A DNA stretch of 64,000 nt, from positions 95,942,674 through 96,006,673 of the forward strand of contig CANTUZ010000003.1 in the NCBI GenBank assembly GCA_947846985.1. Reading direction: 5' to 3'. Both the position numbers and the translations under genes were made by a program. The DNA comes from Fratercula arctica (taxonomy: Eukaryota > Chordata > Aves > Charadriiformes > Alcidae). The first letter of the stretch is position 1. Each line of letters opens with the position of its first letter. This document shows, one piece after another, positions 1 through 64,000 of this stretch. A model generated the notes under the pieces. The model was not told the DNA's origin. It ran no database searches and was given only the letters and a program-made list of their open reading frames with translations.

Positions 1-2530
1 CTATCAAAAGCTGAGATATTTTATAGCAATAGGCCAGTAACTATTCAAGCAAAGTCTCAGAGGAACTTTTTTTTTTTGGCTGGATAAGTCTGAATTTTGT
101 CAAGACAATTGATTGAAATTATTTTAACACCCAAGTGTTGCATTTATTTTGCAAATTATGTAGCTTCTTAGAATGTCATACAAAGCAGAATTAGACCTCT
201 GAAAGAAGTTAAAGTATATATACTACAGCAGCCGTTGCACTTAACTTGCGTTTATCTGAATATACAACACTGAACAAGCTTATTGTTTTCTGCTGTTTTC
301 TGAAAAGTCATAAATATTACATTTGCACCTCTTAATAATTAGATAACTGACCTTCATACCACATTTGCCGTGATTTGTCCCAGGGTGAACAGCAGATTGC
401 CAATATCAATAGTTCAGGAAGCTCCATAGTTAGCTCATTTGAAGCCTATTGTGTGTAAATTATTGTGAACAAGTATCCATAGCAAAATGTAAAACTGCTA
501 GTTCTTCACTGCTTTTCTATTTCTTGTTGTAATAAGAATTCTTTGGCTTTTTCAAATGCAGAACAATAGCAGCCAATAATCTAAAATTTTCTAGTCCCAG
601 AGTGAAAATGCACATCTTTTTAATAAGAACATCTGATTTTGATGCTACTTTTCCTTTCAGTGCCCACCTTTGCTTTAGTGAGTACAGGAACTGTAACATG
701 TTCCACTTTACCCACTTTCCACCAAGTTTAAGATAAGATCATTCTCTTTCCCCACATAAAGCCTCATTAGCAGCTGCCAGTTGTCGGATCAAACAGCAGT
801 TGCATGTCATACTCCAGAAAGCAGCAGAAAAACATTCAGTTCCACAGGTGAAAGGAACTGTGGCTTTGAAAATTAACAATACGGCTTGGTGAGCAAAGCT
901 GAGGTTCTGAAGACAAAGGATGTTGAGCCATTGATTAAGGGTAGGTTTTAGTAGAGCTAAAAAACATACAGAGGCTATAAGCTGCTTATTAAGAATTACC
1001 CAATGGAATACAAAAGACATTTTATCCCAGAAAACAAGATGGAGTTGCAATTATTTGCAGAGATTTGTGTAAGACAAGAAAAAAAAAATCCTTGATTGAA
1101 GTTTAAGAGTGCTAGAGGAAAACAAACTACGACAGTGAGCACGAAACAGGCCTTTTGACACTTATCTCCCAAACTAGTTTGGGCAGTTGCCTGTGGAGCC
1201 GCTGCTAGAGTTACTAATCCTCTGAATACTTGAGATTTCACTCCAGTACTGTTTACCTTAATTTTTGTGTTCTGTGGAGACAATCTTATGGTAGTAAATG
1301 ATAGTAAAAAATAATTTTATTTTTAATAAATGCTCTTTTTTTCTGTATATTTGTAATGCAAGATCTGAGAGAGCATCAATTATTATTTTAAGAAAATTTT
1401 ATTCATATAAGTAATTTTCTATATATATTCCTATAGCTTTATTCATATATGTTGTAGTGTATATATGAAATATCTTGCATTAAAAATCTGTGCAAGTTTT
1501 CTGTAAGGCTGGTTTCTGACTTGTGAGATTTCCCCTCTGCTTTTCCAGTAAGGTTGAGCATTGTATTTCCTTAGCACACATGTTCTCCATTCATCTCTAC
1601 GCTCTATGTCTGTTCAGTAAACCAGTTGTCTTAAGTGTTTTTCCTGCCAACAAGTGTGATATGCATCAAGTAGCAGGGGCATGGGCATGGTGCTAGAAAC
1701 AGAGACTGACAATAGGTCTTTTTGCTGGGATTGCTGAATTGTGGGGCTGTTCTGCTGAATATCAGAGCGTAGAACCAAGAGACCTTAAGGTGACCACTGT
1801 ACAGAAGTAAGCAAATGGTTTCTTAATCACATGATTCTAAATAAAGAAAAATATAAATAGAGACTAAGGAAAAATGCAATAAAATAAATTTGTTTATGAA
1901 TGAAGGATATATGATACATCACTCTGGAAAGCAAAATCAAATAAAGGACCCTAAAAGATTCAAAGTTGGAATGTGATATTGCTGAAAGTTCTCCAGGCTT
2001 GGCGGACTTGGAGAAGAAATCTTATTAAGCACACGTGCTTTAGTCTGAACTCATCTCTCTTGGATAAACATAAGGACTGTGCATGCCATTCTGATCTTCC
2101 TCAGTCAGCACAATTCTTGATCATATTCCAGGCTTTATGTAATACTATTAACTAATTATGTCTATATAATTTTTATATATTATGCATAGACTTACATATT
2201 ATGTATTATAAATGTATTATTATATATATGTATAAAAAAACCAAGTGCAGCTCACAAATCAATTGCTGAGAAACTCCACTCAACCTCTCTCCAGCCTTCC
2301 ATTATTATTGTCTCCCACTTTTTCCACCTTAAAACTGTTCTGCTGTCTTTCCTTCTCCAGTTTAACTAATAATTTCTCATGTGGCATAATGACCTCTGGA
2401 AAATCCATTCTGCATTTAATTCCACCTGTTTTTCTGCTCAGAATTTGTACTTATTATCACAAACCCCCCTATTTTTTTCCCCATTCTTATGTATAGATAC
2501 TGAACTTGCTAATCTCCAGCTATACAGTAC
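1..2530. other. AT-rich sequence without recognisable gene
   Basis: Only short, unconvincing reading frames occur. There are two TA-rich low-complexity patches (about 1418-1470 and 2158-2238). The stretch lies downstream of PTP4A1 in the gene's orientation. Confidence 0.6.
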
Positions 2531-2830
2531 TATGTTTGCAGTCTGAATGAGTGGGAACCTACAGAGCTATGCGTCACCAACATTATATGATGTGGGAGTG
2601 CTCATGGGGATGCTGGCTGTGCACCACTCAGCTCTGCAGTAAATCCATTCCCAGCCTCTGCATCCTGATGACACCAACAGGCCTCTGCTTCCAGTGCTCC
2701 TTAGGGAGAGGGGTTGGTTATCTCGGGAGACAACTGCAGTTGCGTGGTTCAATACCAGCCTTAGCTACAACAGACGCAGAAAACTGTACCACTGGGTCCC
2801 TGCCTCTGACTTTGGCACAGAACACCAATA

Positions 2831-2884
2831 GAATGGAATGGAATGGAATGGAATGGAATGGAATGGAATGGAATGGAATGGAAT
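2831..2884. repeat. (GAATG)n pentanucleotide microsatellite
   Basis: Ten perfect GAATG units plus GAAT sit directly at the 3' end of a minus-oriented CR1. On the CR1 strand it reads (CATTC)n, apparently grown from the short ATTCTATG-type repeats that normally end CR1. Confidence 0.95.
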
Positions 2885-3262
2885 AATTTCAGTTGGAAGG
2901 GACCTACAATGGTCATCTAGTCCAACTGCCTGACCACTTCAGGGCTACCAAATGCAAAAGCATATTCTTAAGAGCATTGTCCTAATGCCTTTTAAACACT
3001 GATGGGTTTGGGGCATCAACCACCTCTCTAGGAAGCCTGGTCCAGTGTTTGACCACCCTGTCAGTAAAGAATGCTTCCTGATGTCCAGTCTAAGCCTTCT
3101 CTGGTGCAGCTCTGAACCATTCCTGCGCATCCTATCACTGGATACCAGGAAGAAGAGATCAGCACCTCTTGCCTCTGAACTTGAAATGTGAAGAGTCAGT
3201 TCTTTCCAAATTTGGATTTTAACATTTTCCAGTCTCTCCAACTAGAAAAGATGAAGCTCTTT
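2885..3262 (-). mobile_element. CR1 LINE fragment (3' end), minus orientation
   Basis: The plus strand shows the antisense CR1 tail (TTGGAAGGGACC then ATCTAGTCCAACTG) and continues through the region encoding the end of CR1 ORF2: antisense of the CCTGGTCCAGTGTTTGACCA block and of the TATCACTGGATACCAGG block. The element is 5' truncated, with the microsatellite at its 3' end. Confidence 0.9.
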
Positions 3263-3339
3263 GGAATTGCTTCCATGTGAAGTATTCTCATTCTACATCT
3301 TTATTTCCATAAACTTTGTAGACTTTGTCTTCTTATTCA

Positions 3340-3522
3340 ACACTGAGGCACAGCAGAGACAAAGTAGAGAAGATAGGAGCAATTAAGCTAACTGGACCAG
3401 ATGGGATGCATGCGAGGTTACTGGTGGAACTGGCTGAAGCTGTTGTGAGACTGCTCTTATTTTTGAAAGATTGTGGTGGTTGGGGAGGTTTCTGATAACT
3501 GGAGGAAGGAAAACTTCATGCA
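3340..3522 (+). mobile_element. Decayed CR1 LINE, 5' part, interrupted by an LTR
   Basis: It encodes a degraded CR1 reverse-transcriptase N-terminal region (a TGPDGMHAR-like motif and DNWRKENFMH). The frame resumes at 4366 (FKKGKKEDPEKYRPLS) once the 843-bp insert and one copy of its 5-bp target duplication are removed, showing that both pieces were one element. The left edge is approximate. Confidence 0.8.
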
Positions 3523-4365
3523 TGTTAAAGGAGAAGCCGCTGCCGAGCATTCACACACCATTCAAGGAGTCGCACACACACCACTCAGGTCTTTAACTGC
3601 CAGGACCAGGGTCCCTTTGCAGCGAGTGACCCCCGTGAGCCGATGGTGCCCCTTTCCACTCCTCACACACGCAAACACTGACTCTTGGGCATGCTCCCCC
3701 CTTCTTCTTCAGGCTCGACACTAGGTTTCCCACAGCAGAGTCTTAGGTGTCAGATTTTATAAAAGTAAGTAATTTAATTGAAAGGTACAGCAGCAGGGTC
3801 AGCCCAGGCTGGGTGCCTCTGAAAGGGGAGGGATTTTGAACAAAGGAATCCCTGGGCAATTATACCCTTGTGATTCATACACCTGCCCCTCACGTGCTGT
3901 TCACATGTCTTTTTAGTCCAATTTTTGGTCTGGGGTCTTCTAACACCTTATTGGATTCTTTTGCTGTGCCCAGGCAGGCAGACCGTTGACTACTCTGATC
4001 TTGTTGATTTGCAGTCTCTGCTGACGGTTGTAGCCTCCTTATCTTCTGGTTTACATTTCTTGTGCACCTGCGATCACCGGCAGAACATGGAGAACTGAAA
4101 AGTTTCAGACTTAGGGAAAACACTACCAAAACATCAGTGTGTTATCAATGTTTTTCTTACACTAAAAGACTAAACACAACACTGTACCAGCTGCTAGGAC
4201 AATGACTAAGAAAATTAACTCTATTGCGGCCTAAAGGCTTCAGCAAATCTAGCTACTCATGCCAAGTAAAGCTAAGCAAACAGCATAAATCACACCATAT
4301 TATAAGCCTAAGTAATACATTCTAATTAAAACTTATTTAAGCTAAACAGCTAATATCTCTCAACA
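3523..4365. mobile_element. Solo LTR of an endogenous retrovirus, inserted in a CR1
   Basis: This 843-bp block starts TGTTAAAG and ends CTCAACA, giving TG...CA termini. It is flanked by a perfect 5-bp direct repeat ATGCA (3518-3522 and 4366-4370). No gag, pol or env is inside, so it looks like a solo LTR. A TATA-like TTTTATAAAA at about 3754-3763 reads as a box on either strand, so orientation is unresolved; minus is slightly favoured by a GC-richer end resembling U5. Family not identified. Confidence 0.72.
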
Positions 4366-5275
4366 ATGCACACCTTCAAGAAAGGCAAGAAAGAGGATCC
4401 AGAGAAATACAGACCCCTCAGCTTTGCTTCCTTTCCCAGGAAGGTTATTGAGCAAATCCTCCTGGAAGCCATTTCTAAGCACAAGAAGAAGAAGGGATTG
4501 TGTACAAACAACTTGGGTGTACTGAGGTCAAGTTACGTCTGACCAGGCTGATAGCATACAATGAGATGATTGCTTCAGTGGATGAAGGGAGAGCAACAGA
4601 TGTTATTTACATTGTTAAGTCCTGCATCTGGGATGTAACAGCCCATGCACCGGTACAGGGTGGGGGCCACTTGTCAAGAAATCAGCTTTGCAGAAAGGAC
4701 CCGGTGGACAAATTGAATAGAAAGATTGCATCAGAAAGAGAGCAGGCAGCAGGTCAAGGGAAGCGATGATAGACCACATCTGGAGTACTGTGTCCAGTTT
4801 TAAGCTCCCCAGTCCAAGAAAAATACTAACAAACTGGAGTGAACCCTGGTGGAGGCTCACCGAGATGATTAGAGGCTTGGAGCATATGGCATATTGAGAG
4901 ATCTGTGTTTTTTCATCCTTAAAAAAAGGCTAAGGAGGGAATTTTACTGCTGTCTCAGCAGCAGGAGGATGTAGAGAGGAAGACAGACTCTCTTGGAGGT
5001 CACAGTGGGAGAAACAGGCGAATTGCATCCAGGAAGATTCTGACTAGCTACCAAGGGAAGAGTATTCATTGGGAGGGCAGTCAAACCCTAGAACAGAGAT
5101 CTGGAAGGGGCTGAGTTATCTCCATCCTTGGAGATATTCAAAACTTGACTAGACAGGCTCCTGAATAACCTGGTCTAATTGTGAAGTTATCTCTGCTTTG
5201 AGCACAGGATTGGACTAGATCACCTCACCTCCTAGTGTTTTGTCCAATCTAAATTACTGTGTCTCTCTATGGGAC
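4366..5275 (+). mobile_element. Decayed CR1 LINE, 3' part
   Basis: The second half of the CR1 split by the LTR. Recognisable blocks are FKKGKKEDPEKYRPLS, the CACCGGTACAGG block (4649-4660), the CTGGAGTACTGTGTCCAG block (4781-4798) and the terminal GGATTGGACTAGATCACCT. Internal deletions and many stop codons mark it as old. Confidence 0.8.
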
Positions 5276-5640
5276 AATTAAGGGATTTCCTTCAAAAACA
5301 TTCTACTGCTTCAACCCAATAATATAGGATAGTTGTCTCTGATTCTCTTCCTGGACTTGGCTCAGAACCTCACAATTTTCTCCTTTTACACTTACAAGGG
5401 GGAAGGACTTGCTATTTAATAGAACTTACAGAGACCCAAGTTTAAAGAAGCATAAATACTTGGTGGTGCTGAAAGACAATTGAGGCATGTAAACACAAAG
5501 TGATATTGAATAGTACTTAATTTTTTTCAGTGATGAAAATGAGGTACCAATTAAGGAAGTCCAGAAGGGAGCTTTAAGGACAAGTAGACAAGTGAAATAG
5601 AGATGAGCATGAATTCCTGGACAGGGAAAATAGGAACAGC

Positions 5641-5703
5641 ATAGAATCATAGAATCACCTAGGTTGGAAGGGACCTTTCAGATCATCTAGTCCAACCATC
5701 AAC
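5641..5703 (-). mobile_element. CR1 3'-tail fragment, minus orientation
   Basis: The plus strand shows ATAGAATCATAGAATCACC then GGTTGGAAGGGACC and ATCTAGTCCAACC, the antisense of the canonical CR1 3' end. Only about 60 bp is recognisable. Confidence 0.88.
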
Positions 5704-5819
5704 CTAACACTGACAAAAACCACCATATACGGAAGTCAAGAACTTGGGAGGTCAAGACTCTCATGGTATGAAACAAGCCGTACAGAGCAAAGAGCTAACT
5801 GGGATCAGACATCCGCATG

Positions 5820-6320
5820 AAGCCTGAGAATGGGAGAAGCAAAAAAGGTCAAGTCAGGTTTGTGATTAAACAGAAATGTGGGGAAGTTTGCACACTCTCC
5901 ATCAGAAGGATACCCTCCTTAACAGCACAAAGTGATTGGATATTATAAAATTGTCTGACTGATTAGATTAAAATGGGAAATGGCTACCATGTGTCTGCCT
6001 AGAAAAAAGAGCCTGCCCAGCAGCCAAATTAATCCTGACTGGATAAAGACATGGTGCGGAGACACTCCACGTGGGGACACCCGAGGCAGCACTCGAGAGC
6101 ATCCAGGCTACGTAGCTCCTGCCAGGTACCCATCCTCCATAGCACCTTACAAGGAACTGGAAGGTTGGAAGGGAGAAGTGAGGATCCTGCCATACCAAAT
6201 GGTGGAGAGTAGGGTAGCCCATCGCTGGGATAGGGTGGTGTGCGTTACTGTAGAAAACTTTGTACATCAAGCTTAAAGGGATGATTGTACTTGCAGTATA
6301 AGAGAACCCCTTCATGGTTT
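5820..6320. other. Unassigned block, possibly an LTR remnant
   Basis: A moderately GC-rich, CpG-bearing patch in AT-rich surroundings. A TATTATAAAATT box at about 5941-5952 precedes it, and overlapping ORFs of 98 (plus) and 115 (minus) codons cross it. Composition and the TATA-then-GC layout recall a retroviral U3/R/U5, but I found no paired termini or target duplication. Confidence 0.25.
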
Positions 6321-6397
6321 TGCAGATCTGCTATGCCTCCATTGCCTTTATGTGCTTTTATTAGGATGAATCAAAGGTTGTTGTAGAGTTGAATTGA

Positions 6398-6438
6398 AAT
6401 GTTAAAGGTAATGTTAGTGTTAAAAGTAATGTTAAAAG
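6398..6438. repeat. Short imperfect TGTTAAA tandem repeat
   Basis: Four units beginning TGTTA (TGTTAAAGGTAA, TGTTAG, TGTTAAAAGTAA, TGTTAAAAGCTC) stand in series. No function suggested. Confidence 0.6.
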
Positions 6439-6727
6439 CTCAGGGTTTGCATGCCCTACCTTGTGACGCACAGATTTACTGGGGAATTGAAGGAGGCAAA
6501 CTAAGTAGCATGCGGCCCCTATTAGTACCAGGCTAATGAAGTGCGTGGCAATGCTGAAGCAGCACTGTCCTGTTCAGATCAGTATCCTAACCATGGTCCT
6601 GTGGACTGGGAAGGAGAGTTTATTGTCTTCAATTATTTCTCCTCCAAAGCTCAAATGTAATTCAAGTTCTGTCCTGTTCAGAACAAGCATCTGTGAAACT
6701 TGCTGGCAAAACTCGCTGGCAAAACCC

Positions 6728-7848
6728 ATATGACATCCTCGCCTCCAAGCTGATGAAATATGGGTTTGATGGACTGACAATTCAGGGGATAAAGAACTGG
6801 CTTGACGGCCGCACCCAAAGAGTGGCTGTCAATGGGTCCATGTCCAAGTGGAGGCCAGTGACAAGTGGAGTCCCTCAAGGATCAGTATTGGGACTGGTCT
6901 TGTTTAACATCTTTGTCAGCAACATGGACAGTGGCATAGAGTGCACCCTCAGCAAGTTTGCCGACGACACCAAGCTGTGTGGGGTGGCTGACACGCTGGA
7001 GGGAAGGGATGCCATCCAGAGGGACCTTGACAGGCTGGAGAGGTGGGCCCATGCCAACTTCATGAAGTTCAACAAGACCAAGTACAAGGTCCTCCATCTG
7101 GGTTGGGGCAATCCCAAGCACCGATATAGGCTGGGCAGTGACTGGCTTGAGAGCAGCCCTGAAGAAAAGGACTTGGGGGTGCTGGTAGACGAGAGGCTCA
7201 ACACGAGCCATCAGTGTGCACTAGCAGCCCAGAAAGCCAATCATATCCTGGGCTGCATCAGGAGAAGCGTGGCCGGCAGGTCGAGGGAGGTGATTCTCCC
7301 CCTCTACTCCACCTTCGTGAGACCCCACCTGGAGTACTGCGTCCAATTCTGGAGCCCCTACTACAAGAGAGATATGGACGTGCTGGAACGTGTCCAGAGA
7401 AGGGTCAAAAGGATGATCAGAGGGCTGGAGCACCTCTCCTATGAGGACAGACTGACAGAGTTGGGGTTATTCAGCCTGGAGAAGAGAAGGCTCTGAGGAG
7501 ACCTTATAGTGGCCTACCGGTATCTTAAGGGGGCCTACAAGAAAGCTGGTGAGGGACTTTTTAGGATGTTGGGTAATGGTAGGACTAGAGGGAATGGATT
7601 AGAACTAGAGATGGGTCGATTCAGACTGGATGTTAGGAAGAAGTTCTTCACCATGAGGGTGGTGAGACACTGGAACAGGTTGCCCAGAGAGGTGGCGGAA
7701 GCCCCATTCCTGGAAGTTTTTAAGGCCAGGCTGGATGGGGCTCTGATCAACCTGATCTAGTGGGAGATGTCCCTGCCCATGGCACAGGGGTTGGAATTAG
7801 ATGATCTTTAAGGTCCCTTCCAACCCTAACAATTCTATGATTCTATAA
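6728..7848 (+). mobile_element. CR1 LINE, 5'-truncated, with C-terminal half of ORF2
   Basis: It opens mid-ORF2 at [14 protein letters not shown] and carries [16 protein letters not shown] and the reverse-transcriptase FADD box, then the conserved CR1 C-terminal blocks ([35 protein letters not shown]). It ends with TTAGATGATCTTTAAGGTCC and the short ATTCTATG tail. A TGA at 7494-7496 breaks an otherwise long frame; the motif-A half of the RT is missing. Dead copy, relatively young. Confidence 0.95.
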
Positions 7849-9929
7849 AGTATTGTGTCCAAATTTACATGAAGGATAAGGATCTGCTGCTGCTGTTACT
7901 CCACCAATAAAGTGGAATTAAGACTCCAGCCCAATAGAAAATACCCCTTCCATATACTTATTTAGGTTTTGTTACACTGACACAGTGCATTCCCCTGTAT
8001 CTACACACTGTGGTACCTGGTTTTCTTCAGCTGCACTTTGAAAGAGTTCTCATTTGAATCAGAAATTGAAGCAGGCAACTTGATCTTCTGACACTGTCCT
8101 TATCGTTTCGTGTCAGACCACTATTTAACCACTATTAGCTCACAAAGATGTTTTCCACCGATAAGTAACTTGTGTTGTTATTGAGATAATTAATTATCAA
8201 TGCACTGAGGACAGAATACATTAGAACAATATCTATCAAATTTAACAGCATTCATACAGGCGATCATTAAGAGGAAAATAATGCCTAATAACTAGGCTTG
8301 CTGTGGTTACCTGTAGCATAAATCCATATCAATAAAAATCAAATCAGGTTGTAATTGTCAATGTTTATTACACATTAAGAGCAGGGTACATTGAGAGAAA
8401 CACCCAATACTTTACCTGATACTTTGAACTATTGCACTTAGACAAGTTAGGTGAGATTTATTTATCTGTAGATATCAACATTGCAAAGTGAATTTGCTGC
8501 CCCATGCTCCTTTTACAGACTATGCTCTCACCTTTAGAGAGCCCTTAAACTAGTCTATTTTAGGTATCTTAGCATTAATATGCTAAGACTGAGAAGTTGC
8601 TTGAGAAGTACAAAAAGGGACTTTTTGTAGAGGGAAGAGTAAAGGGAAACCTCTACCCATATGCAGAAGTCCGTATTTGTTCAGATGAATCCCTCCCAGC
8701 TATTAAGAAAGCCCACCAAATTTCAGCCTGGTTTTACGATTTGAAATAATCTTGCAAATTACAACTATTCTTTCTATTACAGTGGTGATAACCTCAGTAG
8801 GGATTACATAAATATGTACAAAAAGATAATGCTGTTCCAAACAGATTACTAAGATTTCCAGTTTGACAACCTCCCCCATACTTAGAAGAGACTTGTTTAA
8901 CAATACAGCAAAATCCCAACTTTGAATACTACCTCTCAGCAACTATTTAAATTATGTTGCACATTTAAAAAAAAAATATTGATAAACCAGTGTTACTAAT
9001 GCTGTGCAGTCAGGAGCTTAAAAATGATACAGGTAAGGTCATCTATGAAAGCTTAGTCTGGCCCTCTCAAGTACAAATACCCAATTACACAAGATTTTTC
9101 CCCCACCTCACTTGCAAGGATGGACAATGGTCACGTGAATGAGCAGTGTTTTACTACTTTTCCCACTGCCAAAGAAGAACTTAAGCCTAACCTAGAATTT
9201 GACTCAATACAGAATTACATTTCCCTACAGTTTCTTCTGCACTAATACAGATTACTTCAGAAATTACTGTTTATCTCCACAACTGCCTTCCTTATGTGAG
9301 GACTGGAATAAATGGACTTTTATGCATGGAGAACTGAAGACCAGGGAGATTAGCAATCAGAAGTATTAACTAGTTTGCAGCACTCGTTCTGAAATGCTTC
9401 AAGACTGTTCAAAAATACGTAGTACTACATAGTTTCAGACATATGTAAGTACAGTTTTTACAGACTTCAGTTGAAACTGGCGGCTCAGCGCTTGAGAGAA
9501 TCGGAGGCAAGAGATCACATTTAACTTTATACCTGATTTTGGATATCCAGTCACAGAATATCTTGACTGTCTTTCCTCAGCATTACTTAGCAACTACATG
9601 ACAGGACAATATAGAGAACCCATCAGTCTTCCGCTGCAAGATCACACTCTCCCTCTCCCCCTATTTCCCACACTTAATTTCCTCTACGTGCTAAGGAATC
9701 CTATAAATACTAGCACCATTTACAAGCCATACTCACCCAAGCCATGAGGTCCACAGCACAAAACATAGTCTAGTAGTAGACAAGAATATGCCATCACGTA
9801 CTTAAGTACTGCCACAACATAACTCTTGCAGAAAGGGCAAAGCACTTATAGTCATTCTAAGCACCTAAAATTAGATGTTACAGTAGAGCTTGTCTTCCAT
9901 GCGAGGCTTTAGCCTTTAGTGAAGAAACA
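7849..9929. other. AT-rich sequence downstream of PTP4A1, no gene recognised
   Basis: No repeat or ORF of note. It could include the distal PTP4A1 3'UTR if the poly(A) signals at 8457 or 8364 are used. Confidence 0.5.
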
Positions 9930-12787
9930 GTAATTCCATTCAAGCTCTTCTTCCCTTTTATTTGTAAATTCATATAAATCACACAAATTTAAACTTACTT
10001 TATGTACTTCCATCTGCTATCTTTACATTTAAAGTACAGTCAACATCTTAGTCCCTAAAACCTACCATTGTTAGACATGGATCCCTAAGGAACAGAAAAC
10101 GTCTCTTCCTCTTTTGTCTAAATGTAGAAACAGTTCAGAAGTTGACTGGACCTTTGCTTTTAACAGACACACTTATACTATGCACAAGTTTTCCCTCTTT
10201 AGAAATCTCTGTTTACTGAAATGGACTAAAGCCAAGCCCAGCCTCAAGTTTAAAGAGTTCAAAGGACCAATTTCCCACCACTAACATGTTAGAGCCCGTG
10301 ACTGAAACGCAGCCCTCCTTACCTGCGTAAATCCTATGGAGATACAGCAAAATCCAATGTATGTACAGAAACTGCACTAATGATTTTAAATAACTAAAAA
10401 ATTCCCAAGCATTTTACTGGTAGTTGTTTTACAGATTCCTCCTAGTTCCATGAGGGACTAAATTAATACTTTTAGCTTGATTTGGCTACTAATCTGTGTT
10501 AAACCAGTATTTATATCAACCTGCTATATTGCCAAGTTACAGGCTTTTTATAGGTTTTGCCTTTGCAGTTGTTCCTAAAGTCCAGCCCATCTTGACAATA
10601 GAAACATTGATGACTTTGGATATCATCCCAAAAGAAAAGGCCTTGTTTTGTCAGCCAAACGAAGCTGTATTCCTTTAATCAAAATACCCCCTGACCCAAG
10701 TTTTAACTTCCAAAAGAAAGCTGAATTAAAGTTTATTTTACTTTACAGACTAAGCCAAATGATAAGAGTTTCAGATTTTTAATCATACAGAATTTCAAAG
10801 TGCTCTTTACAATGAGACCATACTTTTCCAAAAGCTATCCTTCAGAAGTTTCATTGAAGCCTATGTCGTACACAGCATCCCATCTCCCTGTTTAGAAAGG
10901 TAAGATGCGTTTTAACCATATCTTAATTTTAAGCAGACATGGGCCCAAGCTTATGATCACCAGTAAGAACAGCACCTCAGTTGGCTACTACGAGCATCTT
11001 CCAGTTCTCATCAGGAAGTTTGGTCACCACTCTGGAAACTCAAACACAGGTCTTAACTGACATAAATTTTGTGATATCTTCTGTTTAGACATCGCTTCAG
11101 CCTGGACAATGAAGCATGGTATCATACTATTTTGTAATTAAATTCTAATGCTGCTGATCCAAGTGTTCTCCAAGCTTTACAGATGCGTACACTCTTCTGC
11201 ATTTACTGCAAAGACAGTTTCAAGAACACTAAGCAAACTCCCCTAAGCACTGGGGAAGTCACAAGTAAGCTACATAAAGAAATACCGTATTTTCTACTAT
11301 TATTTTTTGTCCACATTTATTTATGAGTAAAACAAACAGGAAACATTACAGCAAAGGGGACATTCAGGCCCAGATTTAAAAAAGAAAACAGATGCCTGGA
11401 TAGATTCTGAATTTAGGCACCTCAAGATTGCTGACAAAGTACACAAAAATAAGTGAAAGTCATGAGCGTTTCAGCAAACTTCGTTAAGTGCATTTCAGTA
11501 TTTATTTAGATGTTTAAGCTCTCGCACTAGATTTTACAAGCTGGTGAACACTGGCAAAATTATTTCTCCCACAGAACTATAACCACACATTCCCAAGACA
11601 GTATAAATATATGGTTGAACTAACATTAATACACATCACCATTTTATCAATTACATAATAAAACAAATTATCAAGTATCCAAATATTAAGTTACGCAGCT
11701 TGAAAGGCATACAAAATATTACAGAGGTCTGCCCAAGTCATAGCAGAAACTCAAGGAGGAAAAACAAAAGAAAAAAAAAAATCACACTTTCAACAAAGCA
11801 ATAGTTGGTAAACAACTTTCAATAGGTACAGTAAAAGAAACTACAAGATTTTTTCAGAAATTTTCTGATTAAGAATTTTTAGCTACAATAACAAAGCATT
11901 TCTACATTTTAAAAAAATATTTACTAAAGTAAAGGGCATATTCTATACTTCCTGCACAAGACAAAGGCAACATTTTACTAGAAATATTAAATAGCCCCTC
12001 CCAACCTTTTCAGGCCCTCTGTTAAGTTGCACATGAAGTGCCAACATTAATTTTACTGTAAGGCTTTTTGTCTGGAGACATTAAAGACTTGTGTGCTTCT
12101 GTACAATTTAAAATATTTTCTACATGAGTAACCAGAGTAATGATTTGTAAAATGGAGAGGTTCAGATAACAGAAAGTACAGACACTGGGGTAAAAAGTTG
12201 CTGTAATTCATAGTATTAAAAAGACAAACTGTGCAAATCCTGATAATTCTAGTGCGATTGTGGGAGACAAAACATACAGTGAGCAGGCAAGACTACCTTA
12301 GAGGCCATATTCTTCAATATTGAAATGACTGTAGAAAAAAAGATAGTAAGGTCCAGATACGCTGGTAATTCTCACATCATCAGAACTATATTCATTTATA
12401 AGGAAAAACACGTAGCTGATATGCTGGGTATTTTGGCACCTAATCTCTCTACAGATTGATTTATTTTAGTACCCCAATTTGTAGTAGTTGAAACTAGGTG
12501 GATAAGACTCAATGGCATGATTAAAGGATATTCAAATTGGTAATAAATGAACAAGGAGACACCTCAGAAACAGGGTACAGCAAAAACATTTACTTGGTCT
12601 CCAAACAGATGGATATTTATCTAAACATAGAAGTTGCATTTCTACTAAGCCTTTAGCCTATTAAATACTCCTAGGGAAGCTTCCTTTACTACTAAAACAA
12701 ATATCAGACTGATGTCTCTGGCACGCAGTCTGCTTAATTCTGGTTTCCATCCTTTATTCCCAAAGAAGTACTATAGGCTGTTGAGCT
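9930..12787 (-). other. PTP4A1: Probable PTP4A1 3'UTR (end uncertain)
   Basis: This sequence follows the stop codon on the minus strand, is AT-rich and has no competing gene or large repeat. Minus-strand AATAAA signals occur at about 11316-11323 (3'UTR about 1.5 kb), 9957-9962 (about 2.8 kb), 8457-8464 and 8364-8369 (about 4.4 kb). I placed the boundary after the 9957 signal only because about 2.8 kb is a plausible vertebrate PTP4A1 3'UTR length; the true end or ends cannot be decided from sequence alone. Confidence 0.45.
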
Positions 12788-12905
12788 TTACTGAATACAA
12801 CAATTATTTCGGTGACCATTGGAGTCTTTAAAGCGCAGACGCATCTTGGGGCGGTATTTCTCCAAGTACAGAAGTTGCTTGCTGTTAAAAGCTCCACGTC
12901 GCTTC
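12788..12905 (-). CDS. PTP4A1: PTP4A1 last coding exon, residues 135-173 and stop
   Basis: This exon follows acceptor TCTAG, opens [19 protein letters not shown], and ends HRNNCCIQ then TAA at 12790-12788. The CAAX box CCIQ (farnesylated Cys170 in the family) and the basic stretch before it are the membrane-targeting signals of PRL phosphatases. The 3'UTR follows directly. Confidence 0.96.
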
Positions 12906-15900
12906 CTAGATGAAGGAAAAATCATTTTAAACAGAACATTAATCTGCTGCCACGTGAAATAATATCACCAACCAGAGAAAAGTATTTTTAGGTCACTTAA
13001 AAACCCCCCATCATTAAGTCAAGACTGTAACCAAAATAAGGATAACTAAAATTTAAGTGCCAAGAAAGAGGGTGGTAGCTTCCTTTCACAAATACCTCAT
13101 TGGACCACGTGCTCAAAGGAGTACATAGCATTTTAGACAGTGTTTTAGCCTCTGATATACACAAGCCAAAGATCTTACATTAAGATCTTTAGAAGAAACT
13201 TTAAAAGGAAGCTAAAGAGCAGATGTGAGATATAGTCTCCTTAAGAAAGCTGAAGTTATTGTCTCTTAAAATAATTATGAAGAAAACTACAATATTAAGA
13301 AAGTACATAAATATTATAACTCCCCATGATATGAAGTTGAACAGAAATTGAGCTTTCTTGGTTTTCTCAAACCAGAAATGTGTGAAAGAAGGGTACATTT
13401 TTGTTGAGTGTTTGGAATATGTACCAGGCTTCTTATTTCTCACTTTATATACACCAGCCTGTTAATATGTACATGCTGAATTTAATTCCTAAAAGGCTTG
13501 GCAATTATACAAGAAGTATTCTGGTATTGCTCATATGAACTGCAGCTTCTTTTAAATATAGTTGAAACCTGCAAAATTAAGGCATTGAGACTAAAATTGT
13601 TCTCGTGCAACTTACATTTATTAAAAAACCCAAGGAAATATTTTTCTTCAGTAGACTACTAGAAAAGGCTATGAGGAACTGTTTAGCACACTTTGATCTA
13701 ATACAAAAGAAAGGATCCACAAATGTAATTGCTCAAATAATTATGTAGTCATTCTGGTTTCCACAGGAACAGAAAACACCCATCCCACAGACCAAGTCCT
13801 ACAACACTGACTATATGCAGTATGCATGTTAAAAAGTTTAGACATACTTTTTTTTTTTTTTTTTTTTTTTAAGATAAGAAGAGCATTCAGAATTTCCTTT
13901 GGTGCCCAAGGATATATCAACATATCAAATCTTGGGAACAGCTAGATGTTAGCGTCATACTTACTGTCTTATGAACTGCACTGCATCTTCATATTTCATT
14001 CCACATTCTATCAGTGCAAGAGCAACTAAGACTGGAGCTCTGGTAAAAAAAAAACAAAAAAACAAAAAAAACCCAAAAAACCAAGAAAACCACATCAGTT
14101 TAGCATTTGCCAATGCACACTTCAAAGAAAGGTTACTTTCCACAGTTCTCTTTTCTGTCCTTCTGTTATCTCATGTTTCTTCCCTGGGGAGGCAATAGAG
14201 ACAGGCAGAAGGTGTTTCTACATTAACTGAGCCATTGTACCATCTGTTTTTGAGCTACCCATCCTCATTAAGAAAGGGGTTTAAATTAACTCTGGTCAAC
14301 TTTGGCATTGTTCATCTGACTTTAGGCCTAGGAGAGGGGGGCAGGAATAAAATACAAGTAATCTTTACCCATTTGCTTCAAAGCCAATTGATTCTGGGGA
14401 ACAGTTGCGTATGGGCTTCTACTCACACAAATGAGCACCCTTAGAAGCAGCCAGGACCCCAAAGCAGAAATCAGAAGAGGGGTCTGGTTCAATAAGAACT
14501 GTCAAGTCCTAGAACTAGTGTCACAAGTTTTGGGAACAGATGCAATCCACAGGTTGCTGCACACCTCCAAGAATTTCCTTGGTTGCCACAGTATTCTTCA
14601 TCTGACAGAATACAGTTTTCAGTCAGGAAAGCTTGACACAACTCAAACTCAAATACATTAGCAATTTATGGTTAAAAAAAAAATCAAGACAAAACCCCAC
14701 GTCACACTAGCAACAGATCTGTGCATCTAGCAGCAAGCTTTAAATGGTTTTGTGTGTTCAGGGATTTAAAAAAAAAAAACCTTCCATGATAAAAAGCTAG
14801 GATCTTCAACTAGTTAATTGCCCAATTTTGAGGAAAAACCAACATATATCCATTGTAAGCAGCTGAAGAGGACCTGTAGTCTAGAACAATAGCAGCATTA
14901 TGTTCTCATGAGTGTCAGAATTGTATTTAAGCAGAACAAACAGGGCTAAGAGGAGAATATTTAGCATTATTCATAAAAATTTTGAGGTTCGGCATTAGAA
15001 GAGAGACAGAAACAGAGCTCTGGGACTTTGGAGAACACTTTTCATCCCCCAGATAGGTGGTGGATGAAACTTGATGTGCCAGAACACCCCACTTGTTTGT
15101 GGCTAATGGTTACACTACCCTTGGTACAAGGAGACTGGCAATACTGCTGAAATGGGAAATGAAAAGGAAACTTCTAGGAAAGTCACTAAAATCCATTAAA
15201 AAAAGGACAACATAGCAAGACAAAAAAGTATCTACAGGACACTCATCAATATGCTTGGTACAAGAATATACTTGTTTACTTCATTTGTAATTGGGAGAGT
15301 ACTGTGATAATAGTTGACTAAAAGGCCTTGAAGCGTAATATATACATACAACAGTTTCCTGCTATATGAACTACTTTTAAGCGTGACATCATTCCAATAC
15401 TGGTTATTTGACTATTTTACGTTTGCCTCAAATAAGCTTTTGTACTACATCTTAACAAGCCTGACCAGGGATGCAATTCAATAGATCTTTAAAACTTCAC
15501 CCACCTTCCAAGACCAGCAACGCAGTGTACAGCAATACAACAACCAGGTTCTTCACGAAATTTAACTTTAAGGAGGTTTAGCCAATCATCAACAATCTGG
15601 TTGGATGGTGGAGCACCATCATCAAAGGGCCAATCCTAGAATATAGCATGACATACATAAACATAGAACGTGTGCTGTGTGCATACACAAAAAAAGGAGG
15701 GGACACAACAGAAAAAATAGCTGACAGCTCAGGGAACCACTCAAGCTTACAGTTTTCTAATAATGTAACTACAGCAATATTACAAATATATTCCTTTCAA
15801 TCTCTTTTCATAGAACAAATTATTTTTCTCAAAATAAGATTTTTTTTTTTCCTGACAAGGGAGGGTGTCTGTATAGCTTTTGCCTCCATCAACTGCTGGA

Positions 15901-17625
15901 ATACGTTAATAAGTTGTCAATTTTTTTTTTTTTTTGAGGGGGTGGGCTGGTTTTAAACTACTTACCAAAACCTGAATGCCTTCTTTTTCCACCGGAGCAG
16001 TGTCATAAGTAGCTTCACACACTCTTACCACTGTGGTAACGCCGTATTTCTTAAGTTCCTAGGGAATGAAAAAAAACCACCTGCTTTAGGAGTAAACTTA
16101 TTTCACTTACCATTTAATTTTCTCAATAGGTTAGTTTATTAACTGACTCCAAAATTTTCAGTAAACTCATCCAAACGTTTGCCACCTCCTGTGAAACACA
16201 GAAAGCTGAAATAACTGAAAACCTGTGTGCTAATGCCAGACACTTTTACGCTCTCCTCCAAATATATTTGAAGATTAAGTTTTGCTATGATGGATCAAAC
16301 TTTTTTTTTCTTTTAAAAACAGATCCAGATAAATATTGGCAAAATAAGTAGTCCATTTCCAAAAGATCATTCCTTTTAAAGGAACAGGAAGTTTCCCAGT
16401 TTACAAAGCTACACACTTCACTAAAAGCGTTCTAAGTGAGGTTTAGACCTTCCCCTTCCCTCCCTCTACTTAGAACAACAGGTTTCTAAGACCTTTTACT
16501 GTTAAGAATTATGAGCACAGGACAATAAATTATTCTAGTTCCTGAGTTAGCATAACCAGAGAACAATAAAATTTAACTTTCTGTTTTGCTATTACCCTTC
16601 ATTTAATAAAAAAAAAAAGCAATCGTTCTTCATTCTCCCTGCAACAACCCATCATTCACACTGTCACAGTAATGCTGAAGCAAAGCCTAACCATACTTTA
16701 TCTAATTGTAAGAGTATAAAGGCAAGCAAATGTTATCTCACTACGTTTATTGTAAATTATTGCACACTGAATGCAAAACAGAGGTATAACATACCTAAAA
16801 TATTGCTAATGAGAGCTCACATTACAAACTCAGACCTTACCAGGATGTAACTTTGGAGGAACCCATTGTTAGCACCTGGCTTTGCTCAGTAAACAATTTC
16901 AGCATGTACCAAAACACTTAAAGTAGCTTCAGCAGGTCTGGATGCAGAGCAAGCCTACTACCACAAATTTCACTCAAGTAGGCACTCTTGACACCCAGAG
17001 GATTCTCTTCAAAGCTACACTAGAGCCACAATCTGCTAATACTGAACGGAGACAGGCAGTGAAAGCATATTGCAATCCATTTATTTGTTCCCAAGGTTCT
17101 GATCCACAATGTGTCGTGAGTTATTCTCTTTTTAATCACTATGCAGTAAGTGCAAGGAAATGTTACATCACTTTAGATAAATCTAAATGCAAGTTCCTAC
17201 CACTAGCAGATCTTTGTATTGTTCTATACATAACTCTGCCAGATAATTCCTGTTTTCAGACCTAAACAATGTACTTAATGTACTAATAGTATAATTATTT
17301 CTTTGCTTCACTTTCAGAAGTATGTTTTTGTGAAGGACAAAGTATTCTGAATAGATTTGTCTGTTTGTATATTGACTTTTTTCAAAGACCTGCAGTCTCA
17401 GTACCTCTTCATATGGCTTCCACAGCTGTTATCAACTAGTAAAGAAGGAAATTGTTAATATAGCATGCTATTCAGGCATTTAAAAGAAATATATCAGTAA
17501 GAATTCTGTCCTGGCCTTACCTCTATAAATTTGTTTAAGGTTGCATTGGTTGGATTGTGTGTGATTAGGAATCTCATGTTCTTGTAGGTGATTTCCACAG
17601 GAGCTGGGCGGTTCATTCGGGCCAT
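12788..17625 (-). CDS. PTP4A1: PTP4A1 (PRL-1) protein tyrosine phosphatase, complete 5-exon coding region
   Basis: The coding exons are 17625-17521, 16058-15966, 15635-15505, 14039-13965 and 12905-12788. They sum to 522 nt: 173 codons plus TAA, the exact vertebrate PRL length. The protein starts [19 protein letters not shown]. Visible features are Cys49 (redox partner in the family), the WPFDDG loop with Asp72 as general acid, the P-loop HCVAGLGR with nucleophile Cys104 and Arg110, Ala111 where most PTPs have Ser/Thr (a PRL hallmark), a basic stretch starting KRRGAF at 136, and the C-terminal CCIQ farnesylation box at 170-173. From the family: a prenylated dual-specificity phosphatase of plasma membrane and endosomes that binds CNNM magnesium transporters and promotes growth. 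All introns are GT-AG and no frame damage is seen. PTP4A2 and PTP4A3 differ at many positions; the match to PTP4A1 is essentially complete by eye. Confidence 0.97.
13848..13870. repeat. Poly(T) run, 23 nt
   Basis: An uninterrupted T tract on the plus strand (A tract in the transcript) inside the last PTP4A1 intron, about 95 bp beyond the donor at 13964. Confidence 0.9.
13965..14039 (-). CDS. PTP4A1: PTP4A1 coding exon, residues 110-135
   Basis: This 75-nt exon completes Arg110 and continues [20 protein letters not shown], ending two bases into the Gln135 codon before donor GTAAGT. The acceptor is ACCAG, preceded by an unusually long T-rich pyrimidine tract (minus-strand reading of 14041-14095). 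Confidence 0.96.
15505..15635 (-). CDS. PTP4A1: PTP4A1 coding exon with WPFDD loop and P-loop, residues 67-110
   Basis: This 131-nt exon follows acceptor TCTAG and ends two bases into the Arg110 codon before donor GTGGGT. It carries the general-acid loop WPFDDG (Asp72) and the catalytic motif VHCVAGLGR (Cys104; the last Arg codon is completed in the next exon). The intron towards the promoter (15636-15965) is only 330 bp, the shortest in the gene. Confidence 0.96.
15966..16058 (-). CDS. PTP4A1: PTP4A1 coding exon, residues 36-66
   Basis: This 93-nt exon is in phase 0 on both sides. It starts [20 protein letters not shown] after the acceptor CCTAG and ends with Leu66 before donor GTAAG. It contains Cys49, which in PRLs can form a regulatory disulfide with the catalytic cysteine. 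Intron 16059-17520 separates it from the start exon. Confidence 0.96.
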
Positions 17626-18072
17626 ATTGATTTAGTTAAACATGCAACAAGATTATGAAAGGATTCAAAAAAAATTTTTAATACAGAAGTGATGTAGAGA
17701 AACTGAAGTCTACTTCACTATACTCCACGTGAAATTCTCAGTGCTTGGAAGAATGAAGTTGGGAGCAATGGGAAATGAAATGAACCTCCTAACAAGAAGC
17801 AGCAATTCTTCAATCCAGTAATACTGAGGCAAAAGAAAGGCAGTGCACTGAGGTTTACCCCATCCAGGTCTGAATTCTGTTGTTAAATGCTCTGCCAATT
17901 TCAATTCAATACTTCTTATCCTGGTCAACCACTCTTAAGGGGGCTTCTTGGTGGAGTAGTAATGAATTTCTACAGTTCACTTGTCTGCATAGAGGTCGTG
18001 CTGTGCCTGGCAGTAGTCTCCACTGCCCTTCAGAAACTCCATAAATGTGTGACCAAGAACACCACAGAACTG
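17521..18072 (-). CDS. PTP4A1: PTP4A1 exon 2: 447 nt of 5'UTR plus codons 1-35
   Basis: The start ATG is at 17625-17623 with A at -3 and G at +4, a strong initiation context. Coding runs to 17521 (ends at Glu35, phase 0), followed by donor GTAAGG. The upstream edge is set by a textbook acceptor: a pyrimidine tract at about 18100-18075 ending in CTCTCTCTACAG, with the exon starting CAGTTCTGTGG at 18072. The 447-nt leader carries several short upstream ORFs. The coding part is certain; the acceptor at 18073-18074 is inferred from splice-signal quality. Confidence 0.88.
17632..17643 (-). promoter_or_regulatory. Minimal upstream ORF just before the PTP4A1 start
   Basis: An ATG at 17643 is followed by two codons and TAA, ending 6 nt before the phosphatase ATG. 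An even shorter one (ATG, one codon, TAA) is at 17863-17855. Such start-stop elements close to a main start can tune reinitiation. Evidence is position only. Confidence 0.3.
17970..17990 (-). promoter_or_regulatory. Short upstream ORF (MQTSEL) overlapping the main uORF
   Basis: The ATG at 17990 lies inside the end of the main uORF in another frame and stops at TAG (17972-17970) after six codons. It would intercept scanning ribosomes that skip the main uORF starts. It is visible as a reading frame only; use is unknown. Confidence 0.35.
17977..18072 (-). promoter_or_regulatory. PTP4A1: uORF exon-2 segment (31 codons plus stop)
   Basis: Entering from exon 1 in phase 0, the frame reads [10 protein letters not shown] and then [20 protein letters not shown], ending with Lys and TGA at 17979-17977. 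Initiation at the internal ATG (18042-18040) would give 21 residues; the spliced form gives 44. Translation of this frame would be expected to lower initiation at the phosphatase ATG 351 nt downstream. A conserved, magnesium-sensitive uORF has been reported for mammalian PRL-1/PRL-2 mRNAs (recalled from the literature); equating it with this one is inference. Confidence 0.65.
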
Positions 18073-21000
18073 CTGTAGAGAGAGGGGGGGAGAAAAAAAA
18101 AGCATAATGAGCACAGGTGAAGCAAAGTCATTTTGAAGACACCAAGCATTATAAAATGAAAAAATAAACCCAAGACAACTAAGCAGTTTCATGAGGTTTA
18201 TATTTTAATCCAAGAATGAAGTTTGCGTAAAGAACCCCGCTACCTTTCTCAGCAAGGATTACTTGAACTGTATTTTCCATTCTGAATTCAGAGGCATCAC
18301 AACACATTAACTGAAGTTACATTGATCTTCATTAGTCCCATGAAGGCAAGGATGAGATTCCTTGAATAGTCAAGCTTAGCATCAGACAATTTCTAGTGTT
18401 TAAACAAAACTATCAGTTTCTACATAGATGCAGTATCACTTGTCTTAAAGGCTAAAGACTTACTTCACATGTAAGCATCATTAATTCAAATACAGAACAG
18501 CCAGTAGAAAAGAATGTACCTGTCCCAAATAGGAAGCCTTGAAAGCAAATGCAAAGTCTTTGTGGCCTAACGAAACAATGTGAGCTTTTGAACATATTTT
18601 GAGACTTCCAAGGCACACAGATTTCTAACTAAGCAACATTTCACATATTAAAGGCTGAAGACACACGGCAACCTCCATCTGCTTTTAATTGCCTTTTTAC
18701 ACAAATGACTTTATTAATATAGCAAGATAGTGGCAATAGTCTAGCTGAAAACACACACAAGCAAGTTTATTGAGCAGGTTATTCCTGCCCAGTGGTGTGC
18801 TATTTTGCTATGGTTAAATTTACATACAAAATTACTGCAAGACGTACAATCAGGAAGCAGATAGCTGATGAGCTGCTCTAAGTTGTGTATTCATTTGCAG
18901 ACGTTGCTGTGCAAATGAACTAAGAATATATACTTTTATGCACTCTAGAACCTTACACCAGAGGAGTTAGTTTTGTGCCCAGCTGCAGTACCAGTGCTGC
19001 TGACGATAGCTGCCTAGGCAACAGAAGGGAAGAGAGAAGTTTTGTTTCCCAAAAGATACGTACAAGCTGAACCAAATGCCCGCTAAATATACTTAGGTAT
19101 TAGAGAGCAACACAGTCGATCGTACAACTATTTAGCAGGAAAAAAATTACTTGTATTGGCCAGTCAACTTCAAATGCTGGAAGGAGTCCATGTGTTTCTA
19201 TGCCCAAACAAAATGTTGCCCAAGACGCTTTGGAAATAGATTAGCTGAACATGCGGTGTGTGCTACAGAATTGCTACCACAGACTTACTTTCTTAAATAC
19301 GTGATTATTTTTTTTATTATTCCCCCCACCCGGGACACAGTACTATCAGTTCTTTGCCTTCATAAATCTAGTTTCTAGCAAACAGAAGCTGTAACTCCAT
19401 CGTAGCATTGTTCAGACCTTTTTTTAAACTACAAACCAGCTCTATGCATCCATCCACACATATAATCAGAGCAAGTGTACATGAGAAAATAAGGAAGAGA
19501 GACAGTATTTCAGTGCTCTATGTTCAAATCTTACCATTCAAAGGGCTATGAAAGAAGCAGCCTGTGCTGAAAAGGTTCCCAACCTTAAGAAAGCCAATTC
19601 AAAAGATTAGGTCCTAAAGATGACTGTACAGTAAGTCCTGATAATAGCCAGGATCTTAATACACTTTACCAAAGGGCAGGAAGAAAAAGCTACATGCAAA
19701 GAAGCTGTGGTTGCTAACTGCTATCTAGGATGTAGAGTCAGTCCAAGACTCCATTGCAGGCACTAAACCATACAGCATAAGACTACAGTGGATCTACCTA
19801 ACAACTATTAGTGTTAAACAGAAGTCACAACAGATCAATAGTCTTGACAATTGTTGAGTTTTCTAAGAGGTACAGAATCATGGAGTAGTTTAGGTTGGAA
19901 GGGGCCCTTAAAGGTCACCTAGTCATCTTAGCAGTACAGGAGTTCTTACAGTGAACTACAATTTAAAGAACTGCAACAATGTTTTCTGTTGCACACATGG
20001 CTTTGCTCCATTAATAAGTCCAGAGAAGAGGAATTTCAGTAACACAGCAGTAGTAATAGAGAAGACAAAAATCATTAAGAGACTGGACTGTAGTAGCAGA
20101 TGGGTAGAGCTGCATCACATGGTGTCACAAAGGACCTTTAGAAAAAGCAGACCAAACACCTCCAGCCATCATTTTCATGTTTTCAGACAGCTTCCTGGTA
20201 GAAGTTTTGTTTTAAGGATGCACCTTCATCACAGGCATGGATTGCAAAAAAAAGATAAACCAAACCCGAAAAAAACAACCAACAAACCTGATAACAAATA
20301 TGAGAAAGAAGTTAGCAGAAAGCAACTAATAGGACAATTTCACATGCACTTTGCTTCCACTCCAGAGATACTACCATCACCATTCCTCTAAAAACTGTAG
20401 CATTAAGTTTGCCAGTTACTTGCAAAAAAACCTATTTCTATTTTTATTTGTGATAGCTTGATGGACAGTGAGAGCTTGAAATATAATAGGCATGAAAAAG
20501 GAGTAAGAAGGATCTTCTGAAGTCAAAGGCCAACTGAGTAACACGAACCAGGAGAATTCGGACTCGGAAGAACTCCAAGAGTCGTCATCTGACACATCAG
20601 CCATGCCCTAGCAGAGGAAGGTAGGTATGCATTAAAAAGACTCCTAGGACCAGACCTAGAGAATACCTAAAATAGCAACTGAAAAAAAGAACCGAAGATA
20701 GCTTATTTAAAGTCACTTTCAATTAGTTTAAGAAGCAGAACAGCAAAAAGGGACAGAACAGCTTTAAGCAGATACAGCTGCACATGGTCTTGTGCCACTT
20801 TCCACATGCACTGTTAGATCTCATGTTTATCTCTTCTTAAGGCTGCTAAGAGGAATCATAGACAGTCCTTTTCCCTGGTAGAGGATGAGGGAGTGGAGGC
20901 TGTCAGAAACAGAAATAGAAAAGCATGCAAGTGAGCTTGAGGAGATAAAATGGGGTCACCAGGGTAAAGAAAAGATGTTTCAATTGGCAAGATGGAGATT

Positions 21001-24000
21001 TTTGGGGAGAAAAAAAAATGTAGAGTAATTGGAAACAGTTAACATGACCCATTACTGAGGCAGGTAGGAAGTAAGAGGTAATCAGGATTCGTCCAGCCTA
21101 GAAGGCAGGCTGGCCTCAGTATGCAGCTAAGAGTATTCAATATGATACCAGAGAAACTCATTGTTAGGGTAAGGAGGAGGGCAGGCAGCAAAGCATTAGT
21201 TAAGTAATAAATCCTACTTTTTCAATGCAGATTGAACTGTGCACCCCAGTTTCTAGATATCGTCAACAAATTCACATACAAAGTTGAAGCAAGTACATTA
21301 CACAATGTTACGTCTGACTTCTATGTGTAATTAACCCCTACAAATGAGTTCCTTTTGTTAATACTGACTTAACAGTTACCAATGAGACACATCACCACCT
21401 TACTAATTCACACAGCTAAGGACCTAACCAAGCATGTACTCGAGTCTCAGTCTTCGCCTTGGCAACTGCTGCTGCCACATTACAAAGAAGCAAAGCTCAC
21501 ATTTTCCTTTGATGTGAATGCCATCACTTCGCACCACTGCTAGCCAGAAAGCTCCAGGTGCAGACCAACTCGTTAAGGCAGCAACACACTGTACTATCCT
21601 AAGACAACTTTGCCAACCTAGTTTAGTTCTGGTCCAGGAGCCAAAAGAAAATTAAAGACAAGCAGTACATTGGCATGCTGTTTGTGTTCTGGCATTAAGC
21701 CAGAGTACAACACTGCACCCATCTTCACCAAAAAGACCTGGAAGATAAGAAAACAGCTACAAAGAGAGTGTTGTAGTAATTAAGACCACCTCAGGCTTGG
21801 GGGGAACTCAAATGACATGAGCAACTTTTGAGAGGCTTGGAAATACAGTTTTCAAATTTTTATATTGTCTCAGACAGTTAGCTACTTGGTAGGTAAACTA
21901 TCAAAAAAGTCAAGATAGTGTATGAAAGCCCAAGGCTGCTAAGTGAAACTCAAATGCATAGTATTGTATGCAGAAATTTCTATATCAGAATGACATCAGC
22001 TCATAATTCGTACCATCAGGTTGGGTACTCCAGCATATTCTTTTTAATTTACATGTGAATTTTCCTGGAGGAAAATTAACACTGAAGGGTTTTGGAAACA
22101 GAAGCAGCTGTTTCTATCAGTAACAGAAAGCCAAACAACATTTAGACCATTAGGTCTATCAAAATAAACTTGGAAAACAAATATAACGTTAATGTGCCAG
22201 GACAATCTATTAAGAGAAGGTATCCTGTCCAATATGGGACAAAGTAATCATGATTGTACCATCTACTATCATTTACGCTAGGAGAAGTTAGAGAATAGTT
22301 TATTCAAGCAAGAAAAAGACATCTTGAAAAGAAAAGCTTTAATTTATGCCCTTCTTTGGGACAGGAAGCTAAAGTATTTGTCTTCACTGACGAAGAGATT
22401 CACGTCTTTTAATTCTGGGTTTGAAACAATCAGTCATGTGTGGCAAAAACTGCTTATGAAAGTAATCTATTAAATCGTTACTGGTATGTGGAAAGCAGAG
22501 AGGTGTAAGGTTATCCCATGCTGCTGACATTCTTGTTCACAACTTGGTAGCATCTTGAGAAGCATGCAAACAAAAGCCCTTGTTTACACAGTTACTTGAC
22601 ACTTCGGTCTACCTTCAGAAGATATGCAAGATGATTCACAGTTGCTCAATCCACCTGCTCCTAGACCAGAAACATTTATACTCAGAACCAAATACGTGGT
22701 ATCACATTCTCTGAAGTCAAGACCTGCCACATGCTCGCCTACTGAAACCACAGGATCAAAACTAGAAAGCTAAAATAAATTACATTTCTTCACGATTTGA
22801 GAACACCTGCAAGTAAGTTCGCTGTTCTAACTTGCTGCCTGACAAAAACGTTTCTGAAGGACAGAGGCACAAATACCCCCGACTTTCTCTTACTACTCAA
22901 GGCCCAAGTAGCAACTGCTAAGGCAGACAAGGAGGAATGGGAGGGTAAGGGGTACAAACTGTGGAGCCATCACGCAAAGTAGAGGCACACTTTCATTAGG
23001 TATTGTTAACAAGATGCACCTCATATCAACTGGGTACACGAATGCCAGTATTATGATATCCACAGTGACACCACCACCCATTTTGGACCAGAGAAAGTGA
23101 CCCATGGCCTAAGAAAACGTGCTCATTATCACAGATGGGAGATTCCAAAGGTTTCTCATAAGTTTGTTGCAACATGCTCTGTGAAGGAAGGATGTTTCTT
23201 GTGCTTCAAGTATGCAGTTTAGGTGGAAGAAAAAATTATCTCAAAACTTCCTGTATAACAAGTCAATGCAACTTCCAGAGATGATGAAACTGAAGCCATG
23301 TGACTGTGTTCCTAGTTCTGCTTGAACCATGAAAAAAAAAAATAAAACCCATGCAAAGAAGCTTGAACAGATATTGGGGAAAATACATCAGAGAAACCAT
23401 TCCATGCCCTTGTCTAATGCATCCTCTTGAGTTTCTGAAAGCAAGGAGTCTCAAATTGACATAACACTGTCACTTCAACAGCAAACTACGTAAATCCTGT
23501 TACCTTACTCAAAAGTTATTCCATTATGTTTTAAGCAATAACATGAGAAATTTAGCATATACATGCAAAGACAGTTATTGCTTTATTTTGTTGAGTCTAG
23601 TAAGGTACGAGTGCCAAACAAGAAGCTGTGCCTGTGAAGAAAGCTGTAAGGAATTATAGAGTTACATTTAACACAGAAGCACCTTTTGCATTCATCTGAT
23701 GGAGTGAGTTTTAATTTTTTAAATAAGGTGACAATCTGCTAGTAGTTTAGAATTCAGTAATACCCTTGATCTGGGCGTTCTGGTTAATCTTTAAGAGAAG
23801 AAGTGATCACTTACAGTCAGCCTACACACTGGGATAGAGCCAGCATTCTTACGTGGCATGTATTCTGTCAGAACAGGAAGGTTTCACAAGATAGAAGTTA
23901 TTAGATAAGGCTAAATTCTACTTATTTACTGCCTTACTGACACATTTAGTTTCGGTAAGACAGTGACATCCTTCTCCCTTGGCTCCTGCTATATCTGTCA

Positions 24001-24779
24001 CTCATTTTCCTTTCTCATTCTCATGTTTCCTCCCATGGCTGTGCAATTTTTGTATTGCTTTTTCCACATTTTCCCCCGACACGATTCTGTTCCTGCAAGA
24101 CAATTTGAAAACCCTTTGCTGCTCCATCAATGGAACAATAAGAGCTGACATTTAAGTGTCAGCTTCAGGTTTTTTGATTTGACAGTTTTATGAGATTACA
24201 AGGAGACGGGGCTCATACTTCTGAGTCACTGCTTTGGAAAGACTCTGCAGATGCAGGCAGACATATTGGAAAGTTGTCTCCAGCAGCAATAAGAAACACC
24301 AGAATCACAGGACCCTCATGCCCTTTTTTCAGCTCATAATATTTGCAATGCGTGTAGCTGGCTACCAGACAGCAACCAAGACCTGCGCATAACTTCTACT
24401 AATTCTGCTTCTACTACCAAAAATTACTTAATTTTGATAGTGCTTTGTGTTTCTTGCTTCCCTGCTTTTGGGGGTCGTACTACTACCAGCAAGCCTTGCA
24501 TTGTTTATGCTTAAATACACACTTTTGCTCTGTGGGCACAGATGTGAGGCAGCACAGACACTGAGATTACCAGGGGAGTTAAAAAATAATAAATTTACAA
24601 GCATATAAGGAAAGCAAAAACTTCTGATGCTGAGCTGTGATCCACCTCCAGAAGGAAATGCCTTCCTTGAAAAGCCAGATGGCAAGCTCTTAAAAGCAGG
24701 TTCCGTCAAAATTTAGGTATTTAACTAGATTTGTGAGGTTCTGAGGGACAACAGCATCCGCTTCAACGTGGACTTAGAT
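18073..24779 (-). other. PTP4A1: PTP4A1 intron 1 (interior)
   Basis: This AT-rich intron extends to 25911 inside the CpG island. Apart from a short CR1 tail (19871-19925) and a small acidic ORF (20604-20416) I see no gene or large repeat in it. Regulatory elements are possible but none is identifiable by eye. Confidence 0.7.
19871..19925 (-). mobile_element. CR1 3'-tail fragment in PTP4A1 intron 1
   Basis: The plus strand reads ACAGAATCATGGAGTAG then TAGGTTGGAAGGGGCCC and GGTCACCTAGT, the antisense CR1 end. About 55 bp is recognisable. Confidence 0.82.
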
Positions 24780-25911
24780 GACTCCTCTGCAGACTTCCCC
24801 CTCCTCCCCCCGCCCCGGGGAGCCATCTCGCAGCCCAGCCGGCACAAGGCTGGCTCCGTACGGAGTCCCGGCATACCCCACCTCCACTGCACAGAGCTCA
24901 TTTGGGAAAGGACTCACGTCCCTCGCTCCCCGCCCGAGAAAAAGAAGCCGCCGCTCGGCCGCCTTCGCCCTCGCCCCGGCGGCGGCCGCGCACGTGGGGC
25001 CGCGGCGGATGGGGAGGGGGGGGCGAGCTGCGGCCCCGCTCCCCGCCGCGCCACCTGGCCGGCGGGCGCCCACGGGCAAGCCCCGGCTTGCCCGGGAAGC
25101 TCCGGGCTCCCACCGCCGCTTCAGCCGCGGGGGCGCCGGGCCCCCCGGCCTGTCTCTCCCCGACGAGGAGACGCTGCCCCGGCCGTGACACCGCCCTGCG
25201 GCCCGAGCCGTCGCCCCGGCTGCGGCGGTCACGGGTTCGCATCACGCTTCGATCAGGCTCCCGACGCGGAGCCATCTTGTCCCCCGGAGCCGCCGCCCGG
25301 CCCCGGCCTCCCCTTCCCGGCAGGGGGCTCCCGGACCCCGCCGCCTCCGCGCCACCGGCCTGACGCGGCCCAGGCGCGCTGGAGCCCCGGCTGCAGGGGC
25401 GCTGCCCTTCCCGGCGGCCGCCCGGCCCGGCAGACGCCACCAGACAGACATCGGCGGGGGGAGGCCGGGCCGGCGGGCGGGGCCGGCGGCAGCCAGGCTC
25501 ACAAAGCGGCTTTGTGCCCGGGGCCGGGCGGCTGGGGAGTCGCGGAGATATCGCCCCCTCCTCCTCTCCCGGCAGAGCAGGGGAGAGGGGGACCGGCAGG
25601 AGGAGAGGGGCGGCGGGGGCGGCAGGAAGGCCGAGCCACCCCGCAGCCGGGCTGGCTCGGTTCTCCTGCCGCCCGCCCAAGAGGAGCCGCAGGCCGGCGC
25701 TGCGAGAAGCCGCCCGGAGCCGGCGTGGCCCGGGCGATAGAACAAAGAGACAACATGGAGGAGACGCGGGGGGGTGGGGGGGGGGAGGAAGGGGGGGTAG
25801 GAGAGGCGCGGGAGCCGGGCACAGGCGGGCAGCCGGCAGGGCGCGGGGCGAGGGGCCGGGGGAGGCGGTCGGGGCGGGGAGGAGGGGGTGTCGCGGTCGG
25901 TCGGCACTCAC

Positions 25912-25950
25912 AGGAATATGGTTACTCATTGAAGACTGTAGCCTGATCAT
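25912..25950 (-). promoter_or_regulatory. PTP4A1: uORF exon-1 segment (13 codons)
   Basis: The ATG at 25950-25948 opens MIRLQSSMSNHIP, whose last codon ends exactly at the donor at 25912 (phase 0). A second in-frame ATG is at 25928. The context at the first ATG is weak (T at -3, A at +4), which would allow leaky scanning to the phosphatase start. It continues in exon 2 at 18072. Confidence 0.6.
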
Positions 25951-26135
25951 ACAGCCGGGGTGCGGGCGCCACCGCCGGGGGCAGGAGGAGCAGAACCAGG
26001 AGGAGGCGGAGGCGCTGGAGGCCGCGGAGCTGCCGGCGGGGGTTCGGCGGCGGAGCGGGGATGGACCATACAGCTGCGGCAGCGGGCGGCTCTGCGGGCT
26101 AGCGCGGAGCGGACGCGGCTGCACCAGGAGGGATA
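25912..26135 (-). other. PTP4A1: Probable PTP4A1 exon 1 (5'UTR) in the CpG island
   Basis: On the minus strand a strong donor, ATTCCT|GTGAGT, lies at 25912/25911. Unlike the flanking GC-rich DNA, the 40 bases before it have ordinary composition, as if constrained. The ORF there (from ATG at 25950) continues in frame into exon 2 after splicing. The upstream limit is a guess: an inverted CCAAT box (26216-26220) and a CRE-like element (26188-26195) suggest initiation at about 26100-26150. Another possible first-exon donor (GAC|GTGAGT) is at 24918/24917. Confidence 0.6.
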
Positions 26136-26800
26136 CTCGGGCACCGCCTCCCGCACAAGCGCCCCCGGGGCCCGCCCTTCGCTCACTACACGTCAGCGAC
26201 GAGCGTCGCGCCAGCCCAATCGGAGGCGCCGCTCGCGCGTCCGGGGCGGGAGCGAGGCGGCCGTTTGGCGGAGGGGGCGTGGCGGCGGCAGGGCCGGGCG
26301 GAGGCGGGAGGGAGGCGAGAGGCGGAGGCAGCCGGCGAGAACCGGTTCGTGAATGAAGCGGGTGGCGGCGGGGCCGGGGAGGGGCGCGGCGCGGCGGGGG
26401 CAGAGGGGGACGCGCGGGGATCGCCTCCGGGGGCCGGGCAGGGCCCGCCCTGCGCGGGAGTCACACCCCCAGCCTTCCCCAACACCCGCCGGGGCTTCGC
26501 CGGGAAGCGCCTGGCGCGGCCTCTGGTTCCCTTGAGCCGACGGGTTCGAGACTCTTCCCCGCGCCACCCTCCTCCGGTGCCGCTGCGGCCCTCCCTCTTC
26601 TCCCCGGCGTGAGGGGGAAGTCCGCGAGGGCAGGGAGCGGGGGGGTGAGGTGGGAGAGCCGGTCCCCGTGATGGCAGGTGGAGGCCGGGTGGTGGGTCGC
26701 GGCCCTTCGCGGAGGCCGAGGCTGAACGGCGGTGGGACAGCGGCGGCCCCACGTGGCTTGTCGTCCCTGAGTCCCCTCGCTGCCCGGCTGCGAAACCTCT

Positions 26801-28140
26801 TTTTTTGAGAGTTTAATGCGAGCTGGAAGCTGTCGGCAGCAGTTTTATCCGCAGATTATTCTGGGCTTTCCGAGATAAAAGTGATGATTTCTGGTTTTAC
26901 AGATGGGGAGATCCGGTAGGCCAGAAGCGGTGTGAGAACCAATATGGACTCTCCCAGCCTTGTCCTGCCTCTCTCCCGCTCCCAGGAAGCGCTGTCTCCC
27001 GAAGCACGGGCGTTCCTGGAAGGCGGACGTCTCCCGGGTGAGCCCCGGCGGTGGGAGACACCCGTGGTGTCACTGCCCTGCGTGGCAGGCGTGGGAGTCA
27101 GTCCCCAGCCGGACACTGCCAGCCCGGAAGAACGCCTTAATATGGGTCAGCGCTGGCTTTATGAAATGACAGGCTATTTTTAGCTTCAGTTAGCCTGGTA
27201 CCGTTCTCGTTACGTCTAACTAGTTAAGCCTTTCTTCTGCGTGTTACGTTATTGTTATTATGCAGACTACAAGAGCACGCAGAAGTTGGTTTTGGTCTAA
27301 GAAATGAACAACTCGGCTCTAATTCTTTGTCCAGAGGCATGGCTGTTTTTTGTGATTTTGCCCAAATTTTCTATTTTTGTTTAACCTGCAGAAACCATGG
27401 TTTGTACAGAGGAAGTTTTTGTGGTAACCGACGCGTGAGAGAGGGATGTGTTACTCAGAACATGTCTGTATTACCTTTCACTCTGCCTGGCTTCAGGTGG
27501 GCATAAGCTATTTTCTGACCAGCAGCCGTGTCTTTGCTAGGATAATATACTCAGCTTTTCTGGGCTATAAGTACACCTGGGCTGTATTTATTTACATTTG
27601 CATTTTGTATTTGCTGACTGACTCAGGGCACACGTCTGGTGAACTTGCAGCTATTTCAACTTCTCCACGTATAACTTCCTGAAAATGTGCTCAGAACCCT
27701 AGAAAATAAGATAGACGTCCCCAAGCCTAATGGCTGCTTATAATATTGTTTATTGTTGGTGGTTACAACGTTACGAAGGTTCTGGGGGGAAAAAAGAGAA
27801 AAAATCAACACAGCTTCTCTCATTGGTGAAGCTTGAGGAATTTGCTCTGGATAGAGTTCTGAGTCAGATTAAACAGCTCTTTACCTGCTTTAATCCATGC
27901 TGGTGTTTTGTTGTTGTTTTTTTTTCCTCCAACAGTGAAAACTTTTGTTTACTGTTTCATTACACATTAAACTGATCAGGTTTTTAGGATCAAATTGCTT
28001 TCCGCTGTAACATTCTCTTGGTACTGTCTAACAGTAGTTTACACTGGAAATAAGAGCTGCCAGTGGTTAGTTTGAAATTATATATCCTAAGAAGAAAGGA
28101 TTTAGTTCAGAAAGCTTTTAGTCTAAAAACATGTGGGGTT
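26801..28140. other. Shore of the CpG island, no gene recognised
   Basis: GC content falls over 26800-27150, then AT-rich sequence follows. A plus-strand GTGAGC donor-like site at about 27037 and another GGTGAG near 26644 could serve a divergent non-coding transcript, but nothing else supports one. Confidence 0.45.
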
Positions 28141-28178
28141 TGGTGTTTTTTTTTTTGTTTGTTTTTTTGTTTGTTTTG
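28141..28178. repeat. T/G low-complexity tract
   Basis: TTTTTTG and TTTG units run in series. Confidence 0.8.
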
Positions 28179-31100
28179 AGGAAAGAATGCCTGTATCATT
28201 TTAACTATTTAATATTCTTTATTATTATAATTGTCCCTATCTGGACCCCCTAAGTTGTGACTAATTATGTCATACTATTTGGTACTTAAGATGCAGTCAC
28301 TGTGTTTTACGCTCTGAGATGACGAGATACTTGGAGTGTGAGAGAAAAGTAGACTACAATGAAGTAGTTCATATAGTTCATAAAGTATTTCATGTAACAT
28401 ACAACAGAGTCAAAGATACTTATAGAGAGGTAGACAAATGGATAGTTGCAAGGTGCCAACTAGTGAAATGATGAAAGGAAGTGGGTTGAGGAGGCAGAAA
28501 GTAACAGAAAGAGACAAGACCCCTGAAGAACTTTAAAGATAAGAAAAAATAAATGCTTGTAAAGAGAAATCTGTGGGGAGAATTCGGAAGAGACCGATAT
28601 TATCAGTTTGAGAAGCAAAGATGTGATCATCACCATTGTTGTGGTATTCGGAAGATTAATGCAACTTTTATGATAGGAGGCTATAATAGGACAAAATTTA
28701 AATATATTTTTGAAGCAGTGTGAGTCAAAAATAAAACTTGGGCATAGTCTGAATGTCCAGCCCTTACATAGTTGGCTACTATCAATAGTTTTTGGAAGTT
28801 TTGCATTAAACCAGTCAATTTGAAGAATATCAAAGTTTCAAAAATCAAAATGATACGTTATACCTTATGATTACTTTCTTTTGTTTTATAAAACCTGCTG
28901 TTTGTAGTTTCTGATAATTTGTTTTTACCTGTGTTACCTTATTCTCTTCAGTATAATGATGAAAAAAAAATCCCTATTCACTTTCTTTATGTAAAAGTGT
29001 ATGCACTTTATACGCTTTGTTAGCCGTTTTTGTCAAGAAGGGGAATCCTAATATAAGTAGGAAGCAATTTTTCACTTCTGATCACCTTTGTCAACCTTCC
29101 TGTACTTACAAAAAATCCATTATATTATTTTTTAACCAGAGGACCAGAACAGGACGTAGTCTTCAACATGCAGTCACACAGTGTCCATGCATCACTTCGA
29201 AGTGGTTTGTATTAATTTCTTGCTACTACATGGGTTCTGGTTTGAGAATGCTCCTTCTGTGGATTTCATGAAAGTTAAACTTTAAAATATTACTCTTATG
29301 TTTGAAGTATGTATCTTTATGTATCAACTGATATAAATATTACTCAAAGAATAAATAAAAATACTGAAGCTTAGTGTGCTTGTCTTTTGCAGACACTTAA
29401 TTTCCTTAGACCCTCTAGACAGAAGTCAGTTGTCCCTGATATTTATGTGGGTCTTCTGTATCATAAGTTGAGGCCAAAAAACCCCCAAACAATTGTATAC
29501 AGGAAAAAAATATCAGAATCTGAATTTGTTTAAGTATCGGTTGGATGTAGTTTCACTGTAGTTTCAGTATGTATATGGGAATTAATCCTATTTTAAATTT
29601 GAATGGAATCGGGGGATTTTATATAGATATTGATGTCGTGTCCATTACTAGTCTATTTGTATGGGATTAACTCATGGACTTAAGGGTTTGCTGGTTAGAT
29701 CTTTGATTTGCTGATACTGACTGGAGTTTTTTGTGGGGAAATTTCTGAAGGCTGTGTTTATGCTTATGTCATGCCAGTGTTTAAAAAGGTGAAGTGAGTT
29801 GACTGTGACTGGGTTAGACTGTCGTCTAATAGAAAACTCATACATGTCTAAGCTGATTAAAACAAAAAAGAATTAAAGGATAAGAATATAATTAATGCAA
29901 ATGAATGTAGTTCTAGGGTAAATAGCTATTGTAAAGAAAGCTGACTTAATGCTTTGATAAGATTACAAGATGGGCATACAAGTAACTGCATAGCTGTAAC
30001 GCTAAATGTTCATGTTTTCAAACAGTTTTATCAAAGGAATGTAATCAAATATCACTGAAAAAAACAAGTGTGACTGATGCAAAGACTGATGAATAGCAAG
30101 TAACAATGATGTTGACATAGTTCTGCAGAGTAATCTAGATTGTTTATCACTCATTAAAAATATGTTTTAGTATGGACACATACAAAGTCATACAGCTAGA
30201 ACCAGGAGCACAAGCAAAATTTATAATTTTTTAAGAATGCTTCTCTTCCTCTTGGAAGAGTCCAGGGATTATAATGGACAAGTAAGTCAATATGAACTCC
30301 CAGGGCAGTGCTGTGGTAACGGTAAAAATGATCCTTGTGTGATCCTTAGATATCTAACATGAAATTGTGAGAAGGAGTAAAGGGATTTTTATTTTTAAAT
30401 AGCATCAATACTAACTATTGAAATACCATGTGCAGTTCTGTTGACCACAGACCTCTCAAGTTACCTTATTTTCTCATATTAAAAAAAACCAATGTGTCTG
30501 GAGCCTGTGGGTGGTGATGTTTCACATGCCCTATCACCTACTTCTTTCTTTACAGTTAGGCTCCTACTCTAGCCCTTTTTCTTCTCCCTCTTCAGTTAGG
30601 TTCAGTGCCGTAGCGTCTCTCAGATTCTGTGATCTTCTGGTTTTCTGGTGAACAGGGTAATGGAGTGGAAGAGACTGCAGGATAGCGTCAATTGTTTCTG
30701 TAAAATTTGTGTTTGAGATGTGGTAGGTCCACAGCTGTGTCTTAAAACAGATAGTGACATATTGGTGAGAATGTAAAGCTGCAAAAAATATTAAAAGATT
30801 GGAAACAGTGAGACATGTAAAGGACTCTCCCTATTTAACTCAAGAGGTAGAGTCGGTGGTATCTCACAAGGAGAAAATACAGTCTTCTAAAGGTTTCTTA
30901 ATTTGAAGAGTAAGGTGGAATGGATGATAAAAGTCTGACAAGGTCACATGCTCTGACAAATACAAGTTACCGGCTTCAGTACAGCAATCACTGGGTGAAA
31001 TTTCATACCCTGTGATGCAAAGGAGATTATAAAACTACAAAATATAGGTTTTCACATCTTGAGGAAAGAATCTAATGGGAAGAGAACACTTTTGATAGAA

Positions 31101-33289
31101 GATGCTTTATTTGAGTTTTTTTTAGATAGTTCAAACTCCTCATGGTATTTATATCGCAATGGAGGTGTATAATTTCTTAAATTTTGTCTTACCTGGAAAT
31201 TTTGCTTTTAGTATTTCTAGAATTCATTAATACTTACAATTTAACTGAGTGTTTCTTTATATTTTTCCACTGATGATAATTTCTTAGTGTATATGAAATT
31301 CTTCTAAATTACTTAGTTTCTTGCTCTTCTCAGTTTTTGCTGTCAGCTTCATTTCTGTGGCTTGGTCTCATTTATTTCCCCTCTAGCATATTTTCCTCTT
31401 CATTGTTTCATGGATGTCTTTGGTCAAAATCTGTTTTCAAACTGCATCCTTTTGTGCAGTCCTTTAAAGAGTCTCATGACTGTTAAATGTTAATTCATTT
31501 ATCTCCTATGTCCAAGTTTTGCTCAATAGTCAGGGAGCCTGTTCTGTATCCATGGCCCAGGCCTTCATGGTCACAGCATACATTCAAGTCCTCTACTGCT
31601 GGCATATAGCACCTAAGAAAGCACTAAGAAGCACTGTTCTAGCAAAAGATTGACGGAATAGACCTGTGCTCTATGCTAGAGGAGGAAACCTGTCCTCTGT
31701 GGAAATTTCTGTGCTGATGTGCTGGAGATATATTTGATGTATATGTGGTTTTGAGTGGAATTAAGTGGTTGAAGAGCGATACAGAATTAAGCTTATTGTA
31801 GGAAATTTACGTGTGTTGCTCAAGCACATTGTCAAAACTGAAAGACTTTACAGTGGATTCTTCATATTCGTTTGGTTTCTTTGTCCATGTATATTTGTAA
31901 AAAATACTCTGAATTAATTTTGAGCATTTAGCACAGACCTTTCTGACCATTAATGTAAATAGGCACTTCATATACAAGGTGTGGTACGCTAAAGGTTTCT
32001 GGTATAGTATCATGATCTTGGTCTAGACCTTGTGTATATGCTTTAGTGGTAATGAGAATTGTTTTCCATTTTCAGCTCCCAAAACTGCTTCTGATTTTGG
32101 AAGATAATATCATTTCACTTTCTTTCTGGAACTCTGGTAATATACGTTGGCCATGGACTAGTTAGAGGGAGTAGAGAACTACTCTACTTCACAAATACAA
32201 CCCAATTTTGTGAAGCTTCTTTTCAGTTGTTTATTAGGAATATTCAGTGAATTCCTAATGTTGCTTCTGTCTGTTCAAGAAAAGAATTGTCTTTGTAATG
32301 GACTTTATGCCCAATATGTGTTAAAACTTTGGAGATGATACACTAAAGAAGGATTTTTTTAAAACTGAAGAAGTCATGATCTTTTATACGCACATGCTGT
32401 AATTGTCACTCGGCAGGTTTAACATTCATAATTGGCACTTAGGCAACATATAATCCAAGTAGGTGCTAATTTAAGTATTACAGGAGTAATCCTAAAGTTG
32501 AATAGTTTAAAAAAAAAATTGCCCAATCTTCCTCACAAGTAAGTTTTCTGTTGTTATGCACTTCTACAATGTATCTATTTATTTATTTGTATTGAAGTAG
32601 ATTAAGCCTCATCATTAGGAAAGCTGGGTTTTTTTCATTTCGTTTAAGTTAGCTTTTCTCCAAACAGTCTTTTTGGAACAGTCCAGTGGTCTGACATTCT
32701 GGATATATCATGGCATTTATCTCAACAAGCTGTTCGAGCTGACAGTCTGGGAATATTTTCTCAAGATACATTAGGGGGTGAATCAGAGCCTGGCCATAGG
32801 GATGTTGCTAATAGTGCTTTCCATATTTGCTGTGAGTGAGTATGTAGGAAATTGTGGTGTGAAAAATCCTATACAGCTGCTGTTACAAAACTGCAATCTA
32901 ATTCTGGGTTAATTTGTTACTGTCTTTCAACAGTGCTGCTAATGAAGACTGCTAAACTGATTCTTTAATAATAATATCTTTGACATTTTAATGGCAATTA
33001 CAAGAGCATACGGCAATTACAAGGCCTCGTATCTATTGCCTTTTAAAAAGTTTTTTGGATGAGTGTGAAAATTCATTTCTGTTTTTGGTCTAAAACGTTA
33101 ACCACAGATTTTATTGCCTTGTGCTGTTAGTGCTGCAGCCAGAACTAAACAGCAATGTCTTTGCTCAGTCTGTTCAGATTACTGCAGCTATCAATCACTC
33201 ACTGCCTGTTCAGCATCCTCTCCACACTGCTCCTGATTTTTTCCCCTCCTTTGTTAGGGAAAAATGTTCATTGATTTTTCTGTTTGGGG

Positions 33290-33330
33290 TTTTTTGTTTT
33301 TTTTTTTGGTTTGGTTTGGTTTTTTTTGTG
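33290..33330. repeat. T/G low-complexity tract
   Basis: A T-rich run interrupted by GGTTT units. Confidence 0.8.
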
Positions 33331-33912
33331 CAGCAAAATAGCAACAAATTATCAAGACAGGAAAACTTTACAGGTCCACTTTTATAACTCGCTGTATTCA
33401 TCTGTCAACTGATATGCTGTACTGTCACTAGACTCAAAAGTATGTCTTGTCGTGTACTGTTGGAATTCCGTTACTGTTAAAAATTGTTGCTTTTGATTTT
33501 AATTCTGAGATTTGAATTAAAAATTGAGAGATAGCTAGTAACAGAAGCTCTGTTGCAGTTCTATTCCGTGCTCAAATATAAGCCTATGCCATTAAATTTA
33601 GAAAATGTCATAGAAAATACAAATGATCATGTTTTCTTGTTAGGTGTACATGTCCTTTTGTTGCTTCTTTTTTGTATAGTACCATAGTTGTCAGTGTATT
33701 AGAAAAGATTCATACTTCTGAAATTTTGAATTTAGCAGGAAAAACAAATCACTTGGAAATGAAAATATGTGTAATCTTATGATCCAAAGCTCACAAATGC
33801 AGGGAGATTAACTAGTACTACTTTAAATGGAGAAAATAATGTATATTTAAAAATCAAGATGGCAGCTGTAAGCCAATATAAGGAAAAGATTAGTTATTTT
33901 CTGTGCTTCCTT

Positions 33913-33934
33913 AAAAAAAAAAAAAAAAAAAAAA
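33913..33934. repeat. Poly(A) run, 22 nt
   Basis: An uninterrupted A tract. No retrocopied sequence was recognised before it. Confidence 0.9.
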
Positions 33935-36900
33935 GCAACTTTTCTATTTTATTTTAAACAAGAAAGCACCTGAGAACTGTCAGTCTCCATGATCTGGTGC
34001 TGAGATTATCTTCGATCCCTAATTTCCTTTGCCTCTTGCTTGAATAAACTGGTTCAGCAAATCAGAAATATGCTAAGTCTTTGTTATAAAAAAGGACTTT
34101 TGTTTGGTCTTGCAGTGGGTAGAATGTATCAGGCTGTCAATAAACACACACTTTTTTGCAACACTGACATTCAAATGGTGTTGTAGGTCATATGCTATTT
34201 TGCTTTCAGTCTGCCAGATGAACTCTGCACCAGCCTTTGCTATGTGTGTAATTAAATTGTCTTTTCCCTGGGCTTGCACAGTCAGAATATTACTTGGGCC
34301 AGCAGTCGTGTAAGACTGTTGGCCAAAATACATACCAAACAAATAGTAGGGACCTGTACCCTGTTGAGAATATGATGACTAAATACATTATAGTTCGCTT
34401 GTGCAAGTTTCTTCATGCAGAAAGGCTTCCTTTGTACCCATAGTGCTATGCACCTTTTTAAATTTTTCAAACTATTAGTTCTGAACCTGTCATCAAACCC
34501 AAAACCAGGGAGTGTAATATGGTTGTAGTTGATATGTTCGTATGTGTTCTCAGCAATGCAAGCTGTGGGCACATGCACTTAGCAATAACCCTGTTTTCTG
34601 AAACTAGCTATTACTTCAACATGTTTCTGATGCCACGTGGGTAACTTTTTTTTTAATAATGAGAGTTACCATCTCTACACCAAGAAGAGAGGGACACATT
34701 TGTTTCTACATCTGTTTAAGTGCAAAATTGTGGAGCCACTGCAACTATTCACTATCTGTGTTTAAATGTCCCCATCCTAGAATTGCACAATTCCTGCCTG
34801 AAACGCCAGTGTATGCTTGAGGATAGAGTAACAATTGCAGCAGTTTCCATGGCTGTCCAGTTTATCATAAAAATATTATGATAGTCATTTCTTTGATTTT
34901 CAGCATCTTCTCATGTTCTAGTATTGTCCAAAAGGCATGAAGCGTCACGTGGATTTCTCCATCATAACATAAACACTTAGAATTGGGGGCAGCATGTTTA
35001 TTGTATCTGTGATGCAAATGGAGAGTAGTAAGAACTACAGGGGCCAGAAGTATCCGATGTGTATGTGGTGGCAAGCTAAAGTATCTTCCGTTCTTAGAGC
35101 CAGAAAGGAAAAATAATCTGTTTGCTTTGTTCCTAGAGACGCACCAGTCAGAAGGGCATTAGGTAAACTTGGGTATACCATCATAACCATTAGAGTAAGC
35201 AAGTGCACTGGTGAATATTCAGGATATACTTGGTTTATCAAATTGCAGATAATCAGAGGTAGTTTGCTTTAAGGTTGTCTGAGTAGATGTGAAAATACTC
35301 TGTCAGGTGGACATACCCACTGTGGATAATCATATATAGTGAAAGTCATGTCCTTGAAGCTGGCCTTTGGAAGGGAAGGAAAAAGGAGGAGAAAAATATG
35401 GAGCTAAGTGCTAAGTCTTACTACATAGGTCACAACAGGTAATTCAGAAAATCTAACAGTATTTGCAATGACAGGAAAAGGTGAAGTAGCTCTTTGAGAT
35501 GCCAATAGAACCAATATTTCCTGCAGAGTCTCTCTCAGACACTTTTGAAAGATTTTAGTACACCAAAAGACACTCCATGCAAAGTGCACCTAGTTAGTAG
35601 AAGAAGAAAATTCTTAGGATACAGACAAGATGAATGTAAAATTGATAATAAATTTTTTTTCTGCAGTACTGTAGAATAACTAAAGAAGCTTAGAAGCAGA
35701 CTCTCATTTTCACTACACAAAGTATACTTTTTCAAGAAACCAGATTCTAAAATTTACTGATATCTTTCTTGTAGCTTGTCATTTTATTAGAAATTTCAGC
35801 TTAAAAATAACCCCCGCCACTGTAGAAAACATCATAAAAATCCCGAACTTCTAATATCTAAGCATCAAGATACTTTTCAAGATTTAATTTTATTAAATCA
35901 TTTGTAAGCAAGCAAGAAACAACCTGGAGACATTTTCAAAAGTCTGGGCAATGTGATACCAGAACTCTGCAGACACTGTTCCTAAGAATTAATGCTACAA
36001 ACTTGGGAGAGAACCTCTGAAATCGAGCACATTATGCTGCTCAGTGGATGCAAGCAAAAGCCTGAAAACCTCTGCTGTCTATTGTTAGGCTCATAAGGCA
36101 GCTCTCTGAACCATGCATTTTCTGAAGCCTCTCAACCTGTTAGTGATTCAGTAAGTCTGGACTTGAAGCTTTCAGAGCCAAGCATTATTTGTACAAGATA
36201 AAAGTGACCGATCACTCTCTGATTTGACTAAAATACAATGAAAAGTAATGCAGGAATCATTACTTACAATGCAGGTACCATTGTGAATACAACTGGTCAT
36301 AAATACTTCGATATACCGCTGCTCATATTTTGGTGTTTTTTTGCTATACTATTTTCCATTTTCATGTACTTTCGTTATCCTTATTTAGGAAAGAACAACT
36401 GATATCCTATCTTTCAGAAAATAGCCTGAAGCCTTTATTCAGGTTTTACTCTGCTTTATTCAGGCATATTCTCACATATGAAACTAACTTTGGAGACAAA
36501 TAAATATGACTTCATCTCAGATAAAGAGCTGAGCAAAAGGTAAGTTTTACTTTTGGAATTTGGCCTTTAGTTTAAAAGATTACTTTTCAAAAGCATCTAA
36601 ATGATCTCAGAGTGTAAGTCATGTTTTCCAAGGCAATAGTTATTTGGGGATTCCCAGCTTTAGATGGTGCCAGCATAAGGGAATTCACACCCATAATTAG
36701 ATGTTACGGATTCCTGTTCAAAACTTGAGAACTAGGAGACTAAGAACAGGAGTCGGCACAGCTCACTGGGAGATACAGCAAACAAAAAATGTAGAGGAGA
36801 GGAGTAAAACTTAAATAACCTGGTCAGCTCTTGGGGGATGAGGCTGACTTTCTTTAGTCAGGCTGCAGTCATAACAAAGGAAGAAAACAGGCAAACATGG

Positions 36901-38324
36901 GGGTGAAAGTTCTTGAACGTAAGCGTGAAACTAGTATATTTAAAAAGTAAAGCATTTTAAAAATATACTATGGCCTCTAAGAAAACTTACTAAAGTGCTG
37001 ATGAGTTAAGAAAAAGAAAGAGGTATCAGTACAGCCTGCAGGTGAAGAAAATTATCAGCAAAGTAAATGGCTACTCCAGTCAGTTTGTAAATACATTTCA
37101 GCCTGTGTAGCACCATCAGGATAATACTGCTTTAAACAATGTTTTCATTTATCTGCTTATCCATCATAGGAACATAAAATAGAAGGTTCCTACCTGTAAT
37201 TTTCTCATTCCCATACTGCCTCACTCAAATCCATTCATTCTCTAGAAACTAAAGCAGCATGGTTTCTTCGTTATTACAATTATGTAACATTTTAAGTACT
37301 TCTGTGGACTGCTTTCTCTATGTATTGTACAAGTTCTTTATTTTTAAGGATTTCACATTTCACTTACCCATGTTTGACAACCCTTCCTTCTGCTTTTTCT
37401 CTGTTGGCATTATAGAAACCAATGACTAGTAACAATACTGTTTTCTTCGTCTTATTTGCCACAAGGCTACATATTCATTTTTTCTTTACTCCTGTGATCT
37501 CAGTCCTGTGTCTCGTGCACCAGGCTACCTCAATCTTCTTTAGAACATTCTTCAAGGATTGCAGTCTTCAACCTCAGAAGCAGAGGTGAAAATGTATAAC
37601 TTTATTTCCCCTTCTGAGTGGTCAGGAATTCAGTTTTATATTTAGTCTTAGGGATTGGTTGGTTTTCCTCTCCCTTATGCTCTGTATTTCTTCTATACTG
37701 TCTTTTTCAAGTTCTCCTGACCTGAGCTGTCTCCATTCCTGCCTACATATTTGTATGCTTTCCTTGTGTTCTGTCTTCTGCCATGTTATTATATGGCAAA
37801 AATGGTGTAAATTGTTGTCTTTGGAGTAACTGTCATTGCATTATAGAAGATGTAATGTGAAACAGGAAACAAAATGATAAATACAGAAAACCCTAATCAG
37901 AGGATTGACTTGTAATGCAGCAAATTTATGAATTAGTATTCACACAAATTCAGACATTTAACTCAAACTAAATCAGATTCATTTCCCTTAAAGTGGCAAA
38001 AGAGACACCCAACGTTGGGCTGCAGCTCATTTAGAAACCTACCGTAGTAGGATACATCCCACTTAACTTTTACCATCGTGAGTTAGGTGTCAAATGTGAG
38101 TTAATGGTCTAGGCTTCCTCTGTGATTCAGAGAGAGAGACAGAAGCCCTTTTAGAGGGTAATTAATCCTGTTCTGAAATAAGTATTTGAGGTGGGATAAA
38201 TTGCTTTTCAGCAGTATTTCTCTTAACTGTGGAGAGAGAATGAATAACGTTCAAACTGGTAATATGAATCCTGTCCCCCTTGGGCAGCTTAAGGTAAATG
38301 GATATATAAACTCCCCCATAGTTT

Positions 38325-38745
38325 GTCACAGACTCACTGAATGGTTGAGGTTGGAACGGACATCTGGAGGTCATCTTGCTCAAGCAGGGCCATCTAGAGC
38401 TGGTTGCTCAGATCCATGTCCAGGCAGCTTTTAAATATCTCCATGGATGGAGACTCAACAGCATCTCTGGGCAACCTGTGCCAGTGCTCAGTCACCCTCA
38501 CAGTAAAATAAAAGTGTTTTCCTGATGTTCGGATGGAACCTCCTATGTTTTCAGTTTGTGCCCTTTGCCTCTGGTCCCATCACTGGGCACCACTGAAAAG
38601 AGCCTGGCTCCATTTTCTTTACGCCCTCCCTTCAGGTATTTATATACATTGATGAGATCTTACTGAACCTTCTCTTCTCCAGGCTGAACAGTCCCAGCTC
38701 TCTCAGCCTGTCCTCATATGAGAGATGCTCCAGTCCCTGAACTGT
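38325..38745 (-). mobile_element. CR1 LINE fragment, minus orientation
   Basis: The plus strand is antisense CR1: it opens with the tail (GAGGTTGGAACGGACATCTG), passes through the ATCTCTGGGCAACCTGTGCC block and ends in the antisense of the RGLEHLSYE coding region (CTCATATGAGAGATGCTCC). It is 5' truncated, with no intact frame. Confidence 0.92.
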
Positions 38746-41683
38746 CATTCATTTGTCTCCTTATCCATCCCCAGGCAGAGCTCCAGGGACTCCAACTGCT
38801 CCCTCAATCCCCTCGTCTTCCTAGCCTGTCCTTCCTAAAGAGCTGGTCTCCTTCCATTCCACTTGCCTCCTTAGTATTCAAATGCCTAATTTTTTAAATT
38901 GGCGAAATTCTAGGATTGGCAAGAAATATAAGACTATTTAACAGCACACAGCTTCTGATATTAAATTCTGGTATTTCCACATCTGTCTGATTATAGTTCT
39001 ATTTCTAGCACTCCTTGGCTTTGTGTTAGTATTTATTCATGCTAGAGTGTACACAGTGAGTCAAACCGTGTGTGATATTTTGAATTAGTGGCCATAAATA
39101 TTAAAGAGTTTTTTCCCTTTTAACTGTAATAGTAGATAATGTGTCAAGCAAAAATAAATCTAAAAGTAAAGGGAAAATTCTAAAATTACATTCTAATACC
39201 CTGAATGCATCTAATGCTTACTGTCCTACAGCATTTAATATAGTGATATGCAAACAATAACCGTATTTTTGCATTAGAAGTCTCCCCAACAACTTGTGAT
39301 AGGAAGAATATAAACCACGTTTGTGTTCTATTGAAACTGTAGAATTTTTATGGGGTTGGGTGTCATGCCAAAAGTGATACTCCAAGTCTTGCCAATCTAG
39401 TGTGACATGGACTCTCCTTACTGATGGCTTTAGCGTATCACTCATCTGCAAAAATTGCCCCATCAATATCTAAAACCATGCTAGGTGTCTGACTTAGTTC
39501 TGAGTCAGAGGAAGGCATATCTTCTGAGTCATCAGTATCTGTTCCCATACTCTCCCTGATGTTTTACTTTGAGTTGTGCTACATACCAAGCAGACCTTAA
39601 TCCACTTAGCTTGTGAAAACCAACAGAATTGCAGCACAATCAAACATGACTATTGATAAATGTATTCTGTCAGTTGACACAATTCATCTACTATTCCACA
39701 GGACATGATTTTCTACCTTTCTTCTGCAAGATTTCAATCTTCAATTTCTTCATCCTGAAGTTAAGCAGTGATACTCTATTTAGAGTATCAGGCTAAAATG
39801 ACAGGTAGAGTACTTGCAAGCCCTATGAAGACATGTCCATATTTCAAATCTTGCAGTTGAATCTAAGTTTCTTATTTTTCAAATGAACTTGTCATCTGTA
39901 AACCTGTGGGAGAAATTTGTGCTTTTGCTAAGATTAAAACCAGTTTGATCCCTTCTGAAGGACAGAGGATCAGAGAAAAATGCACAGGAAGTCACCCAGT
40001 CCATTTTCCTGTCCAAAGAGTTATGGAGCAGTGCATGTCACTCCTGACAGATGCTTTTTTAATCTATCCTGACCGTGCTCCAATATTTGGTATGCTACAA
40101 CCTCTTAGATATCTGTTTTAGTTCTTTATTATCCTTACCTTGAAAACAGTTAGAAACCATAAGGAAAAGAAAGCATCACAATTTCATTTTTAAAGCATTA
40201 AAACATGCATTTGACCTGAAATGATTTATGCATTTTTAAGAAAAACAAAATAAATGAAGGACCTCACATGGTTTCCAAATACAATTATGTTGCGGTATTG
40301 GCCTAATACTGCAGGGTCAGGGCACTTTAATCCTCTCTTCCATCTTCTGGGATTTGAGCCTGCATCTCTCAGAAGACTCCCTTAATCCTCAGACTGTACT
40401 GTGTCTTCAGTATATAGTGAGTGACCAGGGGCCTCTCGATCTCTCCTGTTACTCTTTTGGCTCTCTAGCAAGATGTAAAAACCTTTGCTGAAACACGTGC
40501 CATACCTATTAGTTAAGTGTCTACCTTCTTACTCTTTCGGTCTCTGACTCACAGGTTATTTATGCTTCATATCCATAGTGGAGCAATATAATCGGTGGTC
40601 CAGGATGGTCTGGGATATACCAGTGATTAAATAAACAGGATTTTAAGTTAGGTCTCTCTGTTTCTGGATAATGATTTAAACAGAAGTCTCAAACATTCCA
40701 GGATAGTGCATTAACAACTAGTAATTTATTTCTTATTGCTGGATTTAAAAGAGCAAGGAGGTATAGTGTATTTCAAATATATTTTAAGCAATTCAGCATA
40801 ATATAAGACTGAACTGTAGAAGGCTGGCAATGAGATTAGTGTCAATTTAGAAGGGACAAATGCCTAGACTGTACTTGTCCTGAACTATGGATATAGCTTT
40901 AGTTAGAGTGACAGAAAAAAAGAGGAATTTGGACTCTGGTTACTGCCTTCTGGTGGGGGCATTCAGCCTGATTGAATCCTTGTCTTCTGCTGCTTATCTA
41001 AATGGTACAAGAGCTCAGTCTTTAAACATTAATTTAAAAATATGGTTTCAACCATACATGGTGTTGAAATAAAAGATTTCAGGTATGATTTTGAACAAAG
41101 AGTTTACATTTTTCATGCCTTTTAGCATGAAATACAGACCTTAGGAATCACCATTTTCCACACATTTTGATGCCTGTTTGATGGTTTTTGATTAATAATG
41201 TCTGAGATCTCCCTGTAATTTGGGAAGGAGGTCCAATAATCCAAAATAAAGTTTACTTTATTTAAGTAAACAGTTTTTCAGCTCACTGCACAAAATATAT
41301 GATAACTTCTGATTTTTGTTTTAAAGCCTTTCTAAATTTGATATATAATTTAAACAAGTTTAAGTATTAATAGGTAAATTAATGTTTTTAATTGCTCTTT
41401 TTCAAAGTTCTTCTGCTAGACTAAACGGTGTAAGGAAGACTTTGCTAATGCCCTCCTTCCTGTTGGTAGTAGTTAGTCATCTGGTTAAAAACAGAGGCTT
41501 GCTGCATAGGTGCCTTGGTTTTCAATGAATATTCCCCTCACTTATAAGGGCTAAAACCAATCTTTTAAAATATATTTCCAAATATAGTTAAATATTTTAA
41601 ATACTATTATTTTTTTCCCCCAGTTTACACTCCATTTTAAGCTTACTACATTTTTTTTTTTTTTTCCAGCCCTGTTTTCATTT
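38746..41683. other. AT-rich sequence without recognisable gene
   Basis: Only short frames occur. A 17-nt T run (41651-41665 area) lies close to the solo LTR that follows. Confidence 0.5.
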
Positions 41684-42235
41684 TGTCCTGGTTTCAGCAG
41701 GGATAGAGTTAATTTTCTTTCTAGTAGCTGCTGTGTTTTGGGTTCAGTATGAGAATAATGCTGATAACACATATTGTTTTAGTTGTTGCTAACCAATGTT
41801 TACTTAGTCAAGGACTAAGTAAAGAAAAAGTCCATAGTCAAGGACTTTTTCAGCTTCCTAGGGAAGCTGAGAAGGAGCATAGACCGGAAAAACTGGCCAA
41901 AGGAATATTCCACACCACAGACGTCATGCTCAGTATATAAATGGGAGTTGGCCAGGGGGCAGGAATCTGTGATCACTGCTCGGGATGGGCTGGGCAACCG
42001 ATCATCGGGTGGTGAGAGCAACTTGTGTTGTATTCTTTTACCATTATTATTAGTATTATTGTAATTTTCCTTTTCCTGTTATTGTTCTATTAAACTGTCT
42101 TTATTTCAACCCACGAGGTTTTTTTCCTTTTACCTCCCTTTCTCCCTCTTCTCCCTACCCTACTGGGGGAGTGGGGGTGTGGAGCGAGCGAGCGGCTGCA
42201 TGATCCTAGTTGCTGGCTGGGGTTAAACCATGACA
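41684..42235 (+). mobile_element. ERVL-type solo LTR
   Basis: A 552-bp element starts TGTCCTGGTTTCAGC and ends GGTTAAACCATGACA. The flanks CATTT (41679-41683) and CATTC (42236-42240) are a 5-bp target duplication with one mismatch. In order it has a CRE-like ACGTCATG at 41921, TATA box TATATAA at 41934-41940, and the poly(A) signal ATTAAA at 42089-42094, so it reads on the plus strand. No internal retroviral genes are present. By sequence style it belongs to the ERVL LTRs widespread in neoavian and passerine genomes (recognised from memory). Confidence 0.9.
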
Positions 42236-42549
42236 CATTCACATTTACTGTTTTGAGGTCTGGGACGTCTGCTTCAGCCCTGCGTTCTTCTGTGCTGACT
42301 TTACATTGCTAATGATGGGGTTATTTATGAAAGTAAGCCAGACGTGGTAAGTAGGGAAAAAAGAGGAAATCCAGTAGCAATGATTTCCTTGCAGTCTTAG
42401 ACATGGATGACGTGGCCCCCCAAAAGCAAATTTTTTCAATTTGGGTTTTTTCACTTGGAGGACAATGGAAGGAACCTAATATTTCACAGCACTTCAGACA
42501 CAGCTTTAATCATTTTATCCAGGAAGTAATGGACTATCTGCTTAAATCA

Positions 42550-42920
42550 TTGCTGGAGTTCTATAGGTTTAGGTTTCTTCTGAAATTAAGCAAACCCAGT
42601 TCCTTCAGTCTTTTGCTCCAGAGTACATATTGTGCCTCTTATCCTGCTCCAGTTTGTCCAGCTCCTTTCTTGAAGTTAGATGCCTGAAGCAGGATGCAGT
42701 ACTCAATTCAAGCATCTATCTGTGTCTGTGGGAGTAGAAACGCTACTACATATCGCATTGTCTGCGACGCTGTTGTTTATGCATCCCACTATGGCTTATT
42801 TTTTCACAATAGTAAGACAGTGTTGGTTCACCTTGGCTTATGAACCACAGTGACTCACGGATTCTTTTTTGAAGAAGTTCTGCTTAGTAATCTTGCAGTT
42901 GTACTTTTGGTAAACCCTAA
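42550..42920 (-). mobile_element. Possible ancient CR1-like LINE remnant, minus orientation
   Basis: Phrases such as CTCCAGTTTGTCCAGCTCC, CTTGAAGTTAGATGCCTGAA and GATGCAGTACTCAA match the antisense of the CR1 ORF2 C-terminal coding region (normally TCCAGCTTGTCCATGTC, GAGGAGCCCAGAACTGG, ACAGTACTCCAGG) with heavy divergence. Limits are approximate. Confidence 0.5.
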
Positions 42921-43956
42921 ACAGAATAATACTTTGAACTTGTCTTCTTTTTTTACTGCATTGATCTTTTCTACAGTTTCTTCAAGCATCCAAATTCTAA
43001 TTCTGTCATTCAATCTGCTTATGTACTCTCCAAAACCTAATATAAAATACAACTGTAATATATTACTGTTTTATTTGATATTCTAATTTACTGATTCCAC
43101 GTTATTGAGTAGTATCAGATGTAAGGAAAATTTCTGCGGTTTTATACTCAATCATCCCTCCCTTTGGACAATGAACTATTAATTTTTAATTTTCTTTAAA
43201 AATTGTTAAAATCATTTCCCAAGTGCTTTTGCACCCATTTTCCTTTAGTTTCATCAAGATATTTTTCTTTGATTGCTTGAAATAAAGTCTCATGGAACTA
43301 TCAAAAATTTTTTTGCAAGTAAATACATATGATCTTTTCTGCTTCTCTCCTATCCACAAGGCCTATTGCCTGGTTTAGAAGGAGATTTAAATTGGTTTAA
43401 TGCAAGGGATTCCCCTCTTAGGCTATCCCTTAAAGACCTTCAAATTGGTTGGTTGTTTATTGCAGTATTTTTCTGAGAATTGCCGTTGGCTGACTAGTTC
43501 TTAAGTTCCTAATTCCCTCTCTGCCTCCTTTTAAAATGTGTTAAAATTCTTTCTGGAACCTTAGTTACAGCCTACAGATAGCATGTCAATTAGAAAATTC
43601 TCTAGAAAATAGAAAACATGAGTTTGAGGTTGAAGACAAATTTTAAACCCAAGGCAGTCCTTCGCTTAGCAGTGGGTTGACGTCAAGGCAGCTATGCGGA
43701 AACCATTCCATTGCAGTCTAGAAGGAAAGGAATAAATCCGGATCCAGCCTACTCTCAACCAAGAATTCATGACTGTGGATCACGAATGGACAGGAATGCT
43801 TTACTCTTGTCTGGCATTACATGCAGCATTTCCAGAGGGGATGGATTTCAGACATGTCGCTATCCTGGGATTTTTTATTGTCTGGGCAGCAGGGTATCAA
43901 ATGTTTGTGTTGTAGTTCTAAGTCACTTTCATACTGCTTTCATATATAGTGTGCTG

Positions 43957-43978
43957 TATATATATATATATATATATA
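43957..43978. repeat. (TA)11 microsatellite
   Basis: Perfect TA dinucleotide run, 22 bp. Confidence 0.95.
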
Positions 43979-45739
43979 TGTCATATGGATGCCAAATCCT
44001 CGGTTTTGAAACCTACTCCTGGGACCAAGTGTATAAATATTTTATTGTGTCTCTTTTCGTATCTTCTTTTACTAGAGGATGCAATGGGACTTTAGGCTAA
44101 GGGTTTCCAGCTGAAAATACCAGGGGCAGGGAGGGCACAGGAGCAAACTATATTGGAAAGACAGGTGCTGTTCAGTCTGGGGAGCAGACCTGACAGACGC
44201 TATGTTGAGCTTTCTGAGGAAAGAACTGTCTGACTATAGGCTTACTGGACTTTGCTGCTTTTTTGCAAGGTTAATAGCATCTGTCTAAAAAAAAAAGTCA
44301 GAGGAAAAAGAGCACGTGTGTAAGGCAATTCCCTTGTAAGGGGAAACATCTCTTTCAAAAGCTCCCAAAGCTCCCAATATGCAGTCTGGCAGAAATCCAC
44401 CATTTTGCTATTGGGATTTTTAAGATCATTGCTTCCTATACAAATTGTTCTTTGTCCCACAGATCTTGGCCAGACAAAAACTAGTTTGATAGTGCCTTTC
44501 CTCAGGCAGGCCAGATCACATGGGCTGTGGGCCAACGGCTGTATCTGGTAGGTCTTCTCTGTACTACTGCTGCCATTGAGTGCGTTGGGTACCTCCTAAT
44601 TGCCACAGTGACATTATGTGTGCCTTTGCCCTCATCCCACCAAACTTTCTCTCCCGGTGTCAGTGCCAGGCAGAAATGTTGCCTGAAGAAATGTGAAGGA
44701 GTGGCAGTGTGGAAAAAAAATGAGGAATTTTTTTTTTTAATCTCAACTATTCTTTTGATCAACCCACCATTACTGGACTCCACTTGAATATTTTTTTTAG
44801 GAATTATTTCCACAAAATAACAAACAAGAGAAAAAGGGCATAGTTCATTTCTAAAGCACACAGGGCACTCAAGTGCTTTTACTCAGTTCATTGCAGCAGT
44901 ACAAAGAATAATTAGACCCCAGCAAAAAGGTAGGTTATTTCTCATTACTGGTTCCTTCCATCTTGTTTGCAACCTGTTTTTGCACAGAGCAACACAGCTA
45001 TTTATAAACTGCAAGTGGGAGCTGAGAATAGGAAGAGCTTTGTGTTCATATAATGACAGTGTCAGGAGAGCAATACTTTAGCTAAATTGGGATGGCCTCT
45101 ACAAAACCCTATTTTTATGATTGTAATACTGCTGGTATTTTGCAGACTGAAGTCTCCCAAACACAGGCCCAGCTTCATATGATTTGTCTCTTCTTACGTA
45201 TAAAAATTAACCAAGTTATGTTAAAAAGCCATTTTCTTGAGTAGAGCTTTTTAGCCTTTCATTTTAGCTATATGAAATTAGTCAATAGGCCAGGCTGTTC
45301 CCCAGAAAATACAAGCAGTTTTCCAGAGAAGGCCAAAAGGTGGTTGTTACAATACTGAGTTATTTTGAGGAGAGAGCAGGGACGTAAGTGGGACAGGTAA
45401 ATGCATTAAGGGAAAAAACAAGTTTTCCAAAGACCTTGCAATGGTAGAAAATGGAGTACAGTTCTAGCAGGTCTGCATGTGCCTGCAAATGAGCATCTCA
45501 GATACTATTTTCCTGTTTCTCCTTTCTTTTGTTCTAGGTAAGAAGAAGACATTGCACAAGGGAGTGGGGAACCTCGAATTTCCAGTTTTGCTTACTCTTT
45601 GCAAGAGAGGTATCATTCCAAAACTTTCTAGAATAAAATTCTTCTCTAGCTCATTTGCCACTGAGAGCTGTGGTGTTTGATTTGGAGCAATTTCACCTGT
45701 AATTATTACCTGGCAAATGCTGGCTTCTAACAAATGATG

Positions 45740-45766
45740 AAAAAAAAAAAAGAAAAAAAAAAAAAA
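45740..45766. repeat. A-rich run with a single G
   Basis: 27 nt of A interrupted once at 45752. Confidence 0.9.
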
Positions 45767-48700
45767 GAAGCTTTTTCCACTTACTTTGGATGCACTGGGA
45801 TAAAATGCTGTAGAAATACCAGCTAGAAGCAAATTGACTTAGTGTCAATTTGAGCTCCTACCAAACTATTAGATTCTGTTACTAGAACAGAAACCTGCAA
45901 CCCGGTGTACGACCTGCTTTTACCAAATAGATGTTACAGAAATATGTAAGAAATGATGTACATTTTTAGATTTTCTAAAGAAATTTTTTTTTTTAAATCA
46001 GTCAAAACTCCTCTTCAAATTTGGCAAGATGCTTGCCTCTCACTTGAACATAGCAACAAAATAACAGTAGAACATGTTTGAGTCCTTTCTTAAAATTACA
46101 GAACAGGAGTTTGCGGTTTTGATTTGCAACCTTCTGGAACTGGAATTGAAAGCAAGGCATTGCTTTGGGTAAAATACCTTTTAAACCTGCTGTTCATATT
46201 AATTCAGCACAAATGTGTTCAGAGGCAATGGGAAATGAGTCAGCACCAGTGTTGTTACTGTTTTTAACACTTCCGTGGGTATGACTAGGAAAATATAGTT
46301 AAGAAAATGATAGCTTCTCAATTTCTGCAGAAGGACGTTTAAGAGTAATGGGACTTATACACCACTTTTAAAATGTAAAACAAGTACAGACAACTCCCAG
46401 TTAATAATTACCAATTACCTTGTGTCACAGTCTCGTGATTTGGAGATCTGAGACAAGAAAGGCAAAGGGAGATATTCAGTTCAGCTGCCCAACTTGTTAA
46501 AAGAAATAATAGAACAGAAAAGTAGAACAATGACATGAAGTTAAAGAAAAAGTGGGTAAAATTCCTTCTACTCTCCTAGAATTACAAAACAAAACCAATG
46601 ATGTTGCTAGCTGATAATTGCAAGGAAATCATAGAAATTTACAAATATTGATATTCACAGAGAACTGGTTTTGCTCCAAAACGTATTTAAAGAAATATTG
46701 TTAGTTGTTAATATTGCTAATATTTCATTATCAGGGGAAAAGGCTAGAGTAATTAGCTCACTTTCTTATTGAGATTTTTTATCACTATGGCTGTACTAAA
46801 AGAAACAACTATCTATGTGTATAAAAATGTCTTGTTGAAACTAAGCATCTTTCTCCTTTGGTAAAGGGAAATTTGCTCTATTGTTTAACATGCTGAAGCT
46901 ACAAATAGAGAAAGTATTCTAACAGCTCAGCAATTTTTTTTCATGTATTTATGCTGTTTACATACTTAAATACTAATGTAGGTCAGCTATCTCTAGCAAA
47001 GGCCTCCTAAACCTTTGTTAGTGGCTGGAAAGGCCTAGAATCCAAATATACCTACTCTTTGGTCTCCAAAATCAAATGCAAGTCTTCCTACTGGCCTTTA
47101 GGGGCACTGAAGTGAAGTACTGACAGTTTATGGACTTGTTGCCCAAGTTAGCTTAAAGGTAACTTTCACGAACCAGTGCTTGTACGTGTGTTATATTCTT
47201 CTTCCTTACTACTGTGTAAAGGTCTCCATGCCTCTGGATAAGGCTGAGGAAAAATCATTTGTATGCTGAGGGAAAAGCAAATACTGACATATTTTAAGAC
47301 CAGTATAATATTAATAAATTGTTGAGTAACTGAAGGAGTCGGCTATGCATGCTAGGTCCCTGAATTAATTTTGAAGAGTCAAAGGAGACCGGGCAGATAA
47401 TCCAGTGAAGATTTTCCCTTGAGGTTAGAGCTAACTGAGACAGGACCTTAGAATTTCAGTCAGTAAGATGTAAATAGACAATGATTATATATAAAAAAAG
47501 AGAAGAATCGGGCAGGAGACTCTTAGGAAATATGTTTCTGAAGTTCGCGGTTTAGAAGCACATCCTACAAGTATACATTACCCATGAGCTGAGTTCATCC
47601 AGTGCTCTTTACAATCATTCTCACTCATGTACCTTGCTGTTAGTTCTGTACTACGTTTAAGTACCTTCGCGTTAACTAAAGTCGTAAGATAGGTGTGTTG
47701 TTACTAAAACTCTTGCTTTTTTCTGTTGTTGCTGTCTTCTAATCTGATTGGCTAAATCATTAATGTATGATAGAAAAATAAATGCTACTCTGCTCAGTGA
47801 TCACACCTCGGATTTTCAAAGGGGTCAGAAGGAGCCTACTGCCGTTTTTTCAGTCACCTTTGAATATCCTTGTTTTTATGACTGAATCACTGATTTTAAG
47901 AAGTCAAATCCTTAGCAGATCTAAAACTTACAGCAATTCCTTGTTTGTTATGGACTTGTTCCATATCTCTTGATAATATTAATTTTTATCATATGGTTTG
48001 AAAGTGACAAGATTTGAGGGTAATTTTTATAGGGAACAACTTACATAGATAAATGGATATGTATACAAACTCAAATGATCCTTACATAAACAAAATCCCA
48101 TAATGAAATATGCAGTATTCTTAGTAAAGGATTAGTGAAGGCATGAGAAGTCTTTCTTTTCCATTTTTCAAATCCAAGTCACTCTGTGAGAGGGAGATTT
48201 TGTCAGTGCTTCAGAAGTCTTAGTCTGAACCACCTGCTTTCATATATAAAACCAGAATAAATAAATACTAATGCATTTATACATACATAGCTGGCACTAG
48301 TTCCTTTAGTACCAATCAGTTTGAGTAATCTCAGTGAAACTTATCATCAATTTATAATGAATTTTGTATTATCATTATGTAAATCAGGAGGAGTTAAGAA
48401 AGCATGTGTCAAATTCCATTCTCACCATCTTTTGAAAACTGCAGGGACAACACAAAGATTCTCTAAAACTTGGGTTTAGAGCTCGATCTTTCATCATTCT
48501 TCATGTCCATCCTATCTACTTAGCTTTTTTTGGTATTTTACAAAACTGATGGCAGCTGTTTGGAGCTGTGAATATTATTACAATTACTTGAAGGAATCAC
48601 AATCATTGTCTGATTCAGATATTGAATAGAAAAATGTATGGGAGGAACAGTTTTTAGATAATATTGGGACGAAATGAAACAGTTTGAATCTCTGGAGGAA

Positions 48701-51700
48701 GGTTTGGAAGAGTACAGGCAGATTAGAAATGGGATCAATTCAGGCCTGCAACAACATGTCTAACATTTACATTGAATTTATAGAAAACAATGCTGACTGC
48801 ATGGTCCTGCTATCTTACAGTATATTTCAAAAGCTCCTGTAATTTTTATCTTTTGGGAATTCTGATGAAGCATTTTGAAGGAGACAAGATAGAACATTTT
48901 TGTTATGGTGCTTGAAATGTTAGATGCAAACTCTCTTCTGACTGTAATGCAAATTGGCCTCTGTATATTTTGTAGGAAAGCTTAAAACATGTTGCCATTG
49001 CTGATATAACATGGGAACAACAATGCAGTGTACAGTTAACTGAATTTTCACTTTTCTTAAGCGTGAGGCTGTAATGAGGCTGCAATGTTCAAAAGTTGTT
49101 CTTTTATACGATGTTGTATTTGGTCCCTAGCAGCTTGCTATGTCTAATTAACACCTACACAAGTATTTGAATGCTATCTTAAAATCTATAATTTGTAGGA
49201 CCTTCATTATGGATAAACTTGCAGCAGAGCAACAAATGTATTGAAAAAAACCCATAATTTTTATCTTGTCAAAGCTCCAGTGGATAAAACAAGTTCAGTG
49301 TCTGTCTTGCTCATACTGCATTGCTAAGAATGGTGACTGTGATTTCATACGTTTTTTGTACACGGGATTCTGTTTCTCACTGGGATTTGGGGATGCTTCT
49401 AACATACATATTGTATTTGGTATACCCAATTATCCTGATCTCAGGATTCATCAAAAGTTTTATGTCTGTTTAATTTGTGATCTTTAAACTTATTAAAATA
49501 TGGATGGTATTCCAGACTTAACTTTGATATATTACACCAAAGGCCATAGTTATTCCTTTGTATGATTTTCTCCTGCATGCTTTTAGTTTGTCTCTAGTTT
49601 ATTACTGAGATAAAGGACTTTTACTTTGTGAAATTGATTTGCTATGGTGAATTTCTCCTGCTGCTATTTTAATCTTTGCTGATCTGGATTTATAGTGACC
49701 TCTCTTAGAGAAATTGTTTTGTATAACCTTTTTTTTTTTTTTTTTCTTCTCCTTAGGATTTAAATTATTGCTTCAGCTAGATCCCTGAGGTTTTTTTTTT
49801 GTTTAGTTTTCATCTTCAGGATTATTTCTGTTTTACATTAGTTGGGTTGCTCTTTTCTTGGTGACCTACTTGGCTGTCAGAATGCCCAGACTCAGTCTTT
49901 TTGGCTATGTTCTTTTTTAAAAGGCTGTTTCTAGAAATCTGCCTGCTTAAACAGCATACAAATAAAACACCAGTTCACATTTTCTTTCTGATGATGTGCA
50001 AAATTTGCCACAGCATCTGTTACTTTTGGTGTTTTTCCCTATTGGCTTTTACCATGGTATTGGAGTGAATGTATAGGCGTCTTTTCTATCAGCTCTAAGC
50101 TATTGGATACTACAAGTTCCACTTTATTCAAATTCAAGTTAAAATGTCAAGCTGTGACTTTCCTTGGACAATATTTATGTAAATATGTCACTTTCTTACC
50201 AAGTAAATCCATTCCTTTATTAATTGAGAGCTACACGTGCAAAAGTAAGCCAGTGACAAAAAAAAAGTAGAAAATACATTCCTGCTAACCCCTTTCACAT
50301 CTCTAGATTTAACATCAAAGATGTATTTATATGACTGATTTTAGCTGGCAACAGTTAAAAATGTTATTAAGTGTATTGGTATGTAGCACAAGATTCAATT
50401 TCTAACTTTCCTCAAAGTTGAGTGATGCTAAACCAAACTGGTCAGTAGAGGTGAAACAGGGCAAGAAATAGCAAACTGTGATCTATTCTGCTGTTCACTT
50501 ACCTGATTTCGTAGCCTGTCGGCAAAAATCTGGGAGTGAATCCCTTCTCCATTAGTGTATTGGACAATTATTTTTCATTATGGCCAGCAACGGAAAGATT
50601 AAAATGTGTATAAACAGAGGTCTGTGCACAGGTAGCACACCTCCACGGCAGTGAGCATGTGGCAAAGTGACGAGGGGCAGTGTCTCTGAAGTGACTCCTC
50701 AGCTCTCCCGAGAGTCGCAAACATGCAAGGCAGGGCACGCGGCGAGAAAACAGACTGTAGAAGCAAATTACCGTTGGTAGTAATTCATAACAATTATAAG
50801 GAGAAACAATTGTGGCAATCAGAAATAAGTCCTTTTCTGTTCAGAGGCTGTAGAATTTGCCATGAACTACAGACTTGAAGTGCTGCCTCAGCAAAATTCA
50901 CTGTTTTAAAGACTACAGACCTATGCACAAATGTAAAAATGTGAGTAAGGTTGAGAAACCAAGCACTAAAAAGCTTGTAAGTGCCAGAATGAAAAATGCC
51001 TCTGCAATCTTAATTTGGCATCCAAGTGCCTATGTATTATGATATAGAAGCGCATATTTAAAATATTGCCTAATTCATTACAGCTGACAGTGTAAATTCT
51101 ATTTAAATTCTTCTCTGAATCATTACCTTTCTCACAGATTTTTCTGTGAAATGTGTCACTTCTATCTGAAATCATCACAAAAATGCATTAATTTATTATC
51201 ACAATGCCCATGTGAAATAATGGAATGTTTTATCCCTATTTGATTTGTAGGAAGCTGAAGTGTGGAGAGGTGTAGGTCAAAGGGATCCATTAATTTCATG
51301 TGTCTAACTGAGAAGGCTGAGGCCTCATTTTTCAAATAAGGCAGTATTTTTAGCAATTCATATGTCTAGAGCAGAGGTCCCTCTGACAACTGTTACAGTC
51401 TGAGTGCTTAATACTTAAAAACTCAGACTATGTGACTGCAGTTTTCACTTCTTATACCAGAACCTCTCTGAGGCAGAGCAGCTGGGGACAGCCAGGAAAG
51501 GGAAAAATTTCCAAAACTCTGTCTATGAGCTCAGTCATTCACTTTATGGAGATGGTGCAGGAAGAGCGTACTCATGATTACAAGCCTTGTAAAGCTTTCA
51601 TGTGTTCCGTGAGTGTGGAGTTTCTAAGGATTTTGACTGTTGTCTGTCACAGGTTGCTATGGGTATGCCTGAGTGGCACATTAAAGCTTTATCACGTGGC

Positions 51701-51842
51701 CATTTAAGATGGTATTTCACAGGGACAGTGACAGGTCCATCCTTGAAATGTCCATATTTGCTCAAGTTCAAAATCATGGCACAAAGTATGCAGAAGGTGA
51801 AGACAGGGGAAAAGTGAGATGGGGCTAAAATATTTTCAAGAA

Positions 51843-51950
51843 AATCATAGAATCATAGAATGGTTTGAGTTGGAAGGGACCTTAAAGATCGTCTAGTTCC
51901 AACCCGCTGCCATGGGCAGGGACACCTCCCACTAGACCAGGTTGCTCAAA
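51843..51950 (-). mobile_element. CR1 3'-end fragment, minus orientation
   Basis: The plus strand has ATCATAGAATCATAGAATGG, then TTGGAAGGGACCTTAAAG and the block CCACTAGACCAGGTTGCTCA, the antisense of the CR1 stop-proximal region. About 108 bp. Confidence 0.93.
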
Positions 51951-53077
51951 GAAAAAAAGATCTCAGATTTTTTTCTTATGTAGAAAACAACCTGGTTTTT
52001 CCTTATTCTCTTCTCACAAATAAAGTGTTATTGCTAACATTTTCTAAAAGTTTCTAGACTCAGCCAGAATTCCAGTATGGAAAATGTCAGCTTAAACAGC
52101 TGTTGTTGGACAAGTTTAAAATAACTGATCCAACTTTTTCTACTGGAAAGTATTGGCTATGGTATCTCAGCCACCTGCGCTTCCAGTAATTCTAAGGGCC
52201 TCATTCTGCTGTAAATTACACCAGTACAAGTGCAAAATAATTGCATTTTTGTAAAAGAAATAACATCAGTGCAAAAGTGATATCAAATACTCAAAATAGT
52301 GTCAAATAAAAAAATTAATTAAAATAATTTCTTTGGTTAAGAACACTAATATAAATGTAGTGAATACTGAACAGCTAGAAATGAGGTAACGAGGTGTGGC
52401 TTTTTTGCCTCCTTAAGTATTTAGGAGTATTTCTAGGTCCAGTTGCTTTTCCAGACACCCTCTGGCCATTTTGCTAGGAGAAAGCTTAGTTTGTTTTCCA
52501 ACTGGCCTTCAATTATCTGCATCCTAACAATCAGAAATCCCAGATAAGCAATTTAATTTACATCACATCTTTTTTATTTTCCAAAACCAGATCAATCCCT
52601 CAGCTAAAGCACATGGAGAAGTGCATGTATATCTTTTAGAATGAAATCCACTCATGTTCTTAAAAGAACAATCCCATGCCAAAGGATCAGAGATCTCTTG
52701 CACCTTGCACTTTTTTTTGTGTGAGTCACTGGTGTAGAGGAAAATACATGACTTTAAAACTGGGACAAATGAGAGGAGAGAACTAATTTAATGAAGTTAC
52801 ATGGAATTAATACTATGTCTATTCTATTCTATTTTCAACTGTAAGTCAGATAAGACAGTAATACTTAAGTGTGTATGAATAAAGAGAAGGACAGAACAGT
52901 CAGGAGTTTTAACACAAAAAAAATATGGTAAATTAAGCATATTTTTCCTCTTTTTTTCCTTTTGCACACTGAAGTAAGTTGTTAAAATCTATGAGCGTCT
53001 TGTTTCTCTGGGCACATTCCGTTGTCCAGAAAATCTGTTTTGATGAAGGATTAGAGTCAGGACTCTGACTTTTGCCT
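51951..53077. other. AT-rich sequence without recognisable gene
   Basis: No ORF, repeat family or motif recognised. Confidence 0.5.
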
Positions 53078-53597
53078 TACTACACTCGAGTACTGTGTCC
53101 AGCTCTGGAGTCCTCAGCACAGGAAAGACGTGGACCTGTTGGAGTGAGTCCAGAGGAGGGCCACGAATGATCAGAGGGCTGGAGCACCTCTCTTACGAAG
53201 ACAGGCTGAGAGAGTTGGGGTTGTTCAGCCTGGAGAAGGCTCCAGGGAGACCTTATTGTGGCCTTTCAGTACTTAAAGGGGGCCTACAGGAAAGACAAGG
53301 ACAAATGTTTTAGTAGGGCCTGTTGTGGTAGGACAAGGGACAATGGTTTTAAACTAAAAGAGGGTAGATTTAGACTAGATATAAGGAAGACATTTTTTAC
53401 AATGAGAGTGGTGAAACACTAGAACAGGTTGCCCAGAGAGGTGGTAGATGCCCCATCCCTGGAACCATTCAAGGTCAGGTTGGATGGGGCTCTGAGCAGC
53501 CTGATCTAGTTGATGATGTCCCTGCTCATTGCAGGGGTGTTGGACTAGGTGACCTTTAAAGGTCCCTTCCAACCCAAGCTATTCTATGATTCTACGA
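53078..53597 (+). mobile_element. CR1 LINE fragment (3' end), plus orientation
   Basis: It opens at the CGAGTACTGTGTCCAGCTCTG block and includes the coding trace [20 protein letters not shown], the [13 protein letters not shown] block and the tail GACTAGGTGACCTTTAAAGG, ending TTCTATGATTCTACG. 5' truncated, with frameshifts and stops. Confidence 0.93.
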
Positions 53598-54833
53598 TAC
53601 TACTTCCGCTGTAGCAAGCACAACAGTGTCTTAGCAAGACTAGGATGACTCTGATCTTATTTATGTTGCCTGTATTTTCTTACTAATCTGGAAATTAAAA
53701 GTATCAGATAGCATGTTGGACCTTGTATGTATCTGGAGCTAAGTGAAATCTTTCATGCACATACATTGCAGTGGCTTTTCCTCATAGCAGCTGCTGCCTT
53801 ACTTTCCCTATCTCCATTCTTTGTATTGTGACTTACTAGTTTCTTACAGGAAAATGTAGTCTCTTTTCTTTGCTAATAACCTTATTAGTCTGCTTCACAT
53901 CTTGTGCAAACATTAATTTATTTTAAAATCGTGTTACTTCAGTAATAGGAAAAGTGCACAGAAGATATATTACATTCCTGTAAAATTAATCATTTCAGGA
54001 ACTGATAAAAATTATTAGGCATACTGTGAAATGCTTGGCATTGTAGACATTATAGGCATTCCTGGCTTCTGTCAAGGCTTCTATGAACTCTAAGGAGAGC
54101 TGTGTGGAGCTAGCTTCTTTTTCTGAAGGAACATACAGGGATAAGAGGCCTTTGCTCCCTTTCTGCCTCACCCATATTCTTCTGAAAACAGTTAATATTT
54201 TGAAATAACACAGTCATTTCATTAAATAATATTGGTAGAATATTGAGAAGTGATACATGTTACTATATGGCTTTAAAAATAAATATGTAAAACTATACAA
54301 TTTTATAAATAAATTTTGTAGAAAACAGATTAATCTTCTTTTGAAGGTATCAATCCCAAGTAATTAGGAATTATGTACTACAGATAATGCTTACCTACTT
54401 CTTACAATCGTTTATTGCATTTGTTGAAATTTTTTTTTTGTTTTGCCAAATGTGAGCTTTACAGTATGACCATAAGATGTGTTTAAATAGCTGAAATATT
54501 TCCTCACACTTGTACAAGTTATTAAAATATTAATTATTTTTATATATTTTGAAGAAAATAATAACCTTAATTTCAAGAAAGCATTATCTGAATAGAAATC
54601 CAGAAAGATTTTAATAGAAAAACTGTCTTCCCTCCCACTGATTTCAAGAGGTTATTGAAAGAATCTATTCAAAGACCTTTTAATTTCTTATTTTTTTATA
54701 CAATTGTAATCTTAATAATGACCTTCTGAAATAATAATTAAAAACATTTTTGTAATAATAATTTTTCATCACACATCTAAATGTAAAACACAAAATGCTT
54801 TAGAACTTTCCATTTTTTTCCTCAAGAAAGAAC
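53598..54833. other. AT-rich sequence between CR1 copies
   Basis: Very AT-rich, with no gene or repeat recognised. Confidence 0.5.
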
Positions 54834-55336
54834 CTTATGAAATTCAACAAGGGCAAGTGTAGGGTGCTGCACCTGGGGAGGAACAACCCCATGCACCAGT
54901 ACAGGTTGGGGGTTGACCTGCTGGAGAGCAGCTCGGTGGAAAAGAGACCTCGGAGTCCTGGTGGACAACAGGATGACCGTGAGCCAGCAATGTGCCCTCG
55001 TGGCCAAGAAGGCCAATGACATCCTGGGATGCATCAAGAAGAGTGTAGCAAGCAGGTCGAGGGAGGTCGTCCTCCCCCTCTACTCTGCCTTGGTGAGGCT
55101 GCACCTGGAGTACTGTGTCCAGTTCTGGGCTCCCTGGTTCAAGAGGGACAGGGAACTGCTGGAGAGGGTGCAGCAAAGGACTACGAAGACGATTAGGGGA
55201 TTGGAACACCTCTCTTATGAAGAAAGACTGAGGGATTTGGGTCTCTTCAATCTGGAAAAAAGATGGCTGAGGGGGGATCTTATCAACACTTATAAATACT
55301 TCAAGGGTGGGTGTCAGGAGTATGGGGCCAGGCTCT
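54834..55336 (+). mobile_element. Outer CR1 LINE, first part (interrupted by another CR1)
   Basis: 5'-truncated CR1 ORF2 starting at [15 protein letters not shown] frameshift near 54940 moves the frame, which then reads [19 protein letters not shown] and [18 protein letters not shown] up to [10 protein letters not shown]. It breaks off at GGCCAGGCTCT and resumes at about 57005 with TTTCAGTGGTGCCAG, so the two parts are one element. Confidence 0.9.
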
Positions 55337-57005
55337 GAACATCCCCAGGGTGTTCAGCCTCCAGACCTGGAAGATAAGGATGGAGGGCAGAACAACCCAT
55401 CCATAATCCAGGAGGAAGTAGTCAATGATCTGCTTCTGCACCTAGACACACATAAGTCTATGCGGCCAGATGGAATTCACCCAAGAGTACTCAGGGAGCT
55501 GGCGGGAGAGCTCACCAAGCCTCTCTCCATCATTTATCAACAATCTTGGTCAACAGCGGAGGTACCAGATGACTGGAGGGTGGCTAATGTGATGCCCATC
55601 TACAAGAAGGGTCGGAAGGAGGATCCAGGGAACTACAGGCCTGTCAGCCTGACCTTGATACCAGGAAAAATCATGGAGAGGATCATCTTGAGTGAGCTCT
55701 CACGGCGGGTGCAGGGCAGCTAAGGGATCAGGGCCAGCCAGCATGGGTTTAGGAAAGGGAGGTCCTGCTTAACCAGCCTGATCTCTTTCTATGACCACGT
55801 GACCCGCCTTCTGGACGTGGGGAAGGCCGTGGACGTTGTCTATCTGGACTTTGGTAAGGCCTTTGACACCATCCCCCACAGCATTCTCCTGGAGAAGCTG
55901 GAGAATCATGGCATAGACAAGTGTACTCTCTGCTGGGTTAAAAACTGGCTGGATGGCCATGCCCAGAGAGTTGTGATTAATGGGGTGAAATCCTCTTGGC
56001 AGCCGGTCACCAGCAGTGTCCATCAGGGCTCAGTTTTGGGACCAGTTTTATTCAATATCTTTATCAATGATCTGGATGAGGGGATTGAGTGCAGTAAGTT
56101 TGCAGATGACACCAAACTAGGCGGGACTGTTGATCTGCTTGAGGGTAGGAAGGTTCTACAGAGGGACCTGGACAGGCTGGATCGATGGGCCAAGGCCAAC
56201 TGTATGAGGTTTAACAAGGCCAAGTGCTGGGTCCTGCATTTTGGTCACAACAACCCCAAGCAACGCTACAGGCTTGGGGAAGAGTGGCTGGAAAGCTGCC
56301 CAGCAGAAAAGGACCTGGGGGTGCTGGTGGATGGCCAGCTTAACATGAGCCAGCAGTGTGCCCAGGTGGCCAAGAAGACCAACAGCATTCTGGCTTGTAT
56401 CAGGAATAGCGTGGCCAGCAGGAGTAGGGGAGTGATCGTGCCTCTGTACTCGGCACTGGCGAGGCCTCACCTCGAGTGCTGTGTTCAGTTCTGGGCCCCT
56501 CTGTACAAGAGGGACACTGAAGTGCTGGATGGTGTCCAGAGGAGAGCTACCAAGCTGGTGAGGGGTCTGGAGACCAAGCCATGTGAGGAGAGGCTGAGGG
56601 AACTGGGCACGTTTAGTTTGGAGAAGAGGAGGCTGAGGGGAGACCTCATTGCCCTCTACAACTACCTGAAAGGAGGTTGTAGAGAGGTGGGTGTTGGCCT
56701 CTTCTCCCAAGTGAATAATGACAGGACCAGAGGAAATGGTCTGAAGTTGCGGCAGGGGAGGTTTAGATTAGATATTAGGAAGCATTCCTTTACTGAAAGA
56801 GTGGTCAGGCCCTGGCACAGCCTGCCCAGGGAGGTGGTTGAGTCACCATCCCTAGAGGTATTTAAGAAACGTCTAGATTGGGCACTTCAGGGCATGCTCT
56901 AGTGACAGAGATTGTAGGGTTTGGGGTTTTTTTGTGTGTGTATGGTTGGACTCGATGATCTCAAAGGTCCTTTCCAGCCATGAAGATTCTATGATTCTAT
57001 GATTC
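55337..57005 (+). mobile_element. Inner CR1 LINE with near-open reverse transcriptase frame
   Basis: A longer CR1 inserted in the outer one. One frame (about 55340-56902) runs through [45 protein letters not shown], the RT motif-A region [11 protein letters not shown] (catalytic Asp kept), [17 protein letters not shown], the FADD catalytic box (56099-56110) and the C-terminal [14 protein letters not shown]. The only in-frame break is TAA at 55721-55723. It ends with GGACTCGATGATCTCAAAGG and the ATTCTATG tail. The endonuclease domain is absent (5' truncation), so it is not autonomous. Confidence 0.93.
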
Positions 57006-57284
57006 TTTTCAGTGGTGCCAGTGACAGGACAAGAGGTAATGGGCACAAACTTGAGCATAGGAAGTTCCACCTAAACATGAGGAGGAACTTCTTCACTTTG
57101 AGGGTGGCAGAGCACTGGAACAGGCTGCCCAGAGAGGTGGTGGAGTCTCCATCTCTGGAGACATTCAAAACCTGCCTGGACGCGTTCCTCTCCAGCCTGC
57201 TCTAGGTGACCCTGCTCTGGCAGGGGGGTTGGACTAGATGATCTCCAGAGGTGCCTTCCAACCCTATGTTTCTATGATTCTATG
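57006..57284 (+). mobile_element. Outer CR1 LINE, last part
   Basis: Resumes the outer CR1 with [37 protein letters not shown], the tail GACTAGATGATCTCCAGAGG and ATTCTATG repeats. Its subfamily tail (ATCTCCAGAGGTGCC) differs from the inner copy's (ATCTCAAAGGTCC), confirming two separate elements. Confidence 0.9.
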
Positions 57285-60200
57285 AAAGAAACAAGAACAC
57301 TTAAATGACATTTAAAACACATTTCAAATAGATAATTTGTTTATAGCTACCATAGAAAAATATTTACAAATATTAAAATTATTTTGAAACATGCTTTAGG
57401 TATTAGATCTAAGTGATGTATATTCTCCCTGCTAGCCATTAATTCAGTCTCTGGAAATGACCCAAGCATGTTGTCTTTCATAAATTCTTCACCTGTATCA
57501 CCAGACCTTATATCCTTATGTTTAAGGGTTAGAAATGCATTGCAGAAGGCTTAATATGAAATGACCATATATCCTGAGTTGGCCTTGAGTGTCCCAGAAT
57601 GCAGGTCCACCCTGATAAAAAGAAAAAATGCAAAATTTTCTTTAATTTCCTTTCTGAAGCTGGTGAACTGGATCAAGCAAATAACTGGGTTAAAATAGTA
57701 ATCTTTTTTTTCCTTGGCTTATTTTTAACTTGTGTCAGCTTCTCGATCTGGTTCATCCACGGCCACACAAATAAATGAACCAACAGAACAACGGGGGCGG
57801 CACACAAGCAGAAGTGAACAGCTGCGATGGAGGGAAATGGGTTGTTTAAATTCAAACTGTCATGGAGAGAAATGTCTTGTTTAAATACAAACTATCATGG
57901 GAAGAACCAGTTGTGAAGCTATCTTTAAATGGGTGACTTGAGTCAGCCTCATTAGGCTTAGAAAGATTTCCTGGTATAGTTGTAGCAGTAAACTGGTAGA
58001 ATAGCTTCATCCATGCTAAGGTTTCTTTCAATACAGATATCTCTCAAACATTCCGTTTGCCTAATATACAGGCAAAACCGTTAGTGCTCTTTTATTTCCC
58101 ACTTCAGTGAAGTTTTCTTTACTTACCTATATTTTGGGTGTTTTTAACGTTATTTCTATAGAACAATATTGTCAGTGTTCACCTTCCTAACTTGATCCAA
58201 TGGTAAGTGAAAACTGCATATTTCTATTGACTCCAGTTGGTGTTGGGTTGGATTCTTGGTGAATGGTCCTTGAAAGAGGAGAAACATTTAGAAGTGCATT
58301 AGTTCATATGTTCTATTTCTACCAGCTGTAACAGCATTTAACCTAATATCTTCTTTCTAGCAATGGGAGTAGCCACTTCTATCTTTGCAAAGAGAACGAT
58401 AAAAGAAAAATAAATTACATTTTAAATGAAGTTCTTAATTGCAAGCATAAATATAAATAATTTTCAAAATTATGCAAGCCAGAAGACAATGCAATCTATT
58501 GGGGAATCCAACCCACTTGATTGGCAGGAGTCAAGTATTTGTCATGGGTAAGAGGTATAATTGCACCAGATTATGAAATTTAATTAATACAGAATATCTA
58601 AATTACTTGGAACCAGCTGGTCACTGGCTTTTTTAGGCAAGCTTTGATAAATAACTTTATATTAAATATTCTGTTCTTAAAAATCCAACCAATGTGAGCA
58701 TGTCAAGTCAAGATTATGCTGCAACAGAAAACCTCCTAGAAAGTATGATTAATTTGGAGTTCCTCTATATATAGAAGAATGAAAGTTGCCTTACCTTTCA
58801 CAGCATGGCTTTATGAACTCTGGTTTTGCTCTTCATGCTGCATTAGTAAAATAGAAAGAGGGTCAGTGGTGGGGAGAAGAAAAGAGTGAGACCTAAGAGC
58901 TTCCCAGCAGTCACTCTGGCAACATTAAATTATGCACTTCTCAGTGAGATCATGCTTAGCCGTAGTGGTCGTGTCCTTCCTTTTCCTGGTTTATCCCAAC
59001 GATGGGGGCCATAGTGAAAATATATTGTACTTGCATAATTTAAAAAAATATTAATTTATTTAATCCTATTGGCAGTCTCATATATCAAGGTTTCTTCTTC
59101 AGTGCAGTTTCAACGGCACAAAAGGAGAAACTGTGCCTTTTGAAACTTACCCTTCATTGAAGTAAATATGCATTTTGAATACAAGAAATCTAAATTATCC
59201 TGTGAGGAATGATGATCACAGAATATCTCTGTTTTCCATTGCATTTGTTTCCTATCTATTTTAACAATTTCCTTTAGAAGTGGCAAAATAGGACTCGTTA
59301 CTAATAAGTTGGTTGCAGTGTTGTAAGAGAAGAGTGGTAGCATTCATCTTAGTTTTCCACTTAATTACAAGAGTGACTTTCACTAAAATGGAAAGATGTT
59401 GAAATATCCAATATTGCCATAGCTGGAGTATTTCTTGGATGTGTACATTTTCATGAAGTTTCAGCAGAATTTAGTATTATGATGGATCTCTGGCAGGGTT
59501 CTCTGATTATTTCTGGTGATCACACAAGTTGAGTTCTTGAAATTTAAAGAGCTGTTTCAACGGAACTTCATTTGGGGAAAAAAATCTGCTTGGTTTTCTT
59601 TTCACTTCACATCAAAATGAAAGTAATCTCAAAAGCCATTGGCAAATGGAATTGTTTTCCATATAACCTGAATAATTCACTTTCTTTCCAGTAGAGTTGC
59701 TAAGAATAGTAGCTACTGCAGTTCATCTTTATTAACAGAGACATGGCTGGCAAATCCACTTTTGGTACGCTCCCTGAGACATAGTTTAATACCCAGTGTG
59801 TGTCAAATGTCAGCTCTGCTGTTCCTCCTGGGATTCCTCCATCAAGTGAATACATATTCTCTCTGTGCTATACAAGCATTTTCTAAAGCCAGCCTACAAC
59901 TTGCTTGCCCAAGACCCACAGAGGATTCAGAAAAACAACAAAGTAATTTTTTCATACTACTACATGAGTAGTTTTAAATATACAATGCTTTCATTGTCAT
60001 AAATCAGTGAAAGGCAAATATGCCATTTCAACCAACAGGTCCATAGAAATCTATTTTACTGCTTAGAAAAAAAGAGTACTGCTGTTGTGTAGCCATCATG
60101 AATGAGGCAAAGCTTGTTGGGGAAGAGACACTTTCTTCTCTAGGTTTCCAGGCTCAGGGGTATTTTGATTCCTTTCTGAATTACACATTGCTGATTGGTC

Positions 60201-63200
60201 ATTCTCCTTTAAATAACTTTCTGACATGTAGTTATTCTAAACATGCTGACAAGGGCTTTAAAATAGAAGATGTAACATTTAGAAAGTTTATTTATTTCCA
60301 CACAACGATAGGATTGCCTGTCTCCAAATATACTTCAGGAATTCATTTCAAGGATCTTATGTTCGTAATGGATGCTTTTGCATAATGAATTAAATGCCCT
60401 TCAAATATGCTATTCATTCATATGAATATGAAGGTTCAAGAAATGTCATGGGTTTAATTAGATGGCTTTATTTATGACTGGAATATACTCTTTTTATCAT
60501 GGTGAGACACTGGAAATACTGGGACTGAAGCCACAACCCTCCAGGAAAACTTCTACAGAAAATACATGGAATTTACCCTCAGCAACTGCAGAACTGTAAA
60601 AGTAAAATATTGACATCTTCTTGATATTCATAACTTTATCTTCTTTTGAAAAAGAAAGAATATACTGACATATGACCTGCACAGAAGAAAAAGGGTTAAA
60701 GGTATTCATTTATGGGTAGAAATTAATAACCACCCTATTTTATTTTAGTAAATGCAGGAATTAATCATAAAACAGTTGCTTTTTGGTAATTAAAAGTTCA
60801 GTCTTTTGCGGACTTTATGTGTTTCTGTGGCAAACTTCCAGTTTATATTTCTAGTCTTGTTTTTGAAATGATAATATATATCCACACACATCCATATACC
60901 TGCCCATCCTTCCACACAGATATATGTATGTGTAGTGTACATATAATTACATTTTGATACGTATTCTGAAGTGCATAACATTGTTTTTTGAACTACATAA
61001 ACTAAGATAGTGAAATACTGTGTCATTCTTTGTCATCAATTTCTAAAAATGTGTGACTGTATTCAACTTAAAAGGTCCTTCCTTGTACCATCAGAGAGCT
61101 TTATTTCTTACATATAAATAAAAACAGTGAAGAAATAGTGTAAGTTAATTTGATCTTTTTTTTTATAGAAGAAACAAAAAAACCAGAGCTAAGAGATAAG
61201 GTTGGGAAGACATCTTTGGGAAAGAGGACAGGAACAGGAAAGGAAGAGAAATTTTAATCTTACAAGGTGTCAAGTTAAAAAAAAAAAATCTGGGCTGGGT
61301 TACAAGAAGAAAAAATGAAAGGTGGTTGAAATTATCCATCTTGAACTCATTCTGTCAGTCGGAGATAGGAAATACCGCCTTCAGAAATCTGAATACAGTT
61401 GATTCATTGACTTGTCAATCACAGGAGGATTTCAGTACACTGATTCCGAAGTCTGATTTACACTACTGTAGGAGTTAGTGAAGATTAGGGAAACAGGAGA
61501 CTTGCCTGGGAATGCAATTTCTGAAGGAGGTTAAATGAGATAAAAAATGGAATGAGCAAAATGGAAAAGACAAACTAAAGAGAGGGAAAGAAAAGGAAAA
61601 AGGAAGAGAAAGAGAAACTTGCTATAATGTCTTTTGATTGTTTTCACAGAGACTCTCATGTTTGCTATTTTCCTGGGTCAAATTTTTGTCCAAAGCGATC
61701 AGTTGATGCCCATGTGTAACAAGTGCTTGATGCTGTAATGCCTCCTTAGATCATGAAAAGTGATTGTGATACCCGGGAGTCTGGCTCTATGAGCAGCTAC
61801 TATGTGTGAATATTTAATGGCATGACTTGCTTGACCTACCTTACTCCTCATTTGGAGCATTATTGTGAGCAACAGATGAACATTTTCAAGCTTGAATGCT
61901 CACTTAAGCCCTAAACCTAGAACTAAACCTGAAATAAATAGCCAGGGGCAGTCTGTGTTGGTGGAGCCAACACTTCTGAGCAGCTTCTTTCAGACAAGAT
62001 GCTTCTTTAGCTGTGTGCGTGGCTTCTGAGGATTCGTACTTGAAAACGTTGGCTTCATTCCTCAGAATATTTCTGTGCCATCTGTAAATTTTCCACCCCA
62101 CTATTTTGCATTGTACATCTGTTTAGACTAAGCATTTTCTCATATGTCCTGTACACAGTGTGTTATCCTAGAAGGCTATGTGAATGACTGTTTATCTGTT
62201 GGTCTCAGAGCCTTGCAATTTTTAAGGCATTTATTTCCCCACAGTCCCTGCAAGATGGGGAGATAGCAGTTCTCTCCATTATCTGAGACAGAGGTCTAAT
62301 ACCAAAAGATGCTTAATGCAAAAGTCTTTCATTCAGGTAGTGCCAACTTCCTCAAATTTATGGGCAAGTAATCCTTCAATTCATGTGCTGTGTGATTTTT
62401 TTCCATTGAGGTGCTTCTGCCACCTTATACTGGATGTCACAGCATTACTTGGGAACCTGGGAATGCAATGGTTCCTATGCAATGGGAATGTACACTGAAA
62501 ACTATCTCCTGACAGGATTGCCAAACCAGACATCTTCCCAGCTATCCTCTCTTAGGGGACCAGTTTAAAGGGTGGTGTCATACCATTTCTGATGAACGAT
62601 AAACGTTTTTATACTCTATGTGGTAGTGGATATATGCACATTCCCTCCAAAAAAGCAACAGTTGGGACACTCAGGTGAGAAGAAAAAAACATACATTCAA
62701 ATTTTCATTTTAATGTAGCAGAATCTGGAGCAATCTTTCCCTTTTATGTGAGAACACCTTAATTAACAGAATAAAGGGGCGAGAAAAAAGCCACACTGAA
62801 ACAGTTTCATTTTTGTAATATAATTATTCAGTGGTACAGAGGGAAAAGACAACAGAGTAGTTCTAAACAGGGATATAGGAGGGTCAGGCTTAGACTTCTG
62901 CTTCAGTGTATTTTATATTTTGCAACAATTTTGAAGAGTAAGACTTTCAGCTGTAGTATTGGGCAAAATGGAACAAGACACAAAAATTGATTTATATAAG
63001 CAGAGGATATAATCTACAAATTTTTAAAAAATCACATATTTAAAAAATCACTGAGGCAAGTATTAAACATTATCAGATACTGATGTGTTAAAACAGAGAA
63101 AGAATCACTTCAGTCTTTAGGCTAATGGCAACCTATCCTGAGGACAATTTACATAGTGACTTTTAGCATTTTTGGCGGAATAGAATAGCAACAGGATATC

Positions 63201-63517
63201 CTGAATCTGTTACTGCAAGCAAGAAAGAAAAGAGTTTTGTGTTCTGCTGCTCATTTTACATTTCCCATAGATGTTTTTTACATCATACCTCTCCTGACAA
63301 ACATGAAAAATTAACAATGGGACTTTAAAATTTGTCTGTGCACTACATCACAGCCAGGATGTATGTGGGCTGGTGGAAGACTCTCCGTATCACCGCTAGA
63401 GCTCATTTCTCTTACACTTAGGCATATGCCTTTTGGATGTAAACTGAAAGAAATAGAACATTACTAAAAACATGCAGGAGTATCCAAGACTATAGTGTTA
63501 TAATCAGCAAAGGCGGC
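57285..63517. other. AT-rich sequence without recognisable gene
   Basis: No CR1, LTR or convincing ORF. Small A/T runs only. Confidence 0.5.
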
Positions 63518-63640
63518 ATGGAGTCATAGAATAGTTTGGGTTGGAAAGGACCTTTAAAGGTCATCTAGTCCAACCCCCCTGCAAGGAGCAGGGACATCTG
63601 CAACTCAATCAGGTTGCTCAGAGCCTGGTTCATGTTCAGA
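63518..63640 (-). mobile_element. CR1 3'-end fragment, minus orientation
   Basis: The plus strand reads GAGTCATAGAATAGTTTGGG, then GGACCTTTAAAGGTCATCTA and AGCAGGGACATCTGCAACTC, antisense to the CR1 3' end. About 120 bp. Confidence 0.92.
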
Positions 63641-64000
63641 TCTATCAAAGGTGCCTGTGGGTGGGAGGATCCTAAGCCCTCTGTAAAAGTCCACACGTTC
63701 CAGCTCTGCTTAAGGTGATGGAGAAGGGGTGCCTATCTGGGAGAAGGTATTCCCATGGGACCGCTTGTCCTGCAATGCCTGTGCAGCATTCTTTCCTTGG
63801 CTTCACACCGTAACCATTGGGAGGGAACAAAGCAGATGTTTCTTCCTGCAGCTCTGCAGAGTGACCCAAATCAGGGCAAACAAAACCACAATCAAAATGA
63901 ATTTTTGAAGGATGTTTGTGTGTAATAGCAGGAAGAACAATCAGGACTTCATTCAAAAGTCAACACCTTAGTGATGTTTAAGATGAGTAAAATAGATTTA

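Follow-up and report, generated by a model that had tools for sequence, protein, structure and literature searches.

PRL phosphatases, for which links to cancer exist, govern magnesium handling; the original paper on their magnesium-responsive upstream open reading frame (uORF) is that of Hardy et al. 2019. The uORF of AMD1 (S-adenosylmethionine decarboxylase) provides an example of nascent-peptide arrest. The closest described counterpart of the locus considered here is the conserved-peptide uORF (CPuORF) of human PTP4A1 (PRL-1), the third uORF of NM_003463, which is described as conserved in mouse, rat, chicken, frog, and fish (PMC3914846). PTP4A1 mRNA is reported to resist arsenite, and its leader, with a uORF start chosen from ribosome profiles, to cut reporter translation about sevenfold (PMC4383229). 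In a pipeline described as retaining only uORFs with Ka/Ks below 0.5, the human PTP4A1 uORF passed and served as a positive control, a frameshift raising reporter expression (PMC7530721). A review of work in human cells states that magnesium depletion raises PRL-1/2 translation and that rearranging the uORF coding sequence abolishes this response; the same review presents the uORFs of TRPM7, in a magnesium-handling gene, as also magnesium-responsive, and in its account the TRPM7 uORF competes with the main ORF, with an effect of peptide sequence unmentioned there (PMC11855589). The human peptide is annotated as LOC128125822, which appears alongside PTP4A1 and PHF3 in the description of a 6q12 deletion (PMC10635364).

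The window, the whole 64,000-nucleotide (nt) stretch of Fratercula arctica DNA that we analysed, carries PTP4A1 on its minus strand, as it does all features described below. The first coding exon (17521–17625) shares 34 of its 35 residues with PDB 1xm2, and the interval from 16058 to 12794 holds another four coding pieces. The uORF is located in the PTP4A1 leader, upstream of the PTP4A1 AUG; its stop codon is 351 nt from that AUG, and the next AUG ORF downstream of it is PTP4A1 itself. The element is the known PTP4A1 conserved uORF, which encodes a vertebrate leader peptide reported to respond to an ion; the copy seen here is the ordinary bird version, already present in public annotation, and adds one more example of what the literature describes. 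This bird copy very probably encodes a cis-acting nascent peptide that restrains PTP4A1 translation.

The uORF is split between two exons. In particular, codons 1–13 (MIRLQSSMSNHIP) occupy exon 1 at 25912–25950, where homologous N-termini map and where M1 (25950) and M8 (25929) are possible starts, and they abut a GTGAGT splice donor (25906–25911) that is the only occurrence of this hexamer on the minus strand within 25500–26600. Codons 14–44 and the stop codon TGA (17979–17977), assigned by sequence and homology, occupy exon 2 at 17977–18072; the exon-2 acceptor, TACAG/CAG, follows an extended run of pyrimidines, and from 18072 onward the frame is open again. The sequence-only reading had proposed this architecture, 13 codons from ATG 25950 to the donor and 31 codons from 18072 to TGA, and its coordinates and frames are correct. 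The junction between 25912 and 18072 that it predicted is supported by the gene models of annotated homologues. Specifically, the crane model P0089 matches window positions 26169–25912 at 91% identity, ends exactly at 25912, and goes on as QFCGVL, and bird gene models in public annotation therefore already use the junction. When 82 N-terminal pieces of database proteins were compared with the window (tblastn, E up to 0.02), 33 landed inside 25900–26150; three (P0082, P0089, and P0094) were longer stretches ending at 25912; four matched elsewhere, two of them in intron sequence immediately ahead of the acceptor; and the other 42 had no match. An earlier 40-codon AUG ORF in exon 1 (25947–26069), whose TGA overlaps the uORF start (ATGA), would be part of the leader if transcription begins upstream of 26069.

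Length was rejected as evidence for the uORF: in a 676-nt model leader with its start assumed at 26140 and its two exons shuffled separately, 631 of 1000 dinucleotide-shuffled versions hold a closed AUG ORF of at least 44 codons. Homology, unlike length, clearly argues that the uORF lies beyond chance. A first protein search returned 34 proteins, the best match being 98% identical over 44 residues (E 9e-23). This match, the 19-sequence wheatear cluster P0001, is identical at 43 of 44 residues and is named 'uncharacterized LOC128125822 homolog'; P0002, a cluster named after gerbil, is 95% identical; and the nearest protein matches, wheatear and crane, are bird sequences. The earlier identification of the element with the known PRL conserved uORF is thus upheld by homologues and by the published descriptions of the PTP4A1 uORF. 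Compared with the human CPuORF, the element has the same gene, place, and peptide, wheatear and rodent homologues being 93–98% identical and chicken being included in the published set as described (PMC3914846), and we found no essential difference; residues 4 and 10 are L and N in this bird's uORF but P and R in rodent models. A PDB search found no relative of the peptide among solved structures (two matches, E near 1), Pfam gave no match up to E 10, and Rfam gave no match in the window at gathering scores. A degenerate DNA pattern for GDYCQAQH had no matches among viral contigs and three among genome contigs, all bacterial records, which we take as chance. None of five peptide strings was found as text in the literature searched, and one of six DNA strings occurs there (PMC12221301).

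We fetched 108 proteins and placed 71 of them in four groups by inspection: 35 models, vertebrate or vertebrate-like, that contain both exon parts; 17 sequences taken as putative retrocopies; 13 mollusc-like proteins; and 6 members of an unplaced family. The remaining 37 (intron read-throughs, other first exons, and fragments) were left out. In the 35 models, alignment cells identical to the window number 343 of 438 in codons 1–13, 854 of 871 in codons 14–38 (17998–18072), and 173 of 204 in codons 39–44, rows in these counts not being independent samples. The corresponding counts for the retrocopies, whose label is inferred and which serve as a rough yardstick of weaker constraint, are 133 of 198, 331 of 397, and 67 of 90. 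The constraint is concentrated, as far as these alignments indicate, in codons 14–38, a core that is common to the mollusc proteins. The core is itself favoured among the matches, because the searches choose candidates by shared five-residue words. The tail, too, is held back from varying: of 34 vertebrate models, all have A42 and 32 have D43, which makes an end of constraint at H38 less convincing. At the DNA level a single 19-nt stretch was compared between human and bird, and its one difference is synonymous. Overall, the earlier interpretation stands in part: the PRL-uORF identity holds, and coding selection on the peptide is supported at the protein level by the core counts and by the published Ka/Ks-filtered CPuORF call, but a proposed switch between a 44-residue and a 21-residue form is not supported.

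In the mechanism that we propose, scanning ribosomes would translate the uORF from M1 or M8 in exon 1, and the nascent peptide, chiefly codons 14–38, would slow or halt the ribosome from inside the exit tunnel, and because of this slowing few ribosomes would reach the PTP4A1 start. Low magnesium would lift the repression, and eIF2 stress would let the main ORF escape the general shut-down. We infer the same working in this bird as in human cells.

An ordinary leaky-scanning uORF, acting by start-site competition and poor reinitiation alone with its peptide sequence irrelevant, would agree with the AUG contexts, which by inspection are poor for both M1 and M8, the PTP4A1 AUG having A at −3 and G at +4, and with the leader acting, as reported, like other eIF2-resistant leaders (PMC4383229). 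We nevertheless consider this explanation improbable: conservation of the amino-acid core extends from molluscs to birds, human uORF frameshift mutants are described as derepressed (PMC7530721), and the rearranged coding sequence is stated to lose the magnesium response (PMC11855589). A stable microprotein working in trans, for which control of PTP4A1 would be secondary, is to us just as improbable. The very strong conservation, the NCBI protein annotation of its own (LOC128125822), and the conserved A42 and D43 of the tail would all suit such a product, but the peptide lacks a Pfam or PDB relative, N-termini vary widely between models, and AlphaFold2, given an alignment of 20 database homologues, returned a single low-confidence helix (mean pLDDT 65, pTM 0.29), on which, although it is weak evidence, we rejected a folded microprotein. 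Least probable of all is a conserved leader DNA or RNA element (promoter, splicing, or RNA structure) with an incidental frame, to which the unremarkable ORF length, the relatedness of 10 of 108 database proteins also in the frame past the uORF stop, and the placing of Ptp4a1 among leaders with reported IRES-like activity and internal transcription starts (PMC9456764) would be congenial, but against which stand the amino-acid core common to vertebrate and mollusc sequences, the synonymous nature of the sole human–bird difference in 19 nt, and the described retention of the PTP4A1 uORF by the Ka/Ks-filtered pipeline (PMC7530721).

Within the preferred reading, that of a cis-acting nascent peptide, the critical stall would probably fall at or just after QAQH (codons 35–38) rather than at the stop codon. 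Two observations point this way: conservation is strongest up to H38, with six codons left to the vertebrate stop, and several mollusc-like proteins terminate almost at this residue. AMD1-type arrest uORFs likewise exert cis control through the uORF peptide; the PTP4A1 uORF differs from this type in that its best-conserved part ends those six codons short of the stop in vertebrates, and for this reason a stall in elongation would be likelier than one in termination. The limit of strong conservation after H38 does no more than suggest a stall at a defined codon. The strongly constrained codons, up to and including QAQH, are the first candidates for mutation.

Profile searches yielded 75 and then 98 proteins and reached scallop (P0060), argonaut (P0062), sea slug (P0097), apple snail (P0092), and nine similar proteins. 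Most of these mollusc-like cores begin like F.GE[LF], and 248 of 324 core cells are identical to the window. Past QAQH, six of the 13 proteins have one more residue before they end, one has two, three have five or six, and three, including the apple-snail model, run on. Six of the 13 thus continue at least five residues past QAQH, which counts against a boundary at H38. In the apple-snail model the core runs into a PRL catalytic domain (PTP4A2 of PDB, E 2e-64; Pfam DSPc). The gene prediction behind this model seems to have passed over the first coding exon; the model links the peptide with a non-vertebrate PRL gene. The start of the model, MRRNIL/FCG, aligns with bird M8, a six-residue match that is weak. 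Letter shuffles reach the alignment score in 5 to 15% of cases for MRRNIL, 0.8 to 2.5% for MSRFIL (P0106), and 0.8 to 24% for MCRNIL (P0060), ranges that depend on the vertebrate form compared. Six further proteins (P0065 and P0067–P0071) share a stretch beginning TFM[ED]; they are without gene context, and we did not count them as members.

The depth of the core suggests an ancient nascent-peptide element, and snail or scallop genes would offer distant test cases for the sensing mechanism. It is possible, if somewhat doubtful, that the PRL uORF is a sensor of ancient bilaterian origin that acts through its nascent peptide, and that its division between two exons in phase 0 is older than the divergence of molluscs from vertebrates. 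On this tentative account the core would end at QAQH and halt the elongating ribosome there, many molluscs would stop one or two codons later, and vertebrates would have added the tail, the N-terminus (M1–S7), and the optional NAGNAG glutamine. A Lophotrochozoa category appears in PMC7530721, and since that paper may list the mollusc core already, we claim no priority for it.

The proposed switch between the 44-residue form and a 21-residue, exon-2-only form is not supported, for several reasons. The internal 21-codon ORF from M24 (ATG 18042; 17977–18042) is visible in the sequence and is judged an unlikely functional unit, because H21, T22, and F23, which the 21-residue form is missing, are identical in all 13 mollusc-like proteins; G20 is identical in 12 of the 13. 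The exon-2 module also stays in frame in models whose N-termini differ: Caretta (P0016), alligator X1 (P0022), Heteronotia X3 (P0027), Ranitomeya variabilis X2 (P0018), Pelodytes (P0024), and Engystomops (P0028 and P0032, the latter with Q14 missing). These differing N-termini would be explained by alternative first exons; those of the turtle, alligator X1, gecko, and frogs have no counterpart in the window by tblastn (E up to 0.02), at which short pieces could be missed. A reported internal transcription start in human, moreover, would remove the uORF altogether. The human leader of ENST00000626021 is described as having been cloned with a forward primer (PMC12221301) that matches window positions 18020–18002. 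The primer starts inside codon 31, and ENST00000626021, if the 5′ end given in that source is right, is therefore without the uORF start. For Ptp4a1 (mouse, by context), about a third of the transcripts are stated to start within the leader (PMC9456764). Promoter choice may thus matter as presence versus absence of the uORF.

The exon-2 acceptor is a tandem NAGNAG site (TACAGCAG, 18070–18077), a feature absent from the earlier reading. Database proteins occur with and without the corresponding glutamine; with this acceptor, codon Q14 (CAG) is optional with no change of frame, and 44- and 43-residue forms would result. The exon join, recognised by a text pattern, occurs in 51 of the 108 proteins, with Q present in 32 and absent in 19. 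Among the Q-less proteins, several look like retrocopies, two are mollusc-like, and others are gene models, including alligator X3 (P0006), camel PTP4A1 isoform X3 (P0102), a lamprey model (P0054), and isoforms X2 of Hyla sarda (P0103) and Eleutherodactylus coqui (P0104). The two Engystomops models, which lie outside the 51, differ from each other both at Q14 and in their start.

Past the TGA of the PTP4A1 upstream ORF (uORF), the same frame is open for 13 further codons (17976–17935, minus strand), and a stretch related to these codons is present in 10 of the 108 database proteins fetched by peptide homology searches. In some of these 10 proteins, the uORF stop position is occupied by W or G. 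The stretch is absent from fish-like matches among the 108 proteins (e.g., P0030 and P0084). The similarity could reflect read-through, a predictor reading TGA as W, or plain conservation of the leader, each of which is possible.

Two groups of database proteins are identifiable by shared motifs. Seven proteins (P0013, P0048, P0049, P0051, P0053, P0107, and P0108), including camel and ground squirrel proteins, have in common AF[MV]EFLK[GS]P, which corresponds to T22A and S30P relative to the uORF peptide; these seven perhaps represent a single old mammalian PTP4A1 retrocopy family. Six others (P0065 and P0067–P0071) have in common TFM[ED] followed by a 16-residue sequence, after which a conserved tail ends near LDFPPP; this group is possibly the uORF of another lineage.

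Exon 1 is surrounded by a CpG-island-like promoter region (25001–27000), the two 1-kb steps of which have G+C of 0.78 and 0.72, with all other steps of the window at 0.33 to 0.53. Exon 1 also contains a candidate 40-codon AUG ORF (26069–25947, minus strand), the TGA of which shares bases with the uORF ATG, as ATGA; this overlap may be a stop-restart arrangement. Elsewhere in the window, two plus-strand reverse-transcriptase ORFs match Pfam RVT_1 (6693–7496, E = 2e-12; 55799–56902, E = 8e-19), both presumably fragments of CR1-type LINE repeats.
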